Assembly: GCA_903813345.2 (NCBI GenBank)
Contig: CAIIXF020000008.1
Location: 38,378,867 to 38,442,866 of the forward strand
DNA length: 64,000 bases
Direction of reading: 5' to 3'
DNA from: Owenia fusiformis
Taxonomy: Eukaryota > Annelida > Polychaeta > Sabellida > Oweniidae
Shown: positions 1 through 64,000 of the stretch, piece by piece
Layout of the letters: every line of letters starts with the position of its first letter
How positions within the stretch are numbered: position 1 is the first letter of the stretch
Notes under the pieces: model-generated
Told to the model about the DNA's origin: nothing
The model's database searches: none
The model's input: the letters and a program-made list of their open reading frames with translations, nothing else
Translations under genes and position numbers: made by a program

Positions 1-215
1 TATACAAGGGTTGTTCAAAAGGTTCTGCACAAATATCTCATGAAAATAATGAACCGATCTTGTTCATATTTAGTGAGTTTGTGCCCCCATCTTATTCCCT
101 TACACTATCAAGGTTCCATGTATGTATAATCATTACTTAACATTTCATGGTTGCTATGGTAACCAAGGTGATGGCGGCACCGTCCATATCATTTTCAAGA
201 GAAAACTAGTAATAT

Positions 216-1464
216 TATAAAATACCAGCCCCGGAGTTATACAATAAGTAGGTAGCTACGACCGGGACTATTAATGAAGCTAGCATTTTATGATTCAATA
301 AATGATCGATGATCATAAAGACAAAGGGTGAATTTTATGTCTAGAGATTGAAAGACTAAAACAAACCAAAACTCCAAATATTGATAATAATTCACAGATG
401 CAAATCTTTAACTCAAAAGAAGACAATGAACAATTTTACCATTCATCTTATTCATTAATTTATTTTACAAACAAAATATTTCACATACCAAAAGCTTACT
501 ATTAAAGTATCACTTACAATGAGGAAATCAATTCTAGTTAATATAAGAGCAAACATCAAAAGCAAAATCTGCAGTCAGGTGAATATCATAAATTCCTTAA
601 AAACCTGAAGCTAAGTTGTTCTTAATAATTATGAATTGATTCCAATCTTACTATAAATCATCTTTAAATCTCTTCCTTCATAAGGCTTTTAGATTTCTCA
701 TGATTCTTTTAGTAAAACAAGATAATGAAATAGAAATGGTATAAACTCTCATTAAAAGTAAAAACTGACGCTTACCTAAATAAGTTCAATTCGTTCCTCT
801 TTTAAAATGACCATCTTGTTATTCTGTTCTATTTCAAACCTATCACAGCTTCTGTGCATGTTTGACTTCCAACAGACTATAGAAATAATCAAAGTCTAAA
901 AACATGAAACTTCTATTGTACTTTTGACTTCATTTGTCCTCTTATAGAAACTTGAAAGTTCTAAACTTTCCTTTTCCATCTTTAGAACACTGAAAGTCCT
1001 TTACAATACTTTTCATCTAAATCAAATTGTTGTTCCCATCATTTACCAGCCAAGATGTGCCCTTGATGATCCGAAATCGCTAACCCAGGAGTTTGTAAAA
1101 TCCTCTCAATTTATACAAGATATTTTTCCATTAAAAAGTGATGTAAGCAACAAAATGATGTAGGCACAATAATGACGTTAATACTATACTTAGCATATGA
1201 CACTATATGACGTACCAAAAATAAAGCAACGTTTCAACTTTTACAAGGCTAAATGAAATGGATACTCTGACATAGTTAGAACAACTGCATCATGTTTTTA
1301 ATGACTCAGAGTGTACTTTATGAGGTGAAATTGACATCACTTTGCTCAAATCAGCTGACTGCAGTTTTGACTATCTTACTATTCAATTGATACAATGGTA
1401 TTCTAGTATGAATATATGAGTACTAAGCAATAACTGATTATATTATAATGAGTGGGCCTCTACA
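216..1464 (-). repeat. LTR copy A (3' LTR of the array in element orientation)
   Basis: 1249 bp. On the minus strand it begins TGTAGAGG directly after the polypurine tract and ends TTTTATA. The outer flank (plus strand 212-215) is the ATAT target duplication. Confidence 0.9.
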
Positions 1465-1475
1465 CTACCCCCTTC
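1465..1475 (-). other. Polypurine tract, unit 1
   Basis: Minus-strand GAAGGGGGTAG lies immediately before the TGTAGAGG start of the LTR, where plus-strand DNA priming occurs in LTR retrotransposons. Confidence 0.8.
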
Positions 1476-2649
1476 AATAGAAAAATTGTTCGTCCTCGAT
1501 CAACATGTCTAAATATGTAAGTCCTGTTTGCTTTAGATGTGCTATGCAGTGCAATGCAATACACTGTATGTAATTTGATACAACACAATTTTTCTAAACT
1601 GTTCTTCAGAGATAAGGAGCTATAAGCTGATATATGTACGTCTATAACAATTTGCATATACATGTATACATTGTATGTCCATCAGAAAGTTTATATAGTT
1701 CTTCGTTTCATAACCCTCAGTTGTAATGTTCATAGGTCTATTCTTTTGCTGGTGCTGGGTATGGTTTATTCAAAGTTTCTGCAAATCTGGAGTCAGATGT
1801 AAAATTGTAACATTCGTTCTACAGGTAGCAGAAAAACTGGTAATCAACTCCTCATTGTAGGAAGTTCACAGCTCTGTCATTAGGAAGTCTGCATTGTTCT
1901 GTCCATCTATTCCCACGTATACGACTGGATCTCAGCATCCCATCTGACTTGTGCCAACTTGGAGGTAGCTCCAACTACAGCATCACTGCATGCTGCACAA
2001 ATGACACTGAGATCAACACGGGATCAGTGCTTTGTAGTATGCATTGAACTACTGAGCAGACATCCTTCATACATTCTCATATCGCTACCCAGAGGCCTTC
2101 GAAGGGTTCCACCATAACATGGCAAACCTAAAATTTAATAAGATTCTAACCTGTCTATCCTACTTGAAGGGTTTTAAGTATTTCTATACGAACCCCCCTT
2201 AGGATCTAAAGGCATTAATCTTCTTAGGTTACTTAGATTAAGTCATATATAATAACTTGTCCAACATTAGACTATAGGGTGATCATTCCACCACCCTCTT
2301 TCTAATCTATACAAGTCTAATAATATACAATAATATATAGAATATAAGGAATTAAACAATACATTCTGTAACAAAATATGAAACTTCTTCAAAACATAAA
2401 ACACTCAACCTGCTTGTTCCAGGTTCTCTGTTTGCTTTCATTTTATAACATTTTCTTCAATATTCATTCAACTGTTAACTCACTGTCAAAATCATGATCT
2501 CCATAAATGACATTAGAAAACAAGAAAACATTAAAACGATACCTAGAAATTAATTGAAATTAAAAAGTCAATCATAATTTTTTTTTTTTTTAAATTTCCT
2601 AATTTGGTATCAGGAAATCAGTTCGAAAACTCTTCTTATTTTAGTTCAG

Positions 2650-3750
2650 TTAACACAATCTATGCCTACAGATCAAATTTACATTTTGCAAAACCATCCT
2701 GATTCTGTATCTAACAAAAAACAACAACAACTTAATCCTAGCACAGTCATAGTCCGTCAAATTCTTTGTCAAATCGTCAATCAGATGTCTCAAATGGTCG
2801 GGTATATCTTCATCCGTCTTTTCCGGAGATTGGTATTCAATGCCACCAGCTGCAATGTTATTTCCAGTCACACGTTCATACCTTGTTACACCATCGTCAT
2901 GAGAACAGAGGGCGTGACCTGGACAATCAATCATCCTAGCGGTATAGGGCTGCCCGAGGTGCACGTTCGGCACGTCATCTAAGGACTTTTCAGCTTCACT
3001 TTCCAGCGCCTCGTCAGCTACAGCAGTGCAAGGGGTCAGACCTGAACATAATCTCAGATCCCTAGTTAGGACGTTTCCAGCGCATAAGGGATCGTCAGTC
3101 TCTGAATGATCGTCATCATCGCATCGAGACTCCCCAATTACGTCACGAGGTAAAATGTCAGGTCGTAGTCTGGCACGTTTGCCCTTCACCCCCTGTGGAC
3201 CATCTCTCATTGAATTACCAATTTCCGGATAAGTACCACCCTCAATATCAAGTTTTTCCCCACAAGAAACAACAGGATCCCCTATGTTAAACATTGGTTC
3301 CCCAGTTGCTACTGCAGCATTCTTGTAAAGGAACAAGGGTTCTAAACTAAGATTAGCCAATCTAATTGGAATAAAAGGTTGACTAGGGTCAACTAGGGAT
3401 TTGGCAACAATCAGGGGTGGAAATCTTTCTCTATCTGCCAAATTCCCATTCATTTCAATTAACAAAGGTGTATCACCCAAGTGTTGACATTGAACTTTTC
3501 CGGGAACAATCATTTCTGTCATGGGAGGCACTCTGACAGTATCTTGCATCAAAATTCGGCACTTTGTAGACAAATCAGTCTCTAATATACAATCAAAATC
3601 TTTGCCATGCATAGTCAACAGTGCATCCCCGACATTAATAATTGCCTTTTGGTTCTTTAAAAAATTGTAGCCTAACACAGCCAGAGTAGTTGTCGGCCAC
3701 AAATGATTTTTGAACCACCCGTTATACCCTGACACAAATAAAACATGCAA
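2650..3750 (-). pseudogene. Ty3/gypsy pol fragment: protease C-terminus plus linker, no RT (unit 1)
   Basis: 366-codon minus-strand ORF. Around residues 24-40 it carries LGYNFLKNQKAIINV, the pattern that closes gypsy retropepsins (LGxDFL..hxAiiNv). It is followed by the usual linker with PFIPIRLANLSLEPLFLYK, an acidic Asp-rich stretch, and near the C-terminus PDHLRHLIDDLTKNLTDYD, which in intact elements stands just ahead of reverse transcriptase. The catalytic D-S/T-G of the protease is not in the ORF, and the RT that should follow is missing. The first codon is TTG right after an in-frame TGA, so no real start is evident. The sequence TTTTATTTGTGTCAG just inside the ORF looks like a splice acceptor, so the segment may have been read as an exon. 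It is probably non-functional as an enzyme. The identical copy lies 4697 bp downstream. Confidence 0.75.
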
Positions 3751-4901
3751 TCAATTTAGCTAATAGCTAATTAAAGAATCATAGTGATAGCATTATTGCT
3801 ATCAAATGGTCAAAACTCTTACTAATTTTGTTTCACTTGAAAAATACTTATATTTCAATTCTTGCCTCTTTATAAATTAAAACAGGTTAGATATTCACTA
3901 ACCAACTGTTTACCAAACATCTAGATAACAACAACAGTGAGCGCCATCTTTCAATATAATAGTATTATTCTTTGGGCAATAACAAGTAAATGCTCTATAA
4001 GTAGAATACCTTAGCTAACAACATAGCTGCATTTTCACTATTCCAATATTTATACTTAAGAGAATTTCTTATATCTCTATTCAAAATCAAACAAATATAT
4101 GTATATATCAAGTACAGACAGATTTAGGGTCAAAAACTTAAATTTTCTTCATAATTCTCTTTTGATTCATAACTTAATTCCATGAGATATATTTCTCATA
4201 TAAAACAAATCTGGTTTCCCTAACAAAAACAACTATTAATCGCCTGTATACTTTACTTCTCTAATCTGAACAAACCGAGTCTTAAGTGGTTATCTCACCT
4301 CCCCCTGATGAAAGGCAGATTCCCTCTGTGAAACTTAATCTGAAAACGGTCTTGCTAAAGCAACAATACATCTATGCCTAACAAGTTTATATCTGTTGGC
4401 CTTGAAATTCAACACTGTTAAGGTTAAATGAGGATAATTCTCTTGGCCATGAGAACCATAGACATTATGACCTTGTGTTAATCCCAATGTAATTCTATCC
4501 AGATAGCACCATAATGATCAGTAGACTCAGTTTCAGTACTCAAATTTAAAAAATAGTTAAATTTCCTTACCTCAGGTTTATCACACACTTCCGGATCAAA
4601 AGTTATGACACCATTGAGAAGACTAGTCTCGGTCTATATGTAATCAATGATACTAAACTGTACCTCCCAACCCCAAGGTCTCAAAAGTTAAAGCCTCCTC
4701 AGCCTGTCATGCTGAGGAAACTGGGTAGCAATTCCTCAAGGGCAACATCTGACAAAAATTTAAATCTGACTTCATTGAACACCCTTGCAAATTGTGTGCT
4801 ATATTTTTAAAACAGACAACCACAACTGATCACCAATCGATAATTGACTAAAAATAATAAAAAGGGTCCCTTAAAACAAGATTTTAAGAGCATCTCACCA
4901 A

Positions 4902-4911
4902 GCTGCCACCA
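4902..4911 (-). other. Primer binding site, unit 1
   Basis: Minus-strand TGGTGGCAGC lies one base after the LTR end. It is the complement of a tRNA ending GCTGCCA-CCA, which matches eukaryotic tRNA-Leu(UAG) as I recall it over the first ten bases. The match beyond ten bases is weak. Confidence 0.7.
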
Positions 4912-4912
4912 A

Positions 4913-6161
4913 TATAAAATACCAGCCCCGGAGTTATACAATAAGTAGGTAGCTACGACCGGGACTATTAATGAAGCTAGCATTTTATGATTCAATAAAT
5001 GATCGATGATCATAAAGACAAAGGGTGAATTTTATGTCTAGAGATTGAAAGACTAAAACAAACCAAAACTCCAAATATTGATAATAATTCACAGATGCAA
5101 ATCTTTAACTCAAAAGAAGACAATGAACAATTTTACCATTCATCTTATTCATTAATTTATTTTACAAACAAAATATTTCACATACCAAAAGCTTACTATT
5201 AAAGTATCACTTACAATGAGGAAATCAATTCTAGTTAATATAAGAGCAAACATCAAAAGCAAAATCTGCAGTCAGGTGAATATCATAAATTCCTTAAAAA
5301 CCTGAAGCTAAGTTGTTCTTAATAATTATGAATTGATTCCAATCTTACTATAAATCATCTTTAAATCTCTTCCTTCATAAGGCTTTTAGATTTCTCATGA
5401 TTCTTTTAGTAAAACAAGATAATGAAATAGAAATGGTATAAACTCTCATTAAAAGTAAAAACTGACGCTTACCTAAATAAGTTCAATTCGTTCCTCTTTT
5501 AAAATGACCATCTTGTTATTCTGTTCTATTTCAAACCTATCACAGCTTCTGTGCATGTTTGACTTCCAACAGACTATAGAAATAATCAAAGTCTAAAAAC
5601 ATGAAACTTCTATTGTACTTTTGACTTCATTTGTCCTCTTATAGAAACTTGAAAGTTCTAAACTTTCCTTTTCCATCTTTAGAACACTGAAAGTCCTTTA
5701 CAATACTTTTCATCTAAATCAAATTGTTGTTCCCATCATTTACCAGCCAAGATGTGCCCTTGATGATCCGAAATCGCTAACCCAGGAGTTTGTAAAATCC
5801 TCTCAATTTATACAAGATATTTTTCCATTAAAAAGTGATGTAAGCAACAAAATGATGTAGGCACAATAATGACGTTAATACTATACTTAGCATATGACAC
5901 TATATGACGTACCAAAAATAAAGCAACGTTTCAACTTTTACAAGGCTAAATGAAATGGATACTCTGACATAGTTAGAACAACTGCATCATGTTTTTAATG
6001 ACTCAGAGTGTACTTTATGAGGTGAAATTGACATCACTTTGCTCAAATCAGCTGACTGCAGTTTTGACTATCTTACTATTCAATTGATACAATGGTATTC
6101 TAGTATGAATATATGAGTACTAAGCAATAACTGATTATATTATAATGAGTGGGCCTCTACA
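4913..6161 (-). repeat. LTR copy B (shared middle LTR)
   Basis: 1249 bp, same sequence as copies A and C. It has a primer binding site on one side and a polypurine tract on the other and no target duplication, so it serves as 5' LTR of one unit and 3' LTR of the next. Confidence 0.9.
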
Positions 6162-6172
6162 CTACCCCCTTC
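6162..6172 (-). other. Polypurine tract, unit 2
   Basis: Second GAAGGGGGTAG (minus strand), exactly 4697 bp from the first and adjoining LTR copy B. Confidence 0.8.
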
Positions 6173-7346
6173 AATAGAAAAATTGTTCGTCCTCGATCAA
6201 CATGTCTAAATATGTAAGTCCTGTTTGCTTTAGATGTGCTATGCAGTGCAATGCAATACACTGTATGTAATTTGATACAACACAATTTTTCTAAACTGTT
6301 CTTCAGAGATAAGGAGCTATAAGCTGATATATGTACGTCTATAACAATTTGCATATACATGTATACATTGTATGTCCATCAGAAAGTTTATATAGTTCTT
6401 CGTTTCATAACCCTCAGTTGTAATGTTCATAGGTCTATTCTTTTGCTGGTGCTGGGTATGGTTTATTCAAAGTTTCTGCAAATCTGGAGTCAGATGTAAA
6501 ATTGTAACATTCGTTCTACAGGTAGCAGAAAAACTGGTAATCAACTCCTCATTGTAGGAAGTTCACAGCTCTGTCATTAGGAAGTCTGCATTGTTCTGTC
6601 CATCTATTCCCACGTATACGACTGGATCTCAGCATCCCATCTGACTTGTGCCAACTTGGAGGTAGCTCCAACTACAGCATCACTGCATGCTGCACAAATG
6701 ACACTGAGATCAACACGGGATCAGTGCTTTGTAGTATGCATTGAACTACTGAGCAGACATCCTTCATACATTCTCATATCGCTACCCAGAGGCCTTCGAA
6801 GGGTTCCACCATAACATGGCAAACCTAAAATTTAATAAGATTCTAACCTGTCTATCCTACTTGAAGGGTTTTAAGTATTTCTATACGAACCCCCCTTAGG
6901 ATCTAAAGGCATTAATCTTCTTAGGTTACTTAGATTAAGTCATATATAATAACTTGTCCAACATTAGACTATAGGGTGATCATTCCACCACCCTCTTTCT
7001 AATCTATACAAGTCTAATAATATACAATAATATATAGAATATAAGGAATTAAACAATACATTCTGTAACAAAATATGAAACTTCTTCAAAACATAAAACA
7101 CTCAACCTGCTTGTTCCAGGTTCTCTGTTTGCTTTCATTTTATAACATTTTCTTCAATATTCATTCAACTGTTAACTCACTGTCAAAATCATGATCTCCA
7201 TAAATGACATTAGAAAACAAGAAAACATTAAAACGATACCTAGAAATTAATTGAAATTAAAAAGTCAATCATAATTTTTTTTTTTTTTAAATTTCCTAAT
7301 TTGGTATCAGGAAATCAGTTCGAAAACTCTTCTTATTTTAGTTCAG

Positions 7347-8447
7347 TTAACACAATCTATGCCTACAGATCAAATTTACATTTTGCAAAACCATCCTGAT
7401 TCTGTATCTAACAAAAAACAACAACAACTTAATCCTAGCACAGTCATAGTCCGTCAAATTCTTTGTCAAATCGTCAATCAGATGTCTCAAATGGTCGGGT
7501 ATATCTTCATCCGTCTTTTCCGGAGATTGGTATTCAATGCCACCAGCTGCAATGTTATTTCCAGTCACACGTTCATACCTTGTTACACCATCGTCATGAG
7601 AACAGAGGGCGTGACCTGGACAATCAATCATCCTAGCGGTATAGGGCTGCCCGAGGTGCACGTTCGGCACGTCATCTAAGGACTTTTCAGCTTCACTTTC
7701 CAGCGCCTCGTCAGCTACAGCAGTGCAAGGGGTCAGACCTGAACATAATCTCAGATCCCTAGTTAGGACGTTTCCAGCGCATAAGGGATCGTCAGTCTCT
7801 GAATGATCGTCATCATCGCATCGAGACTCCCCAATTACGTCACGAGGTAAAATGTCAGGTCGTAGTCTGGCACGTTTGCCCTTCACCCCCTGTGGACCAT
7901 CTCTCATTGAATTACCAATTTCCGGATAAGTACCACCCTCAATATCAAGTTTTTCCCCACAAGAAACAACAGGATCCCCTATGTTAAACATTGGTTCCCC
8001 AGTTGCTACTGCAGCATTCTTGTAAAGGAACAAGGGTTCTAAACTAAGATTAGCCAATCTAATTGGAATAAAAGGTTGACTAGGGTCAACTAGGGATTTG
8101 GCAACAATCAGGGGTGGAAATCTTTCTCTATCTGCCAAATTCCCATTCATTTCAATTAACAAAGGTGTATCACCCAAGTGTTGACATTGAACTTTTCCGG
8201 GAACAATCATTTCTGTCATGGGAGGCACTCTGACAGTATCTTGCATCAAAATTCGGCACTTTGTAGACAAATCAGTCTCTAATATACAATCAAAATCTTT
8301 GCCATGCATAGTCAACAGTGCATCCCCGACATTAATAATTGCCTTTTGGTTCTTTAAAAAATTGTAGCCTAACACAGCCAGAGTAGTTGTCGGCCACAAA
8401 TGATTTTTGAACCACCCGTTATACCCTGACACAAATAAAACATGCAA
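7347..8447 (-). pseudogene. Ty3/gypsy pol fragment: protease C-terminus plus linker, no RT (unit 2)
   Basis: Same 366-codon reading frame as at 2650-3750, with no amino-acid difference and exactly 4697 bp away. It retains the protease-closing LGYNFL motif and the pre-RT linker, lacks the protease active-site aspartate, and has no downstream RT. Perfect preservation of a frame in both units does not by itself show selection, because the whole units appear identical. Confidence 0.75.
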
Positions 8448-9598
8448 TCAATTTAGCTAATAGCTAATTAAAGAATCATAGTGATAGCATTATTGCTATC
8501 AAATGGTCAAAACTCTTACTAATTTTGTTTCACTTGAAAAATACTTATATTTCAATTCTTGCCTCTTTATAAATTAAAACAGGTTAGATATTCACTAACC
8601 AACTGTTTACCAAACATCTAGATAACAACAACAGTGAGCGCCATCTTTCAATATAATAGTATTATTCTTTGGGCAATAACAAGTAAATGCTCTATAAGTA
8701 GAATACCTTAGCTAACAACATAGCTGCATTTTCACTATTCCAATATTTATACTTAAGAGAATTTCTTATATCTCTATTCAAAATCAAACAAATATATGTA
8801 TATATCAAGTACAGACAGATTTAGGGTCAAAAACTTAAATTTTCTTCATAATTCTCTTTTGATTCATAACTTAATTCCATGAGATATATTTCTCATATAA
8901 AACAAATCTGGTTTCCCTAACAAAAACAACTATTAATCGCCTGTATACTTTACTTCTCTAATCTGAACAAACCGAGTCTTAAGTGGTTATCTCACCTCCC
9001 CCTGATGAAAGGCAGATTCCCTCTGTGAAACTTAATCTGAAAACGGTCTTGCTAAAGCAACAATACATCTATGCCTAACAAGTTTATATCTGTTGGCCTT
9101 GAAATTCAACACTGTTAAGGTTAAATGAGGATAATTCTCTTGGCCATGAGAACCATAGACATTATGACCTTGTGTTAATCCCAATGTAATTCTATCCAGA
9201 TAGCACCATAATGATCAGTAGACTCAGTTTCAGTACTCAAATTTAAAAAATAGTTAAATTTCCTTACCTCAGGTTTATCACACACTTCCGGATCAAAAGT
9301 TATGACACCATTGAGAAGACTAGTCTCGGTCTATATGTAATCAATGATACTAAACTGTACCTCCCAACCCCAAGGTCTCAAAAGTTAAAGCCTCCTCAGC
9401 CTGTCATGCTGAGGAAACTGGGTAGCAATTCCTCAAGGGCAACATCTGACAAAAATTTAAATCTGACTTCATTGAACACCCTTGCAAATTGTGTGCTATA
9501 TTTTTAAAACAGACAACCACAACTGATCACCAATCGATAATTGACTAAAAATAATAAAAAGGGTCCCTTAAAACAAGATTTTAAGAGCATCTCACCAA

Positions 9599-9608
9599 GC
9601 TGCCACCA
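9599..9608 (-). other. Primer binding site, unit 2
   Basis: Second TGGTGGCAGC (minus strand), one base after the end of LTR copy C, tRNA-Leu-like as in unit 1. Confidence 0.7.
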
Positions 9609-9609
9609 A

Positions 9610-10858
9610 TATAAAATACCAGCCCCGGAGTTATACAATAAGTAGGTAGCTACGACCGGGACTATTAATGAAGCTAGCATTTTATGATTCAATAAATGAT
9701 CGATGATCATAAAGACAAAGGGTGAATTTTATGTCTAGAGATTGAAAGACTAAAACAAACCAAAACTCCAAATATTGATAATAATTCACAGATGCAAATC
9801 TTTAACTCAAAAGAAGACAATGAACAATTTTACCATTCATCTTATTCATTAATTTATTTTACAAACAAAATATTTCACATACCAAAAGCTTACTATTAAA
9901 GTATCACTTACAATGAGGAAATCAATTCTAGTTAATATAAGAGCAAACATCAAAAGCAAAATCTGCAGTCAGGTGAATATCATAAATTCCTTAAAAACCT
10001 GAAGCTAAGTTGTTCTTAATAATTATGAATTGATTCCAATCTTACTATAAATCATCTTTAAATCTCTTCCTTCATAAGGCTTTTAGATTTCTCATGATTC
10101 TTTTAGTAAAACAAGATAATGAAATAGAAATGGTATAAACTCTCATTAAAAGTAAAAACTGACGCTTACCTAAATAAGTTCAATTCGTTCCTCTTTTAAA
10201 ATGACCATCTTGTTATTCTGTTCTATTTCAAACCTATCACAGCTTCTGTGCATGTTTGACTTCCAACAGACTATAGAAATAATCAAAGTCTAAAAACATG
10301 AAACTTCTATTGTACTTTTGACTTCATTTGTCCTCTTATAGAAACTTGAAAGTTCTAAACTTTCCTTTTCCATCTTTAGAACACTGAAAGTCCTTTACAA
10401 TACTTTTCATCTAAATCAAATTGTTGTTCCCATCATTTACCAGCCAAGATGTGCCCTTGATGATCCGAAATCGCTAACCCAGGAGTTTGTAAAATCCTCT
10501 CAATTTATACAAGATATTTTTCCATTAAAAAGTGATGTAAGCAACAAAATGATGTAGGCACAATAATGACGTTAATACTATACTTAGCATATGACACTAT
10601 ATGACGTACCAAAAATAAAGCAACGTTTCAACTTTTACAAGGCTAAATGAAATGGATACTCTGACATAGTTAGAACAACTGCATCATGTTTTTAATGACT
10701 CAGAGTGTACTTTATGAGGTGAAATTGACATCACTTTGCTCAAATCAGCTGACTGCAGTTTTGACTATCTTACTATTCAATTGATACAATGGTATTCTAG
10801 TATGAATATATGAGTACTAAGCAATAACTGATTATATTATAATGAGTGGGCCTCTACA
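9610..10858 (-). repeat. LTR copy C (5' LTR of the array in element orientation)
   Basis: 1249 bp. The outer end, plus-strand GGCCTCTACA, is followed by the ATAT target duplication at 10859-10862. Confidence 0.9.
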
Positions 10859-10862
10859 ATAT

Positions 10863-12365
10863 ATAAAGCACAATATCAGTAAACATGCCCAAATGTACTT
10901 ACATAAACTATCAACTTATATTCAAGCAATATGTAGTATTGTTTTCGTGGCAAAAATGAATCTTATATTAATACTTCTCATCTTGTTTTCTTTGGAAATG
11001 CCAAAGAATGATCATAAACATACTCTTCAAACATCTTGAACAAATCACTTGATTTTATGACGTTGCTAAAATTATTTATTTATGAAATATCGGAGAATAT
11101 GACTCAAAATAATAAAGTTGAGGCAGAAAACATTGATAGAATACATGTTAAAGAATGGGAAAACAGAATTACACAAGTTAAAATCATTCATACATTAAGA
11201 CATTGCATACATTGACTCCTTAAAGTGTCTCACATATTCGATCAGAATTTGCCATGCAAACATGTTAGTCTACTTTACTGGCCCCCTTGCTGTAACAAGG
11301 AACCCAAAACACATTAAAACGTAAACATAAACCAATTAGTCACTTCACTATGAAAGTGGGGGGGGTGTTAGCAAATGTGTATTAGCAGAATACGCTGTGT
11401 GCATGGACTAACACAGTATCAGTGGTCATTTACTGTGTCAACTTAGTAATCCTTGCATATCGTGCTCACTCAAGTATTGAATAATTTTTTATGATCTAAA
11501 TGTTTGTGGTTTATAAAAAAAATGTGATATATTTTAGTTAGAAATACATTAATTAATATATTCATTCAAACAGCACTAGAATGCGGGAAGAAAGAGCAAT
11601 GGTGACAAAATGCAGACAGAATTTTCCGTAAGGGTTTCAAACATTTCTGGACACAATCATACATGTACTTCATGTGTACTGTTATTTTTCAGTGCTGTAT
11701 TTATACATATAATTTCACGTATTAAAATCACATTTTCCAGCAATGACTTCAAATTCGGAACCACACCCATATCACATTTTCTTCAATAACTCCAAACATG
11801 TGTAAACATTGACCATGTGCATATAAATTCAGATTTCACGCGCTCTTTCCTATTCGAGTACCTCATACACCCCTGCATGGATTTGAGTTGGATTCGCCTT
11901 TTATACGTGAGCCGATACACATCGCAAACGCTGATTGGATAAAGATTGCGAGAATCTTTAAGGCATTGCTAAGTATTCCAAGATGGAATTAGACAAAGGG
12001 AAATGTATTGAAGGTAGCTGTAGTTATCAGAAGGCTTGACATCCTATAGGTAGGAGGGTTCAGACTTGGTTTCAAAGACTGGAGGACAGAATGCTTCAAG
12101 AAATGCATTCCTGTTATGAAAGACTTCATAAGAACCCTATATTTTGATTGATTATAAGTCAATTATGTCATAACCTGACGAACTGTTCAAAGAACACAGA
12201 TTGACCGAACAATTTCAGCCTTTCAAAGCATTCACAAAGTTAATTCAATTAAATAACGTCATATGTACCATGAGACCATTGGTTCACATTTTAAAGTCAA
12301 TGTATCTCAAGAACTATATCGTGTATGGTCCTACAATTTTGGATATGAATGTAGGATAGATCCAT
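10863..12365. other. Non-coding AT-rich stretch
   Basis: No exon, repeat unit or RNA gene could be supported here. It is probably the right half of the old mariner-like element that received the LTR insertion. Confidence 0.5.
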
Positions 12366-13084
12366 AAGAAATTCCATATAAAAATAATAAAATCTCTTCT
12401 CTTGAGAAGCATTCGTGCAAGACTTTTCGAACGACCCTTGTATATTCGATTTGTCAAATATTTGTATCCTCAAACACACATGGCCATATTAATAAACACC
12501 ATTAGTACATTATTTGGTAAACGCTATGGCAGATGGTGTATTTTGTGTATAACATATCTTCAATTGTAGACAACGGAGATATATAATTGAGTGTAGGTAT
12601 TTCTGTCGTGAATCCAAGTTGTCTAGATTAGGTTGTCCAATATTTTCTATCCTCCAAACATTATTTATCCATCTCTGGGAAAAACATTTTTAGATTATTA
12701 TTTTGAGAATGAAAGTACTTAAGAAATAAGAAATTCCATATAAAAATAATAAAATCTCTTCTCTTGAGAAGCATTCGTGCAAGACTTTTCGAACGACCCT
12801 TGTATATTCGATTTGTCAAATATTTGTATCCTCAAACACACATGGCCATATTAATAAACACCATTAGTACATTATTTGGTAAACGCTATGGCAGATGGTG
12901 TATTTTGTGTATAACATATCTTCAATTGTAGACAACGGAGATATATAATTGAGTGTAGGTATTTCTGTCGTGAATCCAAGTTGTCTAGATTAGGTTGTCC
13001 AATATTTTCTATCCTCCAAACATTATTTATCCATCTCTGGGAAAAACATTTTTAGATTATTATTTTGAGAATGAAAGTACTTAA
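12366..13084. repeat. 362-bp tandem duplication spanning a transposon end
   Basis: The segment beginning AAGAAATTCCATATAAAAAT at about 12366 recurs 362 bp later and runs to GAATGAAAGTACTTAA in both copies. Each copy contains the TIR end ACGACCCTTGTATA, so the duplication happened across the boundary of the mariner-like element and is younger than that element. Confidence 0.9.
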
Positions 13085-13616
13085 TAGAAGCGTTTAGATC
13101 ATCGATATTTAGTTTTTGATTAATTCAATAGGCTTAGTAAAAAATGTTTAAGCATGTGTTGGAGGATACAAAATGACTTTCAAATGATGTGAAATATATA
13201 CGTACAATCAAAGTTAGTTGTATTCGTATTTTTATGTTTATATTTCAATTACAGCAAAGTATGAGTCATTGCCAAACGAGGAAACAATATATTCACTTTC
13301 AGTTTCACATTTGATCATGTTATAACTTTGTGGGAATAGGGAGGCATGTAACCTTTACATTCCTATTACACATGCTATGCTTTCTTTTTACTTTTTATGA
13401 CCGACACATAAGCATACAACTTACTTTGGATGATGTTTCTCATTTCCTCATTGCCGTTGACTCTATTTACATTCGAATTTAAATCATCCGCCATATGAAT
13501 ATTTTGATTTTCGAGTTTTGTATTTTTTGAAATATCAATTATCGTAAATTGCCCGTGTGACATATCACATGATAAAGTTATAAAACAGATAAAATGTTAC
13601 AAAATTTTGTTTTTAG

Positions 13617-13721
13617 CCCACCATGAGTTACCAGAGGGCAGAGATCGATTTCTGCAAAGAGAACAGGCACAAAGACAAGCCAGGGAAAAGTCTAGTTCAG
13701 ATATTCTGAAAGGCATTGGAG
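13617..13721 (+). pseudogene. Orphan paralogue of exon 2 of the nucleotidyltransferase-TPR gene
   Basis: A 105-bp segment lies between an acceptor (TTGTTTTTAG) and a donor (GAG|GTGAGAA), open in the same phase 1-1 frame as the exon at 17890-17994. Its translation HHELPEGRDRFLQREQ.. parallels HRDISKSRDRYLQRAQ.. of the real exon, and both end in KGIG. Intact splice sites and frame suggest it was functional until recently, or still is, in a neighbouring gene copy. I found no matching first exon upstream and no nucleotidyltransferase exon before 17120, so it is best read as a leftover of a segmental duplication. Confidence 0.7.
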
Positions 13722-14106
13722 GTGAGAACCAACTTGACACAAAAAGTTTAAACCAGTCAGAATGAGCGAATCAAGACGAACGAAACCTTCGTCTATTGTA
13801 CATAAAAATGTCAATAACTAAATACACTACAAAAATATCTAAAAATCATTTAACGCATTTTTACATTTTTATTTGAAAAGCTATATTGAATATTCAAGAA
13901 AGATATCCAAAATACTCGAATCTATAAAGTGGTTACCAGCTTTTTATTCAAACAAGTCGAAACCCACACAACTCATATATACCATCTGATCAGTAACAAT
14001 ATATGAAGAAAGATTTATAACACAGAGGTTGTTGATAAACCAGTACCACAATGACACCATTAAAATTAAATTAAAATGTCATTAACTGACGCAGGTCACT
14101 TATGCC
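13617..14106 (+). repeat. Segmental duplication, copy 1 (partner 17890-18425)
   Basis: The similarity to 17890-18425 covers exon 2 and continues about 400 bp into the following intron. Shared stretches include GTTGATAAACCAGTACCACA against GTTGATAGACCAGATATCACA and the closing GCAGGTCACT. Divergence is well above that of the LTR copies, so this is an old duplication. Confidence 0.75.
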
Positions 14107-14237
14107 TGGGTCACATTTGCTCCGATCCATCGGCCGGCGTCCGGCCGATTGAGTGTTTTGTCCAATATTGTATTCAATTTTGAACAAAATATTCAATTGC
14201 CCGGGCGCCATACCGGAAAAGTTTAGAACCAATTTTC

Positions 14238-14636
14238 TGATATAAGCATTTGAGAATACATCAAAACACTTTCAATTGATGTAAATTAGACTGTTCTAGC
14301 ACTTTTTATCGCAAAGATATTGCAGATCTCCTGGTCCAGGGTCAAACAAATAAAAAATGCATATATTGTGCAGTTAAATTCACGAATGTTTTTCTTTTCT
14401 GTCAACAATTTGAAAAGTTTAGAAAAATTTTATCATAAAATATCAAAATATCCCCTTGCAAATCTAATAAAATATGTTTTAAGAATAAAAGTGGCCGAAA
14501 TCAATTTTTATTTTTGACCCCCTCCACCAGTAGACTACAGGTTAGTAGACTGGCAATATCTCAGCGACAAAGTGCTAGAACAATCTAGTTTGCATCAATT
14601 GAAAGTGTTTTGATGTATATCCAAACGATTATAACA
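14238..14636. repeat. Foldback (inverted-repeat) element
   Basis: Arms of about 90 bp (14238-14331 and 14535-14636) are reverse complements around ACATCAAAACACTTTCAATT and GTTCTAGCACTTT, separated by about 200 bp. No ORF or target duplication was recognised. Confidence 0.7.
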
Positions 14637-14723
14637 GGAAAACATTTTGCAATCATTTCCGGCAAATGATAAGCAAAGAAGTGCGAAATAATGTTTTCCA
14701 TTGAAAAGTGGGCGTCGCCCACA

Positions 14724-14832
14724 ATGTAATCCAATGGGACGGAAAGAATGGCCGACGGACCAGCTTTAACGTTATCCGATTTTGTTGAAAAAAAATCAGT
14801 GGAATACTGGCACCATTTGTAACCCCATGTTA
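14724..14832 (+). repeat. Interspersed repeat (partner 42178-42271)
   Basis: It shares ATGTAATCCAATG, GACGGACCAG, TTTTGTTGAAAAAA and AATCAGTGGA with 42178-42271 in the same order and orientation. The family is unknown. Confidence 0.6.
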
Positions 14833-17119
14833 AAGGGCCGTTATGATCTGAGAACATTCTTGAAAAATGAAACACCCTATAGAACTCTCCTTACTTTTTG
14901 TACCATTGAGATGCCTGTTAAATTGACAAAGTTCAAATTAGAATTTCTCAAATCGCAGCCCATTGAATTTTAAAGTATTTCAGAGAAATACAGCGAAAAA
15001 TCTCGTCTTCATGTCAAAAAAATTCAACAAAAATATCCCACGAAAATCAAAAGTTCTGCTCTCTTACATATTTGGAGTACCAAAAACGTCATCATATTTA
15101 TGCACATCGACCAATTCACCACTACCGAGCTCATCCATCCGCAGAAAATAATCCCAAATATTTTACCGATCACACGTTTCCCAGTTATTCTGGGCAAATT
15201 AGAGTATTCTATCCAAAGATAGTGCTGTAGTATACCAGTGGAGTTTCAAAACAGGTTTTAAATAGAACTACTTTCCTCATACCACGAAATAAAAAACCTA
15301 GTAAGGATAGTACACTCAGTATGCTTTGTACATCGCTGTAGCGTTTGGATGCAGAAGTACCCTTTCGGAATGCTTCGGACTGTTTCGGAATCGTGCGCTT
15401 CGGTTCACATTTTTACTTTCTAAATCGCCAGAATTGACAATTTGCCAAATTTGCAAGTACTGTAGTCTAAAGGCTGCGTTTAGTGGATTCGTTTATATGC
15501 GAGGAGGTCTTTAAACATTTGATTTCTATTCGCAGAACACTATAATCGTGTATTTCACATGGAAATAATTGTGCCGCTTGAAAGTTCGCCAGGTAATAGT
15601 ACCAGTCATCTATCAATCCTACCATTACATTCGTTATAAATTGATATTTCAATTTAAAAACAATGGGTCGAACAGTCATGACTTTTTATGAATTTTGTGC
15701 AAAAATGCTTTCAAAAATTGGGACGTGATATTTCGTTCTTCTAGTTCCAAGGCTGCTACAAATTTTCCGACGACGTCTCTGGTCAACTGTATTTTTAAGA
15801 TGTAATATTAAATTTTAGATAAAATGTGCATTCACAAAAGATGTAAAGTTGTTGTTATTCTTTCAATTTTAGAATACGATAATCCTAAGTTATCTTTACG
15901 CATAGGCCCAAGCTTTACGTAAATTGGGTTTCAACAAAAAGAGTAGAAGAACTGATAAAATGTTTCATAATAATACACTTTTCAGAATATAATGGTCAAC
16001 CAACGGACGTGGGGAAAGCTAATATTAATGATATCCATTGGTTTAAGTTTATATTGGCCATTTTTGGGGTGAATGAATCTTACATTTCAGGAAAACAGAT
16101 GGATCAAAGTTTGATTTAACGTTTGCATTACACATTGATTTTTTAAAATCATTCCATCCTTCGATCAAAAAAGCAAACATTTGAAGCACGGGTCTAAAAT
16201 TGTTAAGCTATTAGCACATTCTATCAACACATCCAGCTTGTGAGGAAGTGACGTGAAATGTATAAAACCTTAACGTTGGAAGGGGACCCTAGCCTAGGGT
16301 TGCGACCAACTAGATGCAATTTAGTTAATTATTTTTAGTAATAGTTAAAGGCAGAATCAGATCTATAGGGGGTGACAAAATTACAAGCAACATGTATAAT
16401 TGACCTACGAATCTATTCCTTACAATATCAAATACAATATCTCCCAAAAGATTCAAAATATGTTATAAATTGGTGAAGTTATTAATGATTCAAAGTGCAA
16501 AAATGGGGTGAAAAATGTTTAAATTCTCCCAAATAATAAGAATGGTAACCATTCTTATAGAAAAAATACATTATTGTTTTCCTGGAATAAAGTATGCACT
16601 TCTTTGATTTTTAGAAAATAGACATGACAAGGAATGACATGAGCCAAAAATATTCTAAAATTGAAACAATTTTTTGTTTAGCCTGTTCGCTATATCTGAT
16701 TCTCTCTTTAAGTTTATTTCATAAGAACAGTGGAACGTACAAAACATGTACACTCGACACCCTTAGTAATTGGGTGTACCAGTGCTATAAATATCAAAAT
16801 GTGTTGCAGAGCAACCAAAATATACATAATCTATAACATATTATCCCGCATGTCTAGATGTAATACAGAAACCTTCGAAGTCTGGTAGAAATAATGGCAT
16901 GATTGTTTGATTTTGATTTTAAATCATTCAGATTCTATGTGAAATTTTAAAAGTTTAATCCCACTTCTAAAGGCACAGTTTTCATGCACTTTTTATGCCA
17001 TTTAGGATAGTCATCAGTTGAAGTCGACTTTGCACCTCTTATATCATGATAAATAACATTTCTTAAGATTAAAACAAATATACTACAAACTTAGACATAC
17101 GACTCCGTTACTTTTCAAA
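14833..17119. other. Intergenic stretch upstream of the nucleotidyltransferase-TPR gene
   Basis: No exon or repeat could be supported. The promoter of the downstream gene should lie at its right end. No convincing TATA box or initiator was recognised. Confidence 0.4.
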
Positions 17120-17279
17120 ATGGGTTCCCTGTGGGCTAAACGAACCCAACGGCGAGATGAATCTGGGGATGATACAAATGAGAATGAACAGCACGAGGAA
17201 ATATTAACATCAGTGGGAGAGTTGAATCTAAGCGAGGATGTGACACCTGGAATTTCAGTCGACAAACCAGATGATTTGG
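17120..17279 (+). CDS. Exon 1 of the nucleotidyltransferase-TPR gene
   Basis: 53 codons plus one base, from ATG to TTTGG|GTAAAA. It encodes a hydrophilic, acidic, probably disordered N-terminus after a basic start (MGSLWAKRTQRR). A MITE begins 11 bp into the following intron (17291). Confidence 0.75.
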
Positions 17280-20200
17280 GTAAAACACTAGATGCGCGTA
17301 GAAATAATCTTGATTTTCATTTCATGAAATATTCAACATTTAGTTAAAGGGATATCATATATCGTAAAATTGCAGAAATGTGGTTTAAAAAAGTATTTAC
17401 CACCTTTGAAAATCTTATCTTTCTTGAAAATGTGAATTCTAGGTCGGGGAGATTCCCCATTTACAAAATCACATAAAATGAAATATATTTTCTTGTGTTG
17501 GGCAGATAACATTTTCTTTTACTGGACACATTTTCATTTTTATAATTATCAAACACATGAGGATTATATGAAAATGTATCCACTTAAACTGAAGTTTAAG
17601 GGAACGTTCTTATATTCCTGCCATGTTAATTAACCCGAATCAGCCACCTGATGGTGAAATTGGTAACTACCTACTCGCATCCTAGTAATTAAAATCCAGC
17701 GTTTCATTCAACATACATGAACTTTACAGACAAAAATTAAGATGCCAAATATTACAGTTCATGGCCATTAAACATCCTGTACTTGTCCTTTAAATTATAT
17801 GATTTATATTCCTTGGAGTCATGCATGCATCTCACTGCAGTATATCAAAATTATATAACGGGTCAAACTATTGCGTCTTTCTGCTTTAGTCCACCGTGAT
17901 ATATCCAAAAGCAGAGATCGATATTTGCAAAGAGCACAAGTACGAAGAAATGCCAAGGAAAAGTCCAGACCAGATATTCCGAAAGGCATTGGAGGTGAGA
18001 AGCAACCATATAATTAACCTTGCCACGAAAAATTGACAAACGAATTATATCTTCCTTAATCTGTTAGTCCACGAACCTTTCTCCATTGTAAATGAATATG
18101 TGGATAAAGAAATACACTGCAGTGGCATCTAAAATTAACTAAATAAATTCACATATTTTGGAAGCATATTTTTGAATATTATGTAAGAAATATATCTATA
18201 TTCTACAGTAAGTACTTGGCAGTAAGTAAAGTGGCAATTAGCTTTGAATTCAAACACAAAACCAAAACTCAAAGAAATCATACCTCCTGAGCAGTAAAAA
18301 ATATGAAGATATATCACTGGGGTTGTTCCAACTTAGTTGTTGATAGACCAGATATCACAGTGGTACTATCAAAATTAAGATCTATAAAAATGTCATTACA
18401 ACTGTAGCAGGTCACTAGGCGAGTCATCTTACTTGCAAAGCAATGACATACATTTTGTAATGATAACGTGACCTTTATCACAGTTCAAGTGACTTAAGTA
18501 GATCTCCCCACCTTGATTTATAGCAAAAAGGCTGCCTTTTGCACTTTGGTCACATTGTGTCTATTTAAAGAGATCTATACCTTAAAGCTTGTCAGTTAAA
18601 AAACATAGACTTGACATCGAGAAGGATTGGCTCCCGGAATCGAAACTCGATATTTTCCAACAATTGACACGTCAAAATGTCGTTATTTTCTGAAATTAAA
18701 ACCGACTATAAATTCAAAGGTCCAAAGATTCGAACCAATATCTCGATCAATTCTTGTGAGTTTTGGAATTTTTCATAAGGAAATAAGACCGAAATTGACG
18801 ATTCAAATGTTGAAGTGAGCAAAATGGCGGCCGCTTGAATTCAAATTTTGTATCAAGACATGCCCATATATGGGACAGAATATCGATATTGCACTCTGGG
18901 AGCCAATCCTCCTTGACGTAACATATTTTACCATACCGTGCACCAATTCATTTAGCAATCTATAAGTAAAGTTTCTCATGGAGTAAATCTTGCAGGTTTG
19001 TGAATTTTCCACCAGAAATAGTATAACCCCCCTCCACTCATTTTGTCCGTTTTGCGGTTTTGCGGGCGTGTTTCTTTAGATCAAGACAAATCCAAAGAAG
19101 TGTAATTTATTTTAGATATGAACATTTAGCACAAACGTGTTTACAATGGGTGCATTCTCCGTATTCTAATTTTAATGAAAGTGTCCTTGATCGTATCGTC
19201 TTGTCTTGATTTAAAAATAATTGATTTTCATTGTTTTCTGAAATCCAAAGCCATTTATTCTCCTGGTTCTCTAGCTTGGAGTAGGGGGCTCATGAATGTC
19301 CGACGTTTTTTCCATTTACTTGGCTGCATCGGTCACAACAGAGATATACTTTGTATGTGTCATAGTTCAGCGTCGATTATTTTCAAAAATGAGGACGTTC
19401 CCCTTTTCGATTCTAAGTCTGGACATTGTGCATCTTTTTTTTTATCTCACCGTAGATTGTATAGTAGGGATATATATTACCCGTTCGTCCGTCTACTCGT
19501 TTGTTTGGACCATAATTTGGTTGAACAGTGCAGATGTTAATTCCATAATTCACAACATGTTATTTTTGGAATTATTAGAAATATAAATAACTTCTTAAGG
19601 GATTAGTTTAACCATTTGATTCGAGTTTTATTCGATTTGTGTAAAATGTTGTTTCAAAAGAATATTTCTTATTCTAGAGACATCAGACTACATGTACAGC
19701 CTGGGACAAAATATAGCGAAATTAGGGAAAGTGAAGAAAAAGAACAACGAACAGCTGGAAAACCAGGCGAGAGACATGTGCAAGTTGGCTGAAGAATACC
19801 TCAAACTCACGGAGGAATCCCCAGAAGCCTGGTACTTTGTAAAGGCATGCTGCCTATTTAATACTGCCTCGAGGAGATACGAGGAGATCCAACAAAACAA
19901 GGGCTCTGACAATATTTCAGGCACATGTAGTCATGAAATGTACATTAAAGAAAGACTTCAGTACATTGAGACTGAATTCTTGAAAAGAGTGCCGGACACA
20001 CCCAAGGTTTACAATAAGAGTACATCAGAGAGTACTGCTAAGTTTAGGTCACTTATAAATGAAGTGCGCAAATATGAAACAGACACGATCAACCATATTC
20101 AAAACAATGTGATGAAAATAGATCTGTCTACAACAGCAGATATGAGTGAAGATGCTGAAATCCAAACAATTGAACAGAGTAATATATTTTACAACGAGGT

Positions 20201-22499
20201 CACTGATAAGATCAAAGTCTTTCATTGGTCAGTTATCGAAGATTGTATGAAGGTTTTAGGTGTCCCTCAATGTCGTTATGCAATCTTAGGTCATGGGTCT
20301 CTGGCCCGGAAAGAAGCAACAGCTTGGTCAGATTTAGAGTTCTCTGTACTGTATGATCCCAACGGTAAATCTGAAGAACAAATCGAAGGTATTAAAGCAT
20401 ATTTTAGAGTACTTGCCCACTATATTCATATCAAAATCATCAATCTAGGTGAAACACTCCCATATTGCCTCAGTATTCCAGTTCTGAATGACCATAATAA
20501 GCTTTTGGGGGAAATAGATAACAATTTCTTTGATGACATTACCCCCCAGGGCATTTCCTTTGATGGCGCATCTCCATGGGCAAGTAAGACCCCACTGGGT
20601 CGCAAAGCAACTGCGAAGAAACCAATACCAGTTGAATTAATAATGACTCCCTCAGAGATGGCTAAATGCCAAGAAGAGGAAAAGTCAAAGACTGAGGGGT
20701 ATCATCTAAGTGATGTCCTTCAATCTAAGACCCTTATACATGGAGATGTAGGACTAGTATGTGAGTACACGTCATTGGTAAATGAAATACTAAAGTCACA
20801 ACTAAAGGAATCTACTTTAGCTTATAAACGAGGAGTAGAAACCCTCAAGGAAGATCTCGATAATTTCTCTAAACAACCCTTTACTCCAGCATCTCTCACA
20901 TCCCAAATACACACTAAAAAGGACATCTACAGGTTTGCCACCATATCTGTCAATTCATTGAAATTGATATACGGGTGCGAATCAGATGCACCTCTTGATG
21001 TTCTAAGTGAACTCGAAATTAGGAAAATAATTGAACAAAATGCTTGCAGAGATCTCAAACTCATGGTCTGCATTGCTATAAACCTCCGCCACCTGGTCTA
21101 CAGCAGATACAACAGACAGTTGGATGATATATGCTTTACCAGAAGACTAGATGACAAAGACCAATCAAAGTCATTGTCAGTACGTGACTATTGCGCAATA
21201 TTTCGCTTTTATTACACCTTTAAACCGTGGTCAGAGTTCCTTCAGGTTGTGTGCAAATTGGGAAATAAAGTTTGGAACTGGAAGAAAAGATTTTTTGAAA
21301 ATACCGACACTATTAAGGGGGAGATATTTCAAAACATGAATATTTTTGAAAGTGCAATCAAAGTTTTTCAGAATGAACATGATACATTCCAATATAAAGG
21401 TTCTTCGAAACAGCTGAGTGATACAAAGTATGCATTAGGAGATTTATATTACAGAATAGGAAAATATAATATTGCTAGAAAGTACATTGAAGATAGTCTC
21501 AATATTAGAAAATTAGTCAATGGGGATTATCCAAATCGAAATGTAGCTTCTTCTTTACACCAGCTCGGTGTAGTCTACCAGGCTATGGGTGATAACACTA
21601 AAGCTCTTGAGTATTTCACTGAGAGTCGAGAGATGAAGAAACAGGTACACGGCGATGCTCCACATCCAAGTGTAGCTGCTTCTTTACACCAGCTCGGTGT
21701 AGTCTACCAGGATATGGGTGATAACACTAAAGCTCTTGAGTATTTCACTGAGAGTCTAGAGATGGATAAGCAGGTACACGGTGATGCTCCACATCCAAGT
21801 GTAGCTGCTTCTTTACACCAGCTCGGTGTAGTCTACCGGGCTATGGGTGATAACACTAAAGCTCTCGAGTATTTCACTGAGAGTCTAGAGATGAAGAAAC
21901 AGGTACACGGCGATGCTCCACATCCAAGTGTAGCTGCTTCTTTACACCAGCTCGGTGTAGTCTACCAGGATATGGGTGATAACACTAAAGCTCTTGAGTA
22001 TTTCACTGAGAGTCTAGAGATGAAGAAACAGGTACACGGCGATGCTCCACATCCAAATGTAGCTGCTTCTTTACACCAGCTCGGTGTAGTCTACCAGGAT
22101 ATGGGTGATAACACTAAAGCTCTTGAGTATTTCACTGAGAGTCAAGAGATGAAGAAACAGGTACACGGCGATGCTCCACATCCAAGTGTAGCTGCTTCTT
22201 TACACCAGCTCGGTGTAGTCTACCAGGATATGGGTGATAACACTAAAGCTCTTGAGTATTTCACTGAGAGTCAAGAGATGAAGAAACAGGTACACGGCGA
22301 TGCTCCACATCCAAGTGTAGCTGCTTCTTTACACCAGCTCGGTGTAGTCTACTATTACCAATATGATTACAAGAGATCGTTAGAACATTTCAATAAGTCA
22401 CATAGGATGAAGATGAGAGTGTTGAATGATGAAACTCATCCCAGTATTGTAAACACTGCAGGCTGGATCGAAGATTGTAAACAGAAAGTAACAAAATAG
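17120..22499 (+). CDS. Nucleotidyltransferase (GlnD/DUF294-like)-TPR repeat protein, three-exon gene
   Basis: Spliced CDS joining 17120-17279, 17890-17994 and 19678-22499, 3087 nt, about 1,028 residues plus stop. All junctions have GT-AG ends and phase 1, so the frame closes. The protein starts MGSLWAKRTQRR, where Gly2 followed by basic residues could be myristoylated for membrane binding. Around residues 293-311 is GHGSLARKEATAWSDLEFS, the G-S-x-A-R-x-E...D-x-E pattern of DUF294/GlnD-type nucleotidyltransferases, whose acidic pair binds metal for NMP transfer. The C-terminal third (from about 664) is kinesin-light-chain-like TPRs, a protein-binding scaffold. No membrane segment or signal peptide is seen, so the protein is probably cytosolic or peripheral. 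Substrate and partners are unknown. The start is supported by AAAATGG (A at -3, G at +4) and by the absence of an acceptor just upstream. The assignment to the superfamily is firmer than any claim of catalytic activity. Confidence 0.85.
17291..17681. mobile_element. MITE with GATGCGNGTAG ends (partner 31133-31553, inverted)
   Basis: Left end GATGCGCGTAG and right end CTACTCGCATC form a terminal inverted repeat. The whole 391-bp body aligns with the reverse complement of 31133-31553, for instance ACATTTTCTTTTACTGGACA and TGGTAACTACCTACTC. CTA on both sides may be a 3-bp target duplication. It fills most of intron 1. Confidence 0.8.
17890..17994 (+). CDS. Exon 2 of the nucleotidyltransferase-TPR gene
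   Basis: A 105-bp symmetric phase 1-1 exon between TGCTTTAG and G|GTGAGA. It encodes a strongly basic, Arg/Lys/Gln-rich 35-residue segment (RDRYLQRAQVRRNAKEK) likely to be helical. A homologous exon lies at 13617-13721. Being symmetric, it can be skipped or duplicated without a frame change. Confidence 0.8.
17890..18425 (+). repeat. Segmental duplication, copy 2 (partner 13617-14106)
   Basis: Exon 2 plus the first 430 bp or so of intron 2 align with the upstream copy. This is the copy that belongs to the complete gene. Confidence 0.75.
18623..18910. mobile_element. MITE with AGGATTGGCTCCC ends, copy 1
   Basis: A perfect 13-bp inverted repeat, AGGATTGGCTCCC and GGGAGCCAATCCT, bounds 288 bp. 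The body matches 32732-33021 in the same orientation (GTCGTTATTTTCTGAAATTA, CATATATGGGACAGAATATC). It lies in intron 2. No clear target duplication was read. Confidence 0.85.
19678..22499 (+). CDS. Exon 3: nucleotidyltransferase core and TPR array
   Basis: A single 2822-bp exon from the acceptor TATTCTAG to the stop TAG. With the one base carried over from exon 2 the frame reads E-T-S-D-Y before the internal Met at 19692, so that Met is residue 94 and not the start. In order it encodes a helical region, the nucleotidyltransferase motif G-S-x-A-R-x-E...S-D-x-E, a conserved-looking loop with SFDGASPWASKTPLGR, a helical bridge with the DYCAIFRFYYTFKPW stretch, a divergent first TPR, six near-identical 43-residue TPRs, and a divergent last TPR with a Cys-Lys-rich end. 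Confidence 0.9.
21543..22316 (+). repeat. Six 129-bp coding repeats (TPR units)
   Basis: GTAGCTKCTTCTTTACACCA recurs at 21543, 21672, 21801, 21930, 22059, 22188 and 22317, spaced exactly 129 bp (43 codons). Each unit encodes LHQLGVVYQxMGDNTKALEY and ends in HGDAPHPSVA. Units differ at only a few positions (QD/QA/RA, SR/SL/SQ, K/D), so they were amplified or homogenised recently. The seventh start at 22317 leads into a divergent capping repeat. Confidence 0.97.
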
Positions 22500-22560
22500 G
22501 CTTCTTAAACATTTAAAACAGGATCTTATTATTTTAGATATAATTTAAATGAAATACATG

Positions 22561-22566
22561 AATAAA
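22561..22566 (+). terminator. Polyadenylation signal AATAAA
   Basis: AATAAA begins 62 bp after the stop of the nucleotidyltransferase-TPR gene, a plausible position for its cleavage signal. A second AATAAA follows near 22811. Confidence 0.6.
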
Positions 22567-22829
22567 ATGCGTTTCACTGCATGGAATATATCAATATTGA
22601 TATCAAATATTTTCAACGCAATACGTGATGTTGGCCACTTGCTCTTGGTGGATCCAGGGAGAGTTGCCTTGGGTAGCTAGGTCCAGAAAAGAAATTCGAC
22701 CGGCCCCCAAAAAAACTTCAAATAACTCCAAATATTTTGAAGAGCCTCAATTAGTAGGCCTTTTTGAGCATAAAATGGGCCTCAGATTCGATTCAGTTAG
22801 TTTAGGGAACAATAAAGTATTGATATTTG

Positions 22830-24258
22830 ATTGAGACCAATTTTGAGAAAGATATGTACACACAAATGTGTAATGAAATGTGATTTGTGTGTAAATGTGT
22901 AATGATTAAATCAGTTTGTATGCGGCGTACACAAATATAGAAGTATTCATTGATTTTCAACTGCATTGAATTTTGTATTCATATGTCAACCATCTCGTCA
23001 TGTCATGTTGAATGAAAAACGATTTTGTTTCCCAAGTTAATTAGTACTATGTATTTCTAATTTATTTATAATCAGCAGATAACGTAGGAATAAATTATAA
23101 AATATATGTATCAGCCAGAAAGCAAGCGTTTCACTCGTGTACATGTTCTAACTATGTTGTGGGTTAATGTGAGGGTCGTATCAGTTGTTTTTATGGTGAT
23201 TGGGAGAGACATTATTCTGGACAGATTCAGTTTATTGATCCTGACAGAAATTGTCCTCTGAATAAGGGTTAAGACATCATCATCCTCTTCTCTTGTATAA
23301 TGATGTCTGGACCCAGTTTTTTAAATAAAAATAAAGCACATTGAAAAGTGTTGTATTATATGTGTGAATTTATTCATAAAAATTATCGTTCAACAAATCA
23401 AACAAAATTAACAATAAATTATCGTGTTATGTGCATTTGGAGAAAATAACAATGACGATAAGTATATATGTTTTATAATGATATTTACAATCCTGAGAAA
23501 AATATTTACAATTTATATCATAACAGCATTGTATACAATTAAATTTGGCTAAACAATTCTCACATTGCTGATCATAAAACAATTCTCATGTTTTAGATCA
23601 TGCACATTCCTCAAAATACCCATAATGAAAACCTCATATTTTAGATCATAGGCATTATCAATTATCAAATCCATAGAAGGTGAGTCACAGCTTTGACAAT
23701 ATTGTTGTAATATTAATTGTGACGTTTTTAGGAAAAAAGAATGTGCCCCGGGTACCATGCACCATGCAAGTTAGGACATGCATAACTTTTTTGTTACAAG
23801 TCATTGTCTTTTCAAATTATATGTACATTGATCAGAAAATTCCAAAAGATAACACTGATGAAATTTCAGCCTTTATTGATAAAAAACTCTTGGTCTTGTA
23901 ACAATTAGTTCAGGACTTATGGGACAACCCTTGTATTTGGCTTCTTGGGCCTTTTAAGCCAAATTATCAAAAGTGGGCTTGTTGGCTTGCTTTATGATGT
24001 CATTTCTATAGGCAAAAATGTTTGTTAGAAATTTTGAAAACTAGCAATACATTATTGCAGCATTTAAATCATATATCTATTTCCGAATCGTTAAGAATGA
24101 CATCATAACAAAAGATGGCATGAAGTGCGGAAGTACTATGTATGAGAAAAGTCCGAAGTTTTAAACTCCAAAAATCATCACAACGGCGTAGCAAGGCTCT
24201 AAAATAGACTTTATAAATTTAAATTGGCGAAGGTTTGAGTAAGATGAAATTATATTAC
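22830..24258. other. Intergenic stretch between the two convergent genes
   Basis: It should contain the 3' end of the minus-strand CUB gene, but no exon with a matching phase could be supported. No repeats of note. Confidence 0.4.
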
Positions 24259-24336
24259 CATTATCATTGTCACGAGAAAAATCAAATATTTTCCTGTAAT
24301 ATATAGACGCAGTTGCCTCGCATACGTCATGCCTGA
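24259..24336 (-). CDS. Candidate cytoplasmic exon of the CUB-LDLa gene
   Basis: 78 bp between GGGCGTAG and AATG|GTAATA on the minus strand, open in phase 1-1 as needed after the transmembrane exon. It encodes RHDVCEATASIYYRKIFDFS and an Asp/Asn-rich end, a plausible cytoplasmic tail with tyrosines. The acceptor is not strong, and no homology supports it. Confidence 0.4.
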
Positions 24337-25291
24337 CTACGCCCATGATATACAAGAAATACAAAATGTATAATATGTACAGGTATACATGTACACTATA
24401 TAGTACAAGAAAGTATAATCAAAACTTACGTAAAACACATAAAACACACAATTAGTACTTATGAAATCTCAAAGTAATTAATTACAATAAAGCAGATGAA
24501 TATAATGTCAGATCTTAACTATTGCAGTTCTACAATAAAAAAGATCACATCAACAATAAAACTCACAATCTACAATCTACATAATAGTAACAATGAACCT
24601 GCTTATCAATCTGCATAGAAAATGTGAATTTCATATTTATTTTGTACATTTATACCTTTAATTGTGTTATGCTACAATATATACATCCACTACCAATCCT
24701 ACACTCCTATCACTTGTTGTTTGTTATGCCTCAGTCATATTTGCTTTACGGCGGCCGTACACGTACGATGGCCGTACCGCTTCAAATATCGATATAGAAA
24801 GTGTGCATCGTACTATAAATTATCCATGTAACTGTACCGCGTATTTCTTTCTATTTTGGAAAGCTACGGTAACCATAAATCAAATGTGACTATGGTATTA
24901 ATTTCGCATAATTACAATGATATTCCAACAGTTCAACCACTATTACATACTGTTGAGAATTTGATTATCCCATCGGATACCCTGGTGAGAATCTGTTTGC
25001 TGGGGATGCATTTCTATAATCATTAAAAAAAATTGAATTAATAAATCCGATCCATTGTTTGACCTTTGAACAAAATATTGATATATTTTGACAAAACAAA
25101 TAAAATTATTATGCTCGTTGGGAATATCACTGCGTTATAAACTTCCTCACAACCCGCCATTTTTCATTTGATTTTTTGATTCCACCATAGTTGCATACTC
25201 GCATACCAGTTTGATTTGATTTTCACATTTGAGCTTCACGTCTTTATGGTTCTATATATTTTTTAGCAATCATCATTCTTTTACCGATGTA

Positions 25292-25603
25292 CAGGGTGTT
25301 TAGAGTCTTCCCCCACCAACCACCAATCCTAAATAGCATACCCCATATGTTATATTAAATCATATGAAAGTTTTACCCCATATGTTATATATCATATGAA
25401 AGTTTCTTCAATTTGTCCAATTTTTGACTTTTTGGAACACAGTTTTCAAAGCTCGTTACATATCTCCACAAACGGTACCATGCTAATATGGGGGGAGTCC
25501 TTTGGGAAGTCTAGAATTGAATAAGCTTTAAAATGGTATACATGGGGCCATGTGACCTAAATGTGACTGTGGGTTGGGAAGACGACCATTATGAAACACC
25601 CTG
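25292..25603. mobile_element. MITE with CAGGGTGTTT ends and TA duplication
   Basis: CAGGGTGTTT at 25292 and AAACACCCTG ending at 25603 are each flanked by TA, and GTCTTCCC/GGGAAGAC is repeated inversely a little further in. 312 bp, non-coding. The TA duplication fits a Tc1/mariner-related MITE. Confidence 0.85.
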
Positions 25604-25835
25604 TATACCCCTGTAGTATAGATCATGATCATTGTAAACATGGTTACTAAAGTCACAATTAATGTAGTCATGGTTACTATGGTCACGGTCATAGTCTTCT
25701 CGCCTTTAAATTGTTCAGTTTTTCCACATATTATTTTTGCATGACTTCAAAATCATTTGACAAAAATATCTCTTCAGGAATGCATTCATCAAAATTCCAA
25801 ACATTCATATCTCAATGTGATCGTGATTGTGGTCA

Positions 25836-26030
25836 CTGACAATGAAATCATTGCCATATTGTTCATGCCCAATGAAATCATTGCCAATGCCCACTGTAAT
25901 CATTGCCATATTGTTCATGCCCAATGTAATCATTGCCATACTGTCCATGTCCACTGTAATCATTGCCATATTGTTCATGTCCATTGCAATTATTGTCATT
26001 TTGTTCATGGCAACTGTGACCATGGCCATT
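25836..26030. repeat. 30-bp minisatellite
   Basis: About six copies of a 30-bp unit around GTAATCATTGCCATATTGTT. The period is a multiple of three, which creates apparent 10-residue His/Cys repeats in several frames. These are not taken as coding. Confidence 0.9.
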
Positions 26031-26897
26031 TTCTCATATAGTTATCGTGATCATGTTCGGTGTAATCATGTGTATTGTGATCATTCTTAATTAGTCCTCT
26101 GGTTTCCTTTTTAATAGTTTCAAAACTTTTCCTTGTAATGACCACCTTCTTTTTGCACCACCATTCAAATAAGAGAAGTCTATTTCTTAAGCAAAATAGG
26201 TTCCCTTTACTTTACGTTAGTGTTTCCTCCCTTGACTTTACCTTTTCCACACTATATAAAGTGCCTCCATAGGATCACACAGTTTCCTCTATTGCTCCAC
26301 TCACAGATTCTCGTTTTGTTAAACTTTTTGTTTCCGTGTTACTTGAATCATTCAGCATTGCCTCCGCAGCCTTACGTTCGTTTGCTACAAAAATACTTTT
26401 TACTATACACAACGTTATATTGTTAGACAACAACAGTAAAACTTGCTCATTGAAAACTTTTGGACTGGCTCTGAATGCTCACAGTGAGAGGTGGATGGCC
26501 AGTCATTGTTTAGCCATCCTCCGATCACAGGACTTCAAAATCCAGAATATATTTTACGGAAGAAGGAGGTACGGATTCTAGACACCTGCTTAGGAGGATC
26601 CTGTTTAGGCCTAGCTTACTACTGTTTACACCAACCATTAAAGGGTATAGTATTGTATACGTATGTAACCAATGGGAATATCAAATTTAATTGCCATAAA
26701 TCTATGTGGTGATTGAATACATGAACATCTCATCGAAACAGTTTGGATTTTGATTTTAGATGAACGTTGTCAGTTTTGAAATCCATCCATGTCGTAATAT
26801 CAGATGTTTAACAGAATAATACATGAATGTTAATATACCGGATGACAAATTAACTTTTAATTCCAATCATCTCTGATCAACCTCTAAACGTACTTAC

Positions 26898-27050
26898 ATT
26901 TTCGCCTAGCTTTGAGTTTACTCTGAATCTTGCTGCATATTGCAATGATGGTTAATGCCAAGAGTCCCACAATTGCAGCTATGGAGATGAGCCATGATGC
27001 CGAGAACTCCATCGGTCCTTCTTCTAAAGCAGTCATATTCCCTGACAGTT
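26898..27050 (-). CDS. Transmembrane exon of the CUB-LDLa gene
   Basis: 153 bp between AACTTTTCAG and AAAAT|GTAAGT. It encodes a short stalk with one N-glycosylation site (N-M-T), the hydrophobic helix WLISIAAIVGLLALTIIAIC, and the stop-transfer sequence KIQSKLKARRK, giving a type I orientation. Phase 1 at both ends. Confidence 0.85.
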
Positions 27051-30000
27051 CTGAAAAGTTTTTATTAACATTTCTTACACATTTTTCATATTTTTTAAAT
27101 AACAAGTTTTTTAAAATTGCTATATTCAATATCAATTTTAATTAGAAGCTCAGCCGAAGGTGAAATCTCAAATCTAAGGCCATATATGAACTCTAGGCAA
27201 CTTGCGGACGTTGTTTAAAAATATCTGTTCAATTTGAAGGAAGTTGAAAGTTGACCTTGAAAATTTTCGAAATTTGACCTTTTTCTTATATCTTAAAATT
27301 GTTGCAAAATTTTAATAGATAGTCAATTGCTAGTATGTGGAGTGGACGTAGAACCTTTAGAAGAATACAGACTTTCAATCAAAAATATTGATTCATAGTC
27401 TCGAACTTTGAGAAACTAAACACTATTTGTAATTTAGTTCTGATGACCTTAACCTTTGACCTCGCAAATGTTTTAGGCCTCAGTACATGTAGGTCTTAAG
27501 TGACTAAAATATTTCGAAAATCGTGATTTTCCGAGTTGACAAACTCAGAGAGTCTTAAACATGTTGTTGATTGTACATCCGGTTACAGAACCATTAGATG
27601 TGTGTGTACATATATTTCTATGTCCTACCCCATGCATATGAGCAGTTAAATTCATCGGAGGTATATGACGTCACCTCTAGGCAGTTTCGCATTCCGTCAC
27701 ATTGCAGGTTTTTATCGATGCATATTTCTTTGGAGCAGCTAAACGAAGAACTTCCATTGCATTGTTCTAAAAATAGAAATAACAGTGAGGATGATTCGCA
27801 ATACTGATGCAGCATTAAGGCTGGTACAGCACCTTTAAATGTGTGAAAGTGTCAACAACTGAAATTAATATGTTACAAATACATTCTGTAAATGTGAAGG
27901 AGTAGTAACCCCAAATATTTTCTATATTTATAGGAAACAAACAGCAAACTGACTCCAAAATTTTTTTTTCCTAAAAATATTAGGAAACCTACTGTCACAG
28001 CAGCAGAGAAGTTTATCGTGTGCGACATTCTAAATATGACGCTATTCGACCAGCCACTTTGAATGGCAGTGGATCGACATGCCTTTTTGATTAAATAAGT
28101 AAATATATTAGGTAAAGCAGGATAAAATGGCTTTAACCTTCATTTAAATTACCTTAACTTAAATTACAATATTTTGCCTGGACTGCAAATGGCGTCCTCC
28201 TTATATCATGTCAAATATTGAGATAATGTAAAAACCAAATTAAAGCATAAAAAATACTCACAGGGAAATCAATAAAAAATGGGGATGAAAAAGTCATTAT
28301 TCAGATAATATCCAAAATAATTTCATCTCATCCATTATAAAGCAATGATTTATAACCAAGTGATGTTAATATTTTCAGTGTAGATCAATATAAAAACTCT
28401 CTCGTGACTACTTATTAAGGATTATAACAGGCCTCTGTCGAGTAACCAAAACTGGCAGGTTTTGCAGCGGCCCAACTCATATGTGCTTGACCTTATTAGA
28501 TTCCATTTTGGATGACCTTGACCTTTTTACCTATTTCAGCTTTTAATGTCTGTAAAATTCATTCAGGTGACAACATATTAACAATGAAATACTCATTCAT
28601 GCACTTGTTTGCATATAACATTTATGGCAATCATTGAAGTGTAGCATGAAAACTTAAAACCTTTGACTTGACACTAAATGTGGCCTTGACCTTGATGTAA
28701 ATACTTTTCTGACTTTTTAAGGTCTTATTCCACCTTGCAAAGGTCAAGTTTTAGATAGATAAAAGGTCAAACATGAATTTCAGAAACCCCGTGGATTATT
28801 TTGGTCAAATCAGAGAAGCAGGACTAACGAACAGACAGTCTATAGCCCTAAATCAAGTAATATCACCTTTCATAAGTGATTTTAAATTAGGTTTAACACA
28901 GGACTATACACGGGGGTAAAGCAGACCCGATGATGCAATGAGGTTGCTCGGCGGTATCATGACTGTGTAACGGATCTTAATGTGCTCATGTGCTCATGGT
29001 GTATTCGTGTTTTAACACCCGTGACTATAGTGATTATCATGCCGTTCAATTTCACAAACCAAATGCACTATTATTAGGAGCGAACTGACAGGCCAATTAT
29101 CTTGCAGTTATATTTCACCAAATATATATTTTACGATCAAATCATTAATAACTCCATCAATAAATTGCATTTTCTCACTACGTTTCTCTCTCTAAAATAC
29201 CATTACTTGCATAAATGTTCGAAGACCTCACTATTTCCTCTGGTGTGTTTCACACAGCTTTTACATTTCCTTCTTAGCTGTTTAGTAGTTGGACGTTTTT
29301 AATTGTGCTCTGGTCTTTCACTCATTTGCTCTTAGAATTACAGTATATTATGTATTTCTGTTTCAAAATTAATCACGCCAATTACTCCATACGAAGGGGC
29401 AATTACCTTACATGGATCTTCATGATGACCCTAAGCAAGATAGATGAGGTAATCCAGCGCTTTAAATAGTCAAACCAATTGACCGATATATGATATGAAG
29501 AAGTCTGTATTGAACAGAATTGCCACGGCTTTGGAATATTGCAATTGACTGTAATTTTCTGTTTCCTAATAATGACAGTTTTTGATATATTGGCTTACTA
29601 ATTGTAATAAACATGTTCAAGCATTTCCGTACAGGGTGTCCATAAATCTCTTTACACGTTGCACAAACTTTGAATTGAAATGAAAAGAAACTTAACATGG
29701 AGATTTTGTATTGCATAGTGCACCCAGAGCATTAATCAAGCTTTTAATCAATCGGGTGCTGCACCCTTTTGAGAATTCCAAAATGTCTTTTGCACTCATT
29801 TGAACATCTATTTATGCGAGGAAGAACCCCTTCGGTGAAGATTCTATGTCGGTTGTTTTATCACTATCTTAAGAAATTATGATATCCCTGTGAGGTCCAT
29901 ATTCATTACAAGTATATATGATGAGTAAAATACACTACACAGTTAGAATATATACTAGATAGGATTCTGAAAACTGTTGAGAAAGAATCTGTGAAGATAA

Positions 30001-33000
30001 TTCAGAATATAGATGGCGCAAGACTAGCATCCTCTGAACACAGGCCTCCAGCATCTCCGGAACTTTAGGTACGAATTCTGGAGGCCTCTGTTTGGATGAT
30101 GGACTCTCAGATGCAAAAGGGAGGAACTAGACAATGAGAGTGCCTTGTACATTCAAGCAGCCGACATCTGAAAAATGACTATAACATTTTAAAAATTGGT
30201 TTACTGAATCACTATTACCAACGTGTATCAAAAATGGCTGACGAAGTAAACTAATGTAACTAATATTTTTGCAGAGAATCATAATAAGATTCTTGTTCTA
30301 ATAACTGAAATAACTTTAAAATCGGCTTTAAATAGATGCACTTTCGAAAAGAGAAATATAGTCGTTCGAGTATATATCATCAAGGCATATGTTCCAAACA
30401 TATGAGGAGGGGGACCCCAGGGCTCAGAAATGACATCGTCGCTGATTGGTCAAATCGACAGACAAATTACGTAGTTCAATGGCGGTTTCAATTTTTTTAA
30501 AACGCTTCGAATCATTCTATGATAATATCTGGGGTTTTAACCAACATTATATCTTGTTATTTCACATCAGTATAGAGAGAGATATAGGGAATATGTTAAC
30601 ATCGATTAAATTATCACAACGACGTGTGGTATTCGGAAACTAGCCGGGGGAAATTCGAACAAACAAAGGTGTTAAGCAAGAGGCGTACTTATGTCTTGAA
30701 TCTCTAGGGTTCTCCCTCCTCTTAAACATAATGAAGGTGAAAAAGAAGATGAGAGTCATCAAGGTAACTTTATTCACAAATAGGAGAGGTTAAAAACAAA
30801 TGAAATAGGAAAATGAGACAAATCGTATACTTTTCCCGAGAGAATAATAATCAGAGGTATTCGCAAATATTAGCTCATTATACCGTGAGACAATAGCAGA
30901 GAATTAGAGAGGTTGAAAAAGCAAATGGATCTGGAACGAGTAGATATGGACAATAAACGACATATTATTCAATATACATTTCCCAGGGTGATAATTACTA
31001 TATAATAGATGTATAAATTTGAAGGACATCACCATATTGTACCAATTATAAGTACTTTCACTGCAGGATCTGCGGAGAATGGAACAATATATGTATGCCT
31101 ATAGATAGGTCATATCATCCATTAATAACGCAGATGTGAGTAGGTAGTTACCAGTTTCACCACCAGGTGGCTCGTTCGGGTCAGATAGCATGGCGGGTAT
31201 AGTAGAAAGTTCCCTTTAACTTAAATTACATCTGTTTAAGTGGTTCAATTTTCATATCACCCTTATGTATCTAATAGTTATGCAAATTAAAATATGTCCA
31301 GTAAAAGAAAATGTTTTCTGCCCCATACAAAAAAGATATTTAACTTTTTGTGATTTTGTAACATTGGGTCTATGGGGAATCAACCCGAACAAGAAGTCGC
31401 ATTTTCAAAAGAAATTAAATTTTCAAAGTTGATAAACAATTTTCGAAACCATCTTTCTAGATGTACTTTTACATGTAGATTTCAAATATGACATCACTTT
31501 GACTGAATTTTGAATATTTAATGACGTAAATCAAGATTATTTCTACTCGCATCTAGTCTATTTGAGGCAATTTTGGGAACCTCTAAATGTCAAAATACAG
31601 ATGTCATTTAAAAAAAAAATATTACTTATAAAATGATACTAGTATAGCATTCCGTTTTCTCTTCATCCTGAGCAATTAGTTATAACCAAGCGATCTATAA
31701 CATTTTGTAAAACATTTTAATCGGAATGATGTTCTCCCATCCAAATTATTAGTACAAGCTCCAGTTGAAAGATTCAATTCTGATTGGTTAAGAAGCGGTC
31801 GATAATTTTAACAGTTGACCGTACAATGCATTCCCGTTCAATTTGTTTGACGATGACATCACAGTACCTGCGGTCACGGCTAACAGTTGTGGAATATAAT
31901 TTTCACAAACAACTTCTCGATGGGTCAATAGTCAAACCTCACTCCCCCCCCCCTCAATAATTTTGGCAACCGGAAGTCCAATTTCGATCATGTATCAAGA
32001 CCTGTTTATGTTGGGCGATTCAGAAAAAGTTTTCAAAATTATCACATCGAAATGTTGTAATTAAGGAACGAAATAAGTTTCAAACATTGCAAGGTTATAT
32101 ATCAAAAACCCAGGATGAAAACCTCCGAATACCGAAAATGAACAGGGTGTACACTACATTACCTAAGGGGGGAGAAACCCCGGGGTTCAAAGATGACATA
32201 CGCTTATAATGTAAATCTGTATTGAGATGACATCGTCGCTGATTGGTTTAGCGAGTCGATCGTTGATTGGTTTAAAACTAGGTCAATTTGAAAACTTTGA
32301 AAACCAAGATGGAGGGTAAACAAATATACGTACTTCCGGGAAAGGAGGTGCGCGAATGAGGAAATCGTATGTCATCAATTGAATCATGGGGTTTTCCACC
32401 TCTTGCATTACCTCGACTCGAAGTGTAGGCAGTTAGGTGAAAACTGAATCCTTGATCTTCACTTCTCCGTCTCCCAGTTCTCCATAGTACTGTTAGAGAC
32501 ATATTTGGCTGACTGTTTATCACGTGACTCTTGTCGAGTCCCTTGAGGTCTCCACAATAGCGATATAACAACTGAAAATAAAAGAAACAAAAGGCATCGC
32601 TAGTTAACGCGTAATTGATGTCAAAAACAATGGATCCTTTAAAATGATATGTTACCATGGTTTTATGTTTTGATCGCTAGATAAGCACTTGTGAAATATC
32701 GCAATACTTGTTTTTTGCGATCATTGCAAAGAGGATTGGCTCCCAAAATCAAAGCTCGATATTTTCGGACAATGAAAACGTCGAGATGTCGTTATTTTCT
32801 GAAATTATGAACCGACTGTAAATTCAAAATAAGCAGTCCTAAAGATTCGAACTTATATCTTGATCATTTTTGAGTTTTTGAATTTTTCGTTCAGAAATAA
32901 GACCAAAATTCAAGATTCAAATATTGAAGTGAACAAAATGGCGGCTGTTTGAATTCGAATTTTGAATCGCGACATCTGCATATATGGGACAGAATATCGA

Positions 33001-36000
33001 TGCACTCTGGGATCAAATCCTCCTTGCGATCGTTAATTACTCTTCGCTAAATATGTTGCAAATGTATTCTTTAGACCCCCAATTCGTTTTTTGAAAATCT
33101 GAAAACATCATCTCACTAACCATGTCCCAAATAGTCCCTGCCTTGAAAAACAGGCCCATATTTTTGAAATAGGACCCAGTTATGAGAAATAGGCCATTTA
33201 ATATCTCTGTGCACTAGAAGAATCTAATATTACACATTCTGTGTTATTATTGATTTCTCAGGGATGATTTAGTCTAAATTAGGTGAGTTACTTTAAGGTC
33301 TATTAAACTCGATAACGTTGTATCTTTCAGTGGAATAGATGCACTGTAATTTCATTAGAACATTTGAACGTGGGGTTAAAACGTCGATATATCTCACTTA
33401 TTTCAGCAAGAAACACTTTCGGTTGAGAGACTCTCGCGCGCTATGATCACCAATACATTATTGTTAATTAGATTGTTTGACCTGATTAATCTCTAACAAT
33501 CGTTTTTCTAGGACGGTACGCTAGTCTGATTTCGGTTAGCATCAAATTCTTGAAAAAATAATATACACTTATAACCTATATAAACATCAAGCAAATAGAT
33601 GCTTAGAATACAGAATTCATAATGTACATATTATATTCTTCCTTACCTTATGAATAATTACAATAATCCTTAGCAATTACCAATCCTTAAAAAACTTGAA
33701 ATCATTGATGAAAATTGAACGGACACGAGGCTAAACTAATTTGTTATGAAACTAAAAACATATTCCCGATGACCATAAAATGATATAATCCTTCCACAAA
33801 TTATGAGAGGCAATGCTGGGCAATAATACTATTTTCTAAAAGCATTTTTCTTATTTTGATGAATGTGAAATCGATGCATGTACAGTATTTATATTATGTT
33901 TCCATATAAATGGAAAATAGATGGCATCATGGGTATTGGTAGGGCTAGAATACATGAAAGTGTAATGCCAGAGTCACTTAATTGTTTGATTTTAGAAGTA
34001 ATTCCATTTGGATAAACTTAAAACACCATTGGAATGTAACTATATGATCTTATTGACACGTGGATTGTGATTTCACATTAAAATTATGATCCTTGTAAGA
34101 GTAAATGAACCTTTAAAGGTTTTTCAGCATTGTGTCAATGCGGATTTAGCCCGATCTTTTTTAAACAACTCGAAAGTCATTCGATTTTGAATAAAGGCAA
34201 ATAACAGACGGTGCAAATCAAAGTTGTATTGGTAGAAAATTACACAGTGAATTGCAATATGCCATCACATGGAAGAAAAAATTCAGATCTCCTAAAATCT
34301 CATTAAAAACGAGACTTTAACAAGATTTCAAAGCTATATTGAAAAAGGACCATTCAGGCAACATTTTTGAAATTGTCCTATTTAGTTCCATTTCTCCCCT
34401 AAAATAGTATTCGATTCCAATAGGAAAATATGCAGATTTTGAAAGCCAAAATATGTTGTAATTAGTTGAGCTTACAATTAAGGAACAGCAAAAAAGTCAT
34501 ATGCCCAGATCTATAAATATAAATCAACCTGGTCATTCGAATGATGAAAAAACCATATAGACATGATTACTTTTTCGATAGGGGCTAAAAGGCTCATAAA
34601 GTCTGATTATTTAGTTATTAAAGGAGCACGAGGGGGCCTCTGGGATTTTGAAGGATATATAAATGCAGTATTTCATTAGAACAAAGTAAGGTGCATGTTA
34701 ATTTCTTAAAAGTATCTCATCAGTCATCTCGTTCTCTTGATTTTCCGTTGCCATATTGCATTTTAGATTAATTAGGTCAGTTTAATAATGAAACATGCCC
34801 TTTCCCGGGGGGAGGGGTCACTGTTTTCAAAATTTGGCGGGTTCCTAGGCTGGACTCTCAGATATGAATATGGTCCCATACCAATCTGTCAAATTTCCAT
34901 GTGTTCCCATACCAACCAAAATAACGCCAAAAGCTATACCAAATGTCCAAATATAGGACAATGCCATACCACAGGGGAAAAAGTAATATTCAAACTGAAG
35001 AAGCCCCGAGAAAAAGTTAGATCTTTGAGAAAAACAATTCAAACAACCTCAAATCAAAGATTTGTGTAACTACGAGACCAATGCCATACCACAAGTATGA
35101 GGTCACATAATTTTCAGGACCACTCTCATACCAGAAAGTTGGAAATCCGACCATTGCCATATATCTCAAGTCATAATTCCGGGCGCATTCTTATACCAGA
35201 TCCTAAAATTTGGGTCCATTGCCATACCAAATGTCAAAAAGGTACCCCATGTGCGCCGAGGATCCCCGTCAAGGACACAGTGAACCCCACGGGGACCCTT
35301 TGCATCCGTTCGACTTCGCTTCTATAAAGAGAGTTTCGTAGTCTATAGCTATACTACACGCAGGGTAATGGAACACAAAGGTTACATTGAAATGATTAAA
35401 CAAACCAAACATGTAAAAATCAATTTCCAAGATATTCGTTCAATGCTATTGTGCCCATCTATCTTCTGGATTTTCCATTTCCCGGGATTTTGAGCCAGTT
35501 CTTTATAAAACAAGAAACGTTATATGTGTAGATTTCTTCAATGATCAAAAAAATTAACTCCCATTAAAATCAAATACACATAATAAAATGCGACATTGTA
35601 TGTTATCATTGAGTGTCTTACTCGTAGTAAGATAATTAACATTGCATTGACGTCACACCTTTTCTTGTCATACAAATGTAAAATATTGTCGTATAAACAT
35701 ATTTACCTTATTTTTACAATGATCCTGGAAATTTGGCACTTGAGTCTCGCATATCGTTAAATAATCCTCACACCCGTGGCTCGTTTTTGGGACATCAAAT
35801 TGCTTGAACTCTAGTTGGAATTGTTGACCTTCCTCTGCTGGCTGCAAGTAAAATTTAGTACCTATCTAAAAACTTTCAAAAACTACGATGATTTAGTACC
35901 AACTTATAAATGATCTTTACCTGGCTTTTATGAATTAATAATACTTTTCTAACGGAAAGATTTAGTGATGATTTAGCACTAATGTGTACGAAGATCTGGT

Positions 36001-39000
36001 AATCTATGGTACTAATATTTATAAAAATTTTGTGCCAATAGAGGAGTTTCTAAAATGCTCTGAAATCTCGCCAATTCTCGTTTTTTTCACAAGATTTAAA
36101 GAGATTTGCACGTTTTACCTCTAATGACTTACTTTTCTTTATTTTTGATAGCATGTTTGAATTCAGTGACAAGCTAAGTTTTCTCCAATAATAACTTTGC
36201 TTTTCACAGTTATATCATTAAATCATTTTCCATGACATTTTAAAAAACTTGGGCCAAATCACCTTTGGTGCAATGCTACAATTCATTAAAACCTTGACTC
36301 ATTTGTATGACAACCAACATTTTCATGTTTAATGACAATGTGTACATTGAGAGGGTCATCCAATAGTATGTCATTCGAATTTCAGACTCGGGTATCCCCA
36401 AAAAAGTGAGAGACTTGACAACATTTTGATAATATCTCAGCAATTGATGGTCAAAATTCACTGAGGCAAGTTACAAAAATACAAAAGAGTCTTCCACCTG
36501 ACAGATGGTACAAACACTACAAAGGTCTCATCGCATAGTTCCGGTATGAGATTTCTTGATATGCTATTTTGAAATTCTAAGTACTCACATTACTTGATCT
36601 TTTTAAAATGTAGTGATACTCTGAGGCTACTTTGTACACATTTTCAGTGAATTTGGTTTATCGATTGCCACTTGTCAAAAGTCTCACTTTTTGAGATACC
36701 CGTATAAATACTTTTAGTGCTGTATAATAGTTAAGCCGACAGGGGAAATCCGAGCAAATGCTGCATACTCATCACATTTGTGTTATGGCCTTTTTGCAAA
36801 AGAAATATGTCACCCCGAAGACAGATTAAAATCTATATGATTCAGTATAAGTGTCAGGTTATATTTCACGTGGGACTGTCTCTGCAACACTTTTGCGAAC
36901 ATTTTGCCGTTTTGCCAATAAAATAAGGATTTATAGTTTCCAGGATATTCCCAAATATAGTATTTAACTTCAACTATTTTTGATCAGGGACGGGGAAAAA
37001 AAGGACATATACGAGGGGTGATCCAAAAGTCTTGGACGCCCTGCTCTAATTTTGTTGGTTTTTTATAAAATTACTTTAAACTTTCCAATAATAAAGACCA
37101 ACAACCTAACTACTTTGTGTATTAATTTCAAGGTGAAATGATATATTTTATGTAGTTTTCTCGATAGTTATTAATATAGTGACCCTGCCACCCGGAACGG
37201 TTATCGCACATGGCAACTTTCAGCCTTAAATGTTGCCGCTATTTGACTTGTTTTGCAAGTCTTGACCACTATCTTTTCTTAAATTTTGAATGTTAAACCA
37301 TATTAGTTTACTTCCTTTGTTACTAGGCAACCAATTAATTGTGTTTTAATCATAATGTCACATATAACAATGGCCGTATATATCAAGTTCAAGAAATTGA
37401 CATCAGACAATGAACCCTCATTCTGGTATCATTTTTGCTCCAAGATTGCTGCTGAAATGCAGAACATGAAAGAAATAAAAGTGAAACAAAGAATACTACA
37501 ATATATTTTCACTATTATTGACCTTGAGCAACTACCAAATGCACGATACAGTCTAGATATGGCTCCGTGTGATTTTCTTTCTTTTCTCCAAGTTGAAAGG
37601 AGGGTTGAAAGAAAATGTTTTTTACTCATTGGATGAAGTTAAGAGTGGCACTCCAGCAGCATTTGTATCACATAAGCAATGGCGGTTTCATAAATGTATT
37701 TTATTCATTGGTAAAGCGGTATGAAAAATGTGTTCAAATTCGTGGAAAATATGTTGAAAAGTAGGCCGGTCTTAATATGTGAAGATGATGATGGCAGATG
37801 ATACTCAGACTGAAAATCGGAAATTCTCTCATATCATGACTGGTGTTGGGTTGTGCACCTGCACCTAAAGTATTTGCAATATTATAACAGTTGTGACGTG
37901 ATTTCCTATATTTAATAAATACCGTTCCGGGTAGCAAGGACCCGGTATCAAAAACTATTTAGAAAAGTAGCTAAAATATATTATTTTCTGTTGAAACTTA
38001 TACACAAAGTTGTTAAGATGTTGATCTTTATTTTCTGAAAGTTTCATGTAATTATATTAGAAAATAGCAAAGTTAGAGCGGGGCGTCCAAGACTTTTGGA
38101 TCACCCCTCGTATTTTCTGGGGTATTCCCACCAAGCTAATAAACTGCAACTATTTCCTCCTAAAATGTAAAACAAAGGAAGATTAAGAGACCAACAGTAC
38201 TTAGCGTGGAATGGCTGAGCAAATGATCGAGCCCTTGACTAATACAAATGCAAGACATTTGTTCCTTACCATTTTGAATGATAAGAGCCAGACATGTTTT
38301 AATGCTTTGACAACAGTTGGCATTTTAATCTCTTGAGAAATGATCCACTTCCAAAATGTTACTAATTTGTCATTAGCAAATACAGTAGTGCAAATTACAA
38401 GTCTTCTAAATTTTCATTTATTTTGGTGCATTACAGATTATATAATAATTTTTCCCCCTAGGTATCACGAAAAAGAACAATGAGCCCATGCATTGCAAAT
38501 TAGATGCATTCACGTTTTCAACAAAAGCAGTTCATCCAAGCGTACTTAAACCGCTAATTACGCAGTGGCTAACCTTGTCGGCTGCTCGCGTGTGTCAGCC
38601 GCGTCGGTTTGTTGCTAGTGCACAACAGGAGTTCGATGTCTTTCAAATGTAAGTGTGATTGCGCTCGAATGAGTTTTTTTGTTGAACACATGCGACCATG
38701 TAATTTGCGCTACGTTTTTTTGTTTTTTTCTTCTTGATACCTTGGGGGAATCTCATTACTTATTACGCAATGCACCACCGCCGCGGGCAATTCAAAAACA
38801 CAGTATTATTATGCAAAAAATCATCATATTGAAAGAGCAATAAACTGTTGACTTCCTAAAATAGGCCTGATAGAAGAAATTTGAAAAAATTGTTACAATG
38901 CTGTTACAATGTTTTTTAAATGTCCTCCCAGCTCATCCGTACTCGTAATCGCTGTTACGCGGTATATGGCATACATTCATGGTTGCGCGGTATTTGTGAT

Positions 39001-42000
39001 ACGGGTGAATATGCCATACTCACCTGCGGTATATGGCATATTCCGCAGGTGAGTATGCAATATTCCGCAGTGAATATGCGATACATTGATTTCAGTGAAT
39101 ACCCGATACTCACCTGCAGAATATGTCATACTCACTTGCGGAATATGCCATATACCGCAAGTGAATATGACATATACCGCAGGTGAAAACGTGATACAGA
39201 AAGCCTTGATTTGATTGGTTGCGAGAATCGACTCTAAATGTAAAACTACGCTGGATTACCAATAAAGTTAGTGAGTCGAGTACTAATATATGAATCCTGG
39301 ATTGATTGAATAAGTCTATTACGCGAGATTGGTGACTGATACTTCTACTAAGTTAATATATTCGAAACACAGTAGTGTTGATTCAGTAATCATTATAATA
39401 ATTCATAACGTTTTACTTGTTCGTTCAATCAATGCAATTGACAATTGCGTACTTCCGTATCACGTTCTCATTGGTTAGTGTGTATGCCATATAACGCAGG
39501 TGAATATGTCATACACCGCAAGTGAATATGCCATATTCGTTGCGGAATATGACATATTTTTGTATCGTGTTTACCGCGTAACAATCGCCATTAGATTAAA
39601 CTGTTGGATTACAAATGGCCGCCATACAGGTGACTATCTTCAGACAATCATGGGTAAATTTAACGCATGGTATTGAGACCTAAATACTTTGTCAAGTGAG
39701 AAATAAAAGACACGCTAACCTCATTCAAATAAATGAAACTGTCTGGTCTTAATCTAATGACATTGTAACACAGAAATGTCTTGCATTTTTATCAGTATGG
39801 TGCAATCATTTATTCAGCTGTCTGCCATTTCAAAATAAAAAGACGGATGAAAGTTTTACGAGTAATTGAAAGAATAACGGTTTTTAGATACAAACAAGCA
39901 CACGGATGCAGATGCTTAAATAATGGTCTGGTTCTATGTGGTTTGTCATTCGGGAAGCTAGAATATTGCATTTCATATTATTCTCTCAATAATTTGAACG
40001 AATTAAACTGTCCCATTTTCTAGCAATGCTAACAATTTAGAGTATATAACTTTTTTCCTTGCTGATTCATTTATTTTCTATTCTATTTTGAAAACATTTC
40101 ATCCACAAGAATTCCACTATATATGCAGCGATGATCGATTGTGTTCGTGATTCATGGATCCCTGCGCAAAGCGACGTCGTAGTGGTCACGTGATTAAAAA
40201 TAAAAACTGTAAAAGCAAAATAATGCCAACGAAATCTTCAAATCAATTTAAAGAATCTGATTTATGAAACATCAAACAAACAATAGTCGTTGAGGATTTG
40301 CCAAAGATATAATACAATAATACGCCAGGATAACCATATAAGGTGTCAATGAAGTCTCTTTAAAATTACAATATAAGATCTGCGTAAAATATAAAGAAAC
40401 TTTATGGACTGTACATGAGTTAAAAACCTATCCGATCTATCCTGAGATCGAAGGTTACCTGTATTTTACAGGCGACCAGGCGACCCAGGCGGGCGCTTTT
40501 ATTTTTTTCATAGGGGTGGTAGGATCAAAAACACATTCCAAAATTATTTTATTGCATGATTATCTTTGAGATTCTGTCGTCGTGTAAATATATTGCTAAC
40601 CACAATTGGAAAAAGTTCACTACCCGAATTAAAAGTAGCCAAATTGTCGTTGAAAATAAGAAATCGTGTTTACTGAAGCAAGGTTGGGATGTGTAATTGG
40701 GAGGAATCAGGACAATCCGCGCGAGGTTCGTTTTTTCTTGCTCTTCACAAGATAGCACCCATTTGTTATCCAATCGAACGAAAATCGTTCGAAATCGGGA
40801 CAAACTGAGCATGGCATAAGTAAACTGAACAATATTGCAAAATATTACACAGGATTTAAAAGGCCGAAACTGTTTGGAAAGTTCCTAAATTTAGTGTAAT
40901 TAAAATCTTGACCGGAAGTTAAAAATCCAGTGTCCTTGAGATGTAACTCCGGTAAATACCACCCCCGGTTTTAATACTTTAAAAACGAAGCCATGCCAAC
41001 TTCAATGGTGTGTATAGTAGGTTTAAGTTTATCTAGTATGGCCATTTGAGGTATATATGTAAAGCTGAGGCCAAGTACTTTCTTAATGTGCCATTTTTAG
41101 AATAAAATCGCAAGAATATAGTCCCGTAAACCGGAACTACTTTATTCGTTAATTTTCATCGGTGAAGCAGGGATTTTACTTAAAAATGAGTCCCTATGTT
41201 GGCGTAGTGATATTCAAAAATCGAGACGCAAACCCTATATTAAATATAGTGTCAAGATGAAGGTTATGTATAGGGGAACGCAGAAATATAGTCATTGTAT
41301 GGGCTAATTCGTTCGAAAATGGCGATATGTACCCCAAAACTTGAATTCTGTAATTTTGTTCAATATTTTTCAATGATTTACAGGAGTGACACCTTGACCT
41401 GACCGGAAGATGACAACAACAAGATAGGTCCAACAAGATAATGCAGCAAACTCTTTGTCAAGATCTGCCTGGAGAAAAAAGTTGCCTAGCCCTGATACCC
41501 CGGCCTGATACCATCAGTAGTGTAAGGCACTGAACGATACCATATACTTGTTTGTTTTGTTGTTGGTTAGGTAGCACGCCTGTGACGTCACAAACGATTG
41601 ACAATAATTTAAACCCTGCTTCAGTAAACTTGATTTCTTATTTTCAAGGACAATTTGGATACTTTTAATTCGGGTAGGCCTAAGGCCCAAGTATGTTAGC
41701 TTTTTTTGTTATGAAAACATATTATAATCTCAAAGATAGTCCATAAATTAATTTTGGAATGTGTTTTTGATCCTACCACCCCTATGAAAAAAATAAAAGC
41801 GCCCGCCTGGGTCGCCTGCACGCTTGTAAAATACAGGTAACCGAGATCGAACGATAAAATCCAACCCAAGCTGCTTTTGCATAATAGATGAAAATCATAC
41901 AAATTAATTATTTATTTCTAAGACGCTTTGAAGTCAAGATTGCATTTTGAATTACCTCATGAGGATCATGACTCTTGAAGCATTTCCAAAGAAGGACAAT

Positions 42001-42587
42001 GAGAGATGAATTTGGTAGACATGATTCGCCTTGTATTTTTGAAATTGGGAATTGTTGTGTAGACTTTGTATCACTTGCTGGGTGCATTTTTCCTGGGCAC
42101 ATTTTTATCAATCATACGCCAAGATAGACTACCCTGGATATTGTATTTACACTTAGAATTGTTCAGTGAAATTAGGATATGTAATCCAATGAAATAGAAA
42201 AAATGGCAGACGGACCAGTTTTGTTTTGTTGAAAAAATCAGTGGACTACAAGCACCATTTTAACCCCATAATAATAATATTACAGCTACAAGTATGGTCA
42301 CTAAAGTAATGGTTATTGTTGTTACAACTAATGTTATATACTTACAGTAATTATAATCAATATAATTATGAAGCATGGTCATTATTGGATGCAACAGCAG
42401 CATTGTATTCACATCTTAATATTGCAAACACAGCTACAAAGCATGGTCACTATTGTTCCAACAGTTATTGTACTTACAGTGAATATAGTTGAGACAAGCG
42501 TTGGATGATCGGGGAATGTTTGACTAGATTTCACTAATGCACCTGAGATCGCTGTAACATTGTTGTCCATTGTGTCGTTCAGAATGA
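26898..42587 (-). CDS. CUB-LDLa single-pass membrane protein (NETO-like order), partial multi-exon gene
   Basis: Minus-strand exons 42587-42478, 35841-35707, 32571-32412, 27766-27629 and 27050-26898 have GT-AG borders, and their phases (1-0, 0-0, 0-1, 1-1, 1-1) join without a break. The product reads: an N-glycosylatable segment, one CUB domain over the first three exons, one LDL-receptor class A repeat with six cysteines, a short stalk, a transmembrane helix, and a basic cytoplasmic start. CUB-LDLa-TM is the membrane-proximal order of NETO receptor auxiliary subunits, so a cell-surface adaptor or co-receptor role is likely but not shown. The 5' part (signal peptide, possibly another CUB) and the last exon are not identified. 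A further exon at 24336-24259 fits the phase. The gene is tail-to-tail with the nucleotidyltransferase-TPR gene, and its introns are full of transposons. Confidence 0.85.
27158..27295 (+). repeat. Interspersed repeat (partner 62445-62545)
   Basis: It shares ATCTCAAA..TAAGGYCATATAT, GTTTAAAAA and TGTTCAATTTGAAG with 62445-62545, where the same unit precedes an AGCTCACATGGTGAGCT boundary. It lies in the intron between the transmembrane and LDLa exons. Confidence 0.65.
27629..27766 (-). CDS. LDL-receptor class A exon
   Basis: 138 bp between CTATTTTTAG and ATGGG|GTAGGA, phase 1-1 as is usual for LDLa exons. It encodes CNGSSSFSC....CIDKNLQC-DG...C....SDEFNC, six cysteines in the standard order and the C-terminal SDE that helps bind calcium. 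The aspartate usually found just before the fifth cysteine is Asn here (RNC), so calcium binding may be weaker. Confidence 0.92.
27800..30395. other. Intron sequence with TGACCTTGACCTT-rich tracts
   Basis: No exon found. 27430-28760 is rich in GACCTTGACC-type words that recur in dispersed repeats. A short hairpin (ACAGGCCTCCAG ... CTGGAGGCCTCTGT) lies near 30040-30100. Confidence 0.4.
30403..30722. mobile_element. MITE of the GAGGAGGG family, copy 1
   Basis: Ends TGAGGAGGGGGACCCC and GTTCTCCCTCCTCTT are imperfect inverted repeats. AAACATA at 30396-30402 and 30723-30729 is the target duplication (7 bp, or 8 with one mismatch). It shares ATGACATCGTCGCTGATTGG with copy 2 at 32165-32405. About 8 bp of duplication suggests a hAT-type mobiliser. 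Confidence 0.8.
31133..31553. mobile_element. MITE with GATGYGAGTAG ends, copy 2
   Basis: GATGTGAGTAG and CTACTCGCATC bound 421 bp that align in reverse complement with 17291-17681. Confidence 0.8.
32165..32405. mobile_element. MITE of the GAGGAGGG family, copy 2, inserted in a splice donor
   Basis: The 241-bp element with ends AAGGGGGGAGAAACCCC and GGGGTTTTCCACCTCTTG is flanked by the perfect 8-bp duplication CATTACCT (32157-32164 and 32406-32413). On the minus strand that duplication is AG|GTAATG, the donor of CUB exon 3, so the donor is now present on both sides of the element. Confidence 0.85.
32412..32571 (-). CDS. CUB domain exon 3 (C-terminal part)
   Basis: 160 bp between TTATTTTCAG and GTCGAG|GTAATG, phase 0-1. 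It encodes YRYCGDL (fourth CUB cysteine with the CG hallmark) and the closing GFSFHLTAY, typical of the last CUB strand. One N-glycosylation site (N-M-S). It follows the 35707-35841 exon in frame and hands one G to the LDLa exon. Confidence 0.9.
32732..33021. mobile_element. MITE with AGGATTGGCTCCC ends, copy 2
   Basis: Left end AGGATTGGCTCCC is intact, the right end GGGATCAAATCCT has two changes. The body matches 18623-18910. TTGCGATC occurs close to both ends and may be the remains of a target duplication. Confidence 0.8.
33022..34860. other. Intron sequence, nothing recognised
   Basis: AT-rich sequence within the CUB-LDLa gene. No exon, inverted repeat or tandem array could be supported. 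Confidence 0.4.
34870..35240. repeat. Degenerate CCATACCA minisatellite
   Basis: About nine occurrences of CCATACCA or close variants, often 29-45 bp apart, within a stretch of otherwise diverged unit sequence. Confidence 0.6.
35707..35841 (-). CDS. CUB domain exon 2 (middle part)
   Basis: 135 bp between TTTACTTGCAG and AATAAG|GTAAAT, phase 0-0. It encodes FQLEFKQFDV....GCEDYLTI, the CUB pattern of a hydrophobic strand followed by C-x-D-Y-L and the next strand. This is the third canonical CUB cysteine, which pairs with the CG cysteine of the next exon. Two further cysteines (TICE, DHCK) are not part of the standard set. Confidence 0.9.
36386..36706. repeat. Foldback element
   Basis: ACTCGGGTATCCCCAAAAAA at the left and its reverse complement TTTTTGAGATACCCGTAT at the right begin arms of about 80 bp with several mismatches. 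No ORF. Confidence 0.65.
37012..38110 (+). mobile_element. Mariner-family relic
   Basis: CGAGGGGTGATCCAAAAGTC at the left is mirrored by GACTTTTGGATCACCCCTCG at the right, with TA at 37010-37011 and 38111-38112. The inverted repeats extend about 40 bp with few mismatches. 1099 bp, shorter than a full mariner (about 1.3 kb), with a decayed transposase inside. It lies in the intron between CUB exons 1 and 2. Confidence 0.93.
37355..37636 (+). pseudogene. Mariner transposase remnant
   Basis: A 93-codon frame ends with ARYSLDMAPCDFLSF followed by a basic stretch, corresponding to the YSPDLAPxDFxLF block of mariner transposases, which includes the last catalytic Asp. The N-terminal DNA-binding half is not recognisable. 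Non-functional. Confidence 0.75.
38953..39583. mobile_element. TIR element packed with subterminal repeats
   Basis: TGTTACGCGGTA at 38953 and TACCGCGTAACA ending at 39583 are flanked by the 5-bp duplication ATCGC (38948-38952, 39584-39588). Inside both ends, but not in the middle, lie about eleven short units of the type CACCTGCGG-ATATGNCATA in alternating orientation, about eight on the left and three or four on the right. The centre (39190-39470) is unique AT-rich sequence without an ORF. 631 bp. Confidence 0.85.
40453..41842. mobile_element. Non-autonomous Mutator-like element with long TIRs
   Basis: A 9-bp duplication GAGATCGAA (40444-40452 and 41843-41851) flanks 1390 bp whose ends are long inverted repeats. 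GGTTACCTGTATTTTACA starts both, and similarity continues through GACCCAGGCGGGCGCTTTTA and on to about 230 bp from each end (GTTTACTGAAGCAAGG and its complement). Long TIRs with a 9-bp duplication are the hallmark of MULEs. No transposase is encoded. Confidence 0.88.
42178..42271 (+). repeat. Interspersed repeat (partner 14724-14832)
   Basis: Same order of shared words as the partner copy: ATGTAATCCAATG, GACGGACCAG, GTTGAAAAAATCAGTGGA, AACCCCAT. Confidence 0.6.
42478..42587 (-). CDS. CUB domain exon 1 (N-terminal part)
   Basis: 110 bp between TTTCTTTTTCAG and TTCACT|GTAAGT, phase 1-0. It encodes ILNDTMDNNVTAISGALVKS and continues to HPTLVSTIFT. Joined to the next exon, the order G-x-L..S...FPDHP......F.. 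followed by EGQQFQLEFKQF matches the first strands of a CUB domain. The two cysteines usual in this part are missing, as in some CUBs that keep only the second disulphide. Two N-glycosylation sites (N-D-T, N-V-T). No upstream exon was found in the window. Confidence 0.8.
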
Positions 42588-42706
42588 CTGAAAAAGAAAA
42601 GTACATATGAATGCACTACCTTCGAAAGGTTTGGCAACCAAATAAGTTATGAATTAAATGACAAAAAATGTAAAAATAGTTCTGAGAACATTTTTAGAAC
42701 ATACTA

Positions 42707-43200
42707 ACACCCCAGTCACATTTGTCGCACGGCGGCCGCAAGTCGACCGCAGAACAATTAAATCGGTGAATTTCTGCGGCGAGCGTAGAAAAACTACGCT
42801 CGCCTTGCGGCCTCCGTACGGCGTATGCAGATTTTTACAGGCCACAGGGAAGGCGTAGAAATTATAACTCGGAGTTATAATATTTGTTCATTTCTGAGGT
42901 CCCCGTAGAAATCAACTGGCTCAACAAGATTGAATCATTATTTGTCAATGTTTCACGATCACTTTTCATTTGATATTACATCTTAGCACTTTGAATAACA
43001 TTTATAAATTGTCCTGATGTAAATAAAATGAAAAAAAACTATTATTTATCAATAGAAATTTAAAATTCACTGTGCGGCTGCCGTGGGAAATGTGACTGCA
43101 AAAGTATGAGAGCGCAGAAATTCTGCGGCGAGCGTAGAAAAGCTACTGGCTGCAGAAATGATAGACCGCAAGGTCGCCGTAGGAAATGTGACTGGGGTGT
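42707..43200. mobile_element. MITE with ACACCCCAGTCACATTT ends
   Basis: ACACCCCAGTCACATTT and its complement AAATGTGACTGGGGTGT bound 494 bp, with TA outside each end. GC-rich subterminal words TTTCTGCGGCGAGCGTAGAA occur near both ends. Decayed relatives of the end sequence are visible at 14104 and 24732. Confidence 0.88.
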
Positions 43201-46200
43201 TAATACTCAAATGAAAGTTCGAAAAAACTTTTGGATAAATGCCCTAAAAACTAAAAATCCATGAGTGATATTTGGATACTTAAAAAAGTACTTCACCAAC
43301 TTTGCACGGGGCCTTCAACATTGATTGAGCACCCCATTTCGTATTCTTGAAAACTAAAGAATTAAAACCAAAGAGAAAAATTGCACCACTTTCAAATCTC
43401 CCCAGAGTATTTCCTAAATGACTTCACCCGGGTCTCATTCTGCAAAATCAGTCCTAATAGCAGGAGAAGCCACAGTTACTTCACGATCGTAGAAAGACAA
43501 GACAAGACACAAGACAAGTTCCATAAAATACTGAATACCACAGACCCACCAGGCACAACGATCCTATATATAAGATGGTTCGTGCATTCAAAGAAGCTGT
43601 TTTGAAATGAATGGTTATGACAATCCACAACGATGACAAATATTCAAGGTATGAATCATTAAACAAGTAATTAGTCCTCAAATCCAGTTCTTGCATGCAG
43701 GCTAGATGTTTTGTGATATAAAAACGAATCTTTTTGACATAGCTAATAATTTTTATGGATTGGTATATGTACACTCATAGGGGATACTAGCTAGATTAAT
43801 GATAACAATATAGCAACTAAAAACCCTAACCAAAATAAATTACAATTTTTACTGTCTGCATAGTTGCTTATTTATCAATTATATCAATGTTCAGTGTACA
43901 GGCAACTGACACCCTAAATTGATTTAAAAAATCCATTTGTTTACAGATACGGATGCCACCAATAAATACTATTCCCATAGGCCAAATTTTCATTATCATC
44001 CTGAAATTTCCTTTTACAGGCCTGAATCGCAAAATACTCTGATATTAAAGAATAAAAGCGTATGAACAAAGTGTAGACTATCATCAATCAATCATTTTTG
44101 CCCTTGGGAGATAATCTGCCAACAGATGTAGATAAATCATTAAGGTTATATGTTGAATGGGAATCTTCTTTTTTATGAGTGTTGACAGAATGGATGCTTC
44201 TGTAGAAAGAATCAGTATGATCTTGGCCTTGTGTTCCTTGTTGGAATATTATCACATATCCTAAAAGACAGCCGTTAAAGATAATAAGTCTCTCAAAAGA
44301 TTTTCTGCATTTTTGTTTTCGTTGCCATTCTTTAATTTCGTTATATACATGTCCAATGAAGTAGAATGAGCATAATTTCAGAAATTTAAATATAATAATG
44401 TGTTCGCTCTCGTCAATTTCTACTCAAAAGCAGTAACGAAATTTTCTTTATTATTTAGTTGAATGAATTCGGCATGTTGAGTAACGTGCATTTCATATTT
44501 GAAAAACAAATCAAGAAACTAACGTCTGCGTAATTTGTATGCAATATGAAGCAGCCAGCCTTTATGACCGATCCAATTTTTCTTGGAAAGATTTCAGAGC
44601 TGATCAAAGTATTCAAACAGTGCATGAAATTACTCTAAAAATAGTTCATTCGCAAAGTAAAAGAGGAGTGGAAAGAAATAGACATTGCTACATAGACATT
44701 ACATTAAAAGAATGAAATCACCAAATATAAAGTGGTTTTGATGTAAGTTTTTTTCGAAAATCTATAGAACTATTGCACTTATGAAAGCACTGTTGCCTGA
44801 GAGAGAATGGACAGAGCGATCATCCCATTTCACACTATTTCTCTCTAAAATTTGAATGAACTGTTACATTTTCTTGAATTTCCATCTCATTAAGAGTGTT
44901 AACTACATGTCTGTTTACTTTCCTCCTCGCTTGTTCCACTCATTTCCACTCTATTTTGCATTTGAAAATGTGATCATCCTGCTCTTTTTTTACCGGACCG
45001 CAATCTATATTTCCCTCACTGTACCTAACATGGTTTACGACTGGCGCATCAATAATTTACATTAATGACAGAGATATGTTCTCCATCAGCTCGTTACTAA
45101 ACAAGATTTATGTTTCTGCAACAAACTATATGCCATACTTGTAATTAATTTGCAAAGATGTATTTTTATTGGATTTATAGATTGAATTATTGTAACCTAG
45201 CTACCGTGACCTAATTGTATGTTAAAGTTTAGAAGGATTGCTCAGTTTGGTTCAGGTAGACGATGTGTTTGTGACGCCACACTGTTTAAAGCGATTAAAG
45301 AATTGGTAACATAGAAAATTTAGACATGCCCAGTTTTTGATATATCTATGGTTTCGATATAGGAATGTTCTCATTTTAGATTAAATGAAATAATTTACGT
45401 AAACGAGAAAACGTCATAACAAAATAGTCATTATCCAAAGAGCAAAAACTTGAAGATTGGTTTGACACAGAAGGGTGTCATCCCAGCATCCCATTCGGCA
45501 CACTTAATCATAAAAAAACAATTTAGAAGGGCTGGTCTTACAAAATCTCAAACTTCCAAATGATTTGATCATACCGAATATTTGGATCTGTGAAATAATC
45601 AATAACAATGGAAGAATATGGAATTGAAATCCATTCAAGATGACCAGACAGTGTTTAATCGAAATTGGATTACAGTAAGCCAAATTCAGACGAATATTAG
45701 TTAGAGTTTATAATTTGATTATGTACCAGTGAATGCTATTTGTTTTTGGAGCCTGATTTTGAATTTATCAATTTTCAGTTCACTAATGGGTAGGCTAAAT
45801 TATCTAATATAAATTCATTTCTTTTAGTTCTGTAATTAAAAGGTATATATTTGCGAATTGCTCCCAAAGTTTTTACCATTTATAGACGCGTGATATTCTA
45901 TTAAGCGTTCACAGTAAAGAGCATATCAGTGATCACATTTATAGTTTATCTTAGATTTTAATGAATCCATTTATAATTGACATTTAGTTACCCTACTCTA
46001 ATTTTCAAAGGTATCAATGTTCCCATTGAAATTTAGATGATTTCAATTTTCATAATTGTTCACATTTTGTCAAATGACAGAGCTACAAAAAAATTAAGAA
46101 TTCAAGGTCAGATGTCTATAGATGCGTTACCATGTTAACGGAATGCTACAACAGAGCAAACAAAGAGAATTGGCAAGGGCATCCACTAGAAATTGAACCT

Positions 46201-46680
46201 CAAATTGAACCTCAATTGTTACCCTTCCAAACAGTTGGATGCCACTAATCAAGACACCGATACGCAAGGCTGTTGTTGTTATAGGAAGGCATCATCTTCG
46301 CACGCGCGGTTTTCACTGCATTCATCGACCGACGGGAGCCGAGTGAACGAAGATGGGAAGGCATGGTTCGCCGACTATTTAGAAGCTTGGCCGTTATTCA
46401 ACCTTTGTCTCCTTCAACACGTTAATTGATTTCGCCGTCAAAACATGTTCCATTGAGCTCTTCCGGTAATTACCTTACGCACAAAGAATGTTCAAATCGA
46501 AACGTCTAATAATAAACCTCTGAGTGTAACTTGATATCATATTTATTACATACATGTGTAATAATAAGCAATAAATTTTTAATAATACGCTTTTTTGTCC
46601 TCGTATTAACATTAAGAACTAGTGATATCATTAACTGGGCCGAGCTCTATTTAAGAATTTCGATTGTATCAATAATTCAG
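43201..46680. other. Intergenic stretch, nothing recognised
   Basis: No exon, tandem repeat or inverted repeat could be supported in these 3.5 kb. Confidence 0.4.
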
Positions 46681-46681
46681 A

Positions 46682-46845
46682 TGTATCATATCATGCCATA
46701 TAGTATCGTATCGAATCGTATCGTATCACAGTATATTATATCATGTCATATCAAATCAAATCGTATCGTATCAGATTATATCATATCATTCCATATCGTA
46801 TCATACCATATCATAAATACTATCATACCATATTGTATCTTATTC
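46682..46845. repeat. ATCRT pentanucleotide-like satellite
   Basis: TATCATATCGTATCATATCA-like runs of ATCAT/ATCGT units with interruptions. A second short patch lies at about 47245-47282. Confidence 0.85.
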
Positions 46846-46945
46846 CACAGTTAGCATGATATTCAAAGGATAACATGTCAAAATAAAAACGGTATTTTTG
46901 TAATCAGTGGTAGAATATGATATTTTTGACAAATGTTCACTTAAC

Positions 46946-46971
46946 CATAGCATACGGCGCCGTATGCTATG
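46946..46971. repeat. Perfect 26-bp palindrome
   Basis: CATAGCATACGGC is immediately followed by its reverse complement GCCGTATGCTATG with no spacer. Confidence 0.95.
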
Positions 46972-47110
46972 AATTATTGATTTTTGCTACTTCAGACTCA
47001 AAACGAGGCGAAGTGTCAACATCGCCGGATCGTTTGGAAAATTCGAATTAAATCACTTAATTTCCAACGATTCTGATGCTGTCTTTATAACTATGGAATA
47101 TAAAGAACAT

Positions 47111-47240
47111 CCTATGATTTACTCGTGATATGATTTTAATCTACTCATGGATATTGATATCTGCACTCTCTCGCTACGCTCGCTCGTGCAGATATCATAT
47201 CCATTCATGGATAAAAATCATATCACTCATAAATCTTAGG
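47111..47240. repeat. Foldback element (130 bp)
   Basis: Arms of about 55 bp, starting CCTATGATTTACTCGTGATA and ending with GATATCTGCAC / GTGCAGATATC around a loop TCTCTCGCTACGCTCGCTC. Confidence 0.8.
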
Positions 47241-47634
47241 ATATCCTCTATATATCATGTCATATCATATCGTATCATAAATATCCACTGTATGGAATAA
47301 ATGTATCTTCGCAAGCCAATAATGTGCAAAAGTAGGCTTGTTTCCCCTTATTTAGAATATTGTTTCATCGTACGATGATTTATATATGGAAATAAAATAA
47401 CCTTTTTCATACAATATAATATTGAAATAAATCAGCCAGGCTAAATTCATATACAATGTACTCGGGCATCTATGTCTATATGGCTATCAGTTTCTAATTC
47501 TCTCTTCAACCTGTATTGTAATGACTTCAGTATGAATGAAATGTTCCTTGGTGTTCTGGTCTTGGATTGTGTTATCGGTTCTTGAATGGTGGGGGAAAGG
47601 GGGTATTAGACATTGTTTCTTTTCACGTTAGAGC

Positions 47635-47946
47635 CACGCGGTACAAACTTCGAGCGTTAATTTGAATTTTTGACCTACCGGATGTTTGAAAATCAAGGAT
47701 TACGAGTCTCATACTGCACCGTTTTTCTTCAAACTTGTTCCATTCAAAGCATCACAAAAATCCCTTTCTGATGGTACATTATTCTCCTAATCAGAGTTCC
47801 TACTTCCAGCGGCATTTTGGTCCCCAGCTGTAAGAAGGCCTTCTAACAGCTGGGTACCAAAACGCTGCTTGAGACTCGTAATCCTTGATTTTCAAGCAGC
47901 TGGTAGGTCAAAAATTCAAATTAACGGTCGAAGTTTGTACCGCTTG
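47635..47946. mobile_element. CACGCGG-family MITE, copy 1
   Basis: CACGCGGTACAAACTTCGAG at the left and CGAAGTTTGTACCGCTTG at the right bound 312 bp flanked by the 5-bp duplication AGAGC (47630-47634 and 47947-47951). The arms (about 90 bp) run through TTAATTTGAATTTTTGACCT. Same family as 57474-57827. Confidence 0.9.
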
Positions 47947-48306
47947 AGAGCATGGTTTTGGGATATATGGGGTTTGTGTTTCTTGACAGGTATGCACTTA
48001 GAGTTTGCTTTTTCTTGCTGAGTTCCATTACAACTTTTGGTCCTTTCCCTTTGGCACTCGTGCTTATATATTCATGAATACGTTGTGCATCATGGAGATA
48101 TGGTTGGATGCCCTCCAAAATGAAGTTAGTGTAAATTATTTACAATGACTGTCGTACTGGAGAAATTATTAAATACAGTAAATATGATATATCGCACTTA
48201 ACACGGATATAAAGGTCAATATCTTATTCTGATATAATGATTTTAGATGGATATATCATTTTTCTTTTAATATGATTAAAACGCTGCTATAGTGTACATT
48301 AAGGTA

Positions 48307-49141
48307 CACTCCCCTCCATAAGTTTGGCGACCTTAGCTCCACCATTGAACTACGTGTTGAAGCCTCTTTACCTTTGAATGTATTTACCTAACCTACGATG
48401 AAAAAACTTATACTATTGATGGAAACGTAATTTGACTGAATTATTTTACTTCAATTCCAATAGGGATAAATTTGATTGATTTTTGAAAATCGACATTCCC
48501 ATGTTAACCAATGGGAAATGGTAGGTTTGCTGCAAGTCATATGACAGAATATCTATCCATCCGACTTCTTGCAAAAATACAAGTTAGGTAGGCAATTGAT
48601 ACTTTTGTTAACAAAAACATGATATGTTTCTCCAGGTTCAACAAAGTTATATGTCTTTAAATAGGTCAAAATTGTTTTTCAAAAAAACCTCTCCCATTGA
48701 AATAGCACAGGAGGCGAAAAATGATTATCAAAAATGACCTTGAAGCCTGTAACTTTAATATTCATCATGTAAACTAAACACTTAGTGTAAAAAAGTTAGC
48801 CAATTCAATTTTCTATATAAAGATATTTTTGCTGAATCTTTTACCGAATAGATATCCTGATTTCTAATTTGCCCCGAACCCACCATTTCTCATTGGTTTA
48901 CATGGGAATGATGATTTTCAAAAATTCATCAAATTAATCATCAATTTTCGATCTATTGTAATTGAGGGAAGTACTGGGAAGGTTTGGAGGTATTGGAAAT
49001 AAAGTCAAATTACGTTTCCATCAATAACATACATGTAAGTATATTCATTGTAGGTTAAGTAAATAAAAATTCGAACGTAAAGAGGCTTTAACACGTAGTT
49101 CAATAGGGGAGCTATGATTGCCAAACTTATGGGGAGGAGTG
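48307..49141. mobile_element. Long-armed MITE with CACTCC...AAGTTTGGC ends, copy 1
   Basis: CACTCCCCTCCATAAGTTTG at the left is mirrored by CATAAG..-type CTTATGGGGAGGAGTG at the right, TA on both outer sides. The arms are about 235 bp (shared TTGATGGAAACGTAATTTGA) around a spacer of about 350 bp. Confidence 0.88.
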
Positions 49142-49719
49142 TAGCTCGTTTTTAAAATTGTGTCACTGTGTTGGACGTGTAATCGTTGAAAAAAGAAAGA
49201 TAAAAACAAGTACGATAGTCTTGCACCAAGTTCTTGTCCCTCCCAGCTCTCTTAGAAACTTAATAGGGCGAGACCTTGACGAAAGAGTACGACGAAATCG
49301 TAAGACATTTCAACTTAAGTTAACAACTGTAGCTTACGGAAACAGCACCTCTGCGTGCGGGTAAGACATCGAATTCTAGTAGCTTAATTCTATTACACTG
49401 ATGTATGAGGTCTTAGAAGATCATTAAATAGACACCTTAGGACAACGATCTTTCTGTCTTAATACCCCAATGATAATGAATGTGACACGAGCCTAATCCG
49501 AGTAAAGAATATGTCTTAATGTTTTCATGGTTAACCATACAGCGCAAGTGTGGCGAGGCCAACATGAGGCGTCAGTGTTGACCTCCCATTATCTCCCGGA
49601 GGAGGACCCAATCATTAGTGAAAATGAGGGAGCTAAAAATTTAACGATATATTTCGTTATACGCAGTAATAAAGGCCGCCGTGTGGCACGAATCCCTTGT
49701 TCCAAAAAACGAAAAGCTA

Positions 49720-49838
49720 CACTCCCCTCAAAAAGTTTGGCAACATGAATCCCAAGTTTTGCAACAGGAGTTAACTGCTATTAAAACAAAATCCTGCAAA
49801 CGATGAATGGACGGGTGCCAAACTTATAGTGGGCGGTG
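49720..49838. mobile_element. Short relative of the CACTCC...AAGTTTGGC family
   Basis: CACTCCCCTCAAAAAGTTTG and AAACTTATAGTGGGCGGTG bound only 119 bp, again with TA on both sides. It looks like an internally deleted copy of the 48307 element. A further decayed end is visible near 31942. Confidence 0.82.
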
Positions 49839-50054
49839 TAGTTTTTGTAATTCCTTACTTGTCTTATGACGTGTAGTTGCATAGCTTCTCACCAGCTGTA
49901 TATAGCCAGTATAGAGCCACAGTATAGTGACCCATAGTGAATGTGACCTCATGTTGAATCTTTACTATCACTTTCTTGAGCCTTCATTGTAACACTCCGA
50001 TCCATCTACCTGAAATGTAAATCAAAGTATGACAATTATCCCCGGCGTTGACTA

Positions 50055-50300
50055 GATCAGGCGCAATTCATTGTGTTACGCAATCCAGTGACTGGCGCAA
50101 TTCACTCTCTGACGCATTGATTGATTACCTGGCACAATCTAGTGATCGGCGCAATTTAGTGACTGTCGCAATTTAATGTCAGGCGCAATCCAGTGACCGG
50201 CGCAATTTAATGACTGTCACAATTCAATATGCACAATCTAAAGACCGGCCAAGGCTAGTAACAGGCGCATTGAATCCAGAAATAACGGATGCAATCCCGT
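50055..50300. repeat. Degenerate minisatellite of about 20 bp
   Basis: About twelve variants of GGCGCAATTTAGTGACT / GGCGCAATCCAGTGACC follow each other. Confidence 0.75.
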
Positions 50301-51119
50301 GACTGGCTGACAATAATACACGCTGGTACATGTTATTTACATGTAGCTCTGATTCAATATTTAAGAAGCTTTAATTGAAGTATAGAGTTTGTACTAAATG
50401 CAGCTTCACATGTACTAGTCACCCTATATACAGCTAATGTGACAGCTATTCAATGCAGCGTTACGTGTGCATGCAGCTTAAGATTAAGTGCGTTTTCTAC
50501 GAGCAATTCTTCAACGCTGTGCACGTGACTTAACACTCAGGAGTTCAATTTTATTTTTCTTTGTATCTAGGCAGTCTCACTTTCTAAATCACAGAGAATA
50601 ACAATGAAGTACAAAAATCAATTCTAATTTCCAATGAGAAATAGTCAAGGTGGCCATGTCTAAATCACCATTTTACTCTTCAGATTTTGACTTAACTGTA
50701 AAATGTTTGGAATTTCAACATAATTTAGAATATCGGCTACACGAATGTTGTTTTTATTCCTCGCTTATTTCACTCTTTTCAATTGTACTTGATATTTTAA
50801 AGTATAACCACCGTGACTTTTTTCACCGGTTGTGTATCGTTGCTGCACATCGCACTGTTGTTCATGTTATTTATTATTGTGTATTTCAAAATCAGAGAGA
50901 AATCGGCTAGATTAAACCACACAAAAGCATGCATTTAAAACTCAAAATTCAAGTGCTTTGCAAAGAGTAATTTAATTCTTATTTGAAAAGAGAGAATCTG
51001 GAAAGAATATTACCAAACGTAATTTTAGCAAGGAGAATTTGTTAACAGCGATATTCATCAGTTTCTTTTTTCAAATTGTTGTTATCAGTTGCTGTCTTCA
51101 GCCATAGCATCTTTAAGAC

Positions 51120-51760
51120 ACTTTGCATATTTGACACGTTACACGTGTCTCACTTAAATTAGTTCTTTCCCAGGCAAATGTCATCTCTTGTATTTAACAC
51201 TTTACTCGATTCACTCTTGGTATTTTCGAGGCAGATTTCATCACTTCTATTAGACACTTTACACGTGTATCACCCTTGGTATTTTAGAGGCAGATTTCAT
51301 CGCTTGTGTTAGACACTTTACACGTGCATCACCGTTGGTACAATTAAGGCAATTTCATCACTACTATTAGACACTTTACTCGTTTATCACCCTTGGTACA
51401 ATTAAGGCAATTTCATCACTTCTATTAGACACTTTACTCGCGCATCACTCTTGGTATTTTCAAGGCAGATTTCATCGCTTGTGTTAGACACTTTACACGT
51501 GTATCACCATTGGTATTTTAGAGGCAGATTTCATCGCTTGTGTTAGACACTTTACACGTGTATCACCCTTGGTACAATTAAGGCAATTTCATCACTTCCA
51601 TTAGACACTTTACTCGTATATCACCCTTGGCATTTTCGGGGTAGATTTCCTCACTCCTGTTAGACACTTTACATCATAGTGTATCACCCTGGCAGATTTC
51701 ATCACTTATATTAGAAACTTTACACGTGTACCACCATTGGTACTTAAAGGCATTTAAAGT
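51120..51760. repeat. 58-59-bp satellite with ACACGTGT core
   Basis: TTAGACACTTTAC recurs at a spacing of 58-61 bp about nine times (from near 51249 to 51712), with TTTCATCACTTCTATTAGAC and CACCCTTGGTA in each unit. Many units carry the palindrome ACACGTGT. Confidence 0.9.
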
Positions 51761-52348
51761 CGCCCCCACTACCATCTCTCAACTTGAACAAAACATGTTT
51801 TACATATAGGAGACCAGGCTTGTCATTTATATCTTTTCTAAAGATTACGCACATGGTACTGGCTTCACGTAGACTCTCGACAAATCTTGTCATTAGTGAA
51901 ATATTCAACCGTTTGACCACCTCTTCTATTTTAATCTATCAAACTTAGGTTGGAGAAAAGTATTCGAAGGGAAACCATTGCAATGGCCTCGTGCATTGAC
52001 ATGTTGGATCCTTTCAATTGCCGGAGTGGAAGTACTTTGCATACTTAGTATTACCCTGGGAAGAATCCATAATTTCCCTTTCAGCGAATCCCATTTGGAA
52101 TTCCTCTTTGAATATTTCATAATCCTTTCATCATTTAACAGCAAATGTTTTTCCAGGAGACTTTCCTGGTAAATTCCAGTAATAAAAATGCTTCAATAAT
52201 AAAATCATTTCTCCCTAAGTACTAGTATAATAATTGGTGCTTTAATTATACAGCAATGTTGAAACCATATGGTAGTATAACTCCAGATGCAACAAAAATG
52301 CACCTTTTATATTGTATAGTATAAGGCTTTGAACATTAATGCAACCAT

Positions 52349-52559
52349 CAGGCCGTAGCCAGGATTTGCCAAGAGGGGGTTCACTTTTTGAAAATTCCAG
52401 GTGGGGTTCACTACTGACAATTTTGGTCCAAAAATGGCCAAAATCACCTAAAAGTGCTTAGAATGGTGAAAAACTGCATGATTGTGAAAGAATGTTTGAC
52501 CGGGGGGGGGGGGGGGGTCGGACCCATCGACCCCCCCCCCCCCCCTGGCTGCGGGCTTG
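52349..52559. mobile_element. MITE with AGCCAGG ends and a G/C homopolymer hairpin
   Basis: CAGGCCGTAGCCAGG and CCTGGCTGCGGGCTTG bound 211 bp, flanked by ACCAT (52344-52348, 52560-52564). Near the right end a run of about 16 G is followed by TCGGACCCATCGA and about 15 C. Confidence 0.75.
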
Positions 52560-52901
52560 ACCATGATATAATTCTTGCAACTATAAAGCGAACATAATAT
52601 GAATCTTGCAACTATAATTACTGTCCTTGCAAAATCAGTTACCCGTGAATTGCATTCAATCAGTCTCGTTTTAGAACTACAGGGTGGGCCGAAAAACGTC
52701 CATATTTTTGTTTTTGCTACAACATTTTTAATATTACAGACACATTTTTAAATCATATATCATTGGAAAGACAATTAATTTTCCATCAAAATGATAATAA
52801 ATAAGTAAATAAATGAACAAATAAATATGTATCATGGATGAGCACATGAATGGTGATTGTGATACGCGTCCATTGTTTATGTCATATATCACACCCTTCT
52901 A

Positions 52902-53980
52902 CGAGGGGTGATCGGGAATTTCTGGACCGTTGGCTCTATTTTTGCCATTTTTTATCCTTTCTTACTGATTTTTTCACATAATATAAACCAAATATATAGG
53001 ATCACCTCACGAAGATTTCATTGTTCTATGCCATCATTATCTTATTATTTTTGTTACCATGGTAACCGGTGACGCGACAAGGTGGAGCTCAGAAAAAATA
53101 CCAAATTTGAAAAACAACAGTAATATGAAAAAATACCAAATTTGAAAAACAACAGTAATTTTATATGATGTTTGGACACTGTATTCATTGCTGAATATGT
53201 GACATACTGTCTTGGTTGTATTATTTCATTAAGTATATTCATTAATGTGCATCTGTCATTATTCTTCCATCATTTATAATACTTCAAACTAGTTACCAGT
53301 ACTTTGTAAGCATTTGTTATGCCTTTTCACCCAGTCCTGAAAGACGTGGTGTGTGAATTCCTGAATGATCTCATTACTGGCCTCAAAGTGGATACCTCAT
53401 AATTTTGTCTTCACTGTTGGGAAAAGATAGAAATCACAGTCAGCTAAGTCTGGGGAATACGGTGCGTGTGGTACACGGCATTGGGAATACGGTGCGTGTG
53501 GTACACGGCCACAGCCGATGGAAACAATCACATTTTGTAGGCAAAGACGGCCTGTATCACATCTTTCAGGAATAGGTGAAAAGGCATAACAAATGCTTAC
53601 AAAATGCCTGTAACTACTTTGGAGGATTAGAATTGATAGAAGAATAATGCCAGTTATTATGAACATTAATGAATATACTTAATGATATAGTACAACCTAT
53701 TTGAGGATGTTTGTAACATATTCAGCAATGAATACAGTGTCAAAAAATGTAATATAAAACTACTGTTGATTTTCAAATTTGGTATTTTTCTGAGCTCCAC
53801 CTTGTCGCGTCACCGATTACCATGGTAACAAAAATAATGGGATAATGATGTCATAGAACAATGAAATCTTCATGATGTGATGCTATTTATTTGGGTTATA
53901 TTATGTGAAAAAATTAGTAAGAAAGGATAAAAAATGGCAAAAATAGAGCCAACGGTCCAAAAATTCCTGATCACCCCTCG
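52902..53980 (-). mobile_element. Mariner relic that is almost one long hairpin
   Basis: CGAGGGGTGATCGGGAATTT and AAATTCCTGATCACCCCTCG ends with TA on both sides (52900-52901, 53981-53982). The inverted similarity runs about 430-450 bp into each side (52902 to about 53350, about 53550 to 53980), for example TTACCATGGTAACCGGTGAC and TTGTAAGCATTTGTTATGCC. Only about 200 bp in the middle are single copy and hold a transposase fragment. Confidence 0.9.
53397..53666 (-). pseudogene. Mariner transposase fragment
   Basis: The minus-strand frame contains PHAPYSPDLADCDFYLFPTV, the C-terminal catalytic block of mariner transposases (D in YSPDLAxxDF). PHAPYS is preceded by a partial second copy caused by a 28-bp DNA duplication at about 53453-53508. 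The remaining two thirds of the protein are absent. Confidence 0.8.
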
Positions 53981-54034
53981 TATGTTATGTTACATTTATG
54001 AATGAATTCTGCTACAATTTCAATTTCTTTATTT

Positions 54035-54400
54035 TCACAAGACATACAATATTGGAAAAAAGGGAATCGTCCTCCATGTTGAAAGGTGTTTAATTGGGTT
54101 GCCGTGTGATACAAGTTTATCGAGCATTTGCTTTCTATATATACTGTATTTTTTACATGAACGCATTATGTGTTTTTCGTTTTCTATTAAATTGCAAACC
54201 TCGCAAATTCTTTCATCGATCTTTAATTTTGGGCGTTCGTATCTACCCGTTTCTATTTTTAATTTGTGGTTACTGATACGAAACTTTGTTAGACTTCGTC
54301 GTAAATGCCCATTTGAAATTGAATCTAAATATGGTTCGAACCTGAAATTGCTTTTAAATATTTTGTATGTATTCAGTTTGCGACATTGGTCGGAATTCAA
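54035..54400 (-). pseudogene. LINE ORF2 C-terminal piece
   Basis: 121 codons with the layout R(K)LNTYKIFKSNFRFEPYL, then FRISNHKLKIETGRY, then a C-x2-C-x7-H-x4-C zinc-binding-like motif in CEVCNLIENEKHIMRSC. This block is typical of the end of ORF2 in several invertebrate LINE clades. No catalytic RT motif remains. Confidence 0.75.
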
Positions 54401-54755
54401 TTGATTTCGCCAATAATCTTCAAACTAATTTTTGATTTACAAACAACTTCGGATGCGTCAATAGTATATTCTTTTACATCTAAAGTATTATTGATATTGC
54501 TGGGAGTATCTCCTGAAAATGATATATTTCTAATTTATCGATTACACTTTTAAAGTTCAGCATCCACGATGACTTGTTGTTCTTTGATAAGTCATTTGAT
54601 GTAGTAAGTGCTTCTGATAATAAGATGCATGACGTATTTAACATGTGATTATAGAAATTAGTAACTTGTTTTAATATATTTATATATAGTGGGTATATAG
54701 TGGGTATTTCCCAAGCTCTCCATAAATTGCTAAATTTGTTGATTTTTTATTTACT

Positions 54756-54980
54756 TTAAGAATAACAAAAAGATAACAGAAGTTTCGCAGATGGAAATCG
54801 TCTGCCATTTGTAAACCATTCATTCAAATCTTTTGTAGAAAAGGAATTCGACATGCCCCATATTTCAGATCCATATAAGATTATTGGAACTACCAATTGT
54901 TCAAAAATCTTTATTCCTATTGAAGGTTTCTGCCAGGTGTTGGTAATAGTATAGCCTAAATAACGCAGAGAAATCTGCAT
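54756..54980 (-). pseudogene. LINE ORF2 piece after the RT core
   Basis: Short frame with FEQLVVPIILYGSEIWG, the common VxPILLYGSEIWG block that follows the RT palm in LINEs. Separated from the next piece by frame breaks. Confidence 0.75.
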
Positions 54981-55479
54981 GAAATAGTTGCATTTTTACT
55001 CATTTTGAGACATTTTGGAGATAATGCCTATTATAGGCTAAAATTATCATGAACTGATCAATAATGATGTTTTACTTATAACTAACGTTATTGATATTCT
55101 GGATGGCGGGCAATGCAATAATAGACACCAGAAGAGGAAATTATGGAAAACTACTCCACTATCATGGGTTATCGCAAAATTTCATCTGAGTTTCTTTGCA
55201 AAACATGTTTGAAGCAAATATCAATTTATCTAACAATCTTACTTTATAACAGTATTAAGCTCAAATCATAGCGAAATGTTGTTTTCGACGAGTACTACCC
55301 CATGATACAGAAATGACTATAGAGTCACTAATAGCCATTCATATTTTATGAATCATACATCATTTTGCTGGAAATTGAATTATGTTTCAAATGGTATATA
55401 ATTTATGGATATTTCTAACATACCAGCGAAGATATTACAAAAATAAAAATATGGACGTTTTTATTGGGCCACTCTGTAC

Positions 55480-57473
55480 ATCCATTGCAACTCATGCGCA
55501 GTCTCTCTCAATGATCATAGATTGGTACTTAAATAATTGAACAAACTCACCCAATACAATACAACAACAAAAAATATTTCACAACAATAACATTGCAAAA
55601 TATCATGAACTCAAAAAGGTAGATCAATAAATCTGATGAATTTTTAATAATGCTATAAAATGTGGTGCAAGCGTTATATTTTATGGCTAAAATAAAAAGT
55701 CAATATCACTGCCAATAAAACACCGTTTCGTAGTCAATGGTGATATAAAACTTGACATGGAAACATTTTCGATCTGATGAAGTTACATGAAATTGCACCA
55801 CGTTTAATTTTACAGTATGCATGTTTCCCTATGAACCATTTGCATCCCCTTCTTGGCAGTGACAGCTAGAGAACTATTCAGTGGAAGATCTAGAAAATTA
55901 GAAACCATGTGTTTTTCGACAGAAAGCATCATGTGTATCCTATTGGGGGAGAGTGCTCTGTACCTTTCTGCTCCTCTCGTTGGAAAAGCTAGAAATTATG
56001 AATGTTTTCAGAGAGATAGCTAATTATTCAATTTGCAGAGAAAGAGTTTCACCAAGAGAGCTTATCGTAGCAATGCGTATCCCAAAGTGGGGATAACAAC
56101 AAACCATTCTTAAACCTAGACACTATATACTAGATGTGTTTCTTTGACAGTGTCGATAACCACGTGTATACTCTGGGGGGGGAGAAGAGTTTCAAACCGT
56201 ATACGTGCCCAGGTACAACTTTTTGGAGAGCTAGGAAGATAGTCCCCTTGGTAGCCAGCAAGTTAAATATTATGTCAGTAATCAAAGTACGACGTCCTCA
56301 GTTATTCCCTACTGACCACATCGGAACATCAAACTTGAATAATCAGATGATTTCCCAAGAAAGGAATGCAAAATTGGAGTAATCTAATTCGGGCTGCCAA
56401 TAAGAACATATAATCAAAACAATTACACAGCCCCGTCTACTGAGCCTAAAGTCAAACATATCAAATGCACAGTCCTCTGACCGTATTGAGGATGATTTTT
56501 AAGTATTTATGGAGATGCGATCTTAACGATCTCGAATGTAGTTTTGAAGGGTTTTATGAATGTGATGTAAATATTAGCTTCTTATAGGGTAGAAATGTAG
56601 TTTTGTGACTTTTGAACTACACCACTGTCTGATGAAATATAAACTCTGATTATTTACAAAGTATTTATAGAGCCAGGGTCCTGTCAAGAGCAGACCTCAC
56701 TAAAAAAGTAGCTGGCTATGTGTTTGGGAAAGATATAGCCTGTAAAACCTTTAAAACAAAATATTAATACACTTATTTCAGTGGTAACCTCGCAATGTGC
56801 AAGAAGAGAAACTCTCGAGTTTCTCAAGTTTCAAATCGACAAAGTCCTCAAAAAATGCCCACGGACCATTGCTTCATTTTCGATACATTATGAATTACGA
56901 TACTAAGACTCTATTTCTCGACAGGCAGCTCAACTAAAATTAGCTTAAAGTCAATCTGCTTGCAAAATTGGAATATTTATGCCTTTCTTAAGACTTGTCT
57001 ACAAATCCAGGATCCTTTTAAATTAGTGACATCACTCAATCAAAGAAGCTTTGCCTAGCAACAACAATCCATCACCATGACAACCGACTTACCAAAATGA
57101 AGCTGGTGATTAAAGTGAGGCTTGGTGAGCCTTCGAACTTTATTGGTCATTCACCGAGAAAAGGTCATCTGCTAAACCCGAATTACAACAAAACAAACCT
57201 CAAATTGACATGACTTAAACAATTGAGACGTTGAGATGAGTAACTTGGAATCTTCGATATTCAGTATTTGGAATGACACAATTTATTCAACATTGGATAA
57301 GACTACTTCTGATTCTGTAATCTAATTTGGAGATGAAATTAACCGAGTTGATTAACTTGACTTCGGAGAGGGTTGATTTTACACACTATTTTTAGCAATG
57401 GCATCATACTGTGTATCCATTTACAATGGAAAGAAAGTCTTTGTTTTGACGTGATATTATGTAATGCCACTTT
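55480..57473. other. Intergenic stretch, nothing recognised
   Basis: No exon or repeat could be supported. Confidence 0.4.
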
Positions 57474-57827
57474 CACGCGGTCCTAACTTCGACCGTTAAT
57501 TTGAATTTTTGACCTACCAGGTGCATGAAAATCAAGGATTGCGAGTCTCATACTGCACCGTTTTTCTTCAAACTTAAACCATTAAAAGCAGAACTGTCGG
57601 TGCATTACTTTATTGTAAAGAGTCCCTCGTTCTAGCAGCGTTTTGGTCCCCAGCTGTTAGAAGGCCTTGAAGAAAATAATGTACCATCAGAAAGGGATTT
57701 GTGTTATGCTTTGAGTGGAACAAATTTGAAGAAAAACGGCGCAGTATGAGACTCGTAATCCTTGATTTTCAAACATCCGGTAGGTCAAAAATTCAAATTA
57801 ACGGGCGGTCGAAGTTAGAACCGCGTG
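57474..57827. mobile_element. CACGCGG-family MITE, copy 2
   Basis: CACGCGGTCCTAACTTCGAC and GAAGTTAGAACCGCGTG bound 354 bp flanked by the 5-bp duplication ACTTT (57469-57473, 57828-57832). The arms are longer than in copy 1 (about 150 bp) and include GGTCCCCAGCTGTTAGAAGG near the centre, also found in copy 1. Confidence 0.92.
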
Positions 57828-57832
57828 ACTTT

Positions 57833-58887
57833 GGTTAAAAAGACGCCCATTTAAATATCCCCAACATGACTTCCAGTCCCATATGATCTCAACAAAACAC
57901 TCATTTGTTATTTCAAAAAATCCCATGAAATGAGGACCAAGTGATTAAACATGTACAGTTGAAGCGACGGTTATGTCCGCCATTTGTGACAACGGTATCT
58001 GACTTTACCGTAGTCAGGCTATTCCGGTGTGATTATACAGTATGTATTTTACCATGAATAAACCGAGTCTTTCCCATGTGAAGATAAACAAGTGTTACCC
58101 TACCTTACGAAGGGACAGCTATGATCTGATAATTTTTTGAAGAGGATTGGAGTTTCTGAAGTTCAATCAGATCCATCGGTAATTCATACAATGATATAGC
58201 TTGGCAAAACTTTATGGTAATTCCTTGGAAGGTTATATAAGCTTCATAAAATCATTGGTAATTCCTTTTGGAGATATCTATAGGCATTTAATTTAGAATA
58301 GATTCATTGGAAATCAATAATTATTCAAATAAAAAATTCACTGGTAATTTCAAGTAAGATGTTGAATCCTACTAAATCAGAGGGATGATCCAAACATTTT
58401 TGGAACTATTTGAAATGGATTCTCCATCTGTTTATCTTTTTATCTCCTCGCTCTGTACAAAGTTAGGTGAAAATAGCTTTGGAAAATGCTGAGTGATCAC
58501 TTACCCATCTGCCTGTCTAGATCACAATTAAGGTGCGCAAAGCTGAATGCTTTTTGAACATGTTTATAAAAGGCATCAATATGATATATTTGTAAGATTA
58601 TGTGTAAAATTTCAAGTTCTTCAGGGCAAAGTCTCTTTCAGATTAAGATGTCCACGATGGCTAGAATTCCCCAAATTCTCATATGATTTTGAACTTAATG
58701 CAAGTTAATTGCCAATGTTAAATGGTTGGAGGATCCTTTCAGTGAATCAGCCAGATTTCTCCTTCTTCTCTGCCTACCTAAATTATTTACACTATTCATG
58801 TATGTTATGTTCTAGAAAACAACATGCAGGTTGAGGTGCTATCTAAAATACAGTAAAACCTATCTAGTACGAATGCCACCGGGATCA
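57833..58887. other. Intergenic stretch with weak GGTAATTCC repeats
   Basis: GGTAATTCMTT-like words recur four or five times at 58170-58350. Nothing else could be supported. Confidence 0.4.
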
Positions 58888-58995
58888 GCCAAAATTGTGG
58901 TCCCATTTCAAGATTGCCAAAATTGTGGTCCCATTTCGAGATGTCAAATTGTGGTCCCATCTTAAGATTGCCGAAATTGTGGTCCCATTTCAGGT
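58888..58995. repeat. 26-28-bp minisatellite, four copies
   Basis: AAATTGTGGTCCCATTTCAA occurs four times in a row with small changes (CCAAAATTGTGGTCCCAT...). Confidence 0.9.
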
Positions 58996-59689
58996 ATTTT
59001 ACATTTTACGGTTGAACATGTTTGCTACTATTATGGAAATAGGTATAGTCCGCAATACTAGCAGATGGATGACTTATTCCAATGAAGCAATCATATTTTG
59101 TTGATTAAGCCAAGATGCTGTGAATGAATGTTTATCCAGTTGTAGTGAAACTTACGTACTTCTACATGGAAAAACTTGGATACCACCTTTCTCTAGTTAA
59201 ATGGCACAGTTCTATTCTAGAGGTTTGACCCTTTATAATGAGAAAAAGAATGTCATCATTCCTCTGAAAGAGAGCGTCTTCTGAATCCTCACACATACTC
59301 CTTGGATAGTGAAATGACATGTTGTTAGGTCTCAGCACGGGCCAAACTAAAAAGGACTGTGTTTTCTCATAATGAATGCTGTATCAGTATTAAACCTATA
59401 TTTAAACTAAGATTTAAACCAGTATTAAATCTTTATCTTGCACCAAAGCTCTGTTCCCATTCTTCCTCCAAATGATCCCATTTCATCGAATCTGCGCACC
59501 AGGAAGGTTAAACTTAGAGACAAAAGAGAAGTTTCCTCAAGCTATAGGGTAAATTATGGATAATCGTAAACATGTAGGAAAGGAACCACTCACTGATTTG
59601 AATGAGAAAGCGATCAGAGATTTGAATGAGACTAGAGACTTTGAAAATTTTGAGGCACATTTTCTTCCAAATTTGACCTGAAATTAATA

Positions 59690-59790
59690 ATGACCAAAAT
59701 GCCCATTTTCGGGGCCTTAAGGCCTTTTTTGGCAATTTTTTTTCTTGGCCCACCCAAGGGGACCCCAGCCCTCCAGATCCGCCAGTGCTA
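59690..59790 (-). mobile_element. Likely transposon end (CACTGGCGGATC type)
   Basis: Read on the minus strand from 59790 the sequence starts CACTGGCGGATCTGGAGGG and is followed by a G-rich tract, a start I have seen in dispersed elements of marine animals. The other end was not identified. Confidence 0.35.
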
Positions 59791-61277
59791 ACATGAATAT
59801 TGTTAATTTAATAATATATACAGTATACTCTAAATCTCAACCTATGACTGAACTGGACATATACATACAACTAGTTTTATGTTAGAGAAACAAAAACTGA
59901 ATCTGACTTACCAGTTACTCTGCCGTGTTTAGGCAGCTACATACTAGATAGTACATATAATCCATTGCCTATATCATTTCACCTGGTATCGCTTTTACTG
60001 CATATTTTCCCAACAGGCTCTCGACTACACTTCCTCTTGAGCTCTCTTGCAATAGTACTAATAAATCTACGTCAAGTCTCTTTCTATCTTTTAACTGTTC
60101 AAAGACTGCTAGGCTAAAAATCAATGCTGTTATATTACCAGGTTTTGATAATAATACTCAAGCATGTAGAATTGTAGAAATAGCATACTCACTGCCGAGT
60201 TTGTCAATATCACGGGGATCTCGAGCTCAGTTTTCGAGGCAAGCGAGACTAGTCAAAATATCAATATTCCTTACATAGCATGAAATTCAAGATAGAATTA
60301 GCGATCGTTTTATATTGAGTCTCATATAATTCTTGTAATTTCTGTTAAAAAAATCAAAAACGTTTACTATTCACCAATTATTTATTTATTGGTTTAATTA
60401 TTTACCTTATTTATGCCCGGGTATTTATGGCCTTCTTTTTAGTATTCATTTAATTTATGGCCTTTTTTCCAGTGTTGTTCATATTTTTTTTTACTGGATT
60501 TCGTCTAATTAAGACTCCAGCTTTATACTTTCTATCGTTATTAATCTTATTTAATTGCTTTCCTTTTATTGTTCACCTTATTCATTTGCTTTATTTTTTA
60601 TTTTTCTCTATTTTCATGGACTTTCTTTTCATAGTTTACCTCATTTTTGTATTTCCTTTTATTTTCACCTTATATGGGCCTTCTGGAGAGCTGACAGCAG
60701 AGACATCTATTAATCTTAGAAGATTATATTTGGAATTGTGAAGAACACAAATTGCAGTCGATTGTAATTACCATACTTTTTAAATCTTTATTGGCGTCAT
60801 AACTTCAACGATTTAGATTTGTGTAACATTGGAGCTAAGCGTTACGTTGACTGCAGTTATCGTAACATTTGCATATTTCATAAGAGGGGTAGAATATGTG
60901 TTTTTTACATTTAACTCTAGGTTATCTTGCTAGTTTTGAGATAAGCAACATATTTTATTCTCTTCATGGTACATTGCACATGCGGTGAATGATGATGAAA
61001 ATTGCACTGAGCACGTAAGAATTTCACCCGTGCGCACATCAAACCACTAAAAATGACAAAAATGAGGAACTCTGTGTAAATTGAATTCAGCTTGTAATTG
61101 CAGTGCTACAAGTTCCCGACATGTGGGTCATCCCTTGATAGTGATGAAAACTCACTGAGTTTTTAAATTGCTTATTTCTGTCAACAAGTCGTAAAACGGT
61201 CCCATTGCCTTGACGACGTAGAATATTGATATGAAAGGTGATTCATACATTATCCATCCGTAATATAAACACTTAAC

Positions 61278-61330
61278 AGGGTTGGCCAAAAACGTCAATA
61301 TTTTTTTTATTTTGAAATATCATATTTGAA
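61278..61330 (+). repeat. Solitary transposon end related to the 52680 element
   Basis: ACAGGGTTGGCCAAAAACGT followed by CAATATTTTTTTT resembles the ends of the 52680-55476 element. No mirrored partner was found nearby. Confidence 0.5.
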
Positions 61331-62440
61331 AAGGCAAAAAACCTCCTATGTCAGGTTGACCTCGATTTGACCATTGTTGACCTACCTTTAACATTTATAT
61401 TAGGGTAAGTACTATTTCCTGAAAATCTGAATCGGTCAAATTAAAAGCACACACGATTTTTTCGAAAAAAAGAAAATGTTTGCAAGCAAAGGAATAGGAT
61501 TAAACTGACTGGGTAATACATAAATATATGTTCTGTCTGAGCTATGATTTTCAAATTTTAAAACGCACGACTAGGGAGACGAGTCTCACTTTTTATGCCT
61601 TCTCTGACAAACACTCGAAATTCCCGCTGAAAAGACATGCTTTGCCAATTTTTTAAAAGTATAATCTGCAATGATTTTGATTGCTCTGAAGACTTTATTT
61701 CAATCTGGCAATTAAAAAACGACAGTAGACTGTCTATATCTACTTTTAATTGTTGTTTCACTGATAACAACGAGATTTATGTTTCAAACTATTCACGGAA
61801 AAATATATGATATATGGCATACATACATGTGCATATATTACTGAAGATTGCGATAAATATTGATATCTAAACTAATTAAAGTCTAAACGATGGCCACATC
61901 TCCCAACTAGCAGGTACATGCTCTGAATAAATATATATTGGACACAACCTACAGTTGGACAATAGTTTTTACATGAAGATAAACATGGAATTTTACAGTA
62001 CATCTGGTTATGTGAGATATATAGGGCAATAAATACAACTACCATTTGGCGGTCAGGACTTTCACTGTTAACTTCAGAACAAATTCTTCCGACATTATTT
62101 GAACGTGCTGACATCTATAAAGTATACGTTATCGTGGATTTTATCAATGCATCAAATGCTAAAATATTAGAGAATAAATATTTTGTAAGAACATCTCATT
62201 CTCAATGTGGGAATTCTTTCCTTTTTTCCACATTTTATTCTGCCTGTATTGACCTCACGTGACATACAATGATTGAAGGACATGACAGCCAGAAGATTTA
62301 GACAATTCTTACGTTGTAAGCCTTCATGGTTTTTATTTGTATGTAGTCTGTGTCCATTTCAATCTGGAGTCTAAAAATAACTCGACATGAAGATTGCAAG
62401 CAATCTTCCGGAGGTACGGTAGGCGTTTTTGACAATCTAA
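61331..62440. other. Intergenic stretch, nothing recognised
   Basis: No exon, tandem array or inverted repeat could be supported. Confidence 0.4.
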
Positions 62441-62444
62441 CCAA

Positions 62445-62545
62445 AGGTCAATCTCAAACTAAGGTCATATATAAGCACGGGGCTTCTTCTAGATAATGTT
62501 TAAAAACGTTGTTCAATTTGAAGCAATTGTAATTTGACCTTTTTT
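62445..62545 (+). repeat. Interspersed repeat (partner 27158-27295)
   Basis: It matches the copy at 27158-27295 and here directly precedes AGCTCACATGGTGAGCT and the microsatellite. Confidence 0.65.
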
Positions 62546-62576
62546 AGCTCACATGGTGAGCTATTGCAATCACTCG

Positions 62577-62607
62577 TCTGTCTGTCCGTCCGTCCGTCCG
62601 TCCGTCC

Positions 62608-62647
<40 letters not shown>

Positions 62648-62850
62648 GTCTGTCTGTCTGTCTCTCTGTCTGTCTGTCTGCCTGTCTCTCTGTCTGTCTG
62701 TCTCTCTGTCTGTCTGTCTCTCTGTCTCTCTGTCTGTCTGTCTGTCTCTCTGTCTGTCTGTCTCTCTGTCTGTCTCTCTGTCTCTCTGTCTGTCTCTCTG
62801 TCTCTCTCTCTGTCTGTCTCTCTGTCTGTCTCTCTGTCTCTCTGTCTGTC
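62577..62850. repeat. CCGT/CTGT/CTCT microsatellite
   Basis: About 270 bp of CCGT then CTGT units with frequent CTCT interruptions. All reading frames through it are artefacts of the repeat. Confidence 0.98.
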
Positions 62851-63139
62851 AACAATTTGCCCGTTTTAAAACCTTTGTCAATAGGATTCCTGTTTTAAGT
62901 TATCTTTGTTCAACATCAATATAGAAACCCCCCCCCCCCTATGACTCCTGGTTCAGAAGCTCGCCTATTTTCAAAATAGCCGCCATTTTTGTCTCGCAAA
63001 ATCCATTTTTGGACCATTTGCTTTAAAACCTCTGTCGGTAGGATTTCCGTTTTAATTTATTTTTGTTCAACATCAATACAGAAAACTCCCTTCTGGCTCC
63101 CCTTTTGTCTAGCGAAATTCACTTTTTTAAACAGAGCCA

Positions 63140-63290
63140 AAGTCTAACAGAATTTCGCATCTAATAATATTAGAAATAGAAACTGATAGGTACGAACGCC
63201 TGAAATAAAAAATCGATGAAAAAAATTTGTCTCCAATGTAATAAAAAACGAAAAGCATATAATGCTTTTATGTAAAAGCATAGTGTTTAT
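63140..63290 (+). pseudogene. Decayed LINE tail, same family as 54015-54985
   Basis: At DNA level GATAGGTACGAACGCC, AAAATCGATGAAA and GAAAAGCATATAATGC line up with the GRYERP..KIDER..EKHIM part of the 54035-54400 frame, but in plus orientation and with several stops. Confidence 0.6.
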
Positions 63291-63403
63291 GATTCGAATG
63301 CAAATTCTTATCTCGAATCCCACTGTTAAACAATTAGAAATCGATGTCTTTGGGAAAAACACGTTGAAACTCTTGGGGACTTATTTTATCAGGGGATTGT
63401 GAA

Positions 63404-63712
63404 TTGGCAAATAAATTTCTGAGTGATGTTAAGAAAAGGTTGCCAGAGGGACTTTCTGTTTTAAGTGACGCGAGAACTATAATATTGGGTCCTGTAATCA
63501 TGAACGAAAATTCTATCCTATTAAACGCACTTTTCTGTATGTATAAAATATATATTTATCTATGCAAATGTAAAAATGTGCGACCATATTTTGTAGGTTT
63601 TAAAAGTAATGTAAAACAATGGTTTCAGTTATATGTAAATATTGTAATGCTGCTAACCTTAAATAAAAACTTATTAAAAAAAAGAAAAAATAATGATAAT
63701 GCTTATTCATAA
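63404..63712 (+). pseudogene. Probable LINE C-terminal relic
   Basis: The frame from 63404 (first codon TTG) has the layout ILGPVI-N-(E)-NSILLNALF...KIYIYLCKCKNVRPYFVGFK. An I-L-G...LLN.I...K-Y-I-Y-x-C-K-C-x-N-x-x-P-x-F-x-x-F-K pattern closes ORF2 in some invertebrate LINEs, to my recollection. It has no RT motif. It may or may not belong to the same copy as 63140-63290. Confidence 0.4.
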
Positions 63713-64000
63713 ATATATCGTTACATAAAAGAATGCGCAATTTACATAAACAACGGACAAGTATCACAGCTATGGCATTATTTTTGCTTCTTTATTCATT
63801 AAATTCAAATATATTCGATATATGAAACATTCATATTCGCTAAATCATTTTTCCATTCGGTAAAAACGTTTATATGTTTGTTACAGCAAATTAAGTTTTC
63901 AAAATAGCCAATCACTTAATACTATGTGCATTAAATTACATATTTCATTCGTTAAATGATATTTTTTGCGTAAACTATTATGGTATTCCTTAAGAGTAAC

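What the first reader, a model, noticed from the sequence alone, without database searches (positions are those of the whole stretch)
17120..22499. Metazoan nucleotidyltransferase fused to an expanded TPR array, with a possible lipid anchor
Seen: three exons close in phase into about 1,028 residues with G-S-x-A-R-x-E...D-x-E (a DUF294/GlnD-like nucleotidyltransferase signature) followed by TPRs. Known: GlnD-type enzymes in bacteria uridylylate a regulatory protein, and TPR arrays bind proteins. Inference: an animal enzyme that nucleotidylates or senses a TPR-bound partner, possibly at membranes (MGSLWAKR start) and possibly in stress or immune signalling. No described animal pathway is known to me for this layout.
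Basis: partly seen in the sequence, partly recalled or inferred. Interest (0 to 1): 0.75.

Follow-up and report, generated by a model that had tools for sequence, protein, structure and literature searches.

The report
Expanded animal nucleotidyltransferase–TPR gene family
This gene, one of a large family in a single animal genome, joins a bacterial-looking nucleotide-transferring enzyme to a protein-binding repeat array, a layout also found here in a chlamydial plasmid and in small-genome bacteria, and many of its sister genes seem to begin with a ribosome-skipping leader like that of a jumping gene.

Summary
The gene is real: exons 17120-17279, 17890-17994 and 19678-22499 join into 1,028 aa. 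Exon 2, its splice sites and the exon 3 acceptor recur in paralogues; exon 1 recurs in a tandem copy left of the window. The NTase motif is real: G-S, D-x-E and a third Asp are unchanged in 29 animal and 23 bacterial cores; the core is under purifying selection (median omega 0.18). The own genome holds 100 such NTase loci, 66 of them close. The layout recurs on a Neochlamydia plasmid and in small-genome alphaproteobacteria. Of the 66 close loci, 44 have a match to a StopGo/2A-like leader exon within 20 kb upstream; 23 of 24 leaders read end in ExNPGP. The window gene has none. The same leader heads a LINE-like element. Best reading: a DUF294-like enzyme that nucleotidylates a TPR-bound protein, in an immune-type family. 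Activity, substrate, fold, membrane anchor and expression are untested; both structure predictions failed.

The parts
17120..17279 (+). Exon 1: MGSLWAKRT..., acidic, phase-1 donor
   Evidence: tandem copy with same start and donor at G000:C8:38378441-38378602, left of the window
17890..17994 (+). Exon 2 (105 nt), basic peptide ...SRDRYLQRAQVRRNAKEKSRPDIPKGIG
   Evidence: splice sites kept in L003 and L004
19678..22499 (+). Exon 3: NTase core plus TPR array, stop at 22497-22499
   Evidence: acceptor position and phase shared with paralogues
19678..20231 (+). N-terminal part of the conserved core, helical by a low-confidence prediction
   Evidence: alignment A1; shared with bacterial relatives from model position 4 onward; helices (low confidence)
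20232..20711 (+). DUF294-like nucleotidyltransferase domain: G-S at 20295-20300, D-x-E at 20331-20339, third Asp at 20562-20564, Lys at 20586-20588
   Evidence: omega 0.135 in the NTase part
20712..21434 (+). C-terminal part of the core (IYRFATIS..., NLRHLVY...); by position the HEPN-like side domain of such NTases (inference from PMC3710099, passages)
   Evidence: helices (low confidence)
21417..22487 (+). TPR array, approximate bounds (43-residue units); tandem DNA repeat of 129 bp at 21530-22352
13617..13721 (+). Exon 2': tandem copy of exon 2 (56% identical residues) with acceptor and donor in the same phase; possible alternative N-terminus or relic
22561..22566 (+). AATAAA, possible polyadenylation signal 62 nt after the stop codon
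   Evidence: read

Best explanation
The gene encodes a member of a lineage-expanded animal family of DUF294-like (DNA polymerase beta superfamily) nucleotidyltransferases. Shown by sequence: N-terminal part, NTase with conserved G-S / D-x-E / D, a further conserved part, then a TPR array; purifying selection on the core; 100 NTase loci in the genome; the same layout in Neochlamydia and in small-genome alphaproteobacteria. Inferred: the TPR array captures a partner protein, and the NTase transfers a nucleotide (AMP most likely, by the DrrA likeness; UMP possible) onto a side chain of that partner, switching it, much as GlnD modifies PII or DrrA modifies Rab1. Inferred: copy number, tandem clusters, varied TPR counts and the StopGo-like leader of many sisters suggest a role against microbes. 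The window gene belongs to a four-gene clade without the leader, with its own N-terminal exons and a possible N-myristoyl anchor (not tested).
For: DUF294 in 29 of 29 cores scanned. G207, S208, T215, S218, D219, E221, E259, D296, K304 and G308 (A1 numbering) identical in 52 of 52 aligned cores, 29 animal and 23 bacterial. Profile A2 finds the DrrA AMP-transferase chains 6yx5 (1.2e-7) and 3nku (2.4e-5) over the stretch that holds G-S and D-x-E. E. coli GlnD aligns without gaps over the motif, weakly (E 0.0024, probability 12; with A1 alone E 0.033, probability 1.5). NG86 omega 0.18 median, 0.30 maximum, over the 103 of 406 core pairs with dS below 1.2; NTase part 0.135. Family size 100 loci. 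Bacterial NTase-TPR relatives.
Against: No activity, substrate or transcript was shown. Both AlphaFold runs gave no usable model (pLDDT 33.5 and 38.5), so the pocket geometry is untested. DUF294 is just under the gathering score for this protein. The Arg and Glu of GSxxRxE vary in the bacterial relatives (R211 in 6 of 23, E213 in 6 of 23). Of the 49 long matches, three have stops inside (L017, L018, L028), so some copies may be broken. The immune reading rests on expansion and analogy; the gene-wide omega of the core shows no diversifying selection, and single sites and the TPR part were not tested.
Confidence: 0.5

Rival explanations
1. Second-messenger synthase: the NTase makes a small nucleotide signal when the TPR array senses a ligand, as cGAS-like receptors do.
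For: A Mab-21/cGAS-like domain followed by TPRs is described in an expanded invertebrate family (PMC8195603, passages read).
Against: The complete list for the window core at E<=1 is DUF294, SidM_N, Phasin, GlnE; no Mab-21 (part A). The nearest solved chain is the DrrA AMP-transferase.
Confidence: 0.15
2. Pseudoenzyme or scaffold: the core folds as an NTase but serves only to bind a nucleotide or a protein.
For: Two of 23 bacterial relatives have Lys at E320; Arg and Glu of GSxxRxE are not kept in most of them. TPR arrays alone can act as scaffolds (established knowledge).
Against: G-S, D-x-E and D296 are kept in 52 of 52 cores, and the NTase part has the lowest median omega (0.135 against 0.158 and 0.207).
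Confidence: 0.15
3. Nucleotidylation of a nucleic acid or a small molecule, with the TPRs only for placement.
For: Other NTases of this superfamily modify tRNA ends or small molecules (established knowledge); weak matches to aminoglycoside NTase and MntA models occur (E 0.006 and 0.02), and to a solved aminoglycoside NTase (E 0.35).
Against: A C-terminal TPR_12 array is kept in the window protein and in 6 of 6 bacterial C-terminal pieces scanned, which points to a protein partner.
Confidence: 0.12
4. Relic or contamination from a bacterial effector, not a working animal gene.
For: The nearest layout outside the animal genome is bacterial.
Against: Introns with conserved splice sites, members on each of contigs C1-C12, low omega, animal rows on one side of a branch at 100/100.
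Confidence: 0.03

Closest known systems
Neochlamydia expansion family NEX2 (F-box, sometimes OTU, DUF294, TPR; PMC4209131)
   Same: Same NTase family (tblastn 29.6% identity over core 171-582), same order NTase then TPR_12 array, also expanded (50 proteins in the paper; passages read)
   Different: F-box-like N-terminus in all 3 plasmid proteins scanned; none seen for the window protein. Bacterial. That these plasmid proteins are NEX2 members is my inference from layout and genus
Alphaproteobacterial NTase-TPR proteins (order of MAG contig JAHDBQ010000108.1; genomes of 0.9-2.4 Mb)
   Same: Nearly the whole core aligned (best: model 20-572, E 1e-73) plus TPR_12 arrays in 5 of 5 C-terminal pieces scanned
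   Different: No Pfam match in the 4 N-terminal pieces scanned. Sporadic: 15 of 262 genomes, the MAG itself included and three of them (G008, G024, G039) by short weak matches.
GlnD / GlnE (bacterial PII and glutamine synthetase modifying enzymes)
   Same: Motif GG/GS...R.E...SD.D/E aligns without gaps to E. coli GlnD
   Different: No HD, ACT or GlnD_UR_UTase domain in the complete list for the window core; TPR array instead
DrrA/SidM AMP-transferase domain
   Same: Best solved relative by profile; SidM_N model matches 12 of 29 cores, best 2.8e-5
   Different: A secreted bacterial effector without a TPR array (recalled). Named only, not fetched
FICD (animal TPR-containing AMPylase; recalled, no call)
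   Same: Works alike in outline: TPR plus AMP transfer
   Different: Fic fold, unrelated enzyme
Sea urchin NLR proteins with N-terminal 2A-like signal sequences (PMC4981915, passages read)
   Same: As in many sisters here: expanded family with an N-terminal leader ending in a StopGo motif, a motif also found in non-LTR retrotransposons
   Different: NACHT/LRR proteins, not NTase-TPR; D in the defining motif where all leaders read here but L083 have G. The window gene itself lacks the leader

Membership tests
DUF294 (PF03445) nucleotidyltransferase | Pfam model match at or above the gathering score | tested here: inconclusive
   Window protein 20.1-20.8 bits against 21; 29 of 29 cores match at E<=1, best 6e-11; two of three Neochlamydia N-terminal pieces scanned score 34 bits
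DNA polymerase beta superfamily NTase | G-S ... [DE]-x-[DE] ... third acid | tested here: met
   52 of 52 aligned cores; 23 of 33 bacterial frames were aligned, near-duplicates, fragments and the weakest left out
DNA polymerase beta superfamily NTase | NTase fold with the acids in one pocket | tested here: inconclusive
   AlphaFold pLDDT 33.5 and 38.5 with 2-row alignments
GlnD | HD and ACT domains, GlnD_UR_UTase helical domain | tested here: not met
   Complete list of 4 families for the window core at E<=1 (part A); TPR models follow (best 25 of 26 shown)
NEX2-type proteins | DUF294-like NTase followed by TPR array | tested here: met
NEX2-type proteins | N-terminal F-box | tested here: not met
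   None for the exon 3 core (part A) or the exon 1 copy; exons 1 and 2 of the window themselves were not put to Pfam
Mab-21 / cGAS-like receptor | Mab-21 domain | tested here: not met
   Absent from the complete list for the window core at E<=1 (part A); for the other cores only 25 of 40 families are shown
StopGo/2A-led proteins | Leader ending in (D/G/C/N)(V/I)ExNPGP (definition from PMC12846837) | tested here: not met
   Window gene and its three nearest paralogues: no leader match on their strand within 50 kb upstream (coordinates). Sisters: 22 of 24 leaders read fit exactly, one has GLETNPGP and one GIEMDPGP
N-myristoylated proteins | MGxxx[STAGCN] start (recalled rule) and modification in vivo | not testable with these tools
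   Start MGSLWAKRT, kept in exon 1' as MGSLWTKRT

The most novel reading that the evidence does not exclude
An animal, probably an annelid, runs an unrecognised receptor-enzyme system of dozens of TPR-guided protein nucleotidyltransferases, related to effector-like proteins of bacteria that live in cells. Many members are made behind a StopGo leader shared with a LINE-like element, so that one mRNA could yield both a cytosolic and a secretory-pathway form, as shown for sea urchin NLR leaders. The window's subfamily has a different, possibly membrane-anchoring N-terminus in its place.
Probability: 0.25. Interest if true: 0.9.

Novelty: new variant of a known kind. Interest (0 to 1): 0.72.

Why it matters
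Protein nucleotidylation in animals is known from very few enzymes (FICD, SelO; recalled). A family with some 100 NTase loci would be a large new set of candidate protein-modifying enzymes, with a direct evolutionary link to bacterial proteins. The StopGo-like leader of many sisters would be a further case, on another protein family, of what was described for sea urchin NLRs, and the LINE-like element with the same leader suggests how such leaders spread. Each step is cheap to test.

Tried and rejected
Viral contigs: 18 and 54 pattern matches, none a relative. I first took E320 as the third acid; the wider alignment favours D296. Upstream flanks of paralogues compared all against all: many hits look like duplicated non-coding flanks, but they revealed the leaders. 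No exon 1 relative was found in the 3 kb fetched upstream of L004 (L064). Exon 2 against 2' has 16 nonsynonymous and 5 synonymous differences over 79.7 and 22.3 sites, exon 1 against 1' 33 and 14 over 124.5 and 34.5, so the tandem exons are not shown to be under strong constraint. The record names no species; 498 Mb in 525 contigs, with lengths of 32-62 Mb seen for eleven of C1-C12, fits Owenia fusiformis (505.8 Mb, 12 chromosome-scale scaffolds; PMC9977687, passages read); this is inference only. Paper searches in which I saw no description of this animal layout (listings); one search was too loose to tell. Rao et al. 2025 on eukaryotic 2A sequences is not held and may touch on the leaders.
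Full report
WHAT IS THERE. Three exons on the + strand, 17120-17279, 17890-17994 and 19678-22499, join with GT-AG introns into 3,087 nt and 1,028 residues with a single stop at the end. Exon 3 alone is a 959-codon stop-to-stop frame, far beyond chance in DNA of 33-39% GC. An AATAAA lies at 22561-22566. The C-terminal third is a TPR array (TPR_12 2.7e-79, TPR_10 8e-66), as a 129-bp DNA repeat of 6.4 copies at 96%.

ARE THE JUNCTIONS RIGHT? No RNA was at hand, so I asked whether they recur. The exon 2 peptide finds five places in the own genome: itself, a tandem copy at 13617-13721, and one place upstream of each of the three nearest paralogues (E 0.09, 0.5 and 2.2, weak one by one, but where expected). 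In L003 and L004, whose flank I hold, both splice sites are kept. The exon 3 acceptor is at the same place and phase in 11 loci, the window's own included, of 12 named; the twelfth, L027, was not found by the search pattern. Exon 1 finds one other place, 265 bp left of the window, with the same start MGSLW[A/T]KRT and the same donor. So exons 1 and 2 exist as a tandem pair (1' and 2') upstream of a single exon 3; they may give alternative N-termini, or be a relic.

A FAMILY, NOT A LONER. The exon 3 protein gives 87 match rows in the own genome (49 of 258 first-look candidates scored); three of the 49 long matches have stops inside (L017, L018, L028). A 160-residue NTase query, all 102 candidates scored, gives 102 rows, which merge into 100 loci: 66 at 50% identity or more (a few of them fragments), 34 at 32-46%. 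Some sit in tandem, such as six scored loci within about 153 kb of C6. Frames run to 4,014 codons, and strict TPR motifs per frame vary from 1 to 17 over the 30 loci held (several frames are cut by the locus end). The 29 cores used (of 30 loci; L028's shorter frame was left out) all match DUF294. Core pairs have low omega: median 0.18, maximum 0.30, over the 103 of 406 pairs with dS below 1.2; the NTase part is slowest at 0.135. The window gene against its three nearest has dN 0.14-0.15 and dS 1.16-1.28.

RELATIVES OUTSIDE. A scan of bacterial and archaeal genomes with the paralogue alignment gave one relative among 31 pattern matches, in an alphaproteobacterial MAG (31% identity, E 1e-33). 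In that MAG's order, 15 of 262 genomes match, the MAG included; G008, G024 and G039 only by short matches (E 5e-4, 8e-4, 2e-7). In a class-wide sample of 385, only the MAG itself matches over the core, plus two short matches (the MAG's own row was in the query). Among 72,556 plasmids one matches, that of Neochlamydia sp. S13, at 11 places. All three plasmid proteins scanned have an F-box-like N-terminus; two of the three reach DUF294 in the 400 residues given. Six C-terminal pieces (one Neochlamydia, five alphaproteobacterial) are all TPR_12 arrays. The bacterial cores align over most of the core model (best 20-572, E 1e-73). In 29 animal plus 23 bacterial cores (23 of the 33 frames; near-duplicates, fragments and the two weakest left out), G207, S208, T215, S218, D219, E221, E259, D296, K304 and G308 never change. 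The animal rows are one side of a branch at 100/100, with a warning that several bacterial branches are long; with one animal genome, the direction and date of transfer are open.

HOW IT PROBABLY WORKS. By profile the nearest solved chain is the DrrA AMP-transferase (1.2e-7), over the stretch with G-S and D-x-E; the next hits (E 0.008 and above) are SMC and hemagglutinin chains against the N-terminal part, probably chance, with an aminoglycoside NTase at 0.35. E. coli GlnD aligns at the motif only and weakly. Enzymes of this kind move a nucleotide to a protein side chain (GlnD, GlnE, DrrA; recalled). With a TPR array kept beside the NTase in animal and bacteria alike, the simplest reading is that the TPRs hold the substrate protein. 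AMP, the substrate and the metal are inference. Two structure predictions gave no usable model.

THE LEADER IN THE SISTERS. Upstream of six of the 30 loci held (L009, L014, L022, L024, L027, L029) lies an exon MG....QWR..IG.F...LL..G[V/I]ExNPGP with a phase-1 GT just behind it (donors read by eye). That is a StopGo/2A motif in its (D/G/C/N)(V/I)ExNPGP form (PMC12846837, passages). Searched in the own genome, all 84 candidates scored, it gives 80 rows, 57 of them aligned to the NPGP end. Of 66 close NTase loci, 44 have such a match on the same strand within 20 kb upstream (40 within 10 kb, 33 within 5 kb); controls at 20 kb: 8 downstream on the same strand (at 5 kb 1), 0 on the opposite strand; of the 34 distant loci, 0. 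I read 18 more of these, 14 upstream of scored cores and 4 chosen without one: 17 end in ExNPGP and one in DPGP; 16 fit the strict motif; 17 have a phase-1 GT behind it, three of these by eye; one (L072) lacks the ATG at the usual place. The link from leader to core by splicing is inferred from phase, not shown. Seven of 57 have no close core within 50 kb downstream. Of these I read L082 and L083; L083 has the classic GDVEMNPGP and runs on into a coiled-coil frame and then an endonuclease frame (PF03372, 7.6e-8), a LINE-like layout, though no reverse transcriptase matched in the stretch read. Sea urchin shows the same pair of homes, NLR genes and non-LTR retrotransposons, and there the leader both skips and targets (PMC4981915, passages). 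Whether the present leaders work is untested; by PMC12846837 leucine-rich upstream motifs go mostly with D, not G, at the first place. The window gene and its three nearest paralogues have no such match within 50 kb upstream (coordinates); they form their own clade and, as far as seen, have exon 2 relatives instead.

VERDICT. The most interesting part is what surrounds it: 100 loci, a layout shared with bacteria, and a StopGo-like leader by many close sisters. I found no description of this animal family in the searches listed under Tried and rejected; most subscription papers are not held, so this is weak evidence of novelty.

Noticed in passing
window 216-515, 4913-5212, 9610-9909 (spacing 4,697 bp): Three copies at a spacing of 4,697 bp, 100% identical over the 300-nt reference copies; the same 366-aa minus-strand frame stands at 2650-3750 and 7347-8447, without a Pfam match (first copy scanned). 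Recent duplication or assembly artefact.
   Followed up: partly
window 12364-13084: A 362-bp unit stands twice in tandem with 100% match.
   Followed up: no
window 13617-13721 and L063:642-806: Tandem copies of exons 2 and 1 upstream of the single exon 3; the stretch between them holds the 4,697-bp repeats. Possible alternative first exons.
   Followed up: partly
L083, L084 (G000:C6 about 4.954-4.957 Mb) and a twin match at G000:C8:4736267-4736458: A LINE-like element whose first frame begins with the same MG..QWR..IG...GDVEMNPGP leader as the NTase-TPR sisters; a possible source of the leader exon, or the reverse.
   Followed up: partly
L027:293-1298 and G000:C8:34412054-34413945: First parts of the leader exon are repeated in tandem upstream of the full leader, some with stops: local exon duplication.
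   Followed up: no
34 distant NTase loci, e.g. L086: A second tier of DUF294-like loci at 32-46% identity, several each on C4, C7 and C9, without leader matches; the one stretch read (L086) resembles the C-terminal part of the core by eye.
   Followed up: partly
window 51172-51743, 62576-62850, 25840-26029: Satellite-like arrays (59-bp unit; GTCT repeats; 30-bp unit).
   Followed up: no
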